Shown here: positions 1 through 64,000 of the stretch, piece after piece
Position numbering within the stretch: position 1 is the stretch's first letter
How the letters are laid out: the number at the start of each line of letters is the position of its first letter
From: Pseudorhodobacter sp. PARRP1
Lineage (GTDB): Bacteria; Pseudomonadota; Alphaproteobacteria; Rhodobacterales; Rhodobacteraceae
DNA length: 64,000 nucleotides
Assembly (NCBI GenBank): GCA_002256245.1
Contig: NKIU01000003.1
Coordinates: 372,001 to 436,000 of the forward strand
Reading direction: 5' to 3'
Notes under the pieces: model-generated
Database searches by the model: none
Seen by the model: the letters and a program-made list of their open reading frames with translations, nothing else
Told to the model about the DNA's origin: nothing
Position numbers and translations under genes: made by a program

Positions 1-192
1 GTCAAACCGCACCTCGGCGGAAGACCGGATCGGGCTTGCCGCCTCGCCAATCAAAGCCCATGAAAATTCGCGCCGCCCGGTGATTTCATTGGCCGCCCGC
101 AACGGCTCGATGGCCGAGGTCAGACAGGCCATCGGAAAGCCGGGAAACAGCAAAAAGCCCAATGTGGCGGCGGTATCTCGGTGCAGGCTCAT
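1..192 (-). CDS. GlxA-type AraC-family transcriptional regulator, N-terminal fragment (runs off the window)
   Basis: The minus strand reads an open frame from an ATG at 192 to the window edge, giving 64 residues without a stop. It begins MSLHRDTAATLGFLLFPGFP and continues with a segment containing SAIEPLRAANEITG. That pattern (hydrophobic strand, FPGF, then SAIEPLR-AN) matches the DJ-1/PfpI-like N-terminal domain of GlxA-type AraC regulators, and it resembles the start of the complete GlxA-type gene at 39,964-40,971. The C-terminal HTH domain would lie to the left of the window. It diverges from the cupin-XRE regulator at 250. Such regulators often control amine or amino-acid catabolism, so a role in the adjacent methylated-amine genes is possible but only inferred. 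Confidence 0.75.
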   Translation of the reverse strand, partial: MSLHRDTAATLGFLLFPGFPMACLTSAIEPLRAANEITGRREFSWALIGEAASPIRSSAEVRFD

Positions 193-223
193 GCGCGGGG
201 ATTTTCTGTTGAGTGGCGGTGTG

Positions 224-239
224 TTTCACGGTAGTAAAC
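224..239. promoter_or_regulatory. Possible operator upstream of the cupin-XRE gene
   Basis: TTTCACGGTAGTAAAC lies between two divergent regulator genes. It resembles TTTTCACCGTGGGTAAT, the reverse complement of the site upstream of mgsA. If the motif family is real, this could be an autoregulatory site. The match is partial and was judged by eye. Confidence 0.25.
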
Positions 240-249
240 AAGGGTAACA

Positions 250-933
250 GTGATCGCAGACAGAGCCGGTGTCATGGACAACAACGCAGACGACCCCATT
301 CTGCCCCGCGCCAAGCCTGCGTTCGACCAGGACCCGCACCGCGTCCGCGAGTTGTCCGAGCGCAATCTGGAAATGGCCATCGGCCGTTCGGTGCGCGCCT
401 TCCGCCGCGCCCAAGGCATGACGGTGGCCGACCTTGCGGGCGTCACGGGCCTGTCCATCGGGATGCTGTCAAAGATCGAAAACGGCATCACTTCGCCCTC
501 GCTGACCACGCTGCAAATCCTGTCACACGCGTTCTCCACCCCGGTCACCTCGTTCTTCCGTGGCTTTGAGGAACGCCGCGAGGTGCAGCATGTCAAGGCC
601 GGGGATCACATTGAAATCGAGCGCCGCGGCACGCGCGCGGGCCATCAGTATCACCTGCTGGGCCATATCGGATCGAACGATTCCGGGGTGTTGGTGGAGC
701 CTTACCTGATCACGCTGACCACCGAATCCGACACGTTCCCGGCGTTTCAGCACGACGGGATCGAGCTTTTGTATATGCTGGAGGGAGAGGTCGAATACCG
801 TCATGGTGATCAGCTTTTCCATTTGAAACCGGGGGATAGCCTGTTCTTCGACGCCGACGCCCAGCACGGGCCAGAGGTTCTGGTGAAATTGCCGGCGCGG
901 TATTTGTCGATCATCTCTTATAAGCAGGCCTGA
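250..933 (+). CDS. Cupin-domain XRE-family transcriptional regulator
   Basis: This is a 227-residue protein with an N-terminal HTH of the XRE/Cro type at about residues 45-100 (FRRAQGMTVADLAGVTGLS followed by MLSKIENG) and a C-terminal cupin fold at about 140-225 (QHDGIELLYMLEGEVEYRHG, then HLKPGDSLFFDADAQHGPE). Proteins with this layout (PuuR-like) are usually repressors whose cupin senses a small catabolic ligand. The gene is convergent with dmmC at the edge of the methylated-amine island, which makes it the best local candidate for controlling the shared promoter motif; that link is inference. The start is ambiguous: GTG 250 has AAGGG upstream at good spacing, while ATG 274 would give a protein starting MDNNADD with no clear ribosome site. 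Confidence 0.85.
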   Translation: MIADRAGVMDNNADDPILPRAKPAFDQDPHRVRELSERNLEMAIGRSVRAFRRAQGMTVADLAGVTGLSIGMLSKIENGITSPSLTTLQILSHAFSTPVTSFFRGFEERREVQHVKAGDHIEIERRGTRAGHQYHLLGHIGSNDSGVLVEPYLITLTTESDTFPAFQHDGIELLYMLEGEVEYRHGDQLFHLKPGDSLFFDADAQHGPEVLVKLPARYLSIISYKQA

Positions 934-960
934 ACTATCTGACTTAACTTCCGAACCGTC

Positions 961-1145
961 CAGAAACTCTGCGGGGCAGAGTTTCTAGGTGAGTTGCTCA
1001 TAAGGCGGAACGCCGTTGAGCAAGGGGCGCTGTCCAGCAAACCGATCATGCGCCAATCGAGCCGCGCCTGACTGGGCTGGCGCGGAAACGCGCCTGCCGA
1101 GGGCAGGCAGGCGCGGCCCGATTTGGCGCGGGCCAAATCGGGCAA
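961..1145. repeat. Tandem-hairpin intergenic element, copy A
   Basis: Four consecutive stem-loops fill most of the gap between the cupin-XRE gene and dmmC: 961-986 (AGAAACTCTGC / GCAGAGTTTCT), 994-1023 (TTGCTCA / TGAGCAA with an inner GGCG / CGCC), about 1090-1114 (GCGCCTGCC / GGCAGGCGC) and 1117-1142 (CCCGATTTGG / CCAAATCGGG). A second copy lies at 34,740-34,925 with the same order of hairpins and compensatory stem changes, and a structural relative lies at about 10,648-10,800. The fourth stem is adjacent to the dmmC stop and could also act in 3'-end formation. Confidence 0.8.
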
Positions 1146-1151
1146 GGGCGG

Positions 1152-2192
1152 TCATTCCGGCGCAAACCCCGGGCTGGTCGGCAAGCCATCGTCAAACGGC
1201 GCGAGATAGTCCAGCATCAAGGCCTTGTTGCGGATAAAGCCCTTGTAGGTCGCCAGTTCGTCGGGAATATCACGCACCACCCGGTGCATCCGGCGCGCCC
1301 ATTTCGGCACCGTCACCAGATCCTGAAAGCTGATCAGATAGCAGCGGATCGGAAAGGCGATGGCATTGGATCGCGGCAGGCGGTGCAGAGTCTGCAACTC
1401 CACCCGCAGATGCTGCCTACGGCCCACCGTCTCGGGCGTCATCGTGGTTTTCGACGGGCCCCATTTGGGATAATTCTCGGGCGAGGTGTCCAGCAGCGGA
1501 TCAACCGTCATCGTCCAGTTGAACCGCCGCACCGGGGCGCCGTGCTGCAACTTCAGCAGAAACTTCAACGCGCGGTCGAAAATCCCGGCCTGATGCGCCA
1601 AGGGCACCGGAGCGTGCCACTGCTTGAAACTCATGCCGATGTCGAAATCAAGGCTCCAATCGGCTTGGGTCGTCACCATCCCAGCCTCAATCCATAAATC
1701 ATCATCCCGCTGATCTTGCAGGGTAAAATCCCCCTGCGTCTGCCGAGTGATATATTCCATCGGCCCACATGGCAGGGTCGAGGCATCCATGAAGGTAAAC
1801 CGTTGCTCAATCTGCAAAGGCCGGTTGATCCAATGCCACTGATTGCCGTCGCGGTGCAGCGAGAACCAGTGCGGATAATCCCGCGCCTTGCTCTCCATGA
1901 TCAACTCCAGCAGATCCCAGCCCGCCAGTTCCATATGCGGCAGGCTTTGGCAGCGCAAAGGATCATCCGCCAACACCTGCGCCCGGTCGCGCATTTCCGA
2001 GACGTAATGCTCGTCCACATCAAACATATGCTCGAACACCGACCCCACCGGGCCGGGCACATGCGGCTCCATATTCACCGAATACATGTAGCTGTCTTCG
2101 GGGAAGGGGAACGGGAAGCGTTTGATCGCGCGGGCCGAGTTGCGATAGGTGAAATCGCCGCGAAAGGTCTCGTCGTTGAAATCCAGTGACAT
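1152..2192 (-). CDS. dmmC: Dimethylamine monooxygenase subunit DmmC (heme-dependent N-demethylase, DUF3445 family)
   Basis: This 346-residue protein belongs to the DUF3445 / heme-dependent oxidative N-demethylase family. It contains the conserved C-terminal stretch RVELQTLHRLPRSNAIAFPI, and length and overall pattern fit the family. In studied members this is the catalytic subunit, a heme-binding PAS-like fold that oxidatively demethylates dimethylamine to methylamine and formaldehyde using electrons from a flavin/iron-sulfur reductase. It is the last gene of the four-gene operon dmmD-A-B-C read leftward, 10 bp after dmmB. ATG 2192 is preferred because GGGGG precedes it; an extension to 2282 would overlap dmmB by 80 bp. 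Gene letters follow the order dmmDABC described for roseobacters. Confidence 0.88.
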   Translation of the reverse strand: MSLDFNDETFRGDFTYRNSARAIKRFPFPFPEDSYMYSVNMEPHVPGPVGSVFEHMFDVDEHYVSEMRDRAQVLADDPLRCQSLPHMELAGWDLLELIMESKARDYPHWFSLHRDGNQWHWINRPLQIEQRFTFMDASTLPCGPMEYITRQTQGDFTLQDQRDDDLWIEAGMVTTQADWSLDFDIGMSFKQWHAPVPLAHQAGIFDRALKFLLKLQHGAPVRRFNWTMTVDPLLDTSPENYPKWGPSKTTMTPETVGRRQHLRVELQTLHRLPRSNAIAFPIRCYLISFQDLVTVPKWARRMHRVVRDIPDELATYKGFIRNKALMLDYLAPFDDGLPTSPGFAPE

Positions 2193-2202
2193 GCGTGTCC
2201 CC

Positions 2203-3168
2203 CTATCTGTCCAGCACAAGGCCCGCGCCGCGAAACCGCGAGACGCAGGGCATGATCTTGGTATGGCTGGCTTTTTGATCATCGCTCAGCCAGTGGTCGT
2301 TGTGTTCGATATGGCCTTCGCAGCGCAAAACATCGGTCTCGCATTGCCCGCAAGCGCCACCCCGGCACAGATAGGGGGCATCGACGCCTGCCGCCTCAAT
2401 CGCCTCGAGCAGCGATTGGTTCGGCTGCACGGTGATGGTTTTGCCCGAGGCCGCAAGGCTCACGTCAAACGCCAGACCCACCGGCGGGGCGAGGAATTCT
2501 TCGGAATGGACAGCGCGGTCCGGCCAGCCCATCGCGCGCGCCGTGGCATGCACCCAGGCGATCATGCCCTTGGGGCCGCAGACATAGACATGCGTGCCAA
2601 GCGGTTGGGTTTTCAGCAGGTTGGCAAGGTCGATCTTCTCGTCAAATGCGTCGTGATAGACATGCACGCGCGCCCCGTAACGGCCGCGCAAATGATCGAC
2701 GTAAGCCCCCAAAGCGGGCGAGCGCACCGAGTAATGCAGCTCAAACCGCCCGCCCATCGCCTCCAGCTGCGCCATTTGCGCCACGAAGGGCGTGATGCCG
2801 ATGCCGCCCGCGATCAACAGATGTTTCTTGGCGCGCGCATCCAGCGGAAACAGGTTGACGGGCTGGCTCAGCACCATCTCCATCCCCGCCCGCACATGGT
2901 TGTGCATGTAAAGCGAGCCACCGCGCCCGGCCTCATCCCGGCGCACCGAGATTTCATAGCCGCTGGTATCGCCCGGCGCACTCATCAACGAATAGGGGTT
3001 CATCCGGCGGGTGCCGTGGTCGTCCATCTCGACCACCACATGCGCGCCGCCCGAAAATACCGGCATCGCAAGCCCATCGCGGCGCACGAAGCGAAAGCGC
3101 TTGATCAGCGCGTTGACCTCGATCACCTCGGCCACCACCACCGGGATTTTGGGCGCACCGACGCTCAT
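2203..3168 (-). CDS. dmmB: Dimethylamine monooxygenase reductase subunit DmmB (flavin / 2Fe-2S oxidoreductase)
   Basis: This 321-residue protein has the layout of phthalate dioxygenase reductase / VanB-type enzymes. The N-terminal flavin-binding barrel carries RMNPYSLMSAP, the central NAD(P)-binding domain carries GGIGITPFVAQM, and the C-terminal plant-type ferredoxin domain has Cys268, Cys273, Cys276 and Cys308 (CRGGACGQC, then MPC). It should pass electrons from NAD(P)H to the heme subunit DmmC. Its start codon overlaps the end of dmmA by 4 bp, indicating translational coupling. The domain order is the usual one for this family. Confidence 0.9.
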   Translation of the reverse strand: MSVGAPKIPVVVAEVIEVNALIKRFRFVRRDGLAMPVFSGGAHVVVEMDDHGTRRMNPYSLMSAPGDTSGYEISVRRDEAGRGGSLYMHNHVRAGMEMVLSQPVNLFPLDARAKKHLLIAGGIGITPFVAQMAQLEAMGGRFELHYSVRSPALGAYVDHLRGRYGARVHVYHDAFDEKIDLANLLKTQPLGTHVYVCGPKGMIAWVHATARAMGWPDRAVHSEEFLAPPVGLAFDVSLAASGKTITVQPNQSLLEAIEAAGVDAPYLCRGGACGQCETDVLRCEGHIEHNDHWLSDDQKASHTKIMPCVSRFRGAGLVLDR

Positions 3169-3809
3169 TTGAACCGCTCCACCGAGGCCGGGATTTGCCC
3201 GGGGTCTTCCGCGTCAATGCAAACACCCTGAAACGCCGCGAGCCTGCGTGAGAAATGGTCGCGCACGAACAGCGTCAGCCCGCAATGGCTGCATTGGAAC
3301 GGGTCGAGCGTGACATTCTCGGTCACCCCCTTGCAATGCACGCATTGCACGCGGCGCGCGAGGCTGCCGCGATGCTCCATCTGCACCGCCTCATAGGGCA
3401 GGCCCGCCGCTTGCGCCGCAGCCGCCACCTGCGCCATCAGGCCTTCGGTGCCAGCGGCGTAAATCTGCATCCCCATGTGGGCATCGGCCAGAACCTTGGT
3501 CAGTCGGGGCAGGGCTGCGGCAAAGCTGGGGGCGCGGTGAAACTGCGCCACGCCCAGCGCCTGAAGTGCGCCCGTGTGATCAGAGCCATTCGCGCCGGGG
3601 ATATAGATGACATGCGCTGCGGCTTTCAACGCCGGGGCCGATGTCAACGCATCACACACCGCACCCGCGCCTTCACCATCGGCAACAAACAGATGCGCAG
3701 ACCCCACAGCGGGATGCAGCACGCCGTAAACCGGGCGGCTGGGAATAGCTGGCTCAAACTCGGTCTTGGTCATCGTCACGTCAATCCTTGGCTGTTCCGC
3801 CGATTTCAT
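3165..3809 (-). CDS. dmmA: Dimethylamine monooxygenase subunit DmmA
   Basis: This is a 214-residue protein without recognised catalytic motifs in its N-terminal part. The C-terminal region has two CxxC pairs, Cys156/Cys159 (CVHC) and Cys173/Cys176 (CSHC), which look like a rubredoxin- or zinc-ribbon-like metal knuckle. Position between the GcvT-like gene and the reductase matches DmmA of the dimethylamine monooxygenase. The subunit probably helps electron transfer or assembly, but its exact role is not evident from sequence. ATG 3809 lies inside a repeated intergenic element (AACGGATGAA), so the start may have been supplied by the repeat; ATG 3773 (MTKTEFEPAIPSRP) is the alternative. Confidence 0.8.
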   Translation of the reverse strand: MKSAEQPRIDVTMTKTEFEPAIPSRPVYGVLHPAVGSAHLFVADGEGAGAVCDALTSAPALKAAAHVIYIPGANGSDHTGALQALGVAQFHRAPSFAAALPRLTKVLADAHMGMQIYAAGTEGLMAQVAAAAQAAGLPYEAVQMEHRGSLARRVQCVHCKGVTENVTLDPFQCSHCGLTLFVRDHFSRRLAAFQGVCIDAEDPGQIPASVERFK

Positions 3810-3813
3810 CCGT

Positions 3814-3891
3814 TTTCTAAATATCCCCGCCGGAGGCTCCTGTGGCCTGCGCCGGGAGCCTCCGGCGGGAGTATTTTTGCCAAGATGAAGC
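3814..3891. repeat. Inverted pair of the Rhodobacterales GCCTCCGGCGGG element inside the dmm operon
   Basis: The 83-bp space between dmmD and dmmA contains AAATATCCCCGCCGGAGGCT and, after about 13 bp, the opposite orientation GGAGCCTCCGGCGGGAGTAT followed by TTTTGCCAAGATGAAG. The arms form a strong hairpin of about 22 bp. Other copies in this window are at about 15,374, 16,332, 33,688 and 37,426. It may partially terminate or process the mRNA between dmmD and dmmABC. Confidence 0.85.
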
Positions 3892-3892
3892 C

Positions 3893-5032
3893 CTAGCCCT
3901 TTGCCGTCCGGCGTTTCTTTTCGACATCAAAGAACGGCATCGCGTGGGTGGTGGCGGCAATCTCGCCGTGCGTGGCGCAGTTGACCACCAGTTTGGTGCC
4001 GTTGTTGGCGCAATCCACCGGCAGGCGGGCGATGGCGATGGTCCAGTCGTTCAGCGGCGAATACATCGCTTGGGTGACGACGCCGACCTTGTCCTTGCCT
4101 TTGAACACCGGTGCGCCGTTGCCGGGGGCGTTCTTGCCTTCCAGCTTCAGGCCCCAGATTTTGAAGCGTTCGCGACCCTTCAGGCGATAGTGTTCTTCAG
4201 CGCCGCGAAAGCCGACCTTGCCGGGCGAGACGGTGAAATCGAGGCCGAGTTCCCACAGCGTATCGCCGGGGCCTTCGTTTTCGAACGGATACATTTCGGA
4301 ATTGTCGAAGGGGAAGAACAAAAGATAGGACTCGGTGCGCAGCATATCGAGGGTGGTAAAGCGGCAGGGGATGATCCCCATGTCCTTGCCCTCGTCCAGA
4401 ATACGGTCCCAGATCATCGGGGCGTCCTGGCCCCGGCAGAAAATCTCATAGCCGCGCTCGCCGGTGTAGCCGGTGCGCGAGATCATCACCGGCTTGCCGA
4501 ACAGCGCGGTCTGCATCTGGCTGAAATAGGCCAGATCGCGGATGCCCGGCACATGTTTGGCCAGGTAATCCACCGCCAGCGGCCCTTGCAGCGACAGATC
4601 ATGCAGGTTGTCATCAAATCGCACCGAAACATCGCGGCCCGCTGCGGCCATCGTCAACTGCTCAAACCCAAGCCCCGAGCCATGCACCACCATGAACGCA
4701 TTCGGCCCGGTGCGGTAGATCACGCAGTCATCGACGAACTTGCCCGCATCGTTCAGCATCGTGGCATAGACCGACCGCCCCGGCATCAGCTTTTCCATGT
4801 TCCGCGTGGTCGCACGCTCGATCACATGGCTGGCGGCATGGCCGGTGATATGCACCTTCTTCAGCCCCGACACATCCATCAGCCCTGCCTTGGTGCGGAT
4901 CGCCATGTATTCGGCATCCGGGTCGCCCGCCGTATAGGACCATGCCGTGCCCATGCCCGACCAGTCCTCCAGATTGGACCCCAATGCGCGGTGGCGGTCA
5001 GCGAGCGTTGAGAATCGCCAGGAATTTGTCAT
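3893..5032 (-). CDS. dmmD: DmmD, GcvT-like folate-binding aminomethyltransferase-family protein
   Basis: This 379-residue protein has the glycine-cleavage T-protein fold, with motifs such as SLQGPLAVDYL, ISRTGYTGERGYEIFC and an OB-like C-terminal domain ending near MPFFDVEKKR. In heme-dependent N-demethylases a tetrahydrofolate-binding subunit of this type captures the formaldehyde released by demethylation as methylene-tetrahydrofolate, so it very likely channels the C1 unit from dimethylamine. It is the first gene of the dmm operon, preceded by GGGGGG just before the ATG and by the candidate operator at 5114-5130. It is too short to be the fused TMAO demethylase Tdm, which carries an extra domain and is about twice as long. 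Confidence 0.85.
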   Translation of the reverse strand: MTNSWRFSTLADRHRALGSNLEDWSGMGTAWSYTAGDPDAEYMAIRTKAGLMDVSGLKKVHITGHAASHVIERATTRNMEKLMPGRSVYATMLNDAGKFVDDCVIYRTGPNAFMVVHGSGLGFEQLTMAAAGRDVSVRFDDNLHDLSLQGPLAVDYLAKHVPGIRDLAYFSQMQTALFGKPVMISRTGYTGERGYEIFCRGQDAPMIWDRILDEGKDMGIIPCRFTTLDMLRTESYLLFFPFDNSEMYPFENEGPGDTLWELGLDFTVSPGKVGFRGAEEHYRLKGRERFKIWGLKLEGKNAPGNGAPVFKGKDKVGVVTQAMYSPLNDWTIAIARLPVDCANNGTKLVVNCATHGEIAATTHAMPFFDVEKKRRTAKG

Positions 5033-5113
5033 GGTGCCCCCCTAGAGCGGTTTTGTGTGTTGGCAACAGTCTGCGACCGGGTTTTGCTAAAATCAACCTT
5101 GTTGTGCAAAATT

Positions 5114-5130
5114 ATTTCCTGACAGGGAAT
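5114..5130. promoter_or_regulatory. Candidate methylated-amine regulon operator upstream of dmmD
   Basis: ATTTCCTGACAGGGAAT is a near-perfect 17-bp palindrome (7 of 8 base pairs match) 82 bp upstream of the dmmD start. Related sites precede the APC gene at 6990, the small membrane gene at 10,477, mgsA and tmm. It is the best-formed copy and defines the motif. Confidence 0.55.
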
Positions 5131-5156
5131 TTTTTGTGCCAATTCCTGCCGCATGA

Positions 5157-5184
5157 AAATGGGCGGCCCGAAGACCGCCCATTT
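5157..5184 (-). terminator. Terminator hairpin downstream of the 595-residue APC transporter
   Basis: On the minus strand AAATGGGCGGTC and GGCCGCCCATTT pair around a short loop, followed by TTTTC. The hairpin begins 18 bp after the stop of the transporter gene and separates it from the dmmD promoter. Confidence 0.65.
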
Positions 5185-5202
5185 GCTTTATTTCAAGGCA
5201 TT

Positions 5203-6990
5203 TTATGCAGGCAGCACGAAGAACCAGTTCGACCACAGCACCACCGCAGCACCCGCGGCCAGCGCAAGATAGGGCAGCATCCCGGCCTTGCGCGGCCCGA
5301 GATCGCCGTGATCGGTCAGGCCCAGATCCTCCATCGCTTCCTTCGGGAAATGGCCCTTGTCCTGCACATAATGGCGGAACCAGAACACCGGCAGGATGAA
5401 GGCGGCGAACACCAGCCCTGCCCATAATGCCGGCGGGGCATCGGGATTTGCGCCGACGCTCTGCCAAACCTTCGCGCCTGCGCCAAGGAAAAGCAGGTTG
5501 ACGAACGCCAGCACCGTGTTGAAGCCGATCAACCAGCTTGGTGCTTTCCAAGGACGGTCAAGATGGGGCGAGTCAATGCGGTGAATCCAGCCCGCATTGA
5601 GGTTTAGAAAGTTGAACAACAGATAGCCGACGTTTGAAATTGCCAGCACGTAAAAGTAGCCGCCGACATTTGACGCAAGTGCCAGCAAGAAGACATTGAA
5701 GGCGAAATCTGTCCACATAGCTCCGGTAGGCGCGCCGTGGCTGTTGGTTTTGCTGAGATATTTCGGAAGCCAACCATCGCGCGAGCCCTGAAACAAGGTC
5801 CGAGAAGAACCGGCCATCGCCGTCATGATCGCCAGAAAAAGTGCAAGGATCATCAAGATCACGAAGATCTGGATGAAGATCGGGTTGGTCCCAAGCATCG
5901 CACCCAAAGCCGCGCCGACACCGGTGCCATCTACCACGCCGGTGGAAAGCAAAACTTCCTGACCGTAGTAACCCTGAAAAGAGAACGGAATCAGAAAGAA
6001 GAAGAGGATGCACAGCAGGCCAGAGTAGAAGATCGCGCGAAAGGTATCGCGTTTGGGGTCTTTCAATTCGGCAGTGTAGCACACTGCCGTTTCAAAGCCG
6101 TAAGTTGACCAAGCGGCGATGTACATGCCGCCCAAGAACAGCGTCCAACCGCCGATGTTCCACGCTCCGTTTACACCCGAGTAGGGCGCAGATGGCGGAA
6201 CAATTCCCGTTACGTTCATCGAGTTGATGCTTCCGGTGAAGATTGGCACCAGACCGACAAGCAGCAATGGCACCAGCACGATCACCGCCAGCACCTTTTG
6301 CGCGCTTGCCGTTGCTGCGATGCCACGATGTTGAATGACCATCATGATCAGCATCAGGACGACGCCGATCACGAAAGTTGAGTTGAAGTGCAGCAACCCC
6401 AAGCCCGGAATGTTCAGCGCATAAGCCTCCCACACCCGGAAGGCGGGGGTCAGGGCGGCGATGCCATCGGCATTGGCCACGGCTTGAATAGCGGCGTCAG
6501 GCGTGGTGCCTGCGTTGTTCGTGATATAATCAACAACAGCGGGCGTGGCCGCGGTGTAATCGGCCAGATGTGCCGCGACCCATGCCACCACTTGCGGCGC
6601 GGTTTCCAGCGGGATCGGGAACAAGGCGTTCAGGATATAGCCCGCCGCAATCGCGCAACCCAAGGACAGCACGGGCGACCATGCGAACCAGTTGCACCAC
6701 ACCGACAAAGGCGCGATCAGCTTGGAATAGCGCAGCCATGCGGTTGCGCCATAAACGGACGTGCCGCCCGATTTGTTGCCGAACATCCCCGCCATTTCGG
6801 CATAGGTGAAGCTTTGCGAAAAGCCCATGATCATCGACAGCATCCACACCACGAAGGCGGCTTGTCCCGCCACACCCGCGATGCCGCCGATGGAAAACAG
6901 CACAAGCGGCGGCACCCCGGCGGCGACCCAGAACGCGCCCTTCCAATTCAGCGTGCGATGCAGATCGCCCGCTTTGCTTTCAGTTGACAT
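5203..6990 (-). CDS. APC-superfamily amino acid/amine permease (595 residues)
   Basis: This large integral membrane protein has about twelve hydrophobic segments, starting with APC-type sequence around residues 15-60 (FWVAAGVPPLVLFSIGGIAG). It has a long hydrophilic stretch at about 135-190, between the third and fourth predicted segments, and a soluble patch near the C-terminus. The family moves amino acids or amines by cation coupling. Its promoter carries the shared motif at 7094-7111, and it lies between dmmDABC and the second transporter, so a methylated amine or a product is a reasonable substrate; this is inferred. At 595 residues it is longer than common APC members (about 450-500), mainly because of the extra loop. 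It is monocistronic, with its own terminator. Confidence 0.85.
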   Translation of the reverse strand: MSTESKAGDLHRTLNWKGAFWVAAGVPPLVLFSIGGIAGVAGQAAFVVWMLSMIMGFSQSFTYAEMAGMFGNKSGGTSVYGATAWLRYSKLIAPLSVWCNWFAWSPVLSLGCAIAAGYILNALFPIPLETAPQVVAWVAAHLADYTAATPAVVDYITNNAGTTPDAAIQAVANADGIAALTPAFRVWEAYALNIPGLGLLHFNSTFVIGVVLMLIMMVIQHRGIAATASAQKVLAVIVLVPLLLVGLVPIFTGSINSMNVTGIVPPSAPYSGVNGAWNIGGWTLFLGGMYIAAWSTYGFETAVCYTAELKDPKRDTFRAIFYSGLLCILFFFLIPFSFQGYYGQEVLLSTGVVDGTGVGAALGAMLGTNPIFIQIFVILMILALFLAIMTAMAGSSRTLFQGSRDGWLPKYLSKTNSHGAPTGAMWTDFAFNVFLLALASNVGGYFYVLAISNVGYLLFNFLNLNAGWIHRIDSPHLDRPWKAPSWLIGFNTVLAFVNLLFLGAGAKVWQSVGANPDAPPALWAGLVFAAFILPVFWFRHYVQDKGHFPKEAMEDLGLTDHGDLGPRKAGMLPYLALAAGAAVVLWSNWFFVLPA

Positions 6991-7093
6991 GAAGTCTTCC
7001 CTTTTCCCTGTTGCTGCCCGGCCTTCAGATGGCCCGGTCGTTTGGTTTCAGTTGCGACACATTGAAGCGGGCACTGGCCCCACGCAAAGCAAT

Positions 7094-7111
7094 ATTTCAC
7101 CTGAGGGGAAT
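7094..7111. promoter_or_regulatory. Candidate methylated-amine regulon operator upstream of the APC permease
   Basis: ATTTCACCTGAGGGGAAT lies 104 bp upstream of the start at 6990. It shares the ATTTC...GGGAAT arms of the site at 5114-5130 but has a longer, less symmetrical centre. Confidence 0.45.
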
Positions 7112-7186
7112 AATTTTTAACTTTCGGTTGTATGTGGCGCGCGAAACTGCCGTTTCAGTCAGCCTGTCTGCTACAAAATCCGGCGA

Positions 7187-7459
7187 TCAGGCCCGCGCGC
7201 GGTGCCGCCAGACCTCGAATCGGATGCGCGCGGTTTTGTAGGCATCCAGCATCGCCAGCGCCCAGACGAACAATCCGCCCGCCAGTTTGCCGACCAGTGA
7301 TACCTCGGGGGCGGCGGTTTTCAGGGTGAAGGCACCCAGCAGAATGATGAAGAACACAAACGTCAGCCCGCGGATCGGCTGGCGGTTCAGCACTTGGCCA
7401 GACCCCGGCAGGATCGCGGCGGCCAGCAGCACAAGGCGGGGGTTGGGCGGTTGGCTCAT
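7187..7459 (-). CDS. Small membrane protein of unknown function
   Basis: This is a 90-residue protein with three hydrophobic stretches at about residues 8-23, 29-46 and 56-72 and a basic C-terminus (RIRFEVWRHRARA). The N-terminal pattern LLAAAILPGSGQVLNRQ resembles small DUF5683/TM2-like membrane proteins. Its ATG overlaps the stop of the preceding gene by 4 bp, so the two are co-translated. It is the last gene of the minus-strand unit starting at 10,477. No function can be assigned. Confidence 0.7.
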   Translation of the reverse strand: MSQPPNPRLVLLAAAILPGSGQVLNRQPIRGLTFVFFIILLGAFTLKTAAPEVSLVGKLAGGLFVWALAMLDAYKTARIRFEVWRHRARA

Positions 7460-8115
7460 GACAATTCCTTCAGATCATCGCGCAAGGCCAGCAGCGCGGC
7501 CAGCAGCGGTTGCAGCAGGGCAGGGGCAAGCGGTGTGCGCCCCATTTCGGCATCGCGGAAGGCCAGATAGCGGGTGCGGTCGGCTTCCTCGGCCAGCCAG
7601 ACAAGGCGCAGGCCCTTGGGCGCGATCACCATTTCCTTCAACAGATCGGGGCTAAGGCGCGCCAGATGCTCCAACACCAGATCAGCAGGCGGCGCGGCCT
7701 GAGGCGCATCGCTGCGGATGGCGCAATCTTCGGGGAAGCCGGGCGGCAGGGTGATCTGATGGGCCAGATCGCTGAAATGGCTGAACGGCTCCACCCCGCG
7801 CGGGCGCAGCATCACATCCAGCGTGGCGCGGGCCGGGGTCGGCTCGGCCAGTGTGACCAGCAGCCACAAAGCGGGTAGTTTGCGGTAGGTCAGCGTGTCG
7901 GGCACCACTTGCAGATCAAACAGCGCGCCCTGATGGCGGCCCGAAAGGCGCGGAAATCCGGTGGGGGCAAGGGCTGTGATCGGCGCATCAAAGAGGCCAG
8001 CCACATCGGCAAAATACCGCCCGCGCGCGGCCATACGCTTGGCGCTTTGCCCGCGCAGCCGCAGCGCAATGCCGCAGCCCATCGCAATCACCAAGGCCCA
8101 GATCAGAAATTTCAT
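7456..8115 (-). CDS. Membrane-anchored hypothetical protein
   Basis: This 219-residue protein has one N-terminal hydrophobic anchor (MKFLIWALVIAMGCGIALRL) followed by a soluble domain with segments such as LPALWLLVTLAEP and LAHQITLPPGFPED. No family was recognised. It follows the APC transporter by 52 bp, a space that holds a strong hairpin, and overlaps the next gene by 4 bp. Its place in the transporter operon suggests a membrane-associated accessory role, but nothing in the sequence names it. ATG 8115 is preferred over 8127 because it starts directly at the anchor. Confidence 0.65.
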   Translation of the reverse strand: MKFLIWALVIAMGCGIALRLRGQSAKRMAARGRYFADVAGLFDAPITALAPTGFPRLSGRHQGALFDLQVVPDTLTYRKLPALWLLVTLAEPTPARATLDVMLRPRGVEPFSHFSDLAHQITLPPGFPEDCAIRSDAPQAAPPADLVLEHLARLSPDLLKEMVIAPKGLRLVWLAEEADRTRYLAFRDAEMGRTPLAPALLQPLLAALLALRDDLKELS

Positions 8116-8133
8116 GCGGTCTTCCAAAAATGA

Positions 8134-8160
8134 TCCGGCCCGCGCATCGCACGGGCCGGA
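8134..8160 (-). terminator. Hairpin downstream of the APC transporter, possible partial terminator
   Basis: TCCGGCCCG and CGGGCCGGA form a 9-bp GC-rich stem around a 9-base loop. On the minus strand it is followed by TCATTTTTGG. It lies just after the transporter stop and before two further genes of the same orientation, so it may lower their expression. Confidence 0.5.
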
Positions 8161-8167
8161 AGCTGTC

Positions 8168-9592
8168 TTAATACCCGCGTGGGCGCGGCCACGGCATGGT
8201 GAACTGATCGGCGCGTTTCACAAAGCGGTAGCGCCAGAAGTGGAACCACAGTGACACCACGATATAAAACCCGATCATCGCAATCAGCTGCGTGCCATAG
8301 CCAAGAAACACGGCAAAGTAGGTCACCGCGCACAAAGCCATCAGCGAAATCGCAGGCAGCGGGTGCAACGGATGCTCATAGCCGCGTTTGATGGTGTCGA
8401 GCGGCCATTTCTTGCGGAACATGATCATGTTGATCGGCATGAAGGTGTAACCCAAAAGCCCCGACAGGATCGAGAAGGTGATCACCTGATCCAAAGGTGC
8501 GCCCAAGGCGAAGATCAGCGCAATCGGCACCAGAAAGATGATCGCGCGGTAGGGGGTGCGATAGACCGGATGCACCGCGCCAAACCACGCGGGCAGATAA
8601 TGGTCACGCCCCATCGAAAACCACGCCCGGCTGGCATCATTGATACAGCCGTTCGCCGATGCCAAGGTGGCAAACAGCGTGCCGATCCCCAGCAGCCACA
8701 CCAGCGCGTTCGATCCCGAAATCTGCGCCGCCGAGAACAACGGTGCCACCGCGCCATTCACGCCGTCGCCCAGATACTCCCAAGGCAGCAGGCCCGAACA
8801 GACATACCACGTCAGCGTCGCCGCAATCAGCAGCGTCATGATCCCGGCAAGCGTGCCAAACGGCAAGGATCGCGCGGGCGAGCGGACTTCCTCTGCCGCC
8901 TGCGTCGTGCCCTCAATCCCCAGATAATACCAAAGGCCAAAGTGCATCGCCGCAAGGATACCCAACCAGCCGTAAGGCAGGCTGGCCTGACCGCTCATCA
9001 GATCCTTGTGCAGCATCTCTCCGGCCCCCAGCAGCGGCGAGGTTGCCAGAAACATCACAATGATCGCCGTGAAGGCAAAGGCGGTGATCACCAGATTGAA
9101 CGTCAGTGTGGCCAGCACGCCGCGATAGTTCAGCCATGCCAGAAACATGATCGCCAGCACAATGAACGGGCGTTGATCCAAGCCGCCCTCATGCCCGGTC
9201 ATCGCCGCCACGGTATCGACCAGAAACCCCAGCGTGATGGCATTACCGGCCTCAAGCATCGTATAGGCGAACACCAGATACAGGCCTACGTTGAACGCCA
9301 TCAGCGGCCCGATGATGTGCTTGGCTTGGGTATATTGCCCGCCTGCCGCGGCCACCGTCGATGTGACCTCGCTGTCGATCATCGCGACGCAAGAATACAA
9401 GATCCCCGCAAACCAGCAGGCGATAAGGGCTGCATAAGCCCCGCCCTTACCCACCGCAAAGTTCCACCCCATATACTCGCCCACCAAAACGATGCCGACC
9501 CCCAGCGCCCAAACATGCGCTGGCCCCAGCACCCGCAACAGGCCCATCGACTGGCCGTGTGCCGTGTGGTCCACGTCTTCAGAATGTGCCAT
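8168..9592 (-). CDS. APC-superfamily permease associated with small membrane proteins
   Basis: This 474-residue permease has about twelve membrane segments, of normal APC length. The N-terminal region (LLRVLGPAHVWALGVGIVLV) and SEVTSTVAAAGGQYTQAK resemble the ethanolamine/amine permease branch. It is preceded by three tiny membrane-protein genes and followed by two more membrane-associated genes, all on one strand with almost no spacing, and this unit diverges from mgsABC-gmaS. It is therefore a good candidate importer for methylamine or another methylated amine. Substrate assignment is inference from context; ethanolamine or another amine is the main alternative. Confidence 0.87.
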   Translation of the reverse strand: MAHSEDVDHTAHGQSMGLLRVLGPAHVWALGVGIVLVGEYMGWNFAVGKGGAYAALIACWFAGILYSCVAMIDSEVTSTVAAAGGQYTQAKHIIGPLMAFNVGLYLVFAYTMLEAGNAITLGFLVDTVAAMTGHEGGLDQRPFIVLAIMFLAWLNYRGVLATLTFNLVITAFAFTAIIVMFLATSPLLGAGEMLHKDLMSGQASLPYGWLGILAAMHFGLWYYLGIEGTTQAAEEVRSPARSLPFGTLAGIMTLLIAATLTWYVCSGLLPWEYLGDGVNGAVAPLFSAAQISGSNALVWLLGIGTLFATLASANGCINDASRAWFSMGRDHYLPAWFGAVHPVYRTPYRAIIFLVPIALIFALGAPLDQVITFSILSGLLGYTFMPINMIMFRKKWPLDTIKRGYEHPLHPLPAISLMALCAVTYFAVFLGYGTQLIAMIGFYIVVSLWFHFWRYRFVKRADQFTMPWPRPRGY

Positions 9593-9594
9593 CC

Positions 9595-9768
9595 TCAGCC
9601 CTCCAGCCGGTGTTTTTCGGTCATCGCTTCCAACTCGCCCTCACGCGAGGAGGTCAGCGCCTCTTCCGAATAGGTGGTGTCGATCTTGATCCAGTCGATC
9701 ACGATCAACAGCCCGAACAGCGCGGACAAGCCCCAGGCGCCGTATTCGATGTAATTCCAGGTATCCAT
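9595..9768 (-). CDS. 57-residue single-span membrane protein next to the APC transporter
   Basis: Starting from ATG 9768 (MDTWNYIEYGAWG), with AGGAG seven bases upstream, this gene encodes one hydrophobic span at about residues 10-25 and a charged tail (EEALTSSREGELEAMTEKHR). Its end overlaps or abuts the transporter start. An upstream ATG at 9792 would overlap the previous gene and lacks a ribosome site. No named family was recognised; conserved placement would suggest a transporter accessory subunit. Confidence 0.7.
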   Translation of the reverse strand: MDTWNYIEYGAWGLSALFGLLIVIDWIKIDTTYSEEALTSSREGELEAMTEKHRLEG

Positions 9769-9778
9769 CACGGCGCTC

Positions 9779-10159
9779 CTATTTCTCGCCAAACTTCTCG
9801 GCGATGACTTCGCGGTATTCCTTGTCGGACAGCCGGATCATCATCACGAAATAGCCCACGATCACGATCACCATCACCGCCAGCGCCATCCAGCTGAAGC
9901 TGTAGTCATAGCGCGCGGTGATCATGTCATGCGCCGAGGCCGCATCTGGAAAGCCAAGCTTGTTCCATTGCTGCACCATCACCGGGTTCTGCCCCAAACT
10001 CTCCCAAGTCGGGTTTTCCACCGGCACCGGCAGCTTGGCCGAGCCTGCAAGCCCCAGCCACAGCGGCACGAACAAGGCTCCAACCGACAGCACCACCAGC
10101 ACGATCACGTCGATGATCTGGCCCAGCTTGCTTTGAACGGGGGGGATATAGCGTGCCAT
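9779..10159 (-). CDS. 126-residue membrane protein with two spans, transporter operon
   Basis: Two hydrophobic helices at about residues 13-38 and 89-110 flank a hydrophilic central region of about 50 residues (VPVENPTWESLGQNPVMVQQ...). If the two helices form a hairpin, the central part would lie on one side of the membrane. The gene starts one base after the stop of the preceding 105-residue gene. No family was recognised. The arrangement is reminiscent of small helper subunits of secondary transporters, but that is only suggestive. Confidence 0.75.
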   Translation of the reverse strand: MARYIPPVQSKLGQIIDVIVLVVLSVGALFVPLWLGLAGSAKLPVPVENPTWESLGQNPVMVQQWNKLGFPDAASAHDMITARYDYSFSWMALAVMVIVIVGYFVMMIRLSDKEYREVIAEKFGEK

Positions 10160-10477
10160 CTATTTCCCCTTTGCCGCACGGGCGGCATCCAGAAACTTGA
10201 TGTCCAGCCCATACATGAAGTCGCGGTCCTCGCGGTAATGCCGCAGCATCGCCATGATCGCGGCGGTGTTGTAGATCAACACCAGCGCGCCCCCGATCAG
10301 CAGCATCACCCGCGCCCCGCCAGATGGGGCAAGATCCCAGGTGCCCCACATCACAAACCCGATAGCCAACCAAAGGCCGATGACAAAAGCCCACGCAATC
10401 CGCGTATCGCTTTGGTGCATCGCCTTGATCCGTGTGTTCAGATCAGACAAATTTTCCTCCCAAGTGGCCCCCTCCAC
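10160..10477 (-). CDS. 105-residue membrane protein with two spans, first gene of the transporter operon
   Basis: The protein has a hydrophilic N-terminus (MEGATWEENLSDLNTRIKAM), two hydrophobic helices at about 27-47 and 55-76, and a charged C-terminus with RHYREDRDFMYGLD. It resembles the two-helix 2TM domain proteins seen beside sensors and transporters, but no function is established here. Its upstream region has the candidate operator at 10,551-10,567, so it leads the minus-strand unit that ends at 7187. Confidence 0.75.
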   Translation of the reverse strand: MEGATWEENLSDLNTRIKAMHQSDTRIAWAFVIGLWLAIGFVMWGTWDLAPSGGARVMLLIGGALVLIYNTAAIMAMLRHYREDRDFMYGLDIKFLDAARAAKGK

Positions 10478-10550
10478 CTGCGCGCGCTTAGGGCCATAGC
10501 GCGGCAGTCGCGGCGGGTTTTCTCCGCCTGTATTCTTTGGTGTGAATTTT

Positions 10551-10567
10551 ATTTTCTGACAGGAAAC
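10551..10567. promoter_or_regulatory. Candidate methylated-amine regulon operator upstream of the small-protein/APC operon
   Basis: ATTTTCTGACAGGAAAC pairs at 6 of 8 positions and shares CTGACAGG with the site upstream of dmmD. It lies 74 bp upstream of the start at 10,477. Confidence 0.5.
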
Positions 10568-10931
10568 ACTGCCTGCGACATTCTGTCAAAGCATTTGATG
10601 AGAAATTAGGCGAAATGATAACTTGAGCCTTCCGTGGGCTGGACGGGATAAGCAAACTCTCCAGTGGAGAGTTTGCCCCGGCCATGTGGAAACGGAATGG
10701 GTAGATCCCTTCAAGCACCACTGTCAGAGGGCAGCGCCTGACCTGGCTGGCGTGAAGCGCCTGCCATGGGCAGGGCAGGCGCTGCCCGGTGGCTTTGGGC
10801 CACCGGGGGGCAAGTTGCCCCGTTGCGACTTTGGCCAATGCAAAAGCATCGGCCAAACCCAAACTCTCCATCTGCGTCCACCCCGCCCAAGCCTTCACCG
10901 CACCGCCCACATTCCCGGCAAAATGAAAATC
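10568..10931. other. Intergenic region between divergent transporter and mgs operons
   Basis: This stretch holds three stem-loops arranged like the tandem-hairpin element: GCAAACTCTCC / GGAGAGTTTGC at about 10,648-10,672, GCGCCTGCC / GGCAGGCGC at about 10,759-10,784 and CCCGGTGGC / GCCACCGGGG at about 10,785-10,808. The TTGCTCA hairpin of the other copies is missing. Open frames across it read through the hairpins and are not credible genes. Confidence 0.6.
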
Positions 10932-10948
10932 ATTACCCACGGTGAAAA
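10932..10948. promoter_or_regulatory. Candidate methylated-amine regulon operator upstream of mgsA
   Basis: ATTACCCACGGTGAAAA has half-sites TTACC and GGTGAA (reverse complement TTCACC). It resembles the site upstream of the 595-residue permease and lies 77 bp before the mgsA start. It is the weaker type of match. Confidence 0.4.
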
Positions 10949-11024
10949 AAAGTTTCTTCACAGTTGACGGAAGATTTTGCCGTGATAGCCTTGGCGCACA
11001 ATCACACGACAAGGAGTCGCAGCC

Positions 11025-11921
11025 ATGTGCGGAATCGTCGGGCTTTTCCTGAAAGACCCCAAACTACAGCCTCAGTTGGGGGCCATGCTGACCGACATGC
11101 TGATCACCATGACCGACCGTGGCCCCGACAGCGCCGGTATCGCGATCTATTCTCAGGGTAAAATCGGCCACGGCAAGCTGACCGTGCAATCGGCCACGCC
11201 CGAGGTTGATTTCAAAAACCTCGACGCCGATCTGAAAGACGCGCTGGGCACCCCGGTGCTGATGCTGGTGAAATCCACCCACGCCGTGCTGGAAGTGCCC
11301 GCGGGCCAGTTGGATGCAGCCCGCGCGGCACTGGCAAAAATCCGCCCCGGCCTCAAGGTGATGTCCTCGGGCGAAGGCATTGAGATTTATAAGGAAGTAG
11401 GCCTGCCCAAAGACGTGGCGGCCCGCTTTGAAGTCGCCAAGATGCACGGCACTCATGGCATCGGCCACACCCGGATGGCCACCGAATCTGCCGTCACCAC
11501 CATGGGCGCGCACCCGTTCTCGACTGGCCCGGATCAGTGCCTTGTGCACAACGGCTCGCTGTCCAACCACAACGGCGTGCGGCGCGTGCTGAAACAAGCC
11601 GGCATGACGTTTGAGACCGAAAACGACACCGAAGTCGGTGCTGCCTTCGTCAGCCACAAGCTGCAACAGGGCGAAACCTTGGGGCAGGCGCTGGAAGCCA
11701 CGCTCACCGATCTTGACGGTTTCTTCACCTTCGTGGTCGGCACCAAAGACGGCTTCGGCGTGGTGCGTGATCCGATCGCCTGCAAGCCCGCTGTGATGGC
11801 CGAAACCGACCAATACGTCGCCTTCGGGTCCGAATACCGCGCCCTCGTCAACCTGCCGGGCATCGAATCCGCCCGCGTATGGGAGCCCGAGCCCGCAACC
11901 GTTTACTTCTGGGAACGCTGA
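11025..11921 (+). CDS. mgsA: N-methylglutamate synthase subunit A (class II glutamine amidotransferase)
   Basis: This 298-residue protein begins MCGIVGLF, with the catalytic N-terminal cysteine of Ntn-hydrolase amidotransferases, and has GHTRMATESAV and HNGSLSNHNGVR. It corresponds to the GlxB/MgsA type. In the N-methylglutamate pathway it acts with MgsB and MgsC on gamma-glutamylmethylamide, releasing methylamine from the amide so it can be joined to 2-oxoglutarate. AAGGAG lies at good spacing before the ATG. It is the first gene of mgsABC-gmaS, with mgsB 2 bp downstream. Confidence 0.92.
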   Translation: MCGIVGLFLKDPKLQPQLGAMLTDMLITMTDRGPDSAGIAIYSQGKIGHGKLTVQSATPEVDFKNLDADLKDALGTPVLMLVKSTHAVLEVPAGQLDAARAALAKIRPGLKVMSSGEGIEIYKEVGLPKDVAARFEVAKMHGTHGIGHTRMATESAVTTMGAHPFSTGPDQCLVHNGSLSNHNGVRRVLKQAGMTFETENDTEVGAAFVSHKLQQGETLGQALEATLTDLDGFFTFVVGTKDGFGVVRDPIACKPAVMAETDQYVAFGSEYRALVNLPGIESARVWEPEPATVYFWER

Positions 11922-11923
11922 AC

Positions 11924-12616
11924 ATGCAGACTTTCGACCTTGAAGCGCAGGGCCTGCGCGCGCTGAACCAAGCGCTCCACAACCTGAAAGGCGCCAACAC
12001 GAATGAGACCGCTTGGGAAGTCGTCAACCCCAAAGGCAGCCACGCGATTGCCGTGGGTGTGGACGCCCCCATCGACATCACCGTGCGCGGCTCCACCGGA
12101 TATTACTGCGCGGGCATGAACAAACAGGCGACGATCCGCGTCAAAGGCTCGGCTGGCCCCGGCGTGGCCGAAAATATGATGAGCGGCACGGTGATCATCG
12201 ACGGCGACGCCTCGCAATACGCAGGTGCGACGGGTCGCGGCGGTTTGCTGGTGATCAAAGGCAACGCAAGCTCGCGCTGCGGCATCTCGATGAAGGGCAT
12301 CGACATCGTCGTGCATGGCAACATCGGCCACATGTCGTGTTTCATGGCGCAATCGGGCAACATTCTGGTGCTTGGGGATGCAGGCGACGCGCTGGGCGAC
12401 AGCCTGTATGAGGCCCACCTGTTCGTGCGCGGCACCGTCAAATCGCTGGGCACCGACTGTATTGAGAAAGAAATGCGCCCCGAACACCTTGCGATCATCG
12501 CCGACCTTCTGAAGCGCGGCGAAGCCGAACACCTCGCAAAACCCAGCGATTTCAAACGCTACGGCTCGGCCCGCAAACTCTACACCTTCAACATCGACAA
12601 CGCGTCGTCCTACTGA
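11924..12616 (+). CDS. mgsB: N-methylglutamate synthase subunit B (GXGXG domain protein)
   Basis: This 230-residue protein corresponds to the C-terminal GXGXG beta-helix domain of glutamate synthase as a free subunit (GlxC/MgsB type). Regularly spaced glycine-rich turns are visible: RGSTGYYCAGMN, GSAGPGVAENMMSG, DASQYAGATGRGG and GDAGDALGDS. It is structural and helps hold the active sites of MgsA and MgsC together. The ATG at 11,924 follows the mgsA stop directly; extension further upstream would overlap mgsA. Confidence 0.9.
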   Translation: MQTFDLEAQGLRALNQALHNLKGANTNETAWEVVNPKGSHAIAVGVDAPIDITVRGSTGYYCAGMNKQATIRVKGSAGPGVAENMMSGTVIIDGDASQYAGATGRGGLLVIKGNASSRCGISMKGIDIVVHGNIGHMSCFMAQSGNILVLGDAGDALGDSLYEAHLFVRGTVKSLGTDCIEKEMRPEHLAIIADLLKRGEAEHLAKPSDFKRYGSARKLYTFNIDNASSY

Positions 12617-12623
12617 GGCATAT

Positions 12624-13949
12624 ATGAGCGATTTTCCCCATACCCCGCCGAAGCAAAGCTGGACCTATTCCAACGACGTGAACGCCGAAATCCGCCGCGC
12701 CGCAGCCACCGGGATTTACGACATCCGTGGCGGTGGCAGCAAACGCAAACTGCCGCATTTCGATGACCTGCTGTTCCTCGGCGCGTCCATCAGCCGCTAC
12801 CCCCTCGAAGGCTACCGCGAGAAATGCGCCACCGACGTCTGGCTCGGCACCCGCTACGCCAAAAAACCGATCCACCTCGACATCCCCGTCACCATCGCAG
12901 GCATGTCGTTCGGCGCACTCTCCGGCCCCGCCAAAGAAGCCTTGGGCCGTGGCGCAAGTGCTGCTGGCACCTCGACCACCACCGGTGATGGCGGCATGAC
13001 CGAAGAAGAACGCGGCCACTCCAACACTCTCGTTTACCAATATCTGCCCAGCCGCTACGGCATGAACCCCGACGATCTGCGCCGCGCCGATGCCATCGAA
13101 GTCGTCGTCGGCCAAGGTGCAAAACCCGGCGGTGGCGGCATGCTGCTGGGTCAGAAGATCAGCGACCGCGTTGCCAAAATGCGCAACCTTCCCAAAGGCA
13201 TCGACCAGCGCTCTGCCTGCCGTCACCCCGACTGGACCGGCCCCGATGATCTGGAAATCAAGATCATGGAAATCCGCGAGATCACCGACTGGGAGAAACC
13301 GATCTACGTCAAAATCGGCGGCGCGCGCCCCTATTACGACACCGCCCTCGCCGTCAAAGCTGGCGCGGATGTGGTGGTGCTCGACGGCATGCAAGGCGGC
13401 ACCGCGGCCACCCAAGACGTGTTCATCGAAAACGTCGGCATGCCGATCCTCGCCTGTATTCCGCTGGCGGTCAAAGCGCTGCAAGACCTTGGTATGCACC
13501 GCAAAGTGCAACTGATCGTCTCGGGCGGCATCCGCACCGGGGCCGATGTGGCCAAAGCCATGGCCTTGGGCGCTGACGCCGTCGCCATCGGCACCGCCGC
13601 CCTGATCGCCTTGGGCGACAACGATCCGAAATGGGAATCCGAATACAACAAACTCGGCACCACCGCAGGCGCTTATGACGACTGGCACGAGGGCCGCGAC
13701 CCCGCAGGCATCACCACCCAAGACCCCGAGCTTTTCAACCGTTTCGACCCGATCCTCGGCGGCCGTCGCCTGAAAAACTACCTCAAGGTGATGACGCTAG
13801 AGGCCCAGACCATCGCCCGCGCCTGCGGCAAAAACCACCTGCACAATCTGGAACCCGAAGACCTGTGCGCGCTGACCATCGAAGGCGCGGCCATGGCGGG
13901 CGTTCCCTTGGCGGGCACCAACTGGATTCCCGGAAAGAACGGCTTCTAA
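12624..13949 (+). CDS. mgsC: N-methylglutamate synthase subunit C (FMN glutamate-synthase-like)
   Basis: This 441-residue protein matches the central FMN-binding domain of glutamate synthase as a free subunit. Visible elements are TIAGMSFGALSGPAKEALG, KPGGGGMLLGQKIS, VKIGGARPYYD and the phosphate-binding region VSGGIRTGADVAKAMALGAD. With MgsA and MgsB it forms N-methylglutamate from 2-oxoglutarate and the methylamine group of gamma-glutamylmethylamide. It begins 8 bp after mgsB. Size is normal for MgsC. Confidence 0.92.
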   Translation: MSDFPHTPPKQSWTYSNDVNAEIRRAAATGIYDIRGGGSKRKLPHFDDLLFLGASISRYPLEGYREKCATDVWLGTRYAKKPIHLDIPVTIAGMSFGALSGPAKEALGRGASAAGTSTTTGDGGMTEEERGHSNTLVYQYLPSRYGMNPDDLRRADAIEVVVGQGAKPGGGGMLLGQKISDRVAKMRNLPKGIDQRSACRHPDWTGPDDLEIKIMEIREITDWEKPIYVKIGGARPYYDTALAVKAGADVVVLDGMQGGTAATQDVFIENVGMPILACIPLAVKALQDLGMHRKVQLIVSGGIRTGADVAKAMALGADAVAIGTAALIALGDNDPKWESEYNKLGTTAGAYDDWHEGRDPAGITTQDPELFNRFDPILGGRRLKNYLKVMTLEAQTIARACGKNHLHNLEPEDLCALTIEGAAMAGVPLAGTNWIPGKNGF

Positions 13950-13956
13950 CGAATTG

Positions 13957-13980
13957 GCTGGCCTGAACAATCAGGCCAGC
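13957..13980. other. Perfect intercistronic hairpin between mgsC and gmaS
   Basis: GCTGGCCTGA and TCAGGCCAGC form a 10-bp perfect stem with an ACAA loop. No T-run follows, so it looks more like an mRNA-stability or processing element than a terminator. It could set the relative levels of MgsABC and GmaS. Confidence 0.7.
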
Positions 13981-14011
13981 ACCATAATTAAAGACGACAG
14001 GGAGCGACCAA

Positions 14012-15319
14012 ATGGTCCAAGATCTAGCCGCCTACGCCAAGGAAAAGGGCGTTAAATATTTCATGGTCAGCTACACCGACCTGTTCGGCGCACAGCGCGC
14101 CAAACTGGTGCCGGCGCAAGCGATCAACGACATGGCCGTCGATGGCGCAGGCTTTGCAGGCTTTGCCACCTGGCTTGACCTCACCGCCGCCCACCCCGAC
14201 ATGATGGCGGTGCCCGATGCCTCCTCGGTCATCCAACTGCCGTGGAAAAAAGAGGTGGCATGGCTCGCCTCCAACTGCGTGATGGAGGGCAAACCGGTCG
14301 CCCAAGCCCCGCGCAACGTGCTGCGCAAACTGGTGGACGAGGCCGCAAAAGAAGGCCTGCGCGTCAAAACCGGGGTGGAGCCTGAATTCTTCCTGCTGAC
14401 CCCCGAAGGCGACAAAATCGCCGATCCCTATGATAACGCAGAGAAACCATGCTATGACCAGCAGGCGATGATGCGCCAATACGACGTGATCGCCGAGGTG
14501 TGCGATTACATGCTGGAACTCGGCTGGGAGGCCTACCAGAACGACCACGAAGACGCGACCGGCCAGTATGAGATGAACTGGAAATACGACGACGTGCTGC
14601 AAACCGCCGACAAGCACAGCTTCTTCAAATTCATGATGAAATCCGTGGCCGAAAAGCACGGGTTGCGCTGCACCTTCATGCCAAAACCGTTCAAAGGCCT
14701 GACGGGGTCGGGCTGCCACGCCCATATCTCGGTCTGGGATCTGGAAGGCAAGAAGAACGCATTTTCCGACGACAGCAAGGAACTCGGCCTGTCGGATCGG
14801 GGCCGCAATTTCCTCGGCGGCATTATGAAACATGCCTCGGCACTGGCTGCGATCTGCAACCCGACCGTGAACAGCTATAAACGCATCAACGCCCCGCGCA
14901 CCTCGTCGGGCGCGACCTGGGCACCCAATACCGTGACCTGGACGGGCAACAACCGCACCCATATGGTCCGCGTGCCGGGGCCGGGTCGGTTCGAATTGCG
15001 CCTGCCCGATGGCGCGGCCAACCCCTACCTGATGCAGGCGGTGATCCTGGCCGCGGGCCTTGACGGCGTGCGCACCAAAGCCGACCCCGGCCCGCGCTAT
15101 GACATTGATATGTATACCCAAGGTCAAACCGTTACCGGCGCGCCGAAGCTGCCGCTGAACCTGCTCGATGCCTTGCGCGACTACGACCGCGACACCACCC
15201 TGAAAGCCGCGATGGGCGAGGAATTCTCTGCCGCCTACCTGAAACTCAAGGGCAAGGAATGGGACAGCTACGTCAGCCATTTCTCGAAATGGGAACACGA
15301 AAACACGCTGGATATCTGA
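14012..15319 (+). CDS. gmaS: Gamma-glutamylmethylamide synthetase GmaS
   Basis: This 435-residue glutamine-synthetase-fold enzyme has the glutamate/ATP motifs GVEPEFFLLTPEG, GQYEMNW, FMPKPFKGLTGSGCHAHISV and NSYKRINAPRTSSGATWAPN. It belongs to the short GlnA-type family that uses methylamine instead of ammonia, making gamma-glutamylmethylamide from glutamate, ATP and methylamine. Placement immediately after mgsABC fixes the role better than sequence alone, because ordinary glutamine synthetases are related. GGGAG precedes the ATG. It is the fourth gene of the operon. Confidence 0.92.
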   Translation: MVQDLAAYAKEKGVKYFMVSYTDLFGAQRAKLVPAQAINDMAVDGAGFAGFATWLDLTAAHPDMMAVPDASSVIQLPWKKEVAWLASNCVMEGKPVAQAPRNVLRKLVDEAAKEGLRVKTGVEPEFFLLTPEGDKIADPYDNAEKPCYDQQAMMRQYDVIAEVCDYMLELGWEAYQNDHEDATGQYEMNWKYDDVLQTADKHSFFKFMMKSVAEKHGLRCTFMPKPFKGLTGSGCHAHISVWDLEGKKNAFSDDSKELGLSDRGRNFLGGIMKHASALAAICNPTVNSYKRINAPRTSSGATWAPNTVTWTGNNRTHMVRVPGPGRFELRLPDGAANPYLMQAVILAAGLDGVRTKADPGPRYDIDMYTQGQTVTGAPKLPLNLLDALRDYDRDTTLKAAMGEEFSAAYLKLKGKEWDSYVSHFSKWEHENTLDI

Positions 15320-15329
15320 CCCGGCCCGG

Positions 15330-15358
15330 GGAGCGCCGCGCAATTCCGGCGCTCCCTA
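15330..15358. terminator. Hairpin after gmaS
   Basis: GGGAGCGCCG and CCGGCGCTCCC pair around CGCAATT, beginning 10 bp after the gmaS stop. A T-run is not present, so this is a likely 3'-end stabiliser or weak terminator. Confidence 0.5.
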
Positions 15359-15373
15359 TCCCTTCATCCGTTC

Positions 15374-15399
15374 GATAAATATCCCCGCCGGAGGCTCCG
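15374..15399 (-). repeat. Rhodobacterales GCCTCCGGCGGGGATATTT element
   Basis: On the minus strand this reads GGAGCCTCCGGCGGGGATAT then TTATCGAACGGATGAA. It is the same consensus and downstream AACGGATGAA as the copy between dmmD and dmmA. Confidence 0.85.
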
Positions 15400-15457
15400 A
15401 CGCCCGCATAGGTCGCAACGTTTGCGAAGGGAGCCCTGCCTTAACCATCCCACACCA

Positions 15458-15545
15458 CGCCGCCCCGGACTTGATCCGGGGCCTCGTTGTTTGCTTTGGC
15501 CGAGGAAAAGAGGCCCCGGATCAAGTCCGGGGCGGCGTGGTGTGG
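15458..15545. repeat. Long inverted repeat with CCCCGGACTTGATCCGGGGCCTC arms
   Basis: The arms (GCCCCGGACTTGATCCGGGG and the reverse complement CCCCGGATCAAGTCCGGGGC, extended by CACCACGCC / GGCGTGGTG) lie about 30 bp apart, so the transcript would form a very long stem. Each arm is itself a palindrome centred on GGACTTGATCC. A second copy is at about 41,962-42,030. Such palindromes are common dispersed repeats in alphaproteobacteria. Confidence 0.85.
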
Positions 15546-15583
15546 GTGGTTGAATATGACGTAAACCTGCAGGTGGTAAAGCG

Positions 15584-16351
15584 ATGAAAATCCTGATCTT
15601 CCAACACCTTGCCTGCGAAACTGCCGGGATATTCACCGAACTCTGGCAAGGACACGGCCACACCCTTGATGTCATAGCCCTCGACGAAGGCGACACCATC
15701 CCAGCCTTGGACCCCTACGATCTGCTCGCGGTGATGGGCGGCCCGATGGATGTCTGGCAAGAGGAGGAACACCCGTGGCTGATCCCCGAAAAAGCCGCGA
15801 TTAAACACTGGGTGCAAACCCTGAACCGCCCCTATTTCGGCATCTGCCTTGGCCACCAACTGCTCGCCGTCGCCTTGGGCGGCGAGGCCCGGCCGATGGC
15901 TATGCCCGAGGTGGGTCTGACCCAGATCAGCCAAACCGGGGCAGGGCGGGCGGATGCGCTCTTTGACGGGCTTCCTGAAGCCATGACCACCCTGCAATGG
16001 CACGGGGTCGAGGTCACAAAACTGCCGCCCGAGGCCGTGGTTCTGGCCACGAATTCCGCCTGCGCCGTGCAGGCGATGCGGGTGGGGCGGCAGGCCTATG
16101 GCGTGCAATACCACCTTGAAATTCTGCCCTCGACCGTGGCCGACTGGCATGCGATCCCCGCATATCGCACGGCTTTGCACGCGGCAATCGGGGCCGAAGC
16201 CGCGCACAAACTTCAGGCCGATGTCACCCCGCATCTGCCCGCGTTTCGCAGCGTGGCCGTGCAGATCAGTGCGGGTCTGACGGCGCTGATGGCCGCCGAT
16301 CTGCAGCGTCGCGTGGCGTGCAATCGCGAAGCCTCCGGCGAGGATATTTGA
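15584..16351 (+). CDS. Class I (GuaA-like) glutamine amidotransferase domain protein
   Basis: This 255-residue protein has the triad amidotransferase pattern. Cys88 sits in YFGICLGHQLLAVA, followed by QWHGVEV and VQYHLEI with the catalytic His-Glu. These stand-alone proteins are annotated as GMP-synthase-like and their substrates vary. It lies between gmaS and tmm, so an amide of the gamma-glutamyl pathway is possible, but there is no direct evidence. The last residues (REASGEDI) are encoded by a copy of the GCCTCCGGCGGGGATATTT repeat, so the original C-terminus was probably different. It ends before a strong bidirectional terminator. Confidence 0.8.
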   Translation: MKILIFQHLACETAGIFTELWQGHGHTLDVIALDEGDTIPALDPYDLLAVMGGPMDVWQEEEHPWLIPEKAAIKHWVQTLNRPYFGICLGHQLLAVALGGEARPMAMPEVGLTQISQTGAGRADALFDGLPEAMTTLQWHGVEVTKLPPEAVVLATNSACAVQAMRVGRQAYGVQYHLEILPSTVADWHAIPAYRTALHAAIGAEAAHKLQADVTPHLPAFRSVAVQISAGLTALMAADLQRRVACNREASGEDI

Positions 16352-16356
16352 GCGCA
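16332..16356 (+). repeat. Rhodobacterales GCCTCCGGCGGGGATATTT element forming the end of a gene
   Basis: GAAGCCTCCGGCGAGGATAT TTGAGCGCAG contains the repeat core with one change (GAGG for GGGG). It supplies the last codons and TGA stop of the amidotransferase gene. The following GCGCAGAGGATG is shared with the copy at 33,688. Confidence 0.75.
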
Positions 16357-16435
16357 GAGGATGCGCTGAAGGGCAGATTCGTTAATTTTGTCTTAAATTC
16401 AGTTTTTAAGTCATTGAATTACAAAGGATAAAAAA

Positions 16436-16452
16436 GGTCCCGAGTTGGGGCC
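16436..16452 (-). terminator. Second terminator hairpin for tmm
   Basis: On the minus strand GGCCCC AACTC GGGACC is followed by TTTTTT. A nearly identical hairpin plus T-run occurs on the plus strand at 33,731-33,754. Confidence 0.6.
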
Positions 16453-16460
16453 AGCAAAAA

Positions 16461-16486
16461 GGCCCCGGAAATCTCCGGGGCCTTTT
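16461..16486. terminator. Bidirectional terminator between the amidotransferase gene and tmm
   Basis: GGCCCCGGA and TCCGGGGCC pair, with AAAAA on the left and TTTT on the right, so it can terminate both convergent transcripts. It ends 8 bp before the tmm stop. Confidence 0.85.
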
Positions 16487-16493
16487 GTAAGCA

Positions 16494-17837
16494 TCAGTTC
16501 CGAAGGTAAGCCTCCAGACTATCCTCCAAAGCATCCTTCCAAGGCGTGTGATGGACCGGAGCCATCGTTCCGGTGATCACCGATTTATAGGCATGGTTAC
16601 GGAAGGTCATGATCCCGGCTTTCTTGTGGTCCTTCCACTCAAAGAACGCCTCGCAGGCCCCATCGACGTCAAAGCTGGGATAGTCGGTCTCGGCGATCAG
16701 TTCCTTGACGTAGTCGCCCTGATAATGGATCGCATCATGCGCGTCCTGCCCCGCATCCTCGCGCGCAACCCGGTCGGCCACATCGGCCAGCAGCACCGCT
16801 TTATCGGCAGGCACCGCGATCCGCCCCATGATGACATCGCGCACCCACCAGGCCTGGGCGTCGAACATGTTGAAGGTGAACCACTGATCCTGCATGCCGA
16901 CATAGAACAGCTTCGGGTTGTTCACCCAAACCACCCCCTTATAAAGATCCGCCGCAGCCAACCGGTTGGCCGTTTTCAGCCGCAGATCGTCGGGCAGGAA
17001 CGGGAAGTGATGCTTGTAGCCCGTACACAGAATGATCGCATCGACGCGCTTGCTAGTGCCATCCTTGAAGTAGGCGGTCGTCTCATCCACCCGTTCCAAC
17101 GCGGGAACTTCGACGAAATTCTCGGGCCAATCATAGCCCAAGGGCGCGTTGCGATAGGCCACAGTCACCGACTTCGCGCCATATTTCCAGCATTGCGAGC
17201 CGATATCTTCCGCCGAATAGCTTGACCCCAGCAGCAGAATATCCTTGCCGTGAAACTCCATCGCGTCGCGGAAATCATGGGCGTGCAGCACCCGTCCGCC
17301 GAATTTGTCAAAGCCCGGATATTCCGGCACGTTCGGGGTCGAGAAATGGCCCGACGCGACGATGACATTGTCGAACTCTTCCTCATACATCCGGTCGGTT
17401 TTCATGTCGTGTGCTGTGACGGTGAAATTGCCCTTGGCCTCGTTATACTTCACGAACCGCACCGGGGTGGAAAACCGTATCCAGTCGCGCACCCCCGCCT
17501 TTACCACCCGACCCTGAATATAATCGAACAGCACCGCGCGCGGCGGGTAGGAGGCGATCTGCTTGCCGAAATGTTCCTCAAAGGAATAGTCCGCAAATTC
17601 AAGGCCTTCCTTCGGGCCATTCGACCACAGATAGCGATACATCGAGCTGTGCACCGGCTCGCCATTCTCATCCAGCCCAGTGCGCCAGGTGTAATTCCAC
17701 AGCCCACCCCAGTTGGATTGCTTTTCAAAGCAAACCACTTCGGGGATCTCTGCCCCCGCCATTCTGGCCGATTGAAACGCCCGCAACTGCGCCAGACCAG
17801 ACGGCCCTGCGCCGATGACTGCCACACGTTTTGCCAT
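16494..17837 (-). CDS. tmm: Trimethylamine monooxygenase Tmm (flavin-containing monooxygenase)
   Basis: This 447-residue FMO has the FAD motif GAGPSG (residues 9-14), an FMO signature around [13 protein letters not shown], the NADPH motif [10 protein letters not shown] near residue 205, and [12 protein letters not shown], the ATGY-like motif. Length and sequence ([33 protein letters not shown]) match bacterial trimethylamine monooxygenases of roseobacters. These use NADPH and oxygen to convert trimethylamine to TMAO, and can also oxidise other N- or S-containing compounds. The gene is monocistronic and shares the candidate operator 87 bp upstream. The next enzyme, TMAO demethylase, is not in the window. 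Confidence 0.93.
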
Positions 17838-17923
17838 GTCTTCCTCCGAGTTGTTCGCGCCCGCTTCGGGCTGCAGACCTGTTGCAAACAGGCTAACGAA
17901 GGCAGCGCGCTTGTGTCAAATTA

Positions 17924-17939
17924 TATTCCTGCGGGTAAA
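17924..17939. promoter_or_regulatory. Candidate methylated-amine regulon operator upstream of tmm
   Basis: TATTCCTGCGGGTAAA shares the TTCCTG half-site and A-rich end of the dmmD motif, but the second half is degenerate. It lies 87 bp upstream of the tmm start. Confidence 0.4.
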
Positions 17940-18063
17940 AAGGTGAATGCGGCTTATCTTTTCGGTTGCCCGAAATTTCGGCACTGTCCCGCCGGATATT
18001 GCGCTTTCCCTGCTGCCAGACTTGCGGCTAGACTTGCTGTGAACTTCGGGAGCGCGACGGCAG

Positions 18064-19023
18064 ATGTCCAAATTCAATCAACCACTTGGCGGCAACGAAA
18101 TGGCGCGTTTTGGCGGGCCCGCGACGATGATGCGGCTGCCCACGCAAGATACGGCGGCGGGCTTGGATGTGGCGTTTATTGGCATCCCGATGGATATCGG
18201 CACGTCGAACCGATCCGGCACCCGGCACGGTCCGCGCCAGATCCGGGACGAGTCGCGGATGCTGCGCCCGTTCAACATGGCCACCGGGGCTGCCCCGTTT
18301 GATCATTTGCAGGTGGCCGATATCGGCGATGTGCCGATCAACACCTTTGATCTGAAAAAGTCGGTCGATATCATCACCGATTACTACAACGGTGTGCTGG
18401 CGCATGGCGCGCTGCCGCTGACTCTGGGCGGCGATCACACCCTTACCTGGCCGATTTTGCGCGCGATCAAGGCCAAGCACGGGCCTGTGGCGCTGATCCA
18501 TGTCGATGCGCATGCCGACATCAATGACACGATGTTTGGCGAGAAAGTTGCCCATGGTTGCCCGTTTCGGCGCGCGTGGGAAGATGGCTGTCTGCAAAAT
18601 GACAAGGTGTTTCAGATCGGCTTGCGGGGCACGGGGTATAGTCTGGATGACTTTGACTGGGGCCGCAAGAACGGCTGGACGGTGGTGCAGGCCGAGGAGT
18701 GCTGGCACAAGTCGCTGAAGCCGCTGATGGCCGATATCAGGGCCAAGATTGGCGATGCGCCGGTGTATCTCAGCTATGACATCGACAGCCTTGATCCGGC
18801 CTTTGCGCCGGGGACTGGCACGGTAGAACCGGGTGGGTTGACCATATGGCAAGGTCTTGAAATTGTGCGCGGATGTGCGGGATTGAACATCGTGGGCGGC
18901 GATCTGGTCGAGGTCTCGCCCCCCTATGATCCGTCGGGAAATACCGCGCTGATCGGGGCCAATTTGCTGTATGAAATGCTGTGCGTGCTGCCCGGCGTGC
19001 CGCAGGGCAAGACTGTCGGTTGA
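18064..19023 (+). CDS. Agmatinase-family ureohydrolase
   Basis: This 319-residue protein has the manganese-binding motifs of the arginase/agmatinase family: GGDHTLTW, DAHADIND and DIDSLDPAFAPGTGT. These enzymes hydrolyse guanidino compounds to urea and an amine; agmatinase, guanidinobutyrase and guanidinopropionase cannot be told apart by eye. It diverges from tmm, with 226 bp between starts, so it may be co-regulated with amine use. It is convergent with the DUF1330 gene, 6 bp from its stop. Confidence 0.88.
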   Translation: MSKFNQPLGGNEMARFGGPATMMRLPTQDTAAGLDVAFIGIPMDIGTSNRSGTRHGPRQIRDESRMLRPFNMATGAAPFDHLQVADIGDVPINTFDLKKSVDIITDYYNGVLAHGALPLTLGGDHTLTWPILRAIKAKHGPVALIHVDAHADINDTMFGEKVAHGCPFRRAWEDGCLQNDKVFQIGLRGTGYSLDDFDWGRKNGWTVVQAEECWHKSLKPLMADIRAKIGDAPVYLSYDIDSLDPAFAPGTGTVEPGGLTIWQGLEIVRGCAGLNIVGGDLVEVSPPYDPSGNTALIGANLLYEMLCVLPGVPQGKTVG

Positions 19024-19029
19024 TCGGGT

Positions 19030-19314
19030 CTAAAGGCCCTCCGTGATGGTGATCATCACCTCGGCGGCGCCTGCGCGCTGTGCCCTTGCGGCGTTGTATT
19101 CGGGCGAGGCATAGCAGGCGTGGGCGGTTGGCAGATCGCGAAATTCGATCACAACGTGGCGATGATACACCGGGCCTTCGGGCGTCTCGGACAGACCGCC
19201 TCGCGCCAGAAACCGCGCGCCGAATTTTTCGAACGCGGCGGGGGCAAGGCTTTGATACCCCGCATAGCGGGTGGGATCGGTGACGGTGACATGGGCGATC
19301 CAATAGGCGGGCAT
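19030..19314 (-). CDS. DUF1330 family protein
   Basis: This 94-residue protein with the pattern AYWIAHVTVTDPTRYAGYQ and VVIEFRDLPTAHACYASPEY matches the DUF1330 ferredoxin-like fold. Its function is unknown. It begins in the stop of the GntR gene (ATGA overlap), so it is co-translated with the regulator that faces the catabolic cluster at 20,097-24,921. Confidence 0.85.
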   Translation of the reverse strand: MPAYWIAHVTVTDPTRYAGYQSLAPAAFEKFGARFLARGGLSETPEGPVYHRHVVIEFRDLPTAHACYASPEYNAARAQRAGAAEVMITITEGL

Positions 19315-19991
19315 CAGGCGGTCTCTTTCAACAGGCGACGGGCGATTTTTGTGGCCTCTTCCAGGTGATCGAACACCGCTTGTGCTGCGGCATCGGGGTC
19401 ATTGGCGCAGATCGCGGCGCAAATCTGCGCCATCCGCAGCGGGCCGGGAACGCGGCGGTCGGTCGTGGCAAGCGTCAGCAGACGCAGGCGGCTGATGCGG
19501 CCATTCAGACGCTGCACCACCTCCCACGCGATGTGGTGGCCTGCGGCGGTGAAGATCAATTCGTAAAACTCGGTTGTGGCGGCAATCAGCGCGGGATTTT
19601 CGTGCGCGGCAGAGGCGGCCTCAATGGCTTTGGTCGCCGCTGTCAGCTTTTGTTTCAAGCTGGCATCGGCCTTTATGGCGCAGGCCGCTGCGGCATTTTG
19701 TTCTAAAAGCTGTCTGATTTCATAGATTTGCTCGGCTTGCGCCCAATCCATGCGGGCAACCATCGGGCCCTTGTTCGGCATGATCTCGACCAGCCCCTCG
19801 GCCTCAAGATAGCGGATGGCCTCGCGCACAACCGAGCGGCTGACGCCCAACTGGTCGCACAGCGTGCGTTCAACCAGACGTTCGCCCGAAGCGAAGCGGC
19901 CCGACAGGATGGCATTGCGCATCCGGTCCAGCACGATTTCGCGCAGGGTTTGCGGCGGTTGGGTGATTTTAAGATCGTCAAGCTGGTCCAT
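19314..19991 (-). CDS. GntR-family transcriptional regulator (FCD type)
   Basis: This 225-residue protein has an N-terminal winged helix (GERLVERTLCDQLGVSRSVV and AIRYLEAEGLVEIMPNKG) and a C-terminal FCD effector domain of helices containing EIRQLLE and FYELIFTAAGH. It diverges from the DUF1185-ALDH cluster and lies 105 bp away. An operator-like ATGGTATACC / ATACCAT sequence in the gap fits this family, so it is probably the repressor of that cluster and of itself. Confidence 0.88.
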   Translation of the reverse strand: MDQLDDLKITQPPQTLREIVLDRMRNAILSGRFASGERLVERTLCDQLGVSRSVVREAIRYLEAEGLVEIMPNKGPMVARMDWAQAEQIYEIRQLLEQNAAAACAIKADASLKQKLTAATKAIEAASAAHENPALIAATTEFYELIFTAAGHHIAWEVVQRLNGRISRLRLLTLATTDRRVPGPLRMAQICAAICANDPDAAAQAVFDHLEEATKIARRLLKETA

Positions 19992-20047
19992 CCGCCAAAG
20001 CTAGCGAAATCCGGGCTGCATCGCAACTGTTCTTGACATGCGATCCT

Positions 20048-20070
20048 ATGGTATACCAACATACCATTAA
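20048..20070. promoter_or_regulatory. GntR operator in the divergent promoter
   Basis: TATGGTATACC AACATACCATTA contains the perfect palindrome TGGTATACCA, the kind bound by FadR-group GntR regulators, plus a second half-site CATACCAT. TTGACA at 20,033-20,038 may be the -35 box of the catabolic operon. Confidence 0.7.
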
Positions 20071-20096
20071 AGAAACCCAGCGATTCTGAGGCCCAA

Positions 20097-20699
20097 ATGC
20101 CAGCCGTTATCCGCAAGACCCTGTTGCATGTCGAAACCACCCTGATCGAAGGCGGCAAGGCTGCTGCCGTGCCCTTGAAGATGATCGCGGCGGTGGCTGT
20201 GGTGAAAAACCCGTGGGCGGGGATGGGGTTTGTCGACGACCTCAAGCCAGCCATCCATGATGTCGCGCCGGAACTGGGTGCGCTGCTGACGGCGATGATC
20301 CTTGAGGCTGCGGGTTCGGGTGCCGCGGTCGAGGCATATGGCAAGGCGGCGGTCGTGGGCTTGGATGGCGAGGTCGAGCATGCCTCGGCGCTGATCCACA
20401 CACTGCGGTTTGGCAACCATTATCGCACCGCGGTAGGGGCGAAATCGTATCTGGCGTTCACCAACATCCGGGGCGGGGCGAACACGCCGATCATGATCCC
20501 GCTGATGGACAAGAATGACGAGGGGCGGCGCTCGCATTACCTGACCATGCACTTCGCCATCCCCGATGCGCCGGCCGCCGATGAGATTGTCGTCGCCCTT
20601 GGTGCCTCGATCGGCGGGCGTCCGCATCACCGGATTGGTGATCGCTATCAAGATCTTAAGGATTTGGGACATGACGCTTCAAACCCTGCGGCTGTCTGA
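20097..20699 (+). CDS. DUF1185 (amino acid synthesis family) protein
   Basis: This 200-residue protein matches the DUF1185 / AA_synth family (KNPWAGMGFVDDLKP, GKAAVVGLDGEVEHASALIH, GGRPHHRIGDRYQDL). The family name is not tied to a proven reaction. It is the first gene of a five-gene operon with an alpha/beta hydrolase, flavin reductase, luciferase-like monooxygenase and aldehyde dehydrogenase, overlapping the next gene by 29 bp. A ring-opening or small-amide step is possible from context. Confidence 0.8.
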   Translation: MPAVIRKTLLHVETTLIEGGKAAAVPLKMIAAVAVVKNPWAGMGFVDDLKPAIHDVAPELGALLTAMILEAAGSGAAVEAYGKAAVVGLDGEVEHASALIHTLRFGNHYRTAVGAKSYLAFTNIRGGANTPIMIPLMDKNDEGRRSHYLTMHFAIPDAPAADEIVVALGASIGGRPHHRIGDRYQDLKDLGHDASNPAAV

Positions 20700-21489
20700 G
20701 GGGCGCCAGATCAGGTATCTGGAGGTCGGGCAGGGCGAGCCTTTGGTGCTGCTGCACGGCGTTGGCATGTGCGCCGAGGCTTGGGGGCCGCAGATCGCGC
20801 ATTTCGCCAAAACCAACCGGGTGATCGCGCTGGATATGCCGGGGCATGGGCTGTCTGATCTGCTGCCGGGCGCGCCGGAGTTGGGCGATTATGTTGCCTG
20901 GGCTGCCACGACGCTGCGGCAGTTGGGGTGCAGCTTTGTCAATGTTGCGGGGCATTCGATGGGCGCGCTGATCGCGGCAGGGTTGGCGGTGGATCATCCT
21001 GACCTTGTGCTGCGGCTTGCAGTTTTGAACGGGGTTTACCGGCGCACGCCGGAGGCACGGGCGGCTGTGCAAGCCCGCGCGCGGGCGTTGGCCGAGGGGG
21101 CAAACGACATCGACGTGCCGCTGACGCGTTGGTTTTCCGACAGTGCCGCCGATCAGGCGGTGCGCGCGCAGGTGGCGGGATGGCTGAAAACCGTCAACCT
21201 GCGCGGCTATGCTGCGGCCTATCGCGCCTTTGCCAATGGCGATCTGGCCTATGCCGAGGCGTGGCCGCAGATCCAAAGTCCAGCCTTGGTGCTGACGGCT
21301 TCGGGCGATGCGAACTCGACCCCGGATATGGCCCGGGCGATGGCCAAAGCGGCACCGATGGGGCAGGCTGTGATCATCGAGGGGCATCGCCACATGGTTA
21401 ATCTGACAGCGCCTGCGCAGGTGAATGCCGCGCTTGCAGATTGGCTTGCCGTGCCGCTGTTCACCGCAAAAAGAGGAGCACGCGCATGA
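20671..21489 (+). CDS. Alpha/beta-fold hydrolase
   Basis: This 272-residue protein has VLLHGVGMCAEAWGPQ, the nucleophile elbow GHSMGA (serine) and a late catalytic histidine in GHRHMVNLTAP. RutD-like and ester or enol-lactone hydrolases have this layout. It starts within the end of the DUF1185 gene and overlaps the flavin reductase by 4 bp. It likely hydrolyses an oxidised intermediate made by the monooxygenase; the substrate is unknown. Confidence 0.87.
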   Translation: MTLQTLRLSEGRQIRYLEVGQGEPLVLLHGVGMCAEAWGPQIAHFAKTNRVIALDMPGHGLSDLLPGAPELGDYVAWAATTLRQLGCSFVNVAGHSMGALIAAGLAVDHPDLVLRLAVLNGVYRRTPEARAAVQARARALAEGANDIDVPLTRWFSDSAADQAVRAQVAGWLKTVNLRGYAAAYRAFANGDLAYAEAWPQIQSPALVLTASGDANSTPDMARAMAKAAPMGQAVIIEGHRHMVNLTAPAQVNAALADWLAVPLFTAKRGARA

Positions 21490-22400
21490 CACTGGAAAAC
21501 CGCCGCCTGTTGCGCGATGCTTTTGGCACCTTCATGACGGGTGTCACTGTTGTGACCACGCTGGATGAGGCAGGCGCGCCGATTGGTTTTACCGCCAATT
21601 CGTTTTCCTCGGTCTCGCTCGACCCGCCGCTTTTGCTGGTGTCGATTGCGAAAACCTCCGGAAACTATGCGCGCTTTATTGCAACAAAAGGGTTTGCGAT
21701 CAATATCTTGGCCGAGGGGCAAAAGGATGTGTCCAACACCTTCGCCAAGCCGGTCGAGGATCGGTTTGCCACGGTGTCCTGGCAGCTTGGCCCGCATGGC
21801 GCGCCCGTGTTGGGCGGGGTTTCGGCCTGGTTTGATTGCCGGATGCATCAGGTGGTGGATGCGGGCGACCATGCCATCCTGATCGGGCGGGTTGAGGCGT
21901 TTGAGGCTTCGGGTCAGTCGGGTTTGGGCTATTATCGCGGATCGTATTTCACCCCTGCGCAGGCAGGCGCGCAACTGGCCAGCGGGCCTGCGGTGGTGGT
22001 CTCGGCGCTGATCGAGCAGAATGGGCATGTGTTGCTGCAAGACGACGGGCGTGGCGGGCTCAGCTTGCCGACGGCGCGGGTGGGTGCAAATGGCGCGACG
22101 GCCACCTTGCAAGGCTTGATTGATGCGGCGGGCGTGCAGGCCACACCCGGCACGATCTATTCGGTGTATGAAGATGTCGGCGCGGGCCAGCAGCATATCG
22201 CGTTTCTTTGCCCCAGCACCGGCGGCACCCCCTGCAAAGGCGGCTTTGTCGAGTTGCAGCCAAACGGGTTTGATGACGTGACCGACCCTGCCATGCGCAT
22301 CATGCTGGAACGCTTGGCGGAAGAAGCCCGGGTGGGCGATTACGGCATCTATTTCGGAAATCAGAATACGGGCCGGGTTGCGCCGACCCGCAAACTTTAA
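21486..22400 (+). CDS. Flavin reductase fused to a C-terminal Nudix-like domain
   Basis: This is a 304-residue protein. Residues 1-160 are a flavin reductase of the HpaC/RutF type (AFGTFMTGVTVVTTLDEAG, FTANSFSSVSLDPPLLLVSI), supplying reduced flavin. Residues about 165-300 form a second domain resembling a Nudix fold (VVVSALIEQNGHVLLQDDG), but the Nudix box region lacks the usual REXXEEXGU glutamates, so hydrolase activity is doubtful. Stand-alone flavin reductases are about 160-180 residues. The added domain may bind a nucleotide or the partner monooxygenase. Confidence 0.8.
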   Translation: MTLENRRLLRDAFGTFMTGVTVVTTLDEAGAPIGFTANSFSSVSLDPPLLLVSIAKTSGNYARFIATKGFAINILAEGQKDVSNTFAKPVEDRFATVSWQLGPHGAPVLGGVSAWFDCRMHQVVDAGDHAILIGRVEAFEASGQSGLGYYRGSYFTPAQAGAQLASGPAVVVSALIEQNGHVLLQDDGRGGLSLPTARVGANGATATLQGLIDAAGVQATPGTIYSVYEDVGAGQQHIAFLCPSTGGTPCKGGFVELQPNGFDDVTDPAMRIMLERLAEEARVGDYGIYFGNQNTGRVAPTRKL

Positions 22401-22410
22401 GGAGCCGCCG

Positions 22411-23448
22411 ATGAAATTCTCGTTGTTCGTGCATATGGAGCGGGTCAGCGCCGACGAGCCGCAGCAGCGGCTGTATGAGGAAATGCTGGAACTGTGCCAG
22501 ATTGCTGACGAAAGCGGGATGCATGCGATCTGGACGGGCGAGCATCACGGCATGGATTTCACCATCGCGCCGAACCCGTTTCTCAATCTGGTGGACCTTG
22601 CGCGCCGCACCAAGAATGTGCGTTTGGGCACCGGCAACGTGGTGGCCCCGTTCTGGCATCCGATCCGTCTGGCCGGAGAGGCCGCGATGGCCGATATCAT
22701 CATGGACGGCAGGCTTGATCTGGGCATCGCGCGCGGGGCCTATACGTTTGAATATGACCGGATGAGCCCCGGTCTGGATGCCTGGAACGCTGGCCAAAAG
22801 ATGCGCGAGTTGATCCCGGCAATCAAAGGTCTGTGGGCGGGCGATTACGAGCATAACGGCGCGCATTGGCAGTTTCCCAAGACGACTTCTGCGCCGAAGC
22901 CTGTGCAGCAGCCGTTTCCGCCGATCTGGGTGGCCGCGCGCGACCCAAACAGCCATGATTTCGCGGTGGCGAATGGCTGCAACGTGCAGGTCACGCCGCT
23001 GCATCTGGGCGACGAGGAAGTCGTCAGCCTGATGGAGCGTTTCAACGCCGCCTGCGCCGCACATCCCGAGGTGCCGCGCCCGAAAATCATGGTGTTGCGC
23101 CACACCTACGTTGCCGACAGTGAGGCCGATGCGCAGCAGGGGGCCGAGGAGTTGAACCTGTTTTACAACTATTTCGGCGCGTGGTTCATGAACAAGCGCC
23201 CGATCTCGCAAGGGTTGATTGCGACCCTGACGCCCGAGGAAGTGGCAGCGCATCCGTTCTATTCGGCGGCTGCGATGCGCAAGAACAACATCGTCGGTGA
23301 AGCCCCCGAGGTGATCGCGCGGATCAAAAGCTATGAGGCGATGGGCTATGATGAATTCAGCCTGTGGATTGACAGCGGCATGAGTTTCGCGCGCAAGAAG
23401 GCGTCGCTGACGCGGTTTGTGCAAGACGTCATGCCAGCTTTCGCCTGA
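22411..23448 (+). CDS. Luciferase-like (LLM class) flavin-dependent monooxygenase
   Basis: This 345-residue TIM-barrel flavoprotein has the pattern GMHAIWTGEHHGMDFTIAPN, LGTGNVVAPFWHPIRLAGEA and GRLDLGIARGAY. Members use FMNH2 from a partner reductase, which is encoded just upstream, and act on aldehydes, alkanesulfonates, nitrogenous rings or amides. Good AAGGAG precedes the ATG. It is the likely key oxygenase of the operon; its substrate is not recognised. Confidence 0.9.
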   Translation: MKFSLFVHMERVSADEPQQRLYEEMLELCQIADESGMHAIWTGEHHGMDFTIAPNPFLNLVDLARRTKNVRLGTGNVVAPFWHPIRLAGEAAMADIIMDGRLDLGIARGAYTFEYDRMSPGLDAWNAGQKMRELIPAIKGLWAGDYEHNGAHWQFPKTTSAPKPVQQPFPPIWVAARDPNSHDFAVANGCNVQVTPLHLGDEEVVSLMERFNAACAAHPEVPRPKIMVLRHTYVADSEADAQQGAEELNLFYNYFGAWFMNKRPISQGLIATLTPEEVAAHPFYSAAAMRKNNIVGEAPEVIARIKSYEAMGYDEFSLWIDSGMSFARKKASLTRFVQDVMPAFA

Positions 23449-23457
23449 GGAGGCTTC

Positions 23458-24921
23458 ATGCAGCGGTTCCAGCAGTATATCGGCGGTGTGTTTGAAGATG
23501 GCTCGGCCAGCTTTGAAAGCCTTGATCCGGCAACGGGCGCGCCTTGGGCACTGATGCCAGAGGCTTCGGCGCAGGATGTGGGCCGCGCGGTGGATGCCGC
23601 TTGGGCCGCGTTTCGCGGGCGGGAATGGGCGGGGCTGACGGCTTCGGCGCGCGGGAAACTGCTGTATCGGTTGGCCGATCTGGTGCAGGCGGCGGCACCG
23701 CGCTTGGCCGCGTTGGAGACGCGCGATACTGGCAAGATTATCCGCGAAACCAGTGCGCAGATTGCCTATGTCGCGGAATATTATCGTTATTATGCGGGGC
23801 TTGCCGACAAGATCGAAGGCGCGCATCTGCCGATAGACAAGCCCGATATGGAAGTGTGGCTGCGCCGCGAACCCATCGGCGTGGTGGCGGCGATTGTGCC
23901 GTGGAACAGTCAGTTGTTCCTGTCGGCGGTGAAACTGGGGCCTGCGCTTGCGGCTGGCTGCACGGTTGTGCTGAAGGCTTCCGAGGATGGCCCCGCGCCG
24001 ATGCTGGAATTCGCCCGGCTGGTGCATGAGGCCGGCTTCCCGGCGGGCGTGGTCAATATTCTGACGGGCGGGCCAGCGGCGGGGGTGGCGCTGACCACGC
24101 ATCCGAAGGTGGCCCATATCGCCTTCACGGGTGGGCCGGAAACCGCGCGGCATGTGGTGCGCGGGTCGGCTGAAAACCTTGCCTCGACCTCGCTGGAACT
24201 GGGCGGCAAATCGCCGTTCATCGTGTTTGAGGATGCCGACTTGGAGTCTGCGGTGAATGCGCAGATTTCGGGGATTTTTGCGGCGACGGGGCAAAGCTGT
24301 GTCGCAGGCTCGCGGCTGATCATTCAGGCCTCGGTGAAGGATGCCTTCTTGGCCAAGCTGAAGGCCAAAGCCGAGGCGATCAAGATTGCCGCACCGGATC
24401 AGATGACAACCGAAGTTGGGCCCCTGTGCACCCAGCGCCAGCGTGCGCGGATCGCGGATCTGGTGGCGCAAAGCCTGGGGCAGGGGGCCAAGCTGGTGAC
24501 GGGGGGCGTGGTGCCGGAGGGTCCTGGCTTTTACTATCCGCCGACGATCCTTGATTGCTCGGGCCTGCCCGATGCCGCCGGGCTGCGGCAGGAGTTCTTC
24601 GGCCCGGTGCTGTCGGTGATCAGCTTTGAGACGGAAGAGCAGGCTTTGGCGCTGGCCAATGACACGGTTTACGGGCTGGCCTCGGGCGTGTTCACCCGCA
24701 GTTTGACCCGCGCGCATCGGATGATCCGGGGCATCCGGGCGGGGGTGGTTTGGGTCAACACCTATCGCGCGGTGTCGCCGATTGCGCCGTTTGGCGGGCA
24801 TGGGCTGTCGGGGCATGGGCGCGAGGGTGGGCTTGCGGCAGCGCTGGATTATACGGCCGTCAAGACGGTGTGGCTGCGCACCTCGGACGATCCGATCCCT
24901 GATCCGTTCGTAATGCGCTAA
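23458..24921 (+). CDS. Aldehyde dehydrogenase
   Basis: This 487-residue enzyme has IVPWNSQLFLSAVKLGPALA, LELGGKSPFIVFED with the general-base glutamate, and GQSCVAGSRL with the catalytic cysteine, plus GPVLSVISF. It is a class I/II-type NAD(P)-dependent aldehyde dehydrogenase. As the last gene of the operon, it probably oxidises the aldehyde formed after oxygenation and hydrolysis. The downstream histidine kinase is convergent. Confidence 0.92.
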   Translation: MQRFQQYIGGVFEDGSASFESLDPATGAPWALMPEASAQDVGRAVDAAWAAFRGREWAGLTASARGKLLYRLADLVQAAAPRLAALETRDTGKIIRETSAQIAYVAEYYRYYAGLADKIEGAHLPIDKPDMEVWLRREPIGVVAAIVPWNSQLFLSAVKLGPALAAGCTVVLKASEDGPAPMLEFARLVHEAGFPAGVVNILTGGPAAGVALTTHPKVAHIAFTGGPETARHVVRGSAENLASTSLELGGKSPFIVFEDADLESAVNAQISGIFAATGQSCVAGSRLIIQASVKDAFLAKLKAKAEAIKIAAPDQMTTEVGPLCTQRQRARIADLVAQSLGQGAKLVTGGVVPEGPGFYYPPTILDCSGLPDAAGLRQEFFGPVLSVISFETEEQALALANDTVYGLASGVFTRSLTRAHRMIRGIRAGVVWVNTYRAVSPIAPFGGHGLSGHGREGGLAAALDYTAVKTVWLRTSDDPIPDPFVMR

Positions 24922-24930
24922 GCCGCACGC

Positions 24931-26325
24931 CTAAGCGGCTGGCTGCGGAAAGCTGATGCGGGCCAGCAAACCGTGGCCGTCGGCGGCGTTCTGCACCTGA
25001 AACTCTGCGCCAAACAGCGCCGCGATTTCGGCGGTGATCGCCAGCCCCAGGCCATAGCCGGTTTCCTGATCTGCCGACAAAGCCCGCGCAGGCGCCGAAC
25101 TGCCGCGCTTGCGCAGCGCCGCGCGGTCGAGCTGGCGGGGGGTCAGGCCGGGGCCGTTGTCTTCGACCTCAAGCGCGGTTGCGTGGCCCTCCAGCCGCAC
25201 CCGCACCGTCACAACGGCACCCGCGCCGGCATAAGCAATCGCATTGGTCAGCAGGTTTTTCAGCAATTCGGCCAGCAACACCGGTTCGGCCAGCGCAAAG
25301 GCTTCGGGCGCGCCTTCATAGCCAAGGTCGATGCGGTGTTGCAGCGCCAGTGGCACCATTTCTGCCGTCAGGTCTTTGGCTATGGCGACGATGTTCACCC
25401 GCTGCAACGCCGCGGCCCCCGTTGCGGCATCGACCCGTGCCAGCACCAACAACTGCGCCAGCACCCGCTCGGCCCGTTCCAGCGCGTTCTTCGCCTTGTC
25501 GGTCGCAGCTGCGGTCTGATCGGGGGTGGCGCTGCGGTCAATCAGCGCCAGTTGCGCGCGCACCACCGCCAGCGGCGTGCGCAACTGGTGGCTGGCGTTG
25601 CCGGTAAAGTGGCGCAAGGCCTCCAGCGCGGTATCAAGGCGCTTCATGAAGGAATTGATCGCCAGCACCAAAGCCTCGACCTCTTGCGGGGTGTCGGCAC
25701 TGATCGGGCGCAGATCGTCGGGCGAGCGTTCGGCGATGGTCGCCCCAAGCCGGTTCAGCGGGCGCAGCGCCAGCGTCACCGCCACCCAGACCACACAGCC
25801 GCCGCACAAGATCAGCGCCGCCAATCGCAGCGCAGATCGCAGCAAGATCGCCCGCGCCAGTTCCGCCCGCGCGCGGGTAGATTCCGCAACCGTCACGCTG
25901 AAGGCAATCGAGCGCGCGCCGGTTGACACCTCGCGCATCAAGGTGGCGCTGCGGATGCCGACATCGCCATGCTTGCCATCAGCAAACGCCACCCCACCGG
26001 GCGGGGCAGGGTTGATCGCAAGATCTTCGTAGCCGGTCAGGAAATGCCCGATCGGGCCATCGACACGGTAAAACACCTTGTCCTGCGCCGTTGAGGTCAG
26101 CATTTCCAGCGAGGAATAGGGCAGATCAACCTCAAGCCCGCCTGCCTCGTCCACCGTGACCCGCTCGGCAATCGCCAAGGCCGAGCCGACCAGCACCCGG
26201 TCGGACACGCTTTGCGCCGTGCGCAACGCCTCGCGCCAGGTATCGAGCAGCGCCAGCACGCCCAACACCGCTGTCGCCAGAAACAGCCAAAGCAGCAGAC
26301 GGCGGCGCAACGAGTAGGGTTTCAT
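24931..26325 (-). CDS. tctE: TctE-type sensor histidine kinase
   Basis: This 464-residue kinase has a first membrane helix at about 8-27, a periplasmic region of about 135 residues with the pattern of the 2CSK_N sensor domain, a second helix at about 165-185, a HAMP region, the phosphorylated His in HQLRTPLAVVRAQL, and HATPase motifs NLLTNAIAYA and VEDNGPGL. It is followed by the response regulator in operon order RR-HK with overlapping ends, and diverges from a periplasmic binding protein and tctCBA. Citrate or other tricarboxylate sensing is the family default. Confidence 0.87.
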   Translation of the reverse strand: MKPYSLRRRLLLWLFLATAVLGVLALLDTWREALRTAQSVSDRVLVGSALAIAERVTVDEAGGLEVDLPYSSLEMLTSTAQDKVFYRVDGPIGHFLTGYEDLAINPAPPGGVAFADGKHGDVGIRSATLMREVSTGARSIAFSVTVAESTRARAELARAILLRSALRLAALILCGGCVVWVAVTLALRPLNRLGATIAERSPDDLRPISADTPQEVEALVLAINSFMKRLDTALEALRHFTGNASHQLRTPLAVVRAQLALIDRSATPDQTAAATDKAKNALERAERVLAQLLVLARVDAATGAAALQRVNIVAIAKDLTAEMVPLALQHRIDLGYEGAPEAFALAEPVLLAELLKNLLTNAIAYAGAGAVVTVRVRLEGHATALEVEDNGPGLTPRQLDRAALRKRGSSAPARALSADQETGYGLGLAITAEIAALFGAEFQVQNAADGHGLLARISFPQPAA

Positions 26326-26999
26326 CGGCTGTCTGCCGCCTTTTCCAGCAAGTAGCCGATGCCGCGCACCGCCCGCAGGCCCAAGCCAAACGGCGCAATC
26401 CGGCGGCGCAGGCGCGAGATGTATTGCTCGATCGCGTTGTCCGACAGCATGTCATCAAGCGATGTCAAGGATTGCACGATGGCCTCTTTGGTCACCACTT
26501 TGCCCGCACGTGTGACCAGAAGCTCCAGCAGCGCGCGCTCGCGCGGGGGAAGGTCAAGCGGCTGATCTGCGCCAGAAAACTGCCGCGTGGTCAGATCAAG
26601 CGTCACCGCCCCCAACGTGACGGTGGCCGAGCGCAAGCCCGCCTGCCGGCGCAGCAAGGAGCGCACGCGGGCCTCGAACTCGCGCACGTCAAAGGGTTTG
26701 GCCATGTAATCATCCGCGCCCAGATCCAGCCCGCGCACCCGATCTTCGGCAGCACCGCGCGCGGTCAGGATCATCACCGCCGCCGCATTGGCCCGCGCCC
26801 GCATCGCCCGCAGCAGCGACAAGCCATCCATCTGCGGCAGGTTCAGATCAAGGATCACCAGATCGAACTGCTCCACCGCCACCAGTGCCTCGGCTGACGC
26901 GCCATCGTGGACGCAATCAACCGCGTAACCCGACGAGGTCAGCAGGGCCACCAGCGACTCGGCCAAGGGCAGATCGTCTTCAACCACCAACAAGCGCAT
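26322..26999 (-). CDS. tctD: OmpR-family response regulator (TctD type)
   Basis: This 225-residue regulator has a receiver domain with DLVILDLNLPQMDG (phosphoacceptor Asp), the conserved Lys in DYMAKPFD, and a C-terminal winged helix (LPPRERALLELLVTRAGKVV, DNAIEQYISRLRRRI). It is first in the minus-strand operon and overlaps the kinase by 4 bp. It likely activates the divergent transporter genes from 27,075 onward. Confidence 0.9.
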   Translation of the reverse strand: MRLLVVEDDLPLAESLVALLTSSGYAVDCVHDGASAEALVAVEQFDLVILDLNLPQMDGLSLLRAMRARANAAAVMILTARGAAEDRVRGLDLGADDYMAKPFDVREFEARVRSLLRRQAGLRSATVTLGAVTLDLTTRQFSGADQPLDLPPRERALLELLVTRAGKVVTKEAIVQSLTSLDDMLSDNAIEQYISRLRRRIAPFGLGLRAVRGIGYLLEKAADSR

Positions 27000-27074
27000 A
27001 TCCAGCCTCCCCCGCGCAGGCTAGGCTGAAACTGCCCGGTTGTGAACGCCACTTGCATCGGGCAGGGTGAATTG

Positions 27075-28139
27075 ATGCGACGATTGATTGCTTGCGCCCT
27101 GATATGTGCTGCCTGTGCTGCCCCGCTGGATGCCGAGGTTGTGGATTATCCGCCCGCGGAGGGGTCTGCCACGGCAGAACTGGTGATCTATTCAACGCTC
27201 GACAATCACCTGGCCGAGCCGCTGATCGCGGCATTTCAGGCCGGGCATCCCCGCGTCTCGGTGCGCTACGAGGATTTGCTTGCGGGCGAGATCTCGGCGC
27301 GGGTGATCGCAGAAACCAAAGCGGGCCAGCCCACGGCGGATTTCGTGTTTTCCTCGGCCATGGACATGCAGATCAAGCTGGCCAATGACGGCTATGCGCA
27401 ACCCGTCGATGTGCCCGGCGCGCAAAGTTGGCCGTCTTGGGCGAACTGGCAGGACACCGCTTTTGCCATGACATTCGAGCCCGGTGTGCTGGTCTATCAC
27501 AAGCCCAGCTTTCCGGACGGGCCACCCACCTCACGGCTGGAGTTGATGCAATGGCTGCGCGACGCGCCGCCTGACATGCGCAGCAAGATCGGCACTTATG
27601 ACATCGAACGCTCGGCGGTGGGGTATCTGTTTTTGGCCCGCGATGCCGAGCATTTCCCCGATATCTGGTCGCTTTTGCGGGTGATGGCGCAGGCGGGGTT
27701 GCAGACCTATCCGACCAGTCAGGACATTATTGACCGCGTGGCGGATGGCAGATTGGTGTTGGGTTACAATATCTTAGGGTCTTATGCCGCCGATCAGGCC
27801 CGCAATGCGCCCGATCTGGGGCTGGTGCTGCTGCGCGATTTTACCGTGGTGGTGTCGCGCGTGGCTTTGGTGCCGCGCGCGGCGGCCTCGCCCGAAATGG
27901 GCGCCGCGTTTCTGGAGTTTTTGATGAGCAAGCAGGGCCAGACCTTGCTGTCGGAAAAACTGCGGATGCCTTCGGTCAGTCTGGAAGTGTCGGGGGCGAA
28001 CTCTGGCCGCGCCATGCAGGACGCGTTGGGCGATCAGTTGCGCCCGGTCGCGGTCAGCCCCGGCGTGCTGGTGTATCTCGATCAGGCCAAGCGCCAGCGA
28101 CTGTTCCGGCTGTGGCGCGCGGCTTTGGCGGGGCAATAG
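27075..28139 (+). CDS. Solitary periplasmic iron-type substrate-binding protein beside TctDE
   Basis: This 354-residue protein has an N-terminal signal peptide (MRRLIACALICAACAAPLDA, cleavage near 20) followed by a type-2 binding-protein fold (AELVIYSTLDNHLAEPLIAAF, and VLVYHKPSF). It resembles iron(III)-type ABC binding proteins, yet no ABC permease or ATPase is nearby. It sits between tctDE and tctCBA with 76 bp to the regulator. A role as a ligand-binding co-sensor for the kinase, as proposed for similar gene sets, is plausible. ATG 27,075 is favoured because it starts the signal peptide. Confidence 0.82.
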   Translation: MRRLIACALICAACAAPLDAEVVDYPPAEGSATAELVIYSTLDNHLAEPLIAAFQAGHPRVSVRYEDLLAGEISARVIAETKAGQPTADFVFSSAMDMQIKLANDGYAQPVDVPGAQSWPSWANWQDTAFAMTFEPGVLVYHKPSFPDGPPTSRLELMQWLRDAPPDMRSKIGTYDIERSAVGYLFLARDAEHFPDIWSLLRVMAQAGLQTYPTSQDIIDRVADGRLVLGYNILGSYAADQARNAPDLGLVLLRDFTVVVSRVALVPRAAASPEMGAAFLEFLMSKQGQTLLSEKLRMPSVSLEVSGANSGRAMQDALGDQLRPVAVSPGVLVYLDQAKRQRLFRLWRAALAGQ

Positions 28140-28142
28140 GCG

Positions 28143-28160
28143 ACTGTCAGCCAGTTGACA
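28143..28160. promoter_or_regulatory. Inverted repeat upstream of tctC
   Basis: CTGTCAGCCAGTTGACAG has 6-bp perfect arms (CTGTCA / TGACAG) separated by 6 bp, 94 bp before tctC. It could be a TctD binding site; no experiment is known here. Confidence 0.4.
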
Positions 28161-28253
28161 GCTTTGTGTGCTGAAATTCCGGGCAGGGACGGCACGAGGA
28201 GGTGCCGCCCAGCAGAAACGGCACAAAATCCGTGCCTTGGGAGGAGAATCACA

Positions 28254-29198
28254 ATGAAACACACGCTTTTGAGCGCGTTGTTCGTCGCTGCGCTGGCGGC
28301 CCCGGCTTTTGCCACCGATTACATGATCATGGCCCCCGCGGCCCCCGGCGGCGGCTGGGACAGCACCGCGCGCTCGATGCAAGAGGTGATGCAGGCCGAG
28401 GGCATCGCAGGCTCGGTTCAGGTGCAAAACGTCCCCGGCGCGGGCGGCACGGTGGGGCTTGCGCAATTCGCCTCGACCGCAGCGGGCGATCCCAGCCAGT
28501 TGATCGTCGGCGGCTATGTGATGGTCGGCGCGATCCTCACCAACGCCTCGCCCGTATCGCTGGCCGATGTCACGCCGATTGCGCGCCTGACCGGTGAAGC
28601 CGAAGGCATCGCGGTGTCGGCCTCGTCGCCGATCCAGACCATCGGCGAGTTGGTCGAGATGATGAAGGCCGATCCGGGCTCGGTTTCCTGGGCGGGCGGC
28701 TCGGCAGGTGGGGTTGACCACATCACCGTCGGTTTGCTGGCAAAAGCGGCAGGCGTCGATCCGACCAAGATCAACTACGTGGCCTTCTCGGGCGGCGGCG
28801 AGGCTTTGGCGGCCATTCTGGGCAACCAAGTCACCGTCGGGATTTCCGGCGTGGGCGAGTTCCTGCCGCAGGTCGAGGCAGGCACGATGCGGATGCTGGC
28901 GGTTTCTACCGCTGACAAATGGCAGGGCACCGATGCGCCGACGCTGATCGAAGCGGGCTATGACGTGAACGTGCAAAACTGGCGCATGGTTGCCGCAGCC
29001 CCCGGCCTTTCGGCCGAGCAAAAGGCGGCCGTGTCGGCTGACATCGACAAATTGGTCAACTCGGCTGGCTGGAAATCAATGCTGGAAACCAAGGGCTGGG
29101 CCAACACCTATCTGGCCGGTGCCGATTTTGACGCGCAACTTGCAAAGGATATCGAGTCCACCACGGTTGTGTTGAAAGACATCGGTCTGGTGAAATGA
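28254..29198 (+). CDS. tctC: Tripartite tricarboxylate transporter binding protein TctC
   Basis: This 314-residue extracytoplasmic binding protein has a signal peptide (MKHTLLSALFVAALAAPAFA) and the Bug/TctC pattern MAPAAPGGGWDSTARSMQEV and VPGAGGTVGLAQF. A strong GGAGGAG precedes the ATG. It binds a tricarboxylate or related organic acid for TctAB. It overlaps tctB by 4 bp. Confidence 0.92.
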   Translation: MKHTLLSALFVAALAAPAFATDYMIMAPAAPGGGWDSTARSMQEVMQAEGIAGSVQVQNVPGAGGTVGLAQFASTAAGDPSQLIVGGYVMVGAILTNASPVSLADVTPIARLTGEAEGIAVSASSPIQTIGELVEMMKADPGSVSWAGGSAGGVDHITVGLLAKAAGVDPTKINYVAFSGGGEALAAILGNQVTVGISGVGEFLPQVEAGTMRMLAVSTADKWQGTDAPTLIEAGYDVNVQNWRMVAAAPGLSAEQKAAVSADIDKLVNSAGWKSMLETKGWANTYLAGADFDAQLAKDIESTTVVLKDIGLVK

Positions 29199-29686
29199 GC
29201 ACCTTTGACCCCGCAACCAAACGTCGCCCCAATGGGGCGGCGTTCATCATCGCTGCAGCTTTGGCCGCCTTGGGCGCGTTGCTGATCTGGCAGGGCTTCG
29301 CCATTCCCGATAAGGGGGGCTATGCGGGCATCGGATCGGGCGCGTTGCCGAAGTTTGTGGGCTTTGCGCTGCTGGTGCTGGCGGTATTGCACATCGTATC
29401 GGGTCTGCGCGATGCGGCCCCTGACATGCCGCGCCCGCATTGGGGCCCGGTGCTGTGGACCGTCGCAGGATTGGCGCTGCAAGTCATCCTGCTGAAACCG
29501 CTGGGTTTTTCCATCGCCTCGGCGCTGCTGTTCGCCTGCACCGCTGCGGGCTTTGGCAAAAACAAACTGGCGCTGACCGTGCCAATCGGCCTTGCGCTGT
29601 CGCTGCTGATCTACGGCGTGTTTGACCAGTTGCTGCGCCTTAAACTGCCAGCAGGCCTGCTGGAACGCCTGATTTTCGGGGGCTGA
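29195..29686 (+). CDS. tctB: Tripartite tricarboxylate transporter small membrane subunit TctB
   Basis: This 163-residue protein has four hydrophobic helices and the TctB-type sequence [18 protein letters not shown] with [20 protein letters not shown]. It is the small membrane subunit of the TTT transporter. It lies between tctC and tctA with 4-bp overlap and 1-bp spacing. Confidence 0.92.
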
Positions 29687-29687
29687 G

Positions 29688-31205
29688 ATGAGCACATTTG
29701 ATTTCTTGCTACAGGGTCTGACCGTCGCGCTCGACCCGATGATCCTGTTTTACGCCCTGATCGGGGTGACCTTGGGCACCGCTGTTGGCGTGTTGCCGGG
29801 TATTGGCCCGGCGCTGACCGTGGCGCTGCTGCTGCCGGTGACTTACGGGCTTGACCCTGCCGGTTCGCTGATCATGTTCGCGGGCATCTACTATGGCGGC
29901 ATGTATGGCGGCTCGACCACGTCGATCTTGCTCAACACTCCCGGCGAAAGCGCGTCGATTGTCACGGCACTCGAGGGCAACAAGATGGCGCGGGCAGGCC
30001 GTGGTGGCCCTGCGCTCGCCACGGCGGCGATCGGCTCGTTTGTGGCGGGGCTGATTGCGACGCTCGCGCTGGCATTCCTTGCGCCCTACGTTGTGAAACT
30101 GGCGCTGGTGTTTGGCCCGCGCGAGTATTTTGCGCTGATGATGCTGGCTTTTGTCACCGTCTCGGCAGCGTTTGGCGACAGCGCGATGAAGGGGCTTACC
30201 TCGCTTTTCGTGGGCCTTGCGCTGGCTTTGGTGGGGATTGACCAGTTGACCGGGCAGGCGCGCCTGTCGTTCGGCGTGCCCGAACTGCTGGATGGCATCG
30301 AAGTCACCACGCTTGCCGTGGCGCTTTTCGCGATTGGCGAGGCGCTGTTCGTAGCCTCGCAGGGCAACACCGTTGTCGAGAAGATCGAGGCGGTGAAAGG
30401 CTCGGTCTGGATGAGCCGCTCGGATTGGGCGCGCTCCTGGAAGCCGTGGTTGCGCGGCACCCTTATCGGCTTTCCCATCGGCGCAATGCCGGCTGGTGGG
30501 GCCGAGATTGGCACTCTGTTGTCCTACGCCACCGAAAAGCGCCTCTCAAAGCACCCCGAGGAATTTGGCCATGGCGCGATTGAAGGTGTTGCGGGGCCAG
30601 AGGCCGCCAACAACGCCTCGGCCGCAGGCACTTTGGTGCCGCTGCTGACGCTGGGCCTGCCGACATCGGCGACGGCTGCGATCATGCTGGCGGGGTTTCA
30701 GCAGTTTGGCCTGCAACCGGGGCCTTTGCTGTTTGCCACCTCGCCGCAACTGGTCTGGGGTCTGATTTCCAGCCTTCTGGTCGCCAATGTGATGCTTTTG
30801 GTGCTGAACCTGCCGTTGATCCGGCTGTGGGTCAAGCTGCTGACAATCCCGCGCCACTGGCTTTACGCCGGGATTTTGCTGTTCGCCACGCTTGGCACCA
30901 TCGGCATGAACCCCTCGCCGGTGGAACTTGGCATGTTGCTGCTGTTTGGCATCATGGGCTTTGCGATGCGGCTTTATTGCTATCCGATTGCCCCCGTGGT
31001 GGTGGGGCTGATCCTTGGCCCGATGGCGGAACAACAACTGCGCCGCGCTCTCGCGATCTCGCAAGGCGATTGGACGACGCTGGTCGCCACCCCCGTCGCA
31101 GCAGGCATACTGCTGCTGGCGACACTGGCGCTGGTGGTGCCGCTGATCATGCGGATGCGCGGCAAAGGCGCCTTGCTGGCACAACTTGCCAGCGAAGAAG
31201 ACTGA
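29688..31205 (+). CDS. tctA: Tripartite tricarboxylate transporter large permease TctA
   Basis: This 505-residue integral membrane protein has the hallmark [19 protein letters not shown] and [20 protein letters not shown], and [19 protein letters not shown] in the second half, typical of the two inverted TctA halves. It is the main permease of the secondary transporter and ends the operon. Confidence 0.95.
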
Positions 31206-31346
31206 CGCACCCGTCCACGCTCACAATCGGGGCCGCATCACGCGGCCCTGATTGCATTTGCAGCTTGCAGGGCAAAATAGATCGCCGCACAGGTTCGCGC
31301 ACAATCTCAAGATATCTCAGCAAGGCATTGATGTTCGGTGAAAAAG

Positions 31347-31422
31347 TGGTGCCCGGAGCCGGAATCGAACCAGCGACACGCGGATTTTCAATCCGCTGCT
31401 CTACCAACTGAGCTATCCGGGC
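31347..31422 (-). tRNA. tRNA-Phe (anticodon GAA)
   Basis: Read on the minus strand, the acceptor GCCCGGA pairs with TCCGGGC, followed by discriminator A and an encoded CCA. The D arm (AGCTCAGTTGGTAGAGC), the anticodon stem-loop GCGGATTGAAAATCCGC with anticodon GAA, and the T arm CTGGTTCGATTCCGG are all present. It is 76 bases long including CCA. It follows the yacG end by 109 bp, the usual position after infA-maf-RNase G-yacG in this order. Confidence 0.97.
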
Positions 31423-31531
31423 ACTCTGTCAAGGCGCCGATTTGGCATGTCCTTGCTTGGTGGGCGGGTGATACGTTACGGGCGCGGGGCTGTCCAGAGG
31501 GTTTTGGCAGAAAAATGCATGGGCGTGCAGA

Positions 31532-31708
31532 TCATTGTGGGCGGTGTTTCGGATCGCTTAAATCTTCGGGGTTTTCGTCGTCGATGGCCTGCGCCGGGAT
31601 CGCATAACTGCCCGTAAGCCATTTGCCCAAATCAACATCTGCGCAGCGGCGCGAGCAGAAGGGCTTGTATTTCTCGTCCGGTTTGCGGTTGCAGATCGGG
31701 CAAGTCAT
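31532..31708 (-). CDS. yacG: DNA gyrase inhibitor YacG-type zinc-ribbon protein
   Basis: This 58-residue protein has the zinc knuckle CPIC near residue 3 and CSRRC near residue 18, then LGKWLTGSYAIP, which are standard for YacG. Homologues bind GyrB and inhibit gyrase. It starts inside the stop region of the RNase G gene (4-bp overlap) and forms the end of the infA-maf-RNase G-yacG run. Confidence 0.92.
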   Translation of the reverse strand: MTCPICNRKPDEKYKPFCSRRCADVDLGKWLTGSYAIPAQAIDDENPEDLSDPKHRPQ

Positions 31709-32730
31709 GCCAACAACTCGGCCAAGGGAAGCCGATCACGCTTGCGGGTGATCTCGTAAAGGCCAAGCGTGGTCCAGCCGGCCAGATTGACCTCGGACTC
31801 CGCTTTAAATGCGGCGCGGATGACTTGATCGAGGATGGCGCGGTCTTTTTTCGGCATCGGGGCGAAGTCGATCACCACTTGGCCGCCCAAACCGCGCAGG
31901 CGCAACTGGCGCGGCAACTCGCGCGCCGCCGCGATGTTGGCTTTCAGCGCAGCACCGGGGCTGGTGTCGTTGCCGGTGTTGACATCGACGGCCAGCAGGG
32001 CGCGGGTCGGCTCGATCATCATATGGCCTTGGCCGAGACCCACGCGCGGGGTCAGCAGGGCGTCGATCATCTCCAGCACGTCATGGTCGGCAAAGCCGCC
32101 CTCGATCACCTCATCAGGTTCGGGATCGGCCCAGTCGCGCCATGCGGTTTCATGCGCGCCCGCACCTTCGACCAGCAGTTCGGCATTGCCGTTCAGATCG
32201 GCCAGAACCGCCTGCGCAAGGTCGCGCATCGCGGTGATATCTTCGACGATCTCATCATCATTGGCCCCCGCGCAGGCCGAGCGCAGGATCAGGCCAAGGC
32301 CTTCATCCGCGCCGTGCATCGCAGCTTTGGCGAGCGCCTCCAGATCATCGCGCAGCGGTTCGTCCTTGATCCGGCGCGAGATATTCAGGCCGGGCGCGCC
32401 CGGTGTGACGATGGCATAACGCGATTTGAACAACAGGCGCGTGGTGACGGGATAGGCTTTGCCAGCCTCGGCGGGGCCGGTGATCTGCACCAGCAGGCGT
32501 TGACCGGGGGCGATGCCTGCAGTTTGGCGCAGGAAGCCCGAGCCTTCGGGCAGTTTCACGAACAGCCCGCCCTGGCCCTTCATCGGACGATCCGCGATGG
32601 CGCGGTAGATCGCACCGGGCAGCGGCGCGTCGGTGATCGGATCAATCGCCAGATCGTGCAACTGACCGTCCACCACCAGTGCGGCGGCGGGGCGGTCTTT
32701 CAGGGTATCCAGCAGGACGGTGCGGGTCAT
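31705..32730 (-). CDS. rng: Ribonuclease E/G family protein (short form without N-terminal S1 domain)
   Basis: This 341-residue protein has the RNase E/G catalytic core with metal-binding Asp residues in LLAVDVNTG and VVIDFAPM, and [19 protein letters not shown]. coli RNase G is about 490 residues; the N-terminal S1-like domain is largely missing here. ATG 32,730 overlaps the maf stop (ATGA), and the longer frame upstream lies in maf. It probably processes rRNA or mRNA. Confidence 0.85.
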
Positions 32731-33302
32731 AGGCTTTTCCAAACCGGGTAGCCTGCTGCTGCGAGCAGGGCAGAGGTTTCTGCAAGGGGGAGACCGACGA
32801 TGCCGGTAAAGCTGCCGGAAATCCACGGAATGAAGGCACCAGCAGCACCTTGGATGGCGTAGCCACCCGCCTTGCCCTGCCATTCCATCGACGCGAGATA
32901 GGCGTTGAGTTCAAGGTCGGACAGCCGTTTCATCTTGACCACGGACACGCTTTCGCGGCTCCAGACCTTGTCTCCGCGTTTCACGGCGATGGCGGTGATC
33001 ACCTGATGCCGCCGCCCGCCGAGATCGGTCAGAAACCGCGCGGCTTCGCCTGCGTCGGCGGGTTTGCCAAGGATGCGGCGGCCAAGGGCGACTGTGGTGT
33101 CGGCGGTCAGCACGATATCATCGGGGCCAGCCGGAATGGCTGCGGCCTTCTCGCGGGCGAGGCGGGCGCAGTAGGGGCGGGGCAGTTCGCCCTTTGCCGG
33201 ATCTTCGTTGATGTCGGGGGGAAGGATGGCGTCGGGGATGATGCCAAGCTGCGCCAGAAGTTCCTTCCGGCGCGGGCTGCCTGATCCGAGGATAAGCCTC
33301 AT
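32727..33302 (-). CDS. maf: Maf/YceF-type nucleotide pyrophosphatase
   Basis: This 191-residue protein begins [20 protein letters not shown], the Maf N-terminal signature, and has [18 protein letters not shown]. Maf enzymes hydrolyse non-canonical nucleoside triphosphates and are involved in division arrest in some bacteria. It lies between infA and the RNase G gene and overlaps the latter by 4 bp. Confidence 0.93.
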
Positions 33303-33327
33303 TAACGGTTACCGCGCTTTTGGGCCC

Positions 33328-33356
33328 GAAAACCGGTGCCCACTTTTCGGAAAGCG
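33328..33356. repeat. GAAAACCGGTGCCCACTTTTC-type alphaproteobacterial intergenic repeat
   Basis: CCGAAAACCGGTGCCCACTT then TTCGG forms an imperfect hairpin. Related GAAAACCGG-N-GCCCACTTTTC sequences are widespread dispersed repeats in alphaproteobacteria. It fills the short gap between infA and maf. Confidence 0.7.
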
Positions 33357-33362
33357 CTCACG

Positions 33363-33581
33363 TTACTTGAAGCGGTAGTTGATGCGGCCCTTCGACAGAT
33401 CGTAGGGGGTCATTTCGACCTGCACCTTGTCACCTGCCAGAACACGGATGCGGTTCTTGCGCATCTTGCCTGCCATCACCGCGATCAATTCATGGCCGTT
33501 GTCGAGTTCAACCTTGAATGTCGCGTTGGGCAGGAGTTCCTTCACGACACCGGGGAATTCGAGGATATCTTCCTTGGCCAT
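33363..33581 (-). CDS. infA: Translation initiation factor IF-1
   Basis: This 72-residue S1/OB-fold protein has [20 protein letters not shown] and [20 protein letters not shown]. It is the normal IF-1 length and leads the maf-RNase G-yacG-tRNA-Phe set. In relatives infA usually follows the LMW phosphatase directly; here the two are 4 kb apart. Confidence 0.97.
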
Positions 33582-33687
33582 GGTCTCTCCAATAGGGTTC
33601 AGCCCGCGGGAACCGCAGGCATCGGCGGGGATATGCGCCTGTTGGGCCGGATTTTCAAGCGGAAAATCGGGGGGCTGGGGGAGAGCA

Positions 33688-33720
33688 GAAAGAGCTTCCG
33701 GCGGGGATATGTGGGCGCAG
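33688..33720 (+). repeat. Rhodobacterales GCCTCCGGCGGGGATATTT element with GCGCAGAGGATG tail
   Basis: GAGCTTCCGGCGGGGATATG followed by TGGGCGCAGAGGATG matches the core of the repeat and shares the tail with the copy at 16,332. Confidence 0.75.
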
Positions 33721-33730
33721 AGGATGACGC

Positions 33731-33754
33731 GGTCCCAACTCGGGACCTTTTTTT
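33731..33754 (+). terminator. Orphan plus-strand terminator between two minus-strand genes
   Basis: GGTCCC AACTC GGGACC then TTTTTTT reads as an intrinsic terminator on the plus strand, but the nearest genes on both sides are on the minus strand. Its sequence matches the second terminator of tmm. It may be left from an insertion or rearrangement. Confidence 0.65.
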
Positions 33755-33782
33755 GTTGTTTAATTACAGATGGTTAGGGTGA

Positions 33783-34673
33783 TCATTTTAACGAAGTTTT
33801 AACGATTTCAACCGTTTTGGCCGCGCGGCTGGCTTGTTCGGGCCAGTGAGCGTGATTGAACACCGAACCCGTGGCGCGCACAATCTTCACGGCGGCAAGA
33901 TCAATTTCGGCGATGGCCCAGCCGGGTGCGTTCAGCGCGGTTTGCGCCAGAATCCCGGTTTCGGGGAAGCCCTTGTCGGGGGGGCCGTAGATCGCGGCGC
34001 TGCCTACATTTTCATCCACGGCCGGGCAGAAATCGCACAAGCCGACGGTGGGGGCATGGACCACCACGCATTGGCCTTCCAGCGCGCGCGCCATGCTGCC
34101 CACTTTGACGCGGGTGTATCCGGCCAGCGTATCGGTGCAGGACGGCACAAGGAGGATCTGCGCGCCTGCCTCGATCAGCGCGCGGGCAAGCAATGGAAAT
34201 TCGCTGTCATAGCAGATCAGCACGCCGATTTTGCCTATGGCGGTGTCGAACAGTTGCAACGGGTTACCGGCGACGACATCCCATGTTTCACGCTCGAACC
34301 GGGTCATCATCTGCTTGTCCTGATGGCCGATGATGCCTTTGGGGCCGTAGAGCGTGGCGCGGTTGGTTGGGCGGGCGTTGCCAAAATAGGGGGCCGACGC
34401 ACCAAGGATATAAAGGTTGTGCCGGGCCGCGAGTTGGCAATGCAAGGCATCGACGGCGGGGCCGTGGCGGACCACCGCGTGCAGCGCGGCCTCAAGGTTT
34501 TCCGAGACCTCGCGCGGGGCGAGAGAGGCCAGTTCCATACTGGCGTATTCCGGAAACACCAGAAGCTGCGCGCCTGCGGCCACGGCATCTTCGACCCAGA
34601 TCGTCAGTTTACTTTGGTATTCCGCGAAATCGACAAGGTGCGAGAGCGGGTAGGCGGCGGCTGCGAGGATCAT
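33783..34673 (-). CDS. Carbon-nitrogen hydrolase (nitrilase superfamily)
   Basis: This 296-residue protein has the nitrilase triad elements: Glu42 in VFPEYASMELA, Lys in GHQDKQMMTRFE and the nucleophile Cys in IGVLICYDSEFPLLARAL. The family hydrolyses amides or N-carbamoyl compounds. It follows the GNAT and SnoaL genes; in some bacteria GNAT and carbon-nitrogen hydrolase domains are fused. ATG 34,673 starts the conserved N-terminus; ATG 34,706 is possible. Confidence 0.87.
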   Translation of the reverse strand: MILAAAAYPLSHLVDFAEYQSKLTIWVEDAVAAGAQLLVFPEYASMELASLAPREVSENLEAALHAVVRHGPAVDALHCQLAARHNLYILGASAPYFGNARPTNRATLYGPKGIIGHQDKQMMTRFERETWDVVAGNPLQLFDTAIGKIGVLICYDSEFPLLARALIEAGAQILLVPSCTDTLAGYTRVKVGSMARALEGQCVVVHAPTVGLCDFCPAVDENVGSAAIYGPPDKGFPETGILAQTALNAPGWAIAEIDLAAVKIVRATGSVFNHAHWPEQASRAAKTVEIVKTSLK

Positions 34674-34739
34674 GTGGGGGCCTTGGGATTTGGTTGTTTC
34701 GACCATATGGCGCGGTTTGGCGTTGGGCTAACGCCGAAA

Positions 34740-34925
34740 AGAAACGCTCTGGGAGAGCGTTTCTCGGCGTGTTGCTCATAAGGCGGAACGCCGTTGAGCA
34801 AGGGGTATTGTGCCACAAACCAAACGCATCCGAAATCGGGGCGCGTCTGCCTGGGCTGGCGCGGTAACGCGCCTGCCGGGGGCAGGCAGGCGCGGCCCGA
34901 TTTGTTTGGGAACAAATCGGGCAAG
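34740..34925. repeat. Tandem-hairpin intergenic element, copy B
   Basis: This region has the same four hairpins as copy A: 34,740-34,764 (AGAAACGCTCT / AGAGCGTTTCT), 34,772-34,801 (TTGCTCA / TGAGCAA, inner GGCG / CGCC), about 34,870-34,894 (GCGCCTGCC / GGCAGGCGC) and 34,896-34,921 (CCCGATTTGTT / AACAAATCGGG). In hairpin 4 both arms change compared with copy A (GG/CC to TT/AA), preserving the stem. It lies between the nitrilase and GNAT genes. Confidence 0.8.
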
Positions 34926-34941
34926 AGTGGCCGGTTGAGAG

Positions 34942-35538
34942 TTATAGCTTTCGCATCCAGAATTGCAGCGGTTTCACGGTTTCCTCGGTGTCGCCCACGT
35001 CTTTCCACGCAAACTCGGCCAGCACGCCGGGCAGCGGTTGATAGCCGCGACCCAGCCAGAACGCATCGTTGCTGCGGGCATGGGCCGGTTTCGCCGCGTG
35101 GCTGTCGGGGCGTTTGACCGAGCAGAACGCCACATAGGCGCGGCCATGGGCACGGGCGTGATCCTCGCGCAGATCAATGAAGCGGTGGCCAAGCCCGATG
35201 CCGCGATATTCCGGCAGCAGCACGGATTCGGCACCGTAAAGGATGTTTTCCAGCGGAATGTTCAGCGCGCGGAACGGCGCGGAAAACGCCTCGGCGTGAT
35301 CCTCCATCAGCGTCGAGGTGGAGGCCCCCACCAAGCGGCCCTGATGAAACGCCCCCACCAGCAAAGCACCCGGATTGTCGCGGTAGGTTTTCAGATAGGC
35401 GCGCTCATACGCGAGGTTTCCGTCGTAAAGATATGGCCAGTCACGGAAAACCGCGATTCGCAGGGCGGCGACACCGTCAAGGGCGGCTTCCAGCGCGGGG
35501 CCGGTCAGGGCGCGGACTTCAACCTCGGAGGGGTTCAT
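34942..35538 (-). CDS. GNAT-family N-acetyltransferase
   Basis: This 198-residue protein has the acetyl-CoA motif A region LLPEYRGIGLGHRFIDLRE and the preceding beta strand VGASTSTLMEDH. It overlaps the SnoaL-like gene by 4 bp and is followed by the nitrilase gene after the repeat. The acceptor substrate is unknown. Confidence 0.87.
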   Translation of the reverse strand: MNPSEVEVRALTGPALEAALDGVAALRIAVFRDWPYLYDGNLAYERAYLKTYRDNPGALLVGAFHQGRLVGASTSTLMEDHAEAFSAPFRALNIPLENILYGAESVLLPEYRGIGLGHRFIDLREDHARAHGRAYVAFCSVKRPDSHAAKPAHARSNDAFWLGRGYQPLPGVLAEFAWKDVGDTEETVKPLQFWMRKL

Positions 35539-35942
35539 TTCGAGACCTGAGCGATCCAGTCGTTAAGATTGTAAAAGGTGGTGATGCGGCTGATCTTGCC
35601 ATCTTTCAGATCAAAGAACGACCCGGCGGGCAGGATGTATCTTTGGCCCTGCGCCTCGGGCAGGCCGGGGTCGGTTTTCAGATATGCGCCGTGGACGACA
35701 AATTCGGCAGCGGCGCGGGTGCCGGTGTCGTTGACGAAAATCTCGATGTCTTGCAGGTGCTCGCGGTAAGACACCCCCATATGGGCGCAGAATTCGGCGA
35801 ATTTCGCAGCGCCCCGGCGGATGCCACCCTCGTTGACGCGGTGCTCGACGGTGTCGGTCACACAGGCCAGCATCCCGGCCGGATTTTCGGCGTTGAAGGC
35901 GGCGTAATAGGCGGTGATTGTCTCGCGGGCGGTTTGGGTCAT
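35535..35942 (-). CDS. SnoaL-like / ketosteroid isomerase-related protein
   Basis: This 135-residue NTF2-like protein has ARETITAYYAAFNAENPAGM and AGSFFDLKDGKISRITTFYN, as in the ketosteroid isomerase-related group. Function is unassigned; the fold can bind small ligands. It is first in a unit with the GNAT gene. Confidence 0.83.
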   Translation of the reverse strand: MTQTARETITAYYAAFNAENPAGMLACVTDTVEHRVNEGGIRRGAAKFAEFCAHMGVSYREHLQDIEIFVNDTGTRAAAEFVVHGAYLKTDPGLPEAQGQRYILPAGSFFDLKDGKISRITTFYNLNDWIAQVSK

Positions 35943-36080
35943 GGCGGCCTCATGCAGGATTTGGGCTGCATGGTGGCACGGGCGCGCGGAGGGGTCCAGA
36001 CCGGGATCGGCAGGACGCGGGCGGTTTGCGACAGCGCGCAGGGCGCTGTCGCGGGCGGTTTGGGGGCCGATTGGCGCGCT

Positions 36081-36917
36081 TTACAGCGCCGACTTGATCG
36101 TGTCGGCGATCGGCGTGGTGGGGCGGCCGATCAGTTTGGACAGGGTGCGGCTTTCATCCAGCAGCGACCCGCGCGCGGCGGTATCGTCGCTGTCGGCAAG
36201 GATAGTGGCGAAGCCTTCGGGCAGGCCAAAGCTTTGCAGGATGCCCGCGTAGGTGTCTTTCGGCAGGCTGTTGTAGGGGATGGTCTTGCCGACCTGCCGC
36301 GAGACTTCGGCGGCGAAATCGGCCATTGTGTGGGGGATATCGCCCGCGAGTTCGTAGGTTTTGCCCGCATGGGCGTCGTCCAGCGCCGTCACCGCGATGG
36401 CTTCGGCGTAATCGGCACGCGCGGCGGAGGCGATGCGGCCCGCGCCCGAGGCCCCGATCAGCGCGCCGTGTTCGACCGAAGGCTTCAGGCTGCCGGTGTA
36501 ATTCTCGGTATACCAGCCGTTGCGCAGGATGGTGGCAGGGATGCCCGCGGCGTGCAGGGCGGCTTCGGTGGCGATATGATCCTGCGCCAGGATCATCGGC
36601 GAGGCATCCCCCTTCAGGATCGAGGTGTAGATGATCCGCTTGACGCCCGCGGCCTTTGCGGCGTCGATCACCGCGCGGTGTTGGCCGATGCGGTCGTTGA
36701 AATCATTCGAGGAAATCAGCACGAGCGTGTCCACGCCCGCCAGCGCGGGGGCCAAGGTTGCAGGCTTGGTGTAGTCAAAGGCGCGGGCCGGGGTGCCGCT
36801 GATCTTGGCCGGATCGCGCACGAGGGCGATCACATCGGCCTTGGGCGCGCGGGTTTTCAGGGCGGCAAGGGCAAGCTGGCCGAGGGCGCCCGAGGCGCCG
36901 GTGATGGCGATGGTCAT
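36081..36917 (-). CDS. NmrA-like / QorB-type NAD(P)H quinone oxidoreductase
   Basis: This 278-residue short-chain dehydrogenase-like protein begins MTIAITGASGALGQLALAAL with a Rossmann GxxGxxG, and continues like QorB-type quinone or NmrA regulators (TLVLISSNDFNDRIGQHRAV, TILRNGWYTENYTGSL). It diverges from an HxlR regulator 100 bp away, the usual pairing for redox-responsive quinone reductases. Confidence 0.87.
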   Translation of the reverse strand: MTIAITGASGALGQLALAALKTRAPKADVIALVRDPAKISGTPARAFDYTKPATLAPALAGVDTLVLISSNDFNDRIGQHRAVIDAAKAAGVKRIIYTSILKGDASPMILAQDHIATEAALHAAGIPATILRNGWYTENYTGSLKPSVEHGALIGASGAGRIASAARADYAEAIAVTALDDAHAGKTYELAGDIPHTMADFAAEVSRQVGKTIPYNSLPKDTYAGILQSFGLPEGFATILADSDDTAARGSLLDESRTLSKLIGRPTTPIADTIKSAL

Positions 36918-37017
36918 GGTGTTCTCCTTGGTTGATGGTGCAGAGATACGCCTTTACTTACGAAAGGGAAGAACCTACATTTTTGTTAGTGTAAGATTTT
37001 ACGGCAAGGGCCATGTG

Positions 37018-37380
37018 ATGAACGCAGAGACCGGATTTGCGCCGAATGTGCTGGCGGCGGAATGCCCCTCGCGCGCGGTGTTGAAGCATCTGACCAGCCA
37101 ATGGGGCGTGTTGGTGATGCTGGCGTTGCAGGACGGCACGCTGCGGTTTTCGGCGCTGCGGCGGCGGGTGGGGGGGGTGTCAGAGCGGATGCTGGCGCAG
37201 ACCTTGCAGGCGCTGGAGGGCGACGGGTTGGTGCGGCGGGTGGCGCATCCGGTGGTGCCGCCGCATGTGGAATATTCGTTGACCCCGCTTGGGGTTGAAG
37301 CGGCCGCGCGGGTGGGGGCGTTGACCGGGTGGATCGAGGCCAATCTTGACCTGATACAGGCGGCGCGGGCTGAGGCGTAG
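37018..37380 (+). CDS. HxlR-family transcriptional regulator
   Basis: This 120-residue winged-helix protein has LKHLTSQWGVLVMLALQDGT, LRFSALRRRVGGVSERML and a long final helix, as in HxlR/YodB regulators. One Cys near residue 18 (AAECPSR) may sense thiol stress as in YodB. It likely represses the divergent quinone reductase. Confidence 0.87.
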   Translation: MNAETGFAPNVLAAECPSRAVLKHLTSQWGVLVMLALQDGTLRFSALRRRVGGVSERMLAQTLQALEGDGLVRRVAHPVVPPHVEYSLTPLGVEAAARVGALTGWIEANLDLIQAARAEA

Positions 37381-37381
37381 G

Positions 37382-37432
37382 ATTGGGGGTTTCACACCCC
37401 CAAAGTCGCATTGGTCGTCACCAATGCGACCT
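37382..37432. repeat. Tandem hairpins after the HxlR gene
   Basis: GGGGGTTTCACACCCCC and GTCGCATTGG / CCAATGCGAC form two successive stems just after the stop. A repeat copy (CCCCCGTGGGATATTTAGAAACAGGTGAAA) follows at about 37,426-37,455. Confidence 0.65.
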
Positions 37433-37562
37433 CCCCCGTGGGATATTTAGAAACAGGTGAAACAAATTTTAGATAAGTTTTAAGTGTCGGTTGAGGCGTG
37501 CGGGCTGTCGCTTAGGTGAAAATGTTGCGACCGGGCGTGCGTGTTGCGGCTTTTGGGGGGCG

Positions 37563-38018
37563 TCAAGGCTCTGTTGGCGGGCCGAAGCGATCCAGCATCC
37601 GGGTTTTGATCTGATCGCGGGCTTGGCGGTAGGCGGAAAGTTTGGCCTCGCGGCCCTCGCCCAAGGCGGTGGGGTCGATGATCGGCCAGTATTCGACCTC
37701 GAGGTGATAGGATTTTGTCAGATCAAGTGCGGCGTGCTGGCTGGCCGACGACAGCGCAATGATCAGATCGAACTGGCCCAGATCATCGCCCAAGCCCTGC
37801 ATTTCATCAAACGAGCGCGCGCGGTGACGCGACAACTCGATCCCCAACTCGGCGCAGACGGCGATGGAAAAGCCGTCCACCTCCATATCGTTTTTCACGC
37901 CCGCTGATTGCACATAGGCGCGCTGGCCGTAGAACTTTTTCATCAGCGCCTCGGCCATCGGCGAGCGGACGGCGTTGTGATCACAGCAGAACAGCACGGC
38001 TTGCGGAAATGCCATCAT
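37563..38018 (-). CDS. Low-molecular-weight protein tyrosine phosphatase / arsenate reductase-like
   Basis: This 151-residue protein has the P-loop Cys12-DHNAV-Arg18-S (CX5R) and a late Asp-Pro (PIIDPTALGE), matching the LMW-PTP/ArsC fold. It follows UPF0262 and hisD with overlapping ends. In relatives it precedes infA directly. Confidence 0.87.
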   Translation of the reverse strand: MMAFPQAVLFCCDHNAVRSPMAEALMKKFYGQRAYVQSAGVKNDMEVDGFSIAVCAELGIELSRHRARSFDEMQGLGDDLGQFDLIIALSSASQHAALDLTKSYHLEVEYWPIIDPTALGEGREAKLSAYRQARDQIKTRMLDRFGPPTEP

Positions 38019-38497
38019 CAGCCCCAGTGCAGGACGCAGATCAGGGTGAACAGCCGCCGCGCCGTGTCGATATCCACCGCAGCCTTGCCCTCCAGCCGTT
38101 CCTGCAACACCCGCGCGCCTTCGTTGTGGATGCCGCGTCGCGCCATGTCGATAGCCTCGATCTGGCTGGGCGGCAGGCGCTTGACGGCCTCGAAATACGA
38201 TTCGCAGATCTGGAAGTAGTCTTTCACCACCTGACGGAACGGCCCAAGCGACAAATGGAATTCCCCCAGCTTTTCCGAGGCTTCGCTGGCGACATCAAAC
38301 ACCAGCCGCCCTTCGCGGATCGCCAGCCCCAAACGGTAAGGACCAGGCGCAGCAGGTCGCCCCTCACGCTGGGGCAGGGCGAATGAATTGTCCTCGAGCA
38401 GATCAAAGATCGCGACATTGCGTTCCTGCTCGATATTGGGGGTCACCCGCGCGAGCCCCTTTTCGTCGATATCAATGGCACAGATGCGGTTTGTCAT
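38018..38497 (-). CDS. UPF0262 family protein
   Basis: This 159-residue protein matches the UPF0262 family by its RICAIDIDEKGLARVTPNIE start, its length and its place between hisD and the LMW phosphatase. Function is unknown. It shares overlapping ends with both neighbours. Confidence 0.85.
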   Translation of the reverse strand: MTNRICAIDIDEKGLARVTPNIEQERNVAIFDLLEDNSFALPQREGRPAAPGPYRLGLAIREGRLVFDVASEASEKLGEFHLSLGPFRQVVKDYFQICESYFEAVKRLPPSQIEAIDMARRGIHNEGARVLQERLEGKAAVDIDTARRLFTLICVLHWG

Positions 38498-39804
38498 GCA
38501 TCCCCCCCATTCAGACGATCCAGCCGCGCGCGCACCGAAAGGCCGTGCGCTTGCAGGCTTTCCGAAATCGCCAGCCGTTCAGCCGCAGGGCCGATTTGCG
38601 CCAAAGCTGCCGGCGTCATTTTGGCCAAAGTGGTCCGCTTTACAAAATCCATCACACTCAACCCCGAGGAAAACCGCGCCGAGCGCGCGGTGGGCAACAC
38701 ATGGTTCGGCCCGCCAACGTAATCGCCAATCGCTTCCGGTGTCCATGCCCCCAGAAAGATCGCGCCCGCATGGGTGATCTGCTGCGAGAGCGCGTCGGGG
38801 TCGGCGGTGCACAGTTCCAGATGTTCGGGGGCGACGCGGTTGGAAAGCTGGGCGGCCTCGGCCAGATCGCGGGTGATGATCACCGCACCATTGTCGCGCC
38901 AGCTTGCCCCTGCGATGTCGCGGCGTTGCAAGGTGATCAGGCGCTTTTCCACAGCCAAAGCCACCGCTTGGCCAAAAGCCGCATCATCGGTGATCAGGAT
39001 GGATTGCGCCGAGGCGTCATGTTCGGCCTGGCTCAGCAGGTCCAATGCGATCCAGTCGGGGTCGTTGTCGCGATCGGCGATCACCAGAATTTCGGATGGC
39101 CCGGCGATCATGTCGATGCCGACGCGGCCAAACACCCGGCGCTTGGCGGCGGCCACATAGGCATTGCCCGGCCCGGTGATTTTATCAACCGGCGCAATGG
39201 TTTCAGTGCCATAGGCGAGGGCTGCCACCGCCTGCGCGCCGCCGATGCGGTAGATCGTATCGACGCCTGCGATGCGGGCTGCCAGCAACACCAACGGGTT
39301 GACCACACCGTCCGGCGTCGGGCAGGTGATCACCAGCCGCGCAACGCCCGCCACCTTGGCCGGGATCGCATTCATCAGCACCGAAGACGGATAAGACGCG
39401 GTGCCCCCCGGCACATAGAGGCCTGCGGCGGAAACCGGCGTCCAGCGCCAGCCCAGCGTGGCCCCGGCGCTGTCGGTCCAGCTTTCATCCTGCGGCAACT
39501 GGCGGCTGTGGTAGGCGCGGATACGCGCGGCCGCGAGTTCCAGCGCCGCGCGGTCCTCGGCCGAGACCTTGGCGCATTCGGCCTCAATCTCGGCGGCGGT
39601 GAAGGCGAGGGTTTCGGCGGTCAGCGTCAGGCGGTCGAACTTCGCCGTCAGATCCAGCACCGCCCGATCCCCCCGCGCCCGCACATCGGCGATGATGGCT
39701 GCGACGGCGGTGTCCACATCCTCGGCCTCTTCGCGCTTCATGCCGAGAAGGGCTGCGAATCGTGCCTCAAAATCGGCGTCGCGGGTGGAGAGAAAGCTGG
39801 GCAT
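38494..39804 (-). CDS. hisD: Histidinol dehydrogenase
   Basis: This 436-residue enzyme has the HisD pattern VPGGTASYPSSVLMNAIPAK, PVDKITGPGNAYVAAAKR and EHLELCTADPDALSQQITHA. It performs the last two steps of histidine synthesis, histidinol to histidine via histidinal with NAD. ATG 39,804 (MPSFLSTRDADFE) gives normal length. It leads the hisD-UPF0262-phosphatase operon. Confidence 0.96.
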   Translation of the reverse strand: MPSFLSTRDADFEARFAALLGMKREEAEDVDTAVAAIIADVRARGDRAVLDLTAKFDRLTLTAETLAFTAAEIEAECAKVSAEDRAALELAAARIRAYHSRQLPQDESWTDSAGATLGWRWTPVSAAGLYVPGGTASYPSSVLMNAIPAKVAGVARLVITCPTPDGVVNPLVLLAARIAGVDTIYRIGGAQAVAALAYGTETIAPVDKITGPGNAYVAAAKRRVFGRVGIDMIAGPSEILVIADRDNDPDWIALDLLSQAEHDASAQSILITDDAAFGQAVALAVEKRLITLQRRDIAGASWRDNGAVIITRDLAEAAQLSNRVAPEHLELCTADPDALSQQITHAGAIFLGAWTPEAIGDYVGGPNHVLPTARSARFSSGLSVMDFVKRTTLAKMTPAALAQIGPAAERLAISESLQAHGLSVRARLDRLNGGDA

Positions 39805-39963
39805 GGCGGGCTCCGGGAAATGCTGCGCTTGCCATAGCCGCTGGGGCAGGGTGCTGCAAGAAAAACGCGGCGCGCGCGCATTGATGTCGCATCCCAACCG
39901 CGCGCAAGCGCTGAAGGGGATTGCGGCGGCACGCCGCGCCGCCAGATCACGCTTGCAGCCGCT

Positions 39964-40971
39964 CTAGCCGCCGAAATGCGAGAACCGGTAGGGCGAGGTG
40001 CCGTATTTCTTGCGGAACGATTTTGAGAAATGCGAGGTCGAGGCATAGCCGCAGGCCACCGCGACCTCTGTCACCTTCATGTCGGTTTCCGCCAGCAACG
40101 ACCGCCCGCGCGCCAGCCGCAGATCGTTCATGTAGCGCACCGGCGTGATGTTCAGATAGCGGTTGAACAGCCGCTCGATCTGGCGGCGCGACAGCGACAG
40201 ATGCGCGGCACAGGCGTCCAGATCGAAGTCTTCCTCGATATGCGCCTCCATGAAGGCGGCGGCTTGCAGCAGTTTGTCGTGGCGCGTGCCAAGCCGCGCG
40301 GCAAGCGAGGTGGTTTGCAGATCTTCTTCCTGCCTGCGCTGGGTCAATAGGCACATGTTCATCACCTCTTGCCCCAAGGTGGCCCCAAAACGGTCGTTGA
40401 TCAGCTTCAGCATCAGATCGGCGGCGGCAACACCCCCTGCGCAGGTCATCACCCGATCATCAATGCAGAACACCTGCCGCGCGGGTTGCAGATCGGGGTG
40501 GTTTTCGGCGAAAGCGTCGATGTTGTCCCAGTGCATGGTAAAGCGGTGGCCCTTCAGGATGCCCGCGGCGGCCAAAGCATAGGCCCCGGTGCACAAGCCC
40601 CCCACGACGCGACCGCGCCGCCACAAGCTGCGCAGCCAGTCGCCCAAGGCGGGGCTGGCCTTGCCTTCGGGTTCCACGCCCGAGCACACCAGCACCAGAC
40701 CCTCGGGTTTGGCTTGGCCCCAGGCACCATCGACCATCACCGGCACGCCGTTCGAGCAGGCAACCGCAGCGCCATCGTCAGACAGCACCTGCCAGCGAAA
40801 CAGCACCTGCTGCGCCAGTTGGTTGGCCATCCGCAGGGGCTCGATGGCGGAAGAAAACGCCAGCATGGTGAATTTCGGCAGCAGCACGAAGGCCACATCC
40901 AGCGGCTCTAACCCTGCGGGCAGCGTCACATGCGCCGAGCCTTTGGCGACGAATTTGGCAATATCGTTCAT
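39964..40971 (-). CDS. GlxA-type AraC-family regulator
   Basis: This 335-residue regulator has an N-terminal DJ-1/PfpI-like ligand domain (FVLLPKFTMLAFSSAIEPLR, RRGRVVGGLCTGAYALAAAG) and a C-terminal AraC HTH (ACAAHLSLSRRQIERLFNRY, VACGYASTSHFSKSFRKKYG). AAGGAG is placed well before the ATG. It diverges from the TSUP permease. Regulators of this family control catabolism of amines, choline or arginine; the target here is not clear. Confidence 0.92.
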   Translation of the reverse strand: MNDIAKFVAKGSAHVTLPAGLEPLDVAFVLLPKFTMLAFSSAIEPLRMANQLAQQVLFRWQVLSDDGAAVACSNGVPVMVDGAWGQAKPEGLVLVCSGVEPEGKASPALGDWLRSLWRRGRVVGGLCTGAYALAAAGILKGHRFTMHWDNIDAFAENHPDLQPARQVFCIDDRVMTCAGGVAAADLMLKLINDRFGATLGQEVMNMCLLTQRRQEEDLQTTSLAARLGTRHDKLLQAAAFMEAHIEEDFDLDACAAHLSLSRRQIERLFNRYLNITPVRYMNDLRLARGRSLLAETDMKVTEVAVACGYASTSHFSKSFRKKYGTSPYRFSHFGG

Positions 40972-41139
40972 CGCATCTCCTTCGCCGCGATCTTAGCAGA
41001 CCTGCCAACCAAACGCATCTGCATATGGCGCGGATGCGAGAGCACATAATCTCGGTAAAATCTATAGAGATTAATTGTTTGATTGACGGAGCCAATTTTC
41101 CTGCCAAACAGAGCGGATACAGCGGGGAGATTCTCTGAA

Positions 41140-41922
41140 ATGGCGTTGGCGGACATAAATCTTCTCTATTCGCTGTCGGGTTTTGTGGTGGGCATGATCG
41201 TGGGCTTCACCGGGGTTGGCGGTGGATCGCTGATGACGCCGCTGTTGGTGCTGCTGTTTGGCGTGCATCCGGCGACAGCGGTGGGCACCGACCTTTTGTA
41301 TGCGGCGGCGACGAAATCGGTGGGCGCGGCCATCCATAACAAGGCCAAATCGGTGGATTGGCAGATCGTGCGGCGCTTGGCTTTGGGATCAGTGCCCGCA
41401 ACCTTCGTGACCTTTGCCGTGATGCACCATTACGATCTGCACGCCAGCAAGGGCGGGATTTTGGCGCTGATGCTGGGGCTGGTGTTGCTGGCAACCTCGG
41501 CCACCTTGTTGTTCCGCAACCAGATTGTGGTGTTTTTCAGCCGCTTCTCCAGCACCAGTGAGACACGAGTTGCAGCCCAAACCATTGTCACCGGGGTGAT
41601 CTTGGGCGCGCTTGTCACCACCACCTCGGTGGGGGCGGGGGCGATTGGCGTCACCGCGCTGCTGATCATCTATCCGCGCCTGCCCGTGCTGCAGATTGTC
41701 GGGTCAGACATCGCCCATGCGGTGCCGCTGACGCTGATTTCGGGGCTTGGGCATTGGTGGTTTGGCGATGTGGATTTCGCGATGCTGATCTCGCTGCTGG
41801 TAGGCTCTATCCCCGGCATCGCCTTGGGCAGCAGCTTGGCGCCGCGTCTGCCGGAAAAGGCGCTGCGGGTCGCACTGGCGGTGGTGCTGGTGCTTGTCAG
41901 CCTGAAGCTGATCTTCAGCTAA
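41140..41922 (+). CDS. TSUP-family (TauE/SafE-like) permease
   Basis: This 260-residue protein has about eight hydrophobic spans and the TSUP pattern GFVVGMIVGFTGVGGGSLMT with TAVGTDLLYAAATKSVGA. The family exports or imports sulfite, taurine products or other organic anions. It begins after a GGGGAGA ribosome site and diverges from the GlxA-type regulator. Confidence 0.9.
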   Translation: MALADINLLYSLSGFVVGMIVGFTGVGGGSLMTPLLVLLFGVHPATAVGTDLLYAAATKSVGAAIHNKAKSVDWQIVRRLALGSVPATFVTFAVMHHYDLHASKGGILALMLGLVLLATSATLLFRNQIVVFFSRFSSTSETRVAAQTIVTGVILGALVTTTSVGAGAIGVTALLIIYPRLPVLQIVGSDIAHAVPLTLISGLGHWWFGDVDFAMLISLLVGSIPGIALGSSLAPRLPEKALRVALAVVLVLVSLKLIFS

Positions 41923-41961
41923 GGGGCTGAATGCCAAAGGCTGCGGTTGTTCACACATCCC

Positions 41962-42030
41962 AAGCCGCCCCGGACTTGATCCGGGGCCTCTTGGCCTGAC
42001 CGGAGGCCCCGGATCAAGTCCGGGGCGCGT
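41962..42030. repeat. Inverted repeat with CCCCGGACTTGATCCGGGGCCTC arms, second copy
   Basis: GCCCCGGACTTGATCCGGGG and CCCCGGATCAAGTCCGGGGC are separated by about 23 bp between the convergent TSUP and metG genes. It matches the copy at 15,458-15,545 and may act as a bidirectional terminator. Confidence 0.85.
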
Positions 42031-42034
42031 GGTT

Positions 42035-43753
42035 TCAGGTGCGGATGCCAGCAAAGCGCTGCTGCCAGTCGGCGCGCTCTTCATCGGTGATCTTGCGGAA
42101 CAGGTTTTCCGGCACGCTGAAGCCGTGGCCTGCGGGCAGGGTCGCCATCGCAGCCGCCACATCATCCGGCCATGTCCAATCATCCGATCCCATCGCCGCC
42201 ATCATCGTGGCCGCCGCATCGGGGATGAACGGCGCCGACAAGATCGCATAGACCCGGATCAGGTTCAGGCTCAGCCGGATCATGGCTTGCGCGCGCTCGG
42301 GGTCGGTCTTGACCACCGACCAAGGGGCTGCCGATTGCAGATATTCGTTGCCGATCACCCAGATTGCGCGCAACTCGGCGCTGGCCTTGCGCACCTCCAT
42401 CGCGGCCATGCAGGCGGCGTAGTCTTTGATGCGGGTGGAAAGTTCTTCGATCAAACGGGCCTCTTGTTCGCCCATTTGACCACCGCTTGGCACTTCGTTG
42501 CCGAACTTCGACACGCAGAATTTGGTGACGCGGCTGACGAAATTGCCCAGCACATCGGCCAGATCCTTGTTCACCGAGACCTGGAAATTCTCCCACGTAA
42601 ACTCGCTGTCCGCCGATTCCGGGGCGTGGGACAGCAGCCACCAGCGCCAGTAATCCGACGGCAGGATCGACAAAGCCTGATCCATGAACACGCCGCGCCC
42701 GCGCGAGGTGCTGAACTGGCCGCCATCATAATTGAGGTAATTGAACGACTTGAGGTAATCGACCAGCTTCCACGGCTCGCCCGAACCCAGGATCGTCGCA
42801 GGGAAGGACAGGGTATGGAACGGCACGTTGTCTTTGCCCATGAACTGATAATACGTCACGTCCGAAGCACCCATATCGGTGCGCCACCAGCGCTGCCACG
42901 CGGCATCGGGCAGGCCCTGGGCATCGGCCCATTCGGCGGTGCAGGCGATGTATTCGATGGGGGCGTCGAACCAGACGTAGAACACCTTGCCTTCCATCCC
43001 CGGCCAGATCTGATCGCCCTTTTTCACCGGGATGCCCCAGTGCAGATCACGGGTGATGCCGCGATCTTGCAAGCCGTCACCATCGTTCAGCCATTTCTTG
43101 GCGATAGAGGTGGTCAGGATCGGCCAGTCTTTTTTGCTGTCAATCCAAGCCTCTAGCTTGTCGCGCAGCGAGCGTTGGCGCAGATACAGGTGCTTGGTGG
43201 AGCGCACTTCCAGATTGGTCGAGCCGGAGATGGTCGAGCGTGGGTTGATCAGATCGGTCGGGTCCAACTGCTTGGTGCAGTTGTCGCATTGATCGCCGCG
43301 CGCGGATTCGTAGCCGCAATTCGGGCAGGTGCCCTCGATATAGCGGTCGGGCAGAAAGCGGTGGTCGTCGATGGAATAGACCTGTTGCTCCTCAACCTCG
43401 CGGATCAGGCCAGCATCGGCCAAGCGCCCGGCGAAATGCTGGGTCAGTGCGTGGTTGCGCTGGCTGGACGAGCGGCCAAAGTGATCAAACGACAGCCGGA
43501 AGCCGCGCGCAATCTCGGCCTGAACCTTGTGCATTTCGGCGCAATACTCGGCCACCGGCTTGCCTGCCTTTGCGGCAGCGAGTTCGGCGGGCGTGCCATG
43601 CTCATCCGTGGCGCAGATGAACATCACCTCATGCCCGCGGGCGCGGTTGTAGCGCGCGAACAGATCGGCAGGCAGTTGGCTGCCCACAAGGTTGCCCAAG
43701 TGCTTGATGCCATTGATGTAAGGAATGGCCGATGTGATCAGAATCCGTGCCAT
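42035..43753 (-). CDS. metG: Methionyl-tRNA synthetase
   Basis: This 572-residue class I synthetase begins [20 protein letters not shown] with a HIGH-like motif, has the zinc knuckle CPNC near 147 and CDNC, and [12 protein letters not shown] in place of KMSKS. It charges initiator and elongator tRNA-Met. ATG 43,753 gives the conserved start; the longer frame is noncoding. Confidence 0.96.
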
Positions 43754-43818
43754 GCTATGCCCTTTCCCGTCAGTTGCGCCCCGTTTAACGTATGGCGGGG
43801 CCAAGGGCTAGACGCGGA

Positions 43819-44358
43819 TTATGAGCCTTTCGTGATACGGCGCAGCGTGCCGTCGTGTTTCAGACCGCGCAAACTCGCCCCGGCGACATGCGCGAGCAGC
43901 ACCGCCATCAGCAGTTTCGTCAGCACGCCGTGGGCGGCAAATCCTGCGTTTTCAAGGGCTTCCGACGTGGGCGCAATGGCGGGTAGGGTGATCTGGCCAA
44001 AGATCACCACATCAAGCCCGGTGGCGGAACTTGCGATCCAGCCCGAAAGGGGAACCGCCAGCATCAGCAGGTAAAGGGCGACATGAGCCGCGCGGGCGGC
44101 GCGGTTGGCCCAAAGATGCGGCGGGCCGATGGGGGCGGGCGGCGGACTGATGCGGTGCCAGATCAGCCGGACAAGAGCGAGTGCAAGCGCGCAAAGCCCC
44201 AGCGTCTTGTGCAACCCGTAAAGCCAAAGCGTTGAAAGATCAGGCTGAATTCGCACCAGCACCGTGCCCAGAACCAGCAGCGCCACGATCAGCGCGGCCA
44301 TCGTCCAGTGCAACAGCCGTGTGGTCAGGCCAAAGCGGGCGGGGGTGTTACGCCACAT
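43819..44358 (-). CDS. Cytochrome b561
   Basis: This 179-residue membrane protein has four helices and candidate heme-ligand histidines (LLHWTMAALIVALLVLG, LYGLHKTLGLCAL, AAHVALYLLMLAVPLSGW, HGVLTKLLMAVLLAHV). The family moves electrons in the membrane. It follows yceI by 10 bp, a common pairing. Confidence 0.9.
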   Translation of the reverse strand: MWRNTPARFGLTTRLLHWTMAALIVALLVLGTVLVRIQPDLSTLWLYGLHKTLGLCALALALVRLIWHRISPPPAPIGPPHLWANRAARAAHVALYLLMLAVPLSGWIASSATGLDVVIFGQITLPAIAPTSEALENAGFAAHGVLTKLLMAVLLAHVAGASLRGLKHDGTLRRITKGS

Positions 44359-44368
44359 GCTGCGCGCC

Positions 44369-44929
44369 CTATTCAGCCCGTGCGATGCGGGCCAGAATAT
44401 CCAGCCGCACCTGATCGCCGACCATATCCGACCACCCCACCGCCCCGAAATCCGAGCGGTTCACCGCCCCGGTCAGCCGGATGGTCAGGTGGCTCAGATC
44501 GCCCGCAGCGCTGCCCTTCTGCCGCCAGATCATCGCCTGCATCACCATCGGCTTGGTCACACCGCGAATGGTAACCTGGCCCGCAACCTCGGCCCCGTCG
44601 CCCTTGGATTTGACCGAGGTGCTTTCAAAGCTGATCTGCGGAAACTCTTTTGAATCCAGCACCTTCGGCCCCTTCATCGCCTGCGCCGCAAACGGAAACG
44701 ACGCATCGGCGTGGGCGGCATCCAGCGTCACCGCCACCCGGCTTGCGCTGACATCCTTGAAATCCAGCGTCAGATCGGCGCGGGTGATCGGCATCTGGCC
44801 GCTGATCTTGTCGCTGCCAAAATCAGTCTCGAACCCCACAACCGAAGCCTCGGGCTGCAGGGTATAGCTTGCGGGGGCAGCCCAAACCGGGGCAGCCCAT
44901 AGTGTCAGCAGCATCAGCAGAGGGCGCAT
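44369..44929 (-). CDS. YceI-family periplasmic lipid/isoprenoid-binding protein
   Basis: This 186-residue protein has a signal peptide (MRPLLMLLTLWAAPVWA) and the lipocalin-like YceI pattern (SGQMPITRADLTLDF, GQVTIRGVTKPMVMQ, DFGAVGWSDMVGDQVRL). YceI proteins bind polyisoprenoid molecules and may support quinone function. AGGAG precedes ATG 44,929. It is first in a unit with cytochrome b561. Confidence 0.9.
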   Translation of the reverse strand: MRPLLMLLTLWAAPVWAAPASYTLQPEASVVGFETDFGSDKISGQMPITRADLTLDFKDVSASRVAVTLDAAHADASFPFAAQAMKGPKVLDSKEFPQISFESTSVKSKGDGAEVAGQVTIRGVTKPMVMQAMIWRQKGSAAGDLSHLTIRLTGAVNRSDFGAVGWSDMVGDQVRLDILARIARAE

Positions 44930-45079
44930 GGAAATCTCCTTATCCTTCCGCAGTGTAGCACCAAACTGCCGAAACCCGCGCACATTCGTGTGAGACTGGA
45001 CTTCAGTCTGAATGGCTTGCCCGCGGGGGCTTTCCTTGTCTCGGCGCGCCGCCTAATCTGACAAAAACAGGAGGGCGCG

Positions 45080-46123
45080 ATGCGGCAAGTGCGATTGGGG
45101 CAGACCGGGCTTTCCGTCTCGGCGATAAGCTTGGGCACGATGACCTGGGGCAGCCAGAATTCCGAGGCCGAGGGCCATGCCCAGATGGACATGGCGTGCG
45201 CGCAGGGCGTGAATTTCTGGGACACCGCCGAGATGTATCCGGTCAATCCGGTGCGCGCCGAAACCGTGGGGCGGACCGAGGAGATCATCGGCACCTGGCT
45301 TGCCGCGCGCGGTGGGCGTGATCAGGTGGTGCTGGCGACCAAGGTGACGGGTGAGGGGCAAGATGCCGTGCGCGGCGGTGCGCCGCTGACAGGTGCGGTG
45401 ATGCGTGCGGCGGTCGAGGCGTCGCTCCGGCGCTTGCAGACCGACTATATCGACCTTTACCAGCTGCACTGGCCCAACCGCGCCGCCTATCACTTTCGCG
45501 ACATTTGGCACTTTGACCCGCGCGGCGGTGACAAGGTGAGCGTTGAGGCGCATATGCTTGAAATGCTTCAAGTATCAGCCGAATTGATCGCCGAGGGCAA
45601 GATCCGCCACGTTGCACTTTCCAATGAATCGGTCTGGGGGGCGGGGCGTTGGCTTGCGCTGGCGGACACGCACGGATTGCCGCGCATGATGACGGTGCAG
45701 AACGAATACTCGATGCTGTGTCGGCAGTTTGACAGCGATTGGGCCGAGCTTTCGGCGCTGGAGGATATGCCGCTGCTGGCGTTCTCGCCGCTTGCGACCG
45801 GGCTGCTGACCGGCAAATACGCCGGCGATGTCATTCCCGAGGCCACCCGCCGCGCGCTGAACCCGACGCTGTCGGGGCGGATCACGCCGCAGGTGTTTCC
45901 AGCCGTGGCCGCCTATCTGGGCATTGCCGCCCGGCACGGCCTGAACCCGGCGCAGATGGCGATTGCCTTCTGCCTGACGCGGCCTTTCCCCTGTATTCCG
46001 ATCATCGGGGCCACAAATCTTGAGCAGTTGCAAACCGCTTTGGGTGCGGCCGATCTGGTGCTGGATGCCGAGGTTCTGGCCGAAATTGATGCCGCCCACC
46101 GCGCGCATCCGATGCCGTATTAG
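45080..46123 (+). CDS. Aldo/keto reductase (Tas-like)
   Basis: This 347-residue barrel oxidoreductase has GTMTWGSQNSEAEGHAQMDM, FWDTAEMYPVNP with catalytic Asp and Tyr, LATKVTGEG with Lys, and DLYQLHWPNR with His. It uses NADPH and its substrate is unknown. It diverges from yceI. Confidence 0.92.
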   Translation: MRQVRLGQTGLSVSAISLGTMTWGSQNSEAEGHAQMDMACAQGVNFWDTAEMYPVNPVRAETVGRTEEIIGTWLAARGGRDQVVLATKVTGEGQDAVRGGAPLTGAVMRAAVEASLRRLQTDYIDLYQLHWPNRAAYHFRDIWHFDPRGGDKVSVEAHMLEMLQVSAELIAEGKIRHVALSNESVWGAGRWLALADTHGLPRMMTVQNEYSMLCRQFDSDWAELSALEDMPLLAFSPLATGLLTGKYAGDVIPEATRRALNPTLSGRITPQVFPAVAAYLGIAARHGLNPAQMAIAFCLTRPFPCIPIIGATNLEQLQTALGAADLVLDAEVLAEIDAAHRAHPMPY

Positions 46124-46131
46124 AGGACGCG

Positions 46132-46641
46132 ATGCGCATTTTTCTGGTTCTGGCCTTGGTTCTGGCGGGCTGCACTTTGGGGGGCGGCAAACTGGCCAAA
46201 CCGTCCGACACGGCTAACCCGATCACGGGCGATCCGATTGCCGTGACATCGTTGGACGCGCCCGCGGCTGTGGGCGCGCCGTCTGCGACCAAGCCAGCGG
46301 CAGCAAACCCTGCGTCCGAGCCACCAAAACCCGTTGCCGCAACGCCTTCGGCTGACCCGGCACCCACCGTGCCGCCTGTGGTCGAAGAACCGCCGCGCGT
46401 GCTCGCGCCCGAGGAATTGGCCTGCGTGAAAACCGGTGGGCAATGGACGGTCGCGGGCAAGGCGGGTGGCATGAGTTGCGTGCGCAGGATGCGCGATGCC
46501 GGCAAATCCTGCCGCAAGAAAAGCGATTGCGAGGGCGATTGTCTTGCGCGTTCAAACTCTTGCGCGCCGATAGCGCCGCTTTTTGGATGTAACGATATTT
46601 TGCAGGACAATGGCGTGATGGTGACACTTTGTATAGATTGA
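46132..46641 (+). CDS. Proline/alanine-rich lipoprotein with Cys-rich C-terminus
   Basis: This 169-residue protein has a lipobox (LALVLAGC, Cys16), a central region rich in Pro and Ala (APAAVGAPSATKPAAAN...), and a C-terminal module with eight cysteines (CVKTGGQW, CVRRMRDAGKSCRKKSDCEG, then C-L-A-R-S-N-S-C). No family was recognised. It overlaps the next lipoprotein gene by 13 bp. Confidence 0.75.
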   Translation: MRIFLVLALVLAGCTLGGGKLAKPSDTANPITGDPIAVTSLDAPAAVGAPSATKPAAANPASEPPKPVAATPSADPAPTVPPVVEEPPRVLAPEELACVKTGGQWTVAGKAGGMSCVRRMRDAGKSCRKKSDCEGDCLARSNSCAPIAPLFGCNDILQDNGVMVTLCID

Positions 46642-47120
46642 TCGCGCTTTTGGCTTTGGCGGCCTGCGCCGCTGCCCCGAAAACCGTGGCCGTGGGCCGC
46701 TACCGCGCCCCCGATGCGCCGATTTATTCGAACGCCGTGATGGCGCAAAACCGGCTGGTCGGCACATGGAGCCAAGTCGCGGCGTTTGGCGGCGAGGGTT
46801 GCAAGCCCGGTGGGGCCGAGATCACGCAAGGCGCGGGCGGGCTGAACATCCGCTATCGCTTGTGCGAGTCGGGGGTTGAGATGGCGGGGGCGGGGCCGAT
46901 GGTGTCGCAGACCGTGGGGCGCTTTACCGTGCCGGGGCAGCCGGGGCCGTGGTGGATTTTGTGGGCGGATGGCGATTATCGCACGCTGGTGGTGGGCAGC
47001 CCGAACGGACGGCTGGGTTTCATCCTGAACCGGGGCGCTTTCCCGCCGGATCGGCTGAAAGCGGCGCGCGATGTGCTGGAGTGGAACGGCTATGATCTGC
47101 GCAAGCTGGTGGTTTACTGA
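46629..47120 (+). CDS. Lipocalin-like (Blc-type) lipoprotein
   Basis: This 163-residue protein from a TTG start begins MYRLIALLALAACAAAPKTV with a lipobox LAAC. The rest resembles bacterial lipocalins (NRLVGTWSQVAAFGGEGCKP, PWWILWADGDYRTLVVGSPN). No ATG or GTG is available in frame, so TTG 46,629, overlapping the previous stop region, is the likely start. It is convergent with the XRE gene, overlapping by 7 bp. Confidence 0.8.
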   Translation: MYRLIALLALAACAAAPKTVAVGRYRAPDAPIYSNAVMAQNRLVGTWSQVAAFGGEGCKPGGAEITQGAGGLNIRYRLCESGVEMAGAGPMVSQTVGRFTVPGQPGPWWILWADGDYRTLVVGSPNGRLGFILNRGAFPPDRLKAARDVLEWNGYDLRKLVVY

Positions 47121-48013
47121 TCCATGCCGCGCTGCAACCGTGCCAGATGATCGCGCACGCCGCGCGCGCCAAACGGGGCCGCGCGCACAAGGCCATCGAA
47201 ATGTTGCAGGATCGCCTGCACCCGATCCGGGTCGCGGAACACGATGTATTGGCGGCCCAGATAGACCGCCGCCAGATGCGGGCCAAACACCGTGACGGGG
47301 CTGGAATAAACCCTGTGCGCGTCAAACAGATACAGCCGCAACGCGGGGTAAAGCGTGTCGCACAGCGCGATCAGATGATCCATCTGGGCGTGACGCGCGG
47401 CCAAGGGCAGGCCAGACCAATAGCCCAAACCCTTGGCAAAATTAGATATTTCGTGCAGCGGCATGGCGATTTCATAGTCTGACTGCGCAGATTTCATCCA
47501 GGCGAGCTGATCTTGAAACGCAGCCAACGCCTGATCGGCGTCATGCGCAAGATCGTCGGCATATTCCCAAGCCACCACCTCGGGCGTCTTCAGCATGTCG
47601 GGCAAACTGGCGGGCACATGGCGGATTTTGTAGCCCGCAGCCGCCCGGTGCCAGCCGATCAGTTCCCGGTCAAACAGCGCGCGCGGCGCTTCCGAAAGCG
47701 TGACCGACCGCGCCAGCAGATCGTCAACCGGCTCGGGCCGGTCGGTCAGGCCCAACAGCCAATCGCACGACACACCCAAGGCGGTGGCGCAATCGGCGGT
47801 CAGTTGCGCGTTGGGCAACCGGATGCCCGGTGCCAGCAGCGCCGAGACGGTCGAGCGATCTGCCCCGGTGGCGCGGGCAAGGGCGGCTTGGCTTATGCCG
47901 CGCTGCGCCATCGCCTCGGCCAGACGGGTGCGAAACAGCGGGGCGCGCAGGCGTTTGTCGATAAAATCCGGCATATGTTTTGTTTTATCTGCACTGGTGA
48001 TGTTATGTTGCAT
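47114..48013 (-). CDS. XRE-family transcriptional regulator with large C-terminal domain
   Basis: This 299-residue protein has an N-terminal HTH (RLAEAMAQRGISQAALARAT, then GADRSTVSALLAPG) and a C-terminal region of about 200 residues without recognised family features (RLYLFDAHRVYSSPVTVFGP). AGAGG precedes ATG 48,013. It diverges from the desaturase gene 68 bp away, so it may regulate membrane lipid unsaturation; that is inference. Confidence 0.85.
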   Translation of the reverse strand: MQHNITSADKTKHMPDFIDKRLRAPLFRTRLAEAMAQRGISQAALARATGADRSTVSALLAPGIRLPNAQLTADCATALGVSCDWLLGLTDRPEPVDDLLARSVTLSEAPRALFDRELIGWHRAAAGYKIRHVPASLPDMLKTPEVVAWEYADDLAHDADQALAAFQDQLAWMKSAQSDYEIAMPLHEISNFAKGLGYWSGLPLAARHAQMDHLIALCDTLYPALRLYLFDAHRVYSSPVTVFGPHLAAVYLGRQYIVFRDPDRVQAILQHFDGLVRAAPFGARGVRDHLARLQRGMDQ

Positions 48014-48081
48014 ATCCTCTGAGTTCCGGGACGGTTTGGCAAGTGCTAGCGTGCGGCCATAACCCGTTGAAGAGGAATGAT

Positions 48082-48999
48082 ATGCCGCAAGGGCGTGGTG
48101 TCGAATGGCCGACGGTGGCGATGCTGGTGGCAACTTATACCGTGTTTGCACTGGGCGGCTGGCTTTGGTCGCAGGTCGGCATCTTGTCGGTGGTGCTGAC
48201 CGGAATTGCCGTGGCGCAGTTTTCATCGCTGCAACACGAGGTGCTGCATCACCACCCGTTTCGCGCCCAGTGGCTGAACGAGGCTTTGGTGTTTCCCGCG
48301 CTGATGCCCTTCGTGCCCTACCTGCGCTTCAAGGACTTGCATTTGCAGCATCACTTCGACCCCGCGCTGACCGATCCTTATGACGACCCCGAGTCGAACT
48401 ATCTGGACCCCGAAGTTTGGGCGCAGACCGCGCCGCTGATGCAGAAATTGCTGCGTTGGAACAACACCTTGGCTGGGCGCATCCTATTGGGGCCTGCGCT
48501 TGGGACCTATAGCTTTCTGTGCCATGAGTGGCTTTTGCTGCGCCGGGGCGACGGGCGGGTGCAACAGGCCGGGGGGCTGCATCTGATGGGGCTGGTGCCG
48601 TTGGTGTTGTGGCTGGAATGGGTGGGCATGCCGGTTTGGGCCTATCTGCTGGCGGTCTATCTGGGCACGGCCTTGCTGAAAATCCGCACGTTTCTCGAGC
48701 ACCGCGCGCATGAGGCGTTTCGGGCGCGCACGGTGATCATCGAAGATCGTGGCCCGCTCAGCTATTTGTTTTTGAACAACAATTTCCATGTTGTTCATCA
48801 CATGCACCCCGCCGTGCCGTGGTATGAGTTGCCCGGACTTTACGCCAGCCGGCGCGCGCATTATCTGCGCCGCAACGAGGCTTACGTCTATCGCAGCTAT
48901 GGCCAGATCATCCGGCAATATCTGTGGCGCGCGAAAGACCCGGTGCCGCATCCGGTCTGGCCGGTCCGGCAGGGCGACGCCGGGCAGGATCAGCTTTAG
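48082..48999 (+). CDS. Membrane fatty acid desaturase
   Basis: This 305-residue protein has the three histidine boxes of membrane desaturases, H52EVLHH (52, 56, 57), H87LQHH, and HVVHH near residue 240, with hydrophobic spans between. The iron-dependent enzyme introduces double bonds or hydroxyl groups into acyl chains, though related hydroxylases cannot be excluded. It replaces the usual upstream part of the division cluster before ftsW. Confidence 0.88.
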   Translation: MPQGRGVEWPTVAMLVATYTVFALGGWLWSQVGILSVVLTGIAVAQFSSLQHEVLHHHPFRAQWLNEALVFPALMPFVPYLRFKDLHLQHHFDPALTDPYDDPESNYLDPEVWAQTAPLMQKLLRWNNTLAGRILLGPALGTYSFLCHEWLLLRRGDGRVQQAGGLHLMGLVPLVLWLEWVGMPVWAYLLAVYLGTALLKIRTFLEHRAHEAFRARTVIIEDRGPLSYLFLNNNFHVVHHMHPAVPWYELPGLYASRRAHYLRRNEAYVYRSYGQIIRQYLWRAKDPVPHPVWPVRQGDAGQDQL

Positions 49000-49173
49000 C
49001 GCCGCCAAGCGGGCGGCTTTGGCAAGAATCACCACAGAAGTGATTCGCCCCCGCCTGTTTCTGCTGGCCTTTGTGATTCGATTTGGCTAGTCTTGACCCC
49101 AGACCGGGACAACCCGGCACAATCGGGGCGACCCGGTTTTGGCAGAGCAGACGGCAAGACAGGCGGATTTTCC
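49000..49173. other. Gap between desaturase and ftsW
   Basis: This 174-bp stretch has GCCGCCAAGCGGGCGGC and a GAATCAC...GTGATTC hairpin near 49,024-49,047 but no credible gene. It must hold the ftsW promoter. Confidence 0.5.
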
Positions 49174-50337
49174 ATGACTGAGATGGTCTATGGCTCGATG
49201 CCCTCACGGGTATCGGAACCGGTTATTCCCCGCTGGTGGCGGACGATTGACAAGTGGTCGCTGACAGCGGTGCTGGTGCTGTTTGCCATCGGGCTGCTGC
49301 TGGGGCTTGCGGCCTCGGTGCCGCTGGCCGAACGCAACGGGCTTGACCCCTATTACTACGTCACCCGGCAGGCGTTTTTCGGGGGCATGGCGTTGGCTGC
49401 GATTTTTGGTGTCTCGATGCTGTCGCCCGCGATGGTGCGCCGGTTGGGGGTGCTGGGCTTTGCGCTGTCATTCTTTGCGCTGATGATGCTGCCGATTTTC
49501 GGCACCGACTTTGGCAAGGGCGCAATCCGCTGGTTCAGCTTTGGCTTTGCCTCGGTGCAGCCGTCCGAGTTTCTCAAGCCCGGATTCATGGTGGTGATCG
49601 CGTGGCTGACGGCATCAAGCCAGGATCTGAACGGCCCGCCCGGCAAGTTCATCTCGTTTGCGCTGACGGTGACGGTGGTGCTGTTTCTGGCGTTTCAGCC
49701 CGATTTCGGCCAAGCCATGCTGGTGCTGTTTGGCTGGGGCGTGATCTATTTCGTCTCGGGTGCGCCGATGATTCTGATCGTCACGGTGATGGGATTGACG
49801 GGCGTGGGCGGCTTTGCGGCCTATCACTCGTCGGAACACTTTGCGCGCCGGATTGACGGGTTTCTGAACTCGGATGTCGATCCGCGCAGCCAGATGGGCT
49901 ATGCCACCAGCGCCATTCAAGAGGGCGGGTTCTTTGGTGTGGGCGTGGGCGAGGGTCAGGTGAAATGGACGCTGCCCGATGCGCATACCGATTTTATCAT
50001 CGCGGTGGCGGCGGAAGAATATGGTCTGGTTCTGGTGCTGGTGATCATAGCCCTTTACGCAACGGTGGTGGTGCGCAGCCTGATCCGGCTGACGCGCGAG
50101 CGTGATCCCTTCACGCGGTTGGCGGGCACGGGGCTTGCGTGCATCTTTGGCGTGCAGGCGATGATCAACATGGGGGTTGCGGTGCGTCTGCTGCCTGCCA
50201 AGGGTATGACGTTGCCGTTTGTGTCTTACGGCGGGTCGTCGGTGATTGCGGCGGGGATCACGGTGGGGATGCTGCTTGCGATGACGCGCGCGCGTCCGCA
50301 GGGCGAGATGGCCGATCTGTTCCGGCGGGGGCGCTGA
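49174..50337 (+). CDS. ftsW: Peptidoglycan glycosyltransferase FtsW
   Basis: This 387-residue SEDS-family membrane protein starts [20 protein letters not shown], the normal roseobacter start, rather than at 49,093. It has about ten spans and AGSSEDS motifs such as [33 protein letters not shown] and [15 protein letters not shown]. It polymerises lipid II at the septum. It overlaps murG by 1 bp. Confidence 0.95.
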
Positions 50338-51428
50338 TGCCGCTGTTGTTGATCGCAGCGGGCGGCACCGGCGGGCATATGTTCCCCGCACAGGCCTTGG
50401 CCGAGGCGATGATCGTCCGCGGCTGGCGGGTAAAGCTTTCGACCGACGCACGCGGCGCGCGCTATGCCGGGGGCTTTCCGAAAGCGGTCGAGATTGTCGA
50501 GCTTTCGTCGGCAACTTTCGCGCGCGGCGGGCTGTTGGCCAAACTTGCGGTGCCGTTTCGCATCGCGGGGGGCGTGGCGGGCGCGCTGATCTCGGCGTTG
50601 CGCGACAAGCCCGATGTGGTGGTGGGCTTTGGCGGCTATCCGTCGATCCCGGCGCTGACGGCGGCGTGGGTCTTGCGCAGGCCGCGGATGATTCATGAAC
50701 AAAACGGCGTGCTTGGCCGGGTGAATACGGTGTTTGCGTCTCGGGTGGACAAGGTGGCCTGTGGCACTTGGCCCACCGCATTGCCTGCCGGTGTGACGGG
50801 CGAGCATACCGGCAATCCGGTGCGCGCGGCGGTGTTGGAGCGGGCGGGGGCGGGCTATATTCCGCCCGGCGATTACCCGATGGAAATGCTGGTGATCGGC
50901 GGCTCGCAGGGCGCGCGGATTTTGTCGCAGGTGGTGCCAGCGGCGGTGGCGGCCTTGCCCGAGGGCTTGCGGCGGCACTTGCGGGTGGCGCATCAGGCGC
51001 GGGCCGAGGATCTGGCTGCGGTGGTTGTGGCCTATGCCGATGCCGGGGTGCGCGCCGAGGTGGAGCCGTTTTTCGCCGACATTCCGCGCCGCTTGTCCGA
51101 GGCGCAGTTGGTGATCTCGCGCGCGGGGGCTTCGTCGGTGGCGGATATCTCGGTGATCGGGCGGCCGTCGATCCTTATTCCGTTTGCGGCAGCGACCGGA
51201 GATCATCAGACCGCCAACGCGCGTGGGCTGGTTGACGCAGGGGCCGCCATGCTGATCCGCGAGGATAAGCTTGACGCCGCCACGCTTTGGACGCAGATCG
51301 CCGCAATTCTGGATGATCCACAGGCGGCCGAGCAGATGGCGCGGCGCGCGCAGGCGCAGGGGCGGCCGGATGCAACCGAGCGGCTGGTGGTGATGGTCGA
51401 GGCTTTGGCGAGTGAGGGCAGAGGATGA
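50337..51428 (+). CDS. murG: UDP-GlcNAc:lipid I transferase MurG
   Basis: This 363-residue glycosyltransferase begins [20 protein letters not shown] with the membrane-anchoring glycine-rich loop, and has [11 protein letters not shown] and [20 protein letters not shown]. It adds GlcNAc to lipid I, giving lipid II. It overlaps murC by 4 bp. Confidence 0.96.
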
Positions 51429-52843
51429 ACGCGACGAAACTTCCGATGGAGTTGGGGCCGATCCACTTTGTGGGCATCGGCGGCATCGGCATGTCGGGCA
51501 TCGCCGAGGTGCTGATGACCCAAGGCTTTGCGGTGCAAGGCTCGGACGCGAAGGCCAGCAAGATCACCGATCGGCTGGTGGCTTTGGGGGCTGCGTTCTT
51601 TGAAGGCCAGCGCGCCGAAAACATCGGCGAAGCGGCGGTGGTGGTGATTTCCTCGGCGATCAAAAAGGGCAACCCGGAGCTGGAGGAGGCGCGGCGGCGT
51701 GGCCTTCCCGTGGTGCGCCGGGCCGAGATGCTGGCCGAATTGATGCGCCTGCGCTCAAACATCGCGATTGCGGGCACGCATGGCAAAACCACCACGACGA
51801 CGATGGTGGCGACCTTGCTTGACAAGGGCGGCTTTGACCCAACCGTGATCAACGGCGGGGTGATCCATGCCTACGGGTCCAACGCGCGGGCGGGGGCGGG
51901 TGAGTGGATGGTGGTTGAGGCCGACGAGTCGGATGGCTCTTTCAACCGCCTGCCCGCGACCATCGCCATCGTCACCAACATCGACCCCGAGCATATGGAG
52001 CATTGGGGCACCTTTGATGCGTTGCGCAAAGGCTTTTACGATTTTGTCAGCAACGTGCCGTTTTATGGTCTGGCCGTATGCTGCACCGATCACCCGGAAG
52101 TGCAGGCTTTGGTGGGCAAAGTGACCGACCGCCGCGTGGTGACCTTTGGCTTTAACGCACAGGCCGATGTGCGGGCGGTGAACCTGCGGTTTGAGGCTGG
52201 CGTTGCGCATTTCGACATCGCCTTGCAGGGCGAAGGCCCGGACGAAAACGGCCAGCCCGTGCTGATCGAGGGCTGCGTGCTGCCGATGCCGGGGGATCAC
52301 AACGTCTCGAACGCGTTGTCGGCGGTGGCGGTGGCGCGGCATCTGGGCATGAAGAAAGACGAAATCCGCGAGGCTTTGGCCGGGTTTGCCGGCGTCAATC
52401 GCCGCTTTACCAAGGTCGCCGAAGTGAACGGTGTCACCATCATCGACGATTATGGCCATCATCCGGTGGAAATCGCAGCCGTCTTGAAAGCCGCGCGCCA
52501 AGCCACCAAGGGCCGGGTGATCGCGGTGCATCAGCCGCACCGCTATTCGCGACTGTCGAACCTGTTTGAAGATTTCTGCACCTGTTTCAATGAGGCCGAT
52601 GTGGTCGGCATCGCCGATGTTTATGCGGCGGGCGAAGACCCAATTCCGGGGGCCAGCCGCGATGATCTGGTGGCGGGGCTGATTGCCCACGGCCACCGCC
52701 ACGCCCGCGCGGTGATGGATGAAGCGGACCTTGCGCGGCTGTTTCGTGAGCAGGCGCGGCCGGGTGATTTGTTCGTCTGCCTTGGCGCGGGTTCGATCTC
52801 GGCTTGGGTGAACGCTTTGCCCGCACGGCTGGCGGCACTATGA
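51425..52843 (+). CDS. murC: UDP-N-acetylmuramate--L-alanine ligase MurC
   Basis: This 472-residue ligase has [20 protein letters not shown], the ATP loop [13 protein letters not shown], and [17 protein letters not shown]. It adds L-alanine to UDP-MurNAc. It is coupled by ATGA overlap with both neighbours. Confidence 0.96.
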
Positions 52844-53106
52844 GCCTGCCGCTGCTGATCGGCTGTTTGTGGGTGATCGCGGCGACGATCACCGCGATGC
52901 TGCCGATGAAGCAACAGATGGTGCCGGGCATGACGCTGTTGGTGCTTGCGCCCGTGTTGCTGGTGTGGATCGGGCTAAGCCATGGCTGGGTATGGCTCGC
53001 GGTGGGGCTGTTTGCGCTGGTGTCGATGTTCCGCCGCCCGCTGATGTATTTCGCGCGGCGCGGGCTGGGGTTGCCGGTAGAATTGCCGCCGGATTTGCGC
53101 AAATGA
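52840..53106 (+). CDS. DUF2484-type small membrane protein, copy 1
   Basis: This 88-residue protein has three hydrophobic stretches and begins [20 protein letters not shown] with a charged end ([13 protein letters not shown]). It is of the DUF2484 type often inserted between murC and murB in Rhodobacteraceae. Start and stop overlap both neighbours by 4 bp. It is clearly related to the next gene. Confidence 0.85.
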
Positions 53107-53348
53107 TGGCACTGGTCGCGGGCCTGATCTGGCTGGTGGTGGCCAATGTGACCGCGATGTTGCCCAGCCGCGATTATCATTGGCGCAACGCCTACCGCCT
53201 GATCGCGGTGGGGGTGCCGCTGTGGCTCTGGCTGGTTTATGAAAACGGCCCGTGGTGGGGTCTGGCGTTTGCGGTCGCCGCAGGCTCGGTGCTGCGCTGG
53301 CCGCTGCTGTATGTCTGGCGCTGGATCAGGGCGCGGGTTGGGGCTTGA
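53103..53348 (+). CDS. DUF2484-type small membrane protein, copy 2
   Basis: This 81-residue protein begins [20 protein letters not shown] and has the same layout as the preceding gene ([16 protein letters not shown] / [17 protein letters not shown] type N-terminus; RRPLMYF / RWPLLYV end). It is a tandem duplicate. Function is unknown, but its place implies a role in the cell wall or membrane at division. Confidence 0.85.
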
Positions 53349-53377
53349 GGCTTGGCCCAAATCGCCTAAAAGAGGCT

Positions 53378-54319
53378 ATGACCCAGAACCTCTCCCCCAC
53401 CGATCTTCCCTGCGTGCGCGGCACGTTGACGCCGCATCGCCCCTTGGCAGACCTGACTTGGCTGCGCGTTGGCGGGCCTGCGGATTGGCTGTTTCAGCCC
53501 GCGGATGCGGCGGATTTGTGCGATTTCCTTGCCGCCCTTGACCCCGCCGTGACGGTGTTTCCGATGGGCGTGGGCAGCAATCTGATCGTGCGGGATGGCG
53601 GTATCAATGCGGTGGTGATCCGGCTGGGGCGGGGGTTTAACGGCATTAGTTGCGACGTGAGCACCGTAACGGCGGGGGCTGCGGCGCTGGATGCACATGT
53701 CGCGCGCCGCGCGGCAGAGGCGGGGTTGGACCTGACTTTTCTGCGCACCATTCCCGGCAGCATTGGCGGTGCGGTGCGGATGAACGCGGGCTGTTATGGG
53801 TCTTATGTGGCCGATCATCTGATCTCGGTGCGTTGTGTCACGCGCAGCGGTGAAATCGTGGAACTGCCCGCCGCCGATCTGCATCTTGCCTACCGTCAAA
53901 GCCAGTTGCCCGAGGGCTGGGTGATCATCTCGGCCACCTTCCGCGCTGATCCGGGCGATCCGGCAGCACTCGACGCCCGCATGACCGATCAGATCGCCAA
54001 ACGTGACGCGAGCCAGCCGACGAAAGACCGCTCGGCAGGGTCCACCTTTCGCAATCCCATCGGCCATTCCAGCACCGGCCGCGCCGATGACAGCCACGAA
54101 TTGAAGGCGTGGAAGGTGATCGACGACGCCGGAATGCGCGGGTTCACGCGGGGCGGTGCGCAGATGTCGCCGATGCATTCAAACTTCCTGATCAATGTCG
54201 GCGGGGCAACCGCCGCCGACCTCGAAGATTTAGGCGAGGAAGTGCGAAAAAGGGTTTTCCAACAGAGCGGTATCACGTTAGAGTGGGAAATCATGCGGGT
54301 CGGCAAACGTAACGCGTGA
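53378..54319 (+). CDS. murB: UDP-N-acetylenolpyruvoylglucosamine reductase MurB
   Basis: This 313-residue FAD enzyme begins [20 protein letters not shown] and has [34 protein letters not shown] and [11 protein letters not shown]. It reduces UDP-GlcNAc-enolpyruvate to UDP-MurNAc. ATG 53,378 gives normal length; the upstream frame overlaps DUF2484. Confidence 0.95.
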
Positions 54320-54362
54320 ACAACAATATCATGGGCCGAAAAAGGTCTGGATGAGGCAGTAA

Positions 54363-55283
54363 ATGGCGGGCGGCTTTTTGAAAGCGGCTTCCAAAGTGGC
54401 GGTTTTGATGGGTGGGCCTTCCGCAGAGCGGGAAGTCTCATTGGTCTCTGGGCGCGCATGCGCGGCGGCACTTCGGGAAGCAGGGTATCAGGTGGTAGAG
54501 GTCGATTGCGGCCCCGATCTGCCCGCGCGGCTGGCTGACATTAAACCCGACGTTTGCTTTAACGCGCTGCATGGCCGCTGGGGTGAAGACGGCTGCGTGC
54601 AGGGCCTGCTGGAATGGCTGCGCATCCCCTACACCCATTCGGGGGTTCTGGCCTCGGCGATGGCGATGGACAAGGCGCGCGCGAAAGAGATTTTCGCCGC
54701 CGCCGGCCTGCCCGTTGTGCAATCGGTTTTGGCCAAGCGTGAAGATGTCAGCCTGGGCCATATTCTGCCGCCGCCCTATGTGGTGAAGCCGAACAACGAA
54801 GGCTCCTCGGTTGGGGTCTATATCGTGCGCGAAGGCAGCAACGCGCCGCGATTGGCGGAAACCATGCCGGAGCGCGTGATGGTGGAAACCTATGCGCCGG
54901 GGCGCGAGTTGACCTGTGCGGTGATGGGCGATCGGGCGCTGTGCGTCACCGATATCATCACTGATGGCTGGTATGACTTTGATGCCAAATACAAAACCGG
55001 CGGCTCGCGCCATGTGGTGCCTGCCGATCTGCCCGCCGAGATCACCGCTGCCTGCCTTGATTACGCCCTGCGCGCGCATCAGGCTTTGGGCTGCCGTGGC
55101 GTCAGCCGCACCGATTTCCGCTGGGACGAAGCACGCGGCCTTGATGGCCTGATCCTGCTGGAAACCAACACCCAGCCGGGAATGACGCCAACCTCGCTTG
55201 CCCCGGAACAAGCGGGCAAGTTGGGGATTTCGTTCGCCGATTTCTGCGGCTGGATGGTGGAGGACGCGTCATGCAATCGCTAG
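54363..55283 (+). CDS. ddl: D-alanine--D-alanine ligase
   Basis: This 306-residue ATP-grasp ligase has [37 protein letters not shown] and [15 protein letters not shown]. It forms the D-Ala-D-Ala dipeptide for peptidoglycan. It overlaps ftsQ by 13 bp. Confidence 0.95.
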
Positions 55284-56170
55284 GCCGCGCTGCCCCCGCC
55301 AATGGCATCCGCCGCGATCCCGCGCCAACCCGTTGGCAATACCGGATGCAGCGGCTGTGGCTGACGCCGCTGTTCCGCGTGGTGTGCCGTCTGGGCTTGC
55401 CGCTGGCGGTGGTCGCGCTGATCGCCCTTGCGGTGCTCTATAGCGACACCCGCCGTGCGGCGATTGTGCAAAGCTTTGTCGATCTGCGCACCAAGTTCGA
55501 ACAGCGCCCCGAATTTCGCGTAGGCTTGCTGTCGGTCGAGGGGGCCTCGCGCGATCTGGCCGATGCGGTGCGCGCCAAACTGGCGCTGAAGCTGCCGCAA
55601 TCCTCGTTCGATCTGGATATGACCGCGCTGCGCGCCCGTGCCGAAAGCCTTGATGCGGTGGCGCAGGCCGAGTTGCGCGTGCGCTCGGGTGGCGTGTTGC
55701 AGGTGGTTTTGACCGAACGTGTGCCAGTTGTGGTGTGGCGCGGTGTGGCGGGCTTGCAACTGTTGGATGCCACCGGCCACCGGGTTGCGGGGCTGTCGGC
55801 GCGGGCTGACCGGGCCGATCTGCCCTTGGTGGCAGGCGAGGGGGCCGAGGCCGCCATCCCCGAAGCCTTGGCGATCTTCGAGGTCGCCCGCCCCTTGAGC
55901 GATCGGGTGCGCGGGCTGATCCGGGTGGGCGAGCGGCGCTGGGATCTGATCCTTGACCGCGATCAGCGCATCATCCTGCCGTCCGCGAACCCTGCGGCGG
56001 CAGTCGAGCACCTGCTGGCGCTGAACGCTGCGGATAAACTGCTGGGACGCGATATTCTTTCGATAGACCTTAGAAATCAAGACCGCCCGGCAATCCGGCT
56101 GGCTCCGTTCGCGATGAACGAAGTCCGCCGTGCACAAGGGCTGGCACCGACGACGGAGAGCGGATTATGA
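55271..56170 (+). CDS. ftsQ: Cell division protein FtsQ
   Basis: This 299-residue bitopic protein has one membrane helix at about residues 37-55 ([17 protein letters not shown]), a POTRA-like domain ([20 protein letters not shown]) and a beta domain. It links early and late division proteins. It overlaps ftsA by 4 bp. Confidence 0.93.
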
Positions 56171-57501
56171 CAGACCTTTACCAATCCCAACGGGCGATGC
56201 GCAACATGCGGCGGGCAGCGATGCAGCGCGGTGTGGTGGCGATTTTGGATGTGGGCACGTCGAAGATTGCCTGTCTGGTGCTGCGTTTTGACGGCATCGA
56301 GGATGACCGCGATCAGGATGGCGTGGGGCCGATGGCCGGGCAGTCTTCGTTCCGGGTGATTGGTGCGGCCACCACCCGTTCGCGCGGGGTGCGGTTTGGC
56401 GAAATCGCGGTGATGAACGAAACCGAGCGGGCTATTCGCACGGCGGTGCAGGCCGCGCAGAAAATGGCGAATGTGCGGGTCGATCACGTGATCGCCTGCT
56501 TCTCGGGTGCTGAACCCCGCAGCTACGGCTTGGCGGGCGAGTGGGAATTGCAGGATTCCGTGGTGACCGAGCAAGACGTGGCCCGCGTGCTGGCGTCCTG
56601 CGATGTGCCCGATTTTGGCGACGGGCGCGAGATTTTGCACGCGCAACCGGTGAACTTTGCGCTGGATCACCGCTCAGGGTTAGGCGATCCGCGCGGGCAG
56701 ATCGGCAACCGCTTGGCCTGCGATCTGCATATGCTGTCGGTGGATGCGAGCGTGGTGCAGAACCTGCTTTACTGCATCAAGCGCTGCGATCTGGAACTGG
56801 CGGGGATTGCGTCGTCGGCTTATGTGTCGGGTATTTCCAGCCTCGTGGAAGATGAGCAGGAACTGGGTGCGGCCTGCATTGATATGGGCGGCGGTGCCAC
56901 CGGTATCTCGATCTTCATGAAAAAGCATATGATCTACGCGGATTCCGTGCGGATGGGCGGCGATCATGTTAGCTCGGATATCTCCAAAGGCCTGCAAGTG
57001 CCGCTGGTGGTGGCTGAACGCATCAAGACCAAACACGGCGGTGTTCATGCGACGGGCATGGATGACCGCGAGATGATCGAGATGGGCGGCGATTCGGGCG
57101 ATTGGGAAAAAGACCGTCGTCAGATCAGCCGCACCGAATTGATCGGCATCATGCGGCCACGGGTTGAGGAAATTCTGGAGGAAGTCCGCGCCCGTCTGGA
57201 TGCGGCGGGTTTTGACAGCCTGCCCAGCCAGCAGATCGTGCTGACCGGGGGCGCAAGCCAGATCCCCGGCCTTGACGGATTGGCCAGCCGCATCCTGGGC
57301 CAACGTGTGCGCATGGGTCGCCCTTTGCGGGTGCAGGGCCTGCCGCAAGCCGCAACCGGGGCGGCTTTTTCCAGCGCCGTCGGCCTGTGTCTGTTCGCCG
57401 CACATCCGCAAGATGAATGGTGGGATTTCGACATTCCGACCGAGCGTTACCCGGCACGTTCTCTGAAACGCGCCTTCCGTTGGTTCAAAGATAACTGGTG
57501 A
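56167..57501 (+). CDS. ftsA: Cell division protein FtsA
   Basis: This 444-residue actin-like protein has VVAILDVGTSKIACLVLRFD, CIDMGGGATGISIFM and VLTGGASQIPGLDGLASRIL. The C-terminal SLKRAFRWFKDNW fits the amphipathic membrane-targeting helix. It anchors FtsZ to the membrane. Confidence 0.96.
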   Translation: MTDLYQSQRAMRNMRRAAMQRGVVAILDVGTSKIACLVLRFDGIEDDRDQDGVGPMAGQSSFRVIGAATTRSRGVRFGEIAVMNETERAIRTAVQAAQKMANVRVDHVIACFSGAEPRSYGLAGEWELQDSVVTEQDVARVLASCDVPDFGDGREILHAQPVNFALDHRSGLGDPRGQIGNRLACDLHMLSVDASVVQNLLYCIKRCDLELAGIASSAYVSGISSLVEDEQELGAACIDMGGGATGISIFMKKHMIYADSVRMGGDHVSSDISKGLQVPLVVAERIKTKHGGVHATGMDDREMIEMGGDSGDWEKDRRQISRTELIGIMRPRVEEILEEVRARLDAAGFDSLPSQQIVLTGGASQIPGLDGLASRILGQRVRMGRPLRVQGLPQAATGAAFSSAVGLCLFAAHPQDEWWDFDIPTERYPARSLKRAFRWFKDNW

Positions 57502-57549
57502 TCCGCTAAATCCGGTATCATTGGCGAAATACCGCTAATATCTGCATCA

Positions 57550-57580
57550 CTGGCCCCATATTTTGTGGGGCCATAGTGTT
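57550..57580 (+). terminator. Possible attenuator between ftsA and ftsZ
   Basis: TGGCCCCAT and ATTTTGTGGGGCCA pair around a short loop, followed by TAGTGTTTTTT. The 213-bp gap between ftsA and ftsZ likely also has a promoter giving ftsZ its own control. Confidence 0.5.
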
Positions 57581-57714
57581 TTTTGCGTGACCTTTTGGCT
57601 ATCTGTGGATAGAATCGAGGATAATTCGGCGGACTCTGCTTCGGGACAGGCAGCGGACAGACCGAGACGGCAAACCGGCGGCAGAAGCCCGCGTATAAGA
57701 ACAGGCGGATAAAA

Positions 57715-59349
57715 ATGGCATTGAATCTGATCATGGCCTCGGCACGCGAAGAGTTGAAGCCGCGTATCACGGTGTTTGGCGTCGGTGGCGCGGGCGGCAA
57801 TGCCGTCAACAACATGATCGACAAGAACCTTGAGGGGGTCGAGTTTGTTGTCGCAAACACCGACGCCCAAGCGCTGCAACAAAGCCGCGCCACCGCAAAG
57901 ATCCAGATGGGTCTGAAGGTGACGGAAGGTCTGGGGGCGGGGGCGCGTCCGACCGTTGGGGCGGCTGCGGCAGAAGAAACCATCGAAGAAATCGTCGATC
58001 ATCTGGCGGGCGCGCATATGTGCTTCATCACCGCTGGCATGGGCGGCGGCACCGGCACCGGGGCGGCCCCGATCATCGCGCAAGCCGCGCGTGAGTTGGG
58101 TGTGCTGACCGTGGGCGTTGTCACCAAGCCGTTCCAGTTTGAAGGCAACAAGCGGATGAAGCAGGCCGAAGACGGCATCACAGCGCTGCAAAAAGTCGTC
58201 GATACGCTGATCATCATTCCGAACCAGAACCTGTTCCGTCTCGCCAACGAACGCACCACCTTCACCGACGCCTTCGCGATGGCGGATGATGTGCTGTATC
58301 AAGGTGTTAAGGGCGTGACCGACCTGATGGTGCGCCCCGGCCTGATCAACCTTGACTTCGCCGACGTGCGCGCGGTGATGGATGAGATGGGCAAGGCGAT
58401 GATGGGCACCGGCGAGGCCACCGGCGACAACCGCGCGGTTGAGGCTGCCGAGAAAGCCATCGCCAACCCGCTGCTGGATGAAATCAGCCTGCACGGCGCG
58501 AAAGGCGTGCTGATCAACATCACCGGCGGCTACGATCTGACGCTGTTCGAGTTGGACGAGGCCGCCAACATCATCCGCGAAAAGGTTGATCCCGACGCGA
58601 ATATCATCGTGGGTTCGACGCTGGATACCTCGATGGAAGGCACGCTGCGGGTTTCCGTGGTCGCCACTGGCATCGACGTGGGCCAGAACCGGGCCGAGAT
58701 GCCAGCCACCCGCCGCAGCATGGCGCAGCCGCTGACCATGCCCGCGCCGGCCCCGGCACCCGAGCCGAAGCCTGTCGCGCAGGCTCCGGCCCCGCAACCG
58801 GCACCCGTGCCGCAATATCAGGCCCCGGCGCAGGATCTGTTCCAGACCCAGCAGCCCAGCTTCCATGATCATGCCGAAGAGATGATCGAAGACGAGGTGC
58901 CCGCTCCGGTCTATCGTCCGGCAGCGCAAGCCCCGGTGCAGCAACCGCGCGCGCAGGCTCCGGCACCTTTGTCGCTGGACAACGACGCGGGCAGCTTCGT
59001 CGCCCCGCGCCCGCGCGCCGCTGGCACGCCCTCGCCCGAGGCTTTGGCCCGCCTGCAAGCCGCCGTGTCGAAATCGCCGTCGCAAGCCGGTGCGCCGCGT
59101 CAACCGATGCAGCAACCGCAACAGCGCATGGCCGCCCCGGCCCCCGCGCCGAAACCGGCCGAGCGTCCGCGCTTTGGCATCGGCAATCTGATCAACCGCA
59201 TGGCAGGTGGCGCGTCCGAGCAGCCACAAGAACGCCCGCAATCTGCCCGCCAGCAGCCCCCCGTCACCGCCTATGATGACGAGCAGGAACTGTCGGCAGA
59301 TCAGGAACGCATCGAGATTCCGGCCTTCCTGCGCCGTCAGGCAAACTGA
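57715..59349 (+). CDS. ftsZ: Cell division GTPase FtsZ with long C-terminal linker
   Basis: This 544-residue protein has the tubulin signature [12 protein letters not shown] at 108-119. Residues about 1-325 are the GTPase; about 330-520 are a Pro/Ala/Gln-rich linker ([20 protein letters not shown]), and the end [12 protein letters not shown] is the conserved C-terminal peptide that binds FtsA. The linker makes it much longer than E. coli FtsZ (383), as in other alphaproteobacteria. Confidence 0.97.
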
Positions 59350-59384
59350 GTCGGACGCAGACCTGCGTTGACGCGAACGTAACA

Positions 59385-59409
59385 GGCCCGGGAAATCCCG
59401 GGCCTTTTT
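59385..59409 (+). terminator. ftsZ terminator
   Basis: GGCCCGGG AAAT CCCGGGCC followed by TTTTT, 36 bp after the ftsZ stop. Confidence 0.9.
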
Positions 59410-59549
59410 CGTTGTAAATCAATGGCTTGAGTGGTTAAAAACCTGTTACACTCCGTTACAAACTGTGAGTTGAGATATAGCCCCCGCAGACTTAGATCAT
59501 TGCTGCGGTCACATCTTTGGCCGATTGATGAACGTCTCGGAGAACTCCG

Positions 59550-60467
59550 TTGCAATACACGCTGAAAACCACGGCTGTCTTTACCGGCTTCGGCTTGCAC
59601 TCGGGTGCTGCCGTCACGATGAAAGTGCATCCGGCGGCGGCGGGTCATGGCATCTGGTTTCGCCGCTCGGATGTGACGGGCGATGCGCTGATCCCGGCTT
59701 TGTGGGATGCGGTGGTGCCGTCGAAACTTTGCACGCTGGTGGCCAATGCCGCAGGTGCCAGCGTTTCCACGATCGAGCATGTGATGGCCGCACTGGCCGG
59801 GTCGGCGATCAGCAACGCGCTGATCGAGATCGACGGGCCGGAAGTGCCGATTCTGGACGGCTCGGCAGCCCCTTTCGTCGAAGGTTTTCTGAACGCTGGC
59901 ATCGTCGCACAAGCGACCCCGGTGGTGGCGATCCGCATCCTGCGCGCGGTTGAAGTGCGCGATGGCGCGGCTTTTGCGCGGCTGGAACCGTCGGATATGC
60001 TGGAAATCGACTTCAAGATTGATTTCGAAGATGCCGCCATTGGCCGTCAGGCCAAGGTGTTGAACATGTCGAACGGCGCTTTCGTGCGCGAATTGTCCGA
60101 CAGCCGCACCTTCTGCCGCAATGCCGACGTGATCGCGATGCAGGAACGCGGCCTCGCGTTGGGCGGCACGCTGGAAAATGCGGTGGTGTTTGACGGCGCG
60201 CATGTGCTGTCGCCGGGCGGTTTGCGCCATTCGGATGAACCGGTGCGCCACAAGATGCTGGATGCCTTGGGCGATCTGGCCTTGGCGGGTGCGCCGATCC
60301 TTGGCCGCTACACCGCCGAGCGTGCCGGGCACGCCATGACCAACCGTCTGTTGCGCAAGCTTTTCGCGACTCCGGGTGCCTGGGCAGAGCAAGATTGTGA
60401 AGGTCTTGCGGGCGGAAAGCTGCCCGGCGTTGGCGTGCACCATGGTGATCTGCCGTTGCGCGGCTAA
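59550..60467 (+). CDS. lpxC: UDP-3-O-acyl-N-acetylglucosamine deacetylase LpxC
   Basis: This 305-residue zinc enzyme starts with TTG (QYTLKTTAVFTGFGLHSGA), preceded by GGAG. Zinc and catalytic residues are in IEHVMAAL (His77), HKMLDALGDL and AGHAMTNRLL. It commits UDP-3-acyl-GlcNAc to lipid A. No in-frame ATG precedes it; the ATG at 59,528 is in another frame. Confidence 0.93.
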   Translation: MQYTLKTTAVFTGFGLHSGAAVTMKVHPAAAGHGIWFRRSDVTGDALIPALWDAVVPSKLCTLVANAAGASVSTIEHVMAALAGSAISNALIEIDGPEVPILDGSAAPFVEGFLNAGIVAQATPVVAIRILRAVEVRDGAAFARLEPSDMLEIDFKIDFEDAAIGRQAKVLNMSNGAFVRELSDSRTFCRNADVIAMQERGLALGGTLENAVVFDGAHVLSPGGLRHSDEPVRHKMLDALGDLALAGAPILGRYTAERAGHAMTNRLLRKLFATPGAWAEQDCEGLAGGKLPGVGVHHGDLPLRG

Positions 60468-60593
60468 AACCATTCGCCAAAGCGTGAAAGCCGTTTTGCG
60501 CCTGCGATTTTTCTGTGCTACGAGAAGCAAAAGCGCGGTGAACGCGGCCCAAAGCTTGGGGCCCTCGGCGCGGGTTATTGGGGTAGGCGGAAG

Positions 60594-61448
60594 ATGGCAG
60601 GCGGACAGTCGGGCAAAGCTCTGCGGATGCTGGGTATGGTGGTGCTTGTGGCCAGTTTGGCCGCCTGTTCACAGAAAAAGCAAAATGATACTGCGGCGTT
60701 GGATGGCCTGACGGCTGAACAGCTTTACAAGCGCGGTGAGTTGGCGCTGCAAGTCAAGCGCGGCAAGAACGAAGATGCGCTTGCCGATTTCGAAGCGGTG
60801 GAGCGGCTTTATCCCTATTCCGAATGGGCCAAGCGCGCGTTGATCATGCAGGCGTTCACCCAGCACAAGAACAAGAAATACGAGGAAGCCCGCGTCGCGG
60901 CCCAGCGGTATCTCGATTTTTACCCCGGCGATGAAGACGCGGCCTATGCGTCTTATCTGCTGGCGCTGTCCTATTACGATCAGGTTGATGAGGTTGGCCG
61001 CGATCAGGGCCTGACCTATCAGGCGCTGCAAGCCCTGCGCGTGGTGATCGAGGAATATCCCGACAGCGAATACGCCAAATCGGCCGAGCTGAAATTCGAT
61101 CTCGCCTTTGATCACCTAGCTGCCAAGGATATGGAAATCGGGCGCTATTACCTCAAGCGCGGCAACTATACGGCGGCGATCAACCGGTTCCGCTCGGTGG
61201 TGCAGGATTTCCAGACCACGACTCATACCGCCGAGGCGTTGGAGCGGTTGGTGGAAGCCTACCTTGCGCTGGGTCTGACCAATGAGGCGCAGACGGCGGG
61301 CGCGATCCTTGGCTATAACTATCAGTCCTCGCCGTTCTATCAGGATGCGTTCAATCTGCTGAAAAAGCAGGGCTTGTCGCCGGAAGCCAAGGGCACCAGC
61401 TGGCTGTCGCAAATCTACCGGCAGACGATCAAGGGCGAATGGCTGTGA
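60594..61448 (+). CDS. bamD: Outer membrane assembly lipoprotein BamD
   Basis: This 284-residue lipoprotein has a lipobox VASLAACSQK and TPR-like repeats (YKRGELALQVKRGKNEDALA, YLDFYPGDEDAAYASYLLAL, AINRFRSVVQDFQTTTHTAE). It is part of the BAM complex that inserts outer-membrane proteins. It follows lpxC by 126 bp. Confidence 0.93.
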   Translation: MAGGQSGKALRMLGMVVLVASLAACSQKKQNDTAALDGLTAEQLYKRGELALQVKRGKNEDALADFEAVERLYPYSEWAKRALIMQAFTQHKNKKYEEARVAAQRYLDFYPGDEDAAYASYLLALSYYDQVDEVGRDQGLTYQALQALRVVIEEYPDSEYAKSAELKFDLAFDHLAAKDMEIGRYYLKRGNYTAAINRFRSVVQDFQTTTHTAEALERLVEAYLALGLTNEAQTAGAILGYNYQSSPFYQDAFNLLKKQGLSPEAKGTSWLSQIYRQTIKGEWL

Positions 61449-61498
61449 TCCCCCTGCGCTGCGGCGCAGGCGGCGCATGGCTTTGTAAAGGCTAGGCG

Positions 61499-63136
61499 AT
61501 GCTGCGCAGTCTTGATATCCGCGATGTGCTGATCATTGATCGGCTGACGCTTGAATTTGCCCCCGGCCTGAACGTGCTGACTGGCGAGACCGGGGCGGGC
61601 AAGTCGATCTTGCTGGATGCCTTGGGCTTTGTGCTGGGCTGGCGGGGCAGGGCCGAACTGGTCCGCGCCGGGGCCGCACAGGGCGAAGTTGTGGCCGAGT
61701 TTGATCTGCCCGCCGGCCATGCCGCCCGCGCCGTGCTGACCGAGGCCGGTTTTGACGACCCCGACGAGTTGATCCTGCGCCGCGTCAACACCGCCGATGG
61801 CCGCAAGACCGCCTTCGTCAATGATCGCCGCGTCTCGGGCGATGTGCTGCGCGCGCTTTCGGACACGCTGGTCGAATTGCATGGCCAGAACGATGACCGG
61901 GGCCTGTTGAACCCGCGCGGCCACCGCAACCTGCTCGACAGCTTTGCGGGCTTGGATGTCAGCGCCGCCCGTAGTGCGTGGCGCGCGCAGGCGCAAGCGC
62001 GCGACGCGTTGGCGCAGGCGCGCAACGCGCTGGAGCGTGCGCAGGTCGAGGAAGATTTCCTGCGCCATGCCGTGGCCGAACTGGACAAGCTGAACCCCGA
62101 AGCGGGCGAAGAGGCCAGCCTTGATACCCGCCGCCGTGCCATGCAGGGCGCCGAGCGTATCCGCACCGATGTGCAGCGCGCCCATTCCGCGTTAACCGAG
62201 GGCGCCGAGGCTGCGATCAGTGACGCCCTGCGCTGGCTCGAGGCCGCGGCGGATCGCGCCGAGGGGCGGCTTGACACGTCCCTTGCCGCCTTGGGTCGCG
62301 CTTTGGTGGAGTTGGGCGAGGCGCAGGACGGTATCTTATCCTGCCTGCGCGGCCTTGATTTTCGCCCCGGCGATCTGGAAAACCTGGAAGAGCGCTTGTT
62401 CGCGATCCGTGCCCTGGCGCGCAAGCACGGCGTCTTGCCCGATGATCTGGGCAATTTTGCCGAAAACGCCCGCGCGCGGCTGGCGGCGATTGACGGCGGG
62501 GCTGCGGGTCTGGCCAAGCTGGAAAAGGCGGTGGCCGAGGCCGAACTGGCCTATCAGCGCGAGGCGATGGTTCTGTCTAAAGCCCGCAAAACCGCCGCAA
62601 CCCGGCTGGACCGCGCGATGGCCGCCGAACTCGCCCCCCTGAAGATGGAGCGCGCGGTGTTCAGCACCGAAATCACCGCAGGTGATCCTGGCCCCGAGGG
62701 CATGGATGCGGTGCAATTCACCGTCGCCACCAACCCCGGCGCCCCGGCGGGCGCGCTGAACAAGATCGCCTCGGGGGGCGAACTTTCGCGGTTCCTGCTG
62801 GCGCTGAAGGTGTGTCTGACCGCCAACACCCCGGGCCTCACGATGATCTTTGACGAGATTGATCGCGGCGTGGGCGGGGCCACGGCGGATGCGGTGGGCC
62901 GCCGCCTGAAGGCACTGTCCAGCACAGCGCAGGTGCTGGTTGTCACCCATAGCCCGCAAGTGGCTGCTTTGGGCAACCATCACTGGCGGGTCGAAAAGCG
63001 CGTCAGCAAAGGTCAGACGCTGTCCACCGTGGTGCCGCTAAGCGCCGATGCCCGCATCGAGGAAATCGCGCGGATGCTGGCAGGCGACCGCGTCACCGAA
63101 GCCGCCCGCGACGCCGCGCGCGCGTTGTTGCAGTAA
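61499..63136 (+). CDS. recN: DNA repair protein RecN
   Basis: This 545-residue SMC-like ATPase has Walker A GETGAGKS (29-36), coiled-coil segments in the middle, and the signature KIASGGELSRFLLALK with Walker B LTMIFDEIDRGVGG. It acts in double-strand break repair. The bamD-recN order is typical of this group. Confidence 0.96.
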   Translation: MLRSLDIRDVLIIDRLTLEFAPGLNVLTGETGAGKSILLDALGFVLGWRGRAELVRAGAAQGEVVAEFDLPAGHAARAVLTEAGFDDPDELILRRVNTADGRKTAFVNDRRVSGDVLRALSDTLVELHGQNDDRGLLNPRGHRNLLDSFAGLDVSAARSAWRAQAQARDALAQARNALERAQVEEDFLRHAVAELDKLNPEAGEEASLDTRRRAMQGAERIRTDVQRAHSALTEGAEAAISDALRWLEAAADRAEGRLDTSLAALGRALVELGEAQDGILSCLRGLDFRPGDLENLEERLFAIRALARKHGVLPDDLGNFAENARARLAAIDGGAAGLAKLEKAVAEAELAYQREAMVLSKARKTAATRLDRAMAAELAPLKMERAVFSTEITAGDPGPEGMDAVQFTVATNPGAPAGALNKIASGGELSRFLLALKVCLTANTPGLTMIFDEIDRGVGGATADAVGRRLKALSSTAQVLVVTHSPQVAALGNHHWRVEKRVSKGQTLSTVVPLSADARIEEIARMLAGDRVTEAARDAARALLQ

Positions 63137-63154
63137 GCGCCCCAGCGCCGCCAA

Positions 63155-63202
63155 GCCGGAATTCGCGCGAATTCCGTGCACGATTTTCGCGCGAAAATCG
63201 CC
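63155..63202. repeat. Two tandem self-complementary hairpins after recN
   Basis: CGGAATTCGCGCGAATTCCG and CGATTTTCGCGCGAAAATCG are two stem-loops sharing the loop CGCGCG-like centre, separated by TGCA. They sit between convergent recN and the DUF1638 gene and probably form 3'-end structures for both. Confidence 0.75.
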
Positions 63203-63203
63203 C

Positions 63204-63842
63204 TTAGCCCGCCGCTTGCGCCATCACCACAGCCAGATCGCCATAGCCGGTAAACCGCCGCTCATAGGCCAGGCCCAGCCGCCGGGCGCAATCCTCTGCC
63301 TTGGCATCCAAGGCCGGATCATTGGTTTGCGCCTGATACACCAGCTTGGTGTAATTGCCGAAATACATGTCGCGCAGTTGCGGATGCTTGTCCAAACCCA
63401 TCGGCCGCCACACAAAGGCATCAAACTGCCGCACCAGAAAATCCGTAAGGTAAAACGCCGTGAACTCGTCCGGGTGGGCCGCAAACACAGCGTTGCCTTC
63501 AAAAAACGAATAACAATGCGGGCCTTCGATCATCTCGACGCCCAGTTCCTTGCACTTTTCCAACAATTGCCCGCCCGTGCCGCAATCGGCGTAAAGCACG
63601 AACACCGCGTCATAGTCGCCGCGTTGCGCCAGCACGGCATTTTCGACCGCAGCGGTGATGCGGTCAGGGTAAAGGTGCAGATTTGCAGGCAGGCATTGCA
63701 GATCCAGATGATCCCAGCCGTTTGCGCGCTTCAGCGCCAGAACTTCATGCGCCAATGCCCCGCAGGCAATCAGCAGCACGCGGCCCTGATGCGCGGGGGC
63801 AAGGCCCTCGTCGGTCAGCACATCATCGGAAATCAATGCCAT
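63204..63842 (-). CDS. DUF1638 family protein
   Basis: This 212-residue protein has the DUF1638 pattern VLLIACGALAHEVLALKRAN, ADCGTGGQLLEKCKELGVEM and GPHCYSFFEG, with conserved Cys residues. In other bacteria DUF1638 genes often occur near corrinoid methyltransferases, but none is visible here. ATG 63,842 (MALISDD) is preferred because the upstream frame overlaps the small membrane gene by more. Confidence 0.82.
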   Translation of the reverse strand: MALISDDVLTDEGLAPAHQGRVLLIACGALAHEVLALKRANGWDHLDLQCLPANLHLYPDRITAAVENAVLAQRGDYDAVFVLYADCGTGGQLLEKCKELGVEMIEGPHCYSFFEGNAVFAAHPDEFTAFYLTDFLVRQFDAFVWRPMGLDKHPQLRDMYFGNYTKLVYQAQTNDPALDAKAEDCARRLGLAYERRFTGYGDLAVVMAQAAG

Positions 63843-63988
63843 CGCAGCGTGCGCACAAACAACGCCAGACAAACCGCCAGCAGCCCCAGCCACGCAAGCG
63901 ACAGGCCCGCCACATGCACCACCGCGATCGAGGCCCCGGCAGTCAGGATCACCCCGAAGATCAGGGCCAGAAAGGTTGGAAGCGGCAT
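63833..63988 (-). CDS. 51-residue membrane protein
   Basis: From ATG 63,988, with AAGGAGG five bases upstream, the frame encodes MPLPTFLALIFGVILTAGAS and a second hydrophobic stretch, ending LRWH. Two helices are predicted. The stop overlaps the DUF1638 start by 10 bp. It is too short for many gene callers; ribosome site and coupling support it. Confidence 0.7.
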   Translation of the reverse strand: MPLPTFLALIFGVILTAGASIAVVHVAGLSLAWLGLLAVCLALFVRTLRWH

Positions 63989-64000
63989 GGCATCCTCCTT

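Follow-up and report, generated by a model that had tools for sequence, protein, structure and literature searches.

The question raised by this locus is what an APC-type permease preceded by three very small membrane proteins does beside the genes of N-methylglutamate synthase, and whether the small proteins belong to the carrier. The window, i.e., the whole stretch of 64,000 nucleotides from Pseudorhodobacter sp. PARRP1 analysed here (contig NKIU01000003.1), was shown to contain a conserved six-gene operon that encodes an APC carrier and five undescribed proteins, its putative partners, and that is tied to the N-methylglutamate pathway.

All six genes (s105, s126, s57, APC, orf223, and orf90) are located on the minus strand. 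Small protein 1 is encoded at 10160–10477 (105 aa from a GTG), small protein 2 (s126) at 9779–10159 (126 aa, ATG), small protein 3 (s57) at 9595–9768 (57 aa, ATG) and the permease, the putative carrier, at 8168–9592 (474 aa, ATG). The gaps between these four ORFs were 0, 10, and 2 bp, and the three small membrane-protein genes were thus found directly ahead of the permease gene, as described in the earlier note. Since the alignment of most relatives begins at MSDL and TTG 10450 has a GGAGG ahead of it, this TTG is probably the start of the first gene; the ORF given in the note stands, but its product would have 96 residues (s96) rather than 105. The block of four genes proposed there was real but incomplete, as orf223 (7456–8127; 219 aa from ATG 8115) and orf90 (7187–7459; 4-bp overlap with orf223) were shown to be conserved with it downstream of the permease. 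The orf223 start lies 40 bp past the permease gene if a TTG is used and 52 bp past it for ATG 8115.

As also noted before, the unit diverges from mgsABC-gmaS, which is located on the plus strand and comprises mgsA, encoding the glutamine-amidotransferase-type subunit of N-methylglutamate synthase (11025–11921), mgsB (11924–12616; assigned by position, a GXGXG-domain protein being found here in annotated relatives), mgsC for the glutamate-synthase-like subunit (12624–13949; FMN-binding in annotated relatives, and used here as pathway marker) and gmaS for gamma-glutamylmethylamide synthetase (14012–15319; TIGR03105, 662.9 bits, cut-off 469.6). With mgsB left out, mgsA, mgsC, and gmaS showed 71, 84, and 77% identity to their counterparts on plasmid pAMI6 of Paracoccus aminophilus, a stretch that appears to be the published mgsABC-gmaS operon, judging from gene order and the accessible text of PMC4543880.

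The unit was found to be highly conserved. Among the best 80 of 321 confirmed relatives, all of them loci with the APC gene, 76 contained all six genes and the other four were interrupted by contig ends; two of the 76 (L035 and L101) were flagged by the script for a deviating order, which was an artefact of stop-to-stop ORF starts, positions and gaps showing the usual order. The three upstream genes accompanied all eight APC orthologues detected in 248 genomes of the family. A profile of s126 matched 6 of 385 genomes of the class and 15 of 398 genomes of the phylum, one of the latter falsely: the match in G896 (E 7.5e-4) was dropped, as none of the six genes is present there. In all 17 true s126 genomes other than our own in these two samples, s105, s126, s57, and APC occurred together. 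One of the 17 lies outside the class, and the unit thus reaches beyond Alphaproteobacteria. Twelve of 14 wider regions (L134–L147) contained the six genes in the same order, the remaining two (L134 and L140) ending at contig ends. In L147, from a genome of another class, a universal stress protein gene (PF00582; 6761–7192) was located between APC and orf223.

On plasmids, the 22 records with the APC gene were the same 22 as those with s126, and belonged to Aminobacter (9), Sinorhizobium (6), Paracoccus (2), Paraburkholderia (2), and Rhizobium, Pararhizobium, and Pseudohalocynthiibacter (1 each). The APCs of this group showed at least 66% identity, and the APCs below it, in a spread of 30 of 72 records, at most 30.1%. 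The closest named records to the permease were from Cypionkella (97–98% identity). According to the earlier note, its proposal would be refuted if most relatives with the permease lacked the small genes. No genome or plasmid locus with sufficient sequence was found to carry this APC subfamily without them, a result that does not refute the proposal.

The coding sequences are constrained as well. Median dN/dS in 13–14 close pairs was 0.09 for s105, 0.07 for s126, 0.08 for s57, 0.04 for APC, 0.17 for orf223, and 0.11 for orf90, medians that exclude pairs with a dS of 0.05 or less and thereby drop one s57 pair (L044/L050) with a ratio of 0.45. The genes s105, s126, and s57 are thus under purifying selection (0.07–0.09), and conservation and coding constraint together show that the gene block is not due to chance.

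By a hydropathy count, which is crude since it gave only nine transmembrane (TM) segments for the APC protein, two TM segments were assigned to each of s96, s126, and orf90 and one to each of s57 and orf223. Small protein 1 is a hairpin of two TM segments and has a conserved tail at its C-terminus. In s126, the two TM helices are connected by a loop of about 55 aa containing two short helices, and the C-terminal EY..VI.E.F was invariant in 30 aligned sequences; an AlphaFold2 model (mean pLDDT 82.5, low pTM of 0.42) also showed two long helices and a loop with two short ones. In four genomes of one genus (L135–L138), the s126 loop between the TM helices carried an insertion of about 33 residues. 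The single TM segment of s57 is followed by a conserved tail, with SSxEG in all 15 sequences shown, and the N-terminal TM segment of orf223 is followed by a remainder of about 195 aa. For orf90, a resemblance to DUF5683 was detected below the cut-off. None of the five accessory proteins of the window matched a Pfam or NCBIfam family above the curated cut-off, and nine distant relatives of them matched no Pfam family above it. Profile searches against PDB sequences gave no matches for s126 and orf223 and two unconvincing ones for s105 (both E about 0.6), and a PHROG search with s105, s126, and s57 gave weak matches only. A phage origin was rejected, as s126 had no match in phage records.

The tie of the operon to methylamine metabolism is strong. 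Fourteen of 398 Pseudomonadota genomes, belonging to seven genera, carried the operon and all 14 had MgsC, which was present in 44 of the 398 genomes in total (p = 5e-15 by Fisher's test, kinship ignored); in the family sample, MgsC was present in 7 of 8 operon genomes vs. 75 of 248 overall (p = 0.001). Altogether, 33 of 36 distinct operon genomes contained MgsC (67–100% identity), a count derived from two sets (23/25 and 11/12) with one genome, of the same coordinates as G010, counted once. MgsC was present in all 22 genomes of the set of 25 that were rated at least 90% complete. The three operon genomes without MgsC at this level were G021 (79% complete), G317 (82% complete; 50% match only) and G981. 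In 22 of 23 genomes, operon and MgsC were located on one contig, at most 20 kb apart. Among 99 operon loci, mgsA, mgsC, and gmaS were nearby in 72, 70, and 67 (>35% identity; 60% for mgsC), and 29 had neither mgsC nor gmaS in the fetched flank, some of these on short contigs. On paAMD1, a plasmid of Aminobacter, about 20 kb separate the operon from mgsABC-gmaS and sarcosine-oxidase-type (mgd-like) genes, and on P. aminophilus pAMI6 the operon adjoins mgsABC-gmaS; the strain paper does not mention the operon in the text covered (PMC4543880). On two plasmids, of Aminobacter niigataensis (L231) and Pseudohalocynthiibacter (L233), the operon was found beside homogentisate catabolism genes; a tyrosine/homogentisate context was rejected, as hmgA was nearby in only 2 of 99 loci. 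The operon is not required for the pathway, since 30 of the 44 MgsC genomes of the phylum set lacked it. In the literature, most methylamine-cluster genes on the plasmid of A. niigataensis MD1 are up on dimethylamine according to a figure legend in the accessible part of PMC9699525, and amino-acid permeases are listed among the functions responding to methylamine in Methyloversatilis universalis FAM5 in the portion of that work available.

The explanation that we favor, with moderate confidence and from sequence evidence, is that the six genes encode a heteromeric importer, in which the five proteins other than the APC, as subunits or accessory proteins, each represent a new family. The importer would bring in monomethylamine (methylammonium), or possibly a close methylated amine, to feed GmaS and MgsABC. 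There is a minor chance that the main substrate is instead dimethylamine (DMA) or trimethylamine (TMA). The DMA monooxygenase gene (window 1152–2282) was detected in 29 of 36 operon genomes, and in 17 of 22 when only good genomes are counted, which keeps DMA and TMA among the possible substrates; this gene encodes a PF11927 HODM alpha-like subunit, the NCBIfam name DmmA falling on 3168–3809. It was also present in G981, the genome of locus L085, which has the operon and no MgsC match. Five good genomes (G410, G584, G508, and G283 of one genus, and G905) argue in the other direction, as they carry the operon and MgsC and no DMA enzyme (E 1e-30); although four of them are of one genus, they favor monomethylamine. 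Near the operon in the 99 loci, tmm was found in 13, dmmD in 15, and the gene at 1152–2282 in 6, compared to the far higher counts for mgsA, mgsC, and gmaS, a weak contrast since mostly 6-kb flanks disfavor the dmm cluster with its position on the far side. The nearest named relatives of the permease, described below, adjoin genes of primary-amine metabolism, which also speaks against DMA and TMA. An agmatinase-type ureohydrolase gene (18064–19023, plus strand; TIGR01230, 215.2 bits, cut-off 174.3) was detected near tmm and had no counterpart in the 99 operon loci. As PMC9699525, in the part available, names homologues of agmatinase as candidates for the hydrolysis of metformin to dimethylamine, this enzyme might release a methylated amine.

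The divergent promoter region contains an imperfect palindrome (TTTTCTGACAGGAAA / TTTCCTGTCAGAAAA; 10552–10566) and, on the minus strand ahead of the operon, a −35-like TTGACA box (10584–10589) that was conserved in 15 aligned regions; the alignment of these regions also showed a conserved TTGACAGA plus TTTCC..GAAA. The earlier note had claimed a shared motif. At up to three mismatches, TTTTCTGACAGGAAA was found at 5115 and 27944 besides its own site at 10552, and no palindrome was detected upstream of tmoP, tmm, and gmaS in the window. A search of both strands gave five matches vs. 0.88 expected, and none of 100 shuffles reached five, an enrichment inflated by the query itself being a site of the window. 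The variant at 5115–5129 (TTTCCTGACAGGGAA), located ahead of the dmm operon, favors DMA or TMA as substrate. In 62 divergent regions of relatives, the palindrome was present in 56 at up to four mismatches and in only 10 at up to two. A PuuR-like XRE-cupin regulator (250–933, plus strand; below cut-off) has relatives in 47 of the 99 operon loci, and may therefore control methylamine genes.

Regarding the substrate, the permease was assigned to the APC families PF00324 (AA_permease; 109.9 bits, cut-off 24.6) and PF13520 (103.9 bits, cut-off 27). Its closest named APC relatives found were ethanolamine permeases, Eat (TIGR00908; 181.4 bits, under the cut-off of 381.75), which are 24–29% identical to operon APCs. 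GkApcT contacts the carboxylate of its substrate at Thr43 and Gly44 in TM1, according to the accessible text of PMC5803215. Aligned to GkApcT, all nine operon APCs shown had a one-residue deletion in TM1 together with GEY or GEF, a deletion shared by five Eat proteins. The motif GEYMGWN of the operon APC corresponds to GEY in three of the five Eat proteins and to GDF and GQY in the others, and in TM6 the operon APCs have IEG, which is found in three of five Eat proteins, the other two having VEG. Such an altered TM1 would fit a small amine without a carboxylate: the acidic E39 beside the unwound TM1, at the place of the carboxylate in GkApcT, might favor a small cation. That the carrier moves an amino acid of the pathway (gamma-glutamylmethylamide, N-methylglutamate or glutamate), in or out, would agree with APC carriers being mostly amino-acid carriers, including the solved relatives found by sequence, but is decidedly unlikely, as both TM1 and TM6 resemble those of ethanolamine permeases, the type to which the closest relatives belong. 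The five Eat genes have eutBC (three loci) or a primary-amine oxidase gene (two loci) as neighbors, and no small-gene block apart from one hypothetical ORF of 51 aa in Paenarthrobacter, in PLSDB gene tables that are incomplete. Trimethylamine N-oxide is an unlikely substrate of the operon APC, as the window encodes a separate TmoP (5203–6990; NF053774, 791.5 bits, cut-off 690), which shares the APC fold and is only 19% identical to the operon APC; the operon APC matched 10 families at E up to 1, and NF053774 was none of these.

For the small proteins, the statement in the earlier note that APC transporters normally act alone was too strong, as SLC7-SLC3 and GkApcT-MgtS are heteromeric according to the accessible text of PMC5803215. 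GkApcT-MgtS (5oqt, 6f34), among the best solved sequence matches, consists of a CAT-type APC carrier and a one-TM partner, which packs on TM5 of GkApcT; GkApcT made without MgtS showed less transport at a similar initial rate (both from the available part of PMC5803215). MgtS derives from the E. coli host and not from GkApcT's own operon, and GkApcT is an amino-acid transporter. SLC7-SLC3, as covered in PMC5803215 in part, joins an APC carrier to a membrane partner, as proposed for the operon. No SLC3-type heavy-chain domain was detected among the operon proteins. The SLC3 partner is single and has a large ectodomain, in contrast to the several very small proteins of the operon.

In the importer that we propose, the APC protein would be the carrier, working by alternating access in the APC/LeuT manner, and the three small proteins encoded upstream, probably together with orf90 and the membrane-anchored orf223, would be subunits, or partners dedicated to its assembly or regulation. 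The small proteins would pack around the carrier with their conserved tails probably in the cytosol, and protein 2 may add a small extramembrane cap. What we infer from the data above comprises the formation of a complex, the inward direction of transport, the substrate, the coupling to ions, and the topology. It seems unlikely that the APC protein acts alone and the accessory proteins are otherwise employed, e.g., in tethering GmaS/Mgs to the membrane or in sensing substrate, a role that the conserved C-terminal tails and the faster evolution of orf223 compared to the other five genes would fit, since the small genes track APC and not mgs: no intact APC locus lacks them, and most MgsC genomes are without the operon.

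Ammonium transporters of the Amt family (PF00909) were considered as a possible replacement. Amt is an uptake protein with a fold unrelated to APC, and it is not known to have small partners. Among operon-negative genomes, 25 of 54 had an Amt gene at most 20 kb from MgsC, vs. 3 of 23 among those with the operon (p = 0.009; p = 0.03 at 10 kb; kinship ignored). The 54 were hand-picked from 94 operon-negative MgsC genomes (32 of 72 from the family and all 22 from outside), and fragmented contigs conceal some MgsC neighbors. This contrast makes Amt and operon look like alternatives, yet many genomes have neither nearby (29 of the 54 lacked an Amt gene at this distance) and three have both; with the MgsC genomes without the operon counted above, neither of the two is required. 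In 19 MgsC regions without operon or nearby Amt, a crude hydrophobicity screen detected no recurring transporter, one region containing a TmoP relative. In some relatives, Amt occupies the same place upstream of mgsA; among seven divergent Amt loci, the promoter before Amt resembled that of the operon in two (G104 and G026) and not in five. The use of methylamine releases ammonium, which would agree with the operon being an exporter of ammonium or excess amine; the uptake protein Amt at the same place makes this highly improbable.

A description of the operon was not found in the open PMC literature, as far as its text was accessible, including the available parts of PMC13390433, PMC4543880, PMC5520151, PMC9800807, PMC6794327, PMC8235418, PMC5023228, PMC9699525, PMC5017803, and PMC5023235. 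It is possible, though rather doubtful, that three to five of the small membrane proteins are obligate subunits of this carrier, which would then be the first such case among bacterial APC proteins, serving methylammonium specifically and independent of Amt.

Methylamines are an important share of marine dissolved organic nitrogen (PMC13390433, accessible part), and the mode of methylamine uptake is called unclear for pelagic Methylophilaceae without the N-methylglutamate pathway (PMC6794327, accessible part). Bacterial uptake of monomethylamine is poorly covered in the open literature. If the importer reading is true, the operon would provide a candidate importer for several groups of Proteobacteria, including strains grown on methylated amines such as P. 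aminophilus and A. niigataensis MD1, a testable role for five unnamed protein families and a bacterial model for an APC carrier with small subunits. It would perhaps also allow methylamine to be taken up while ammonium, its competitor in Amt, is present.
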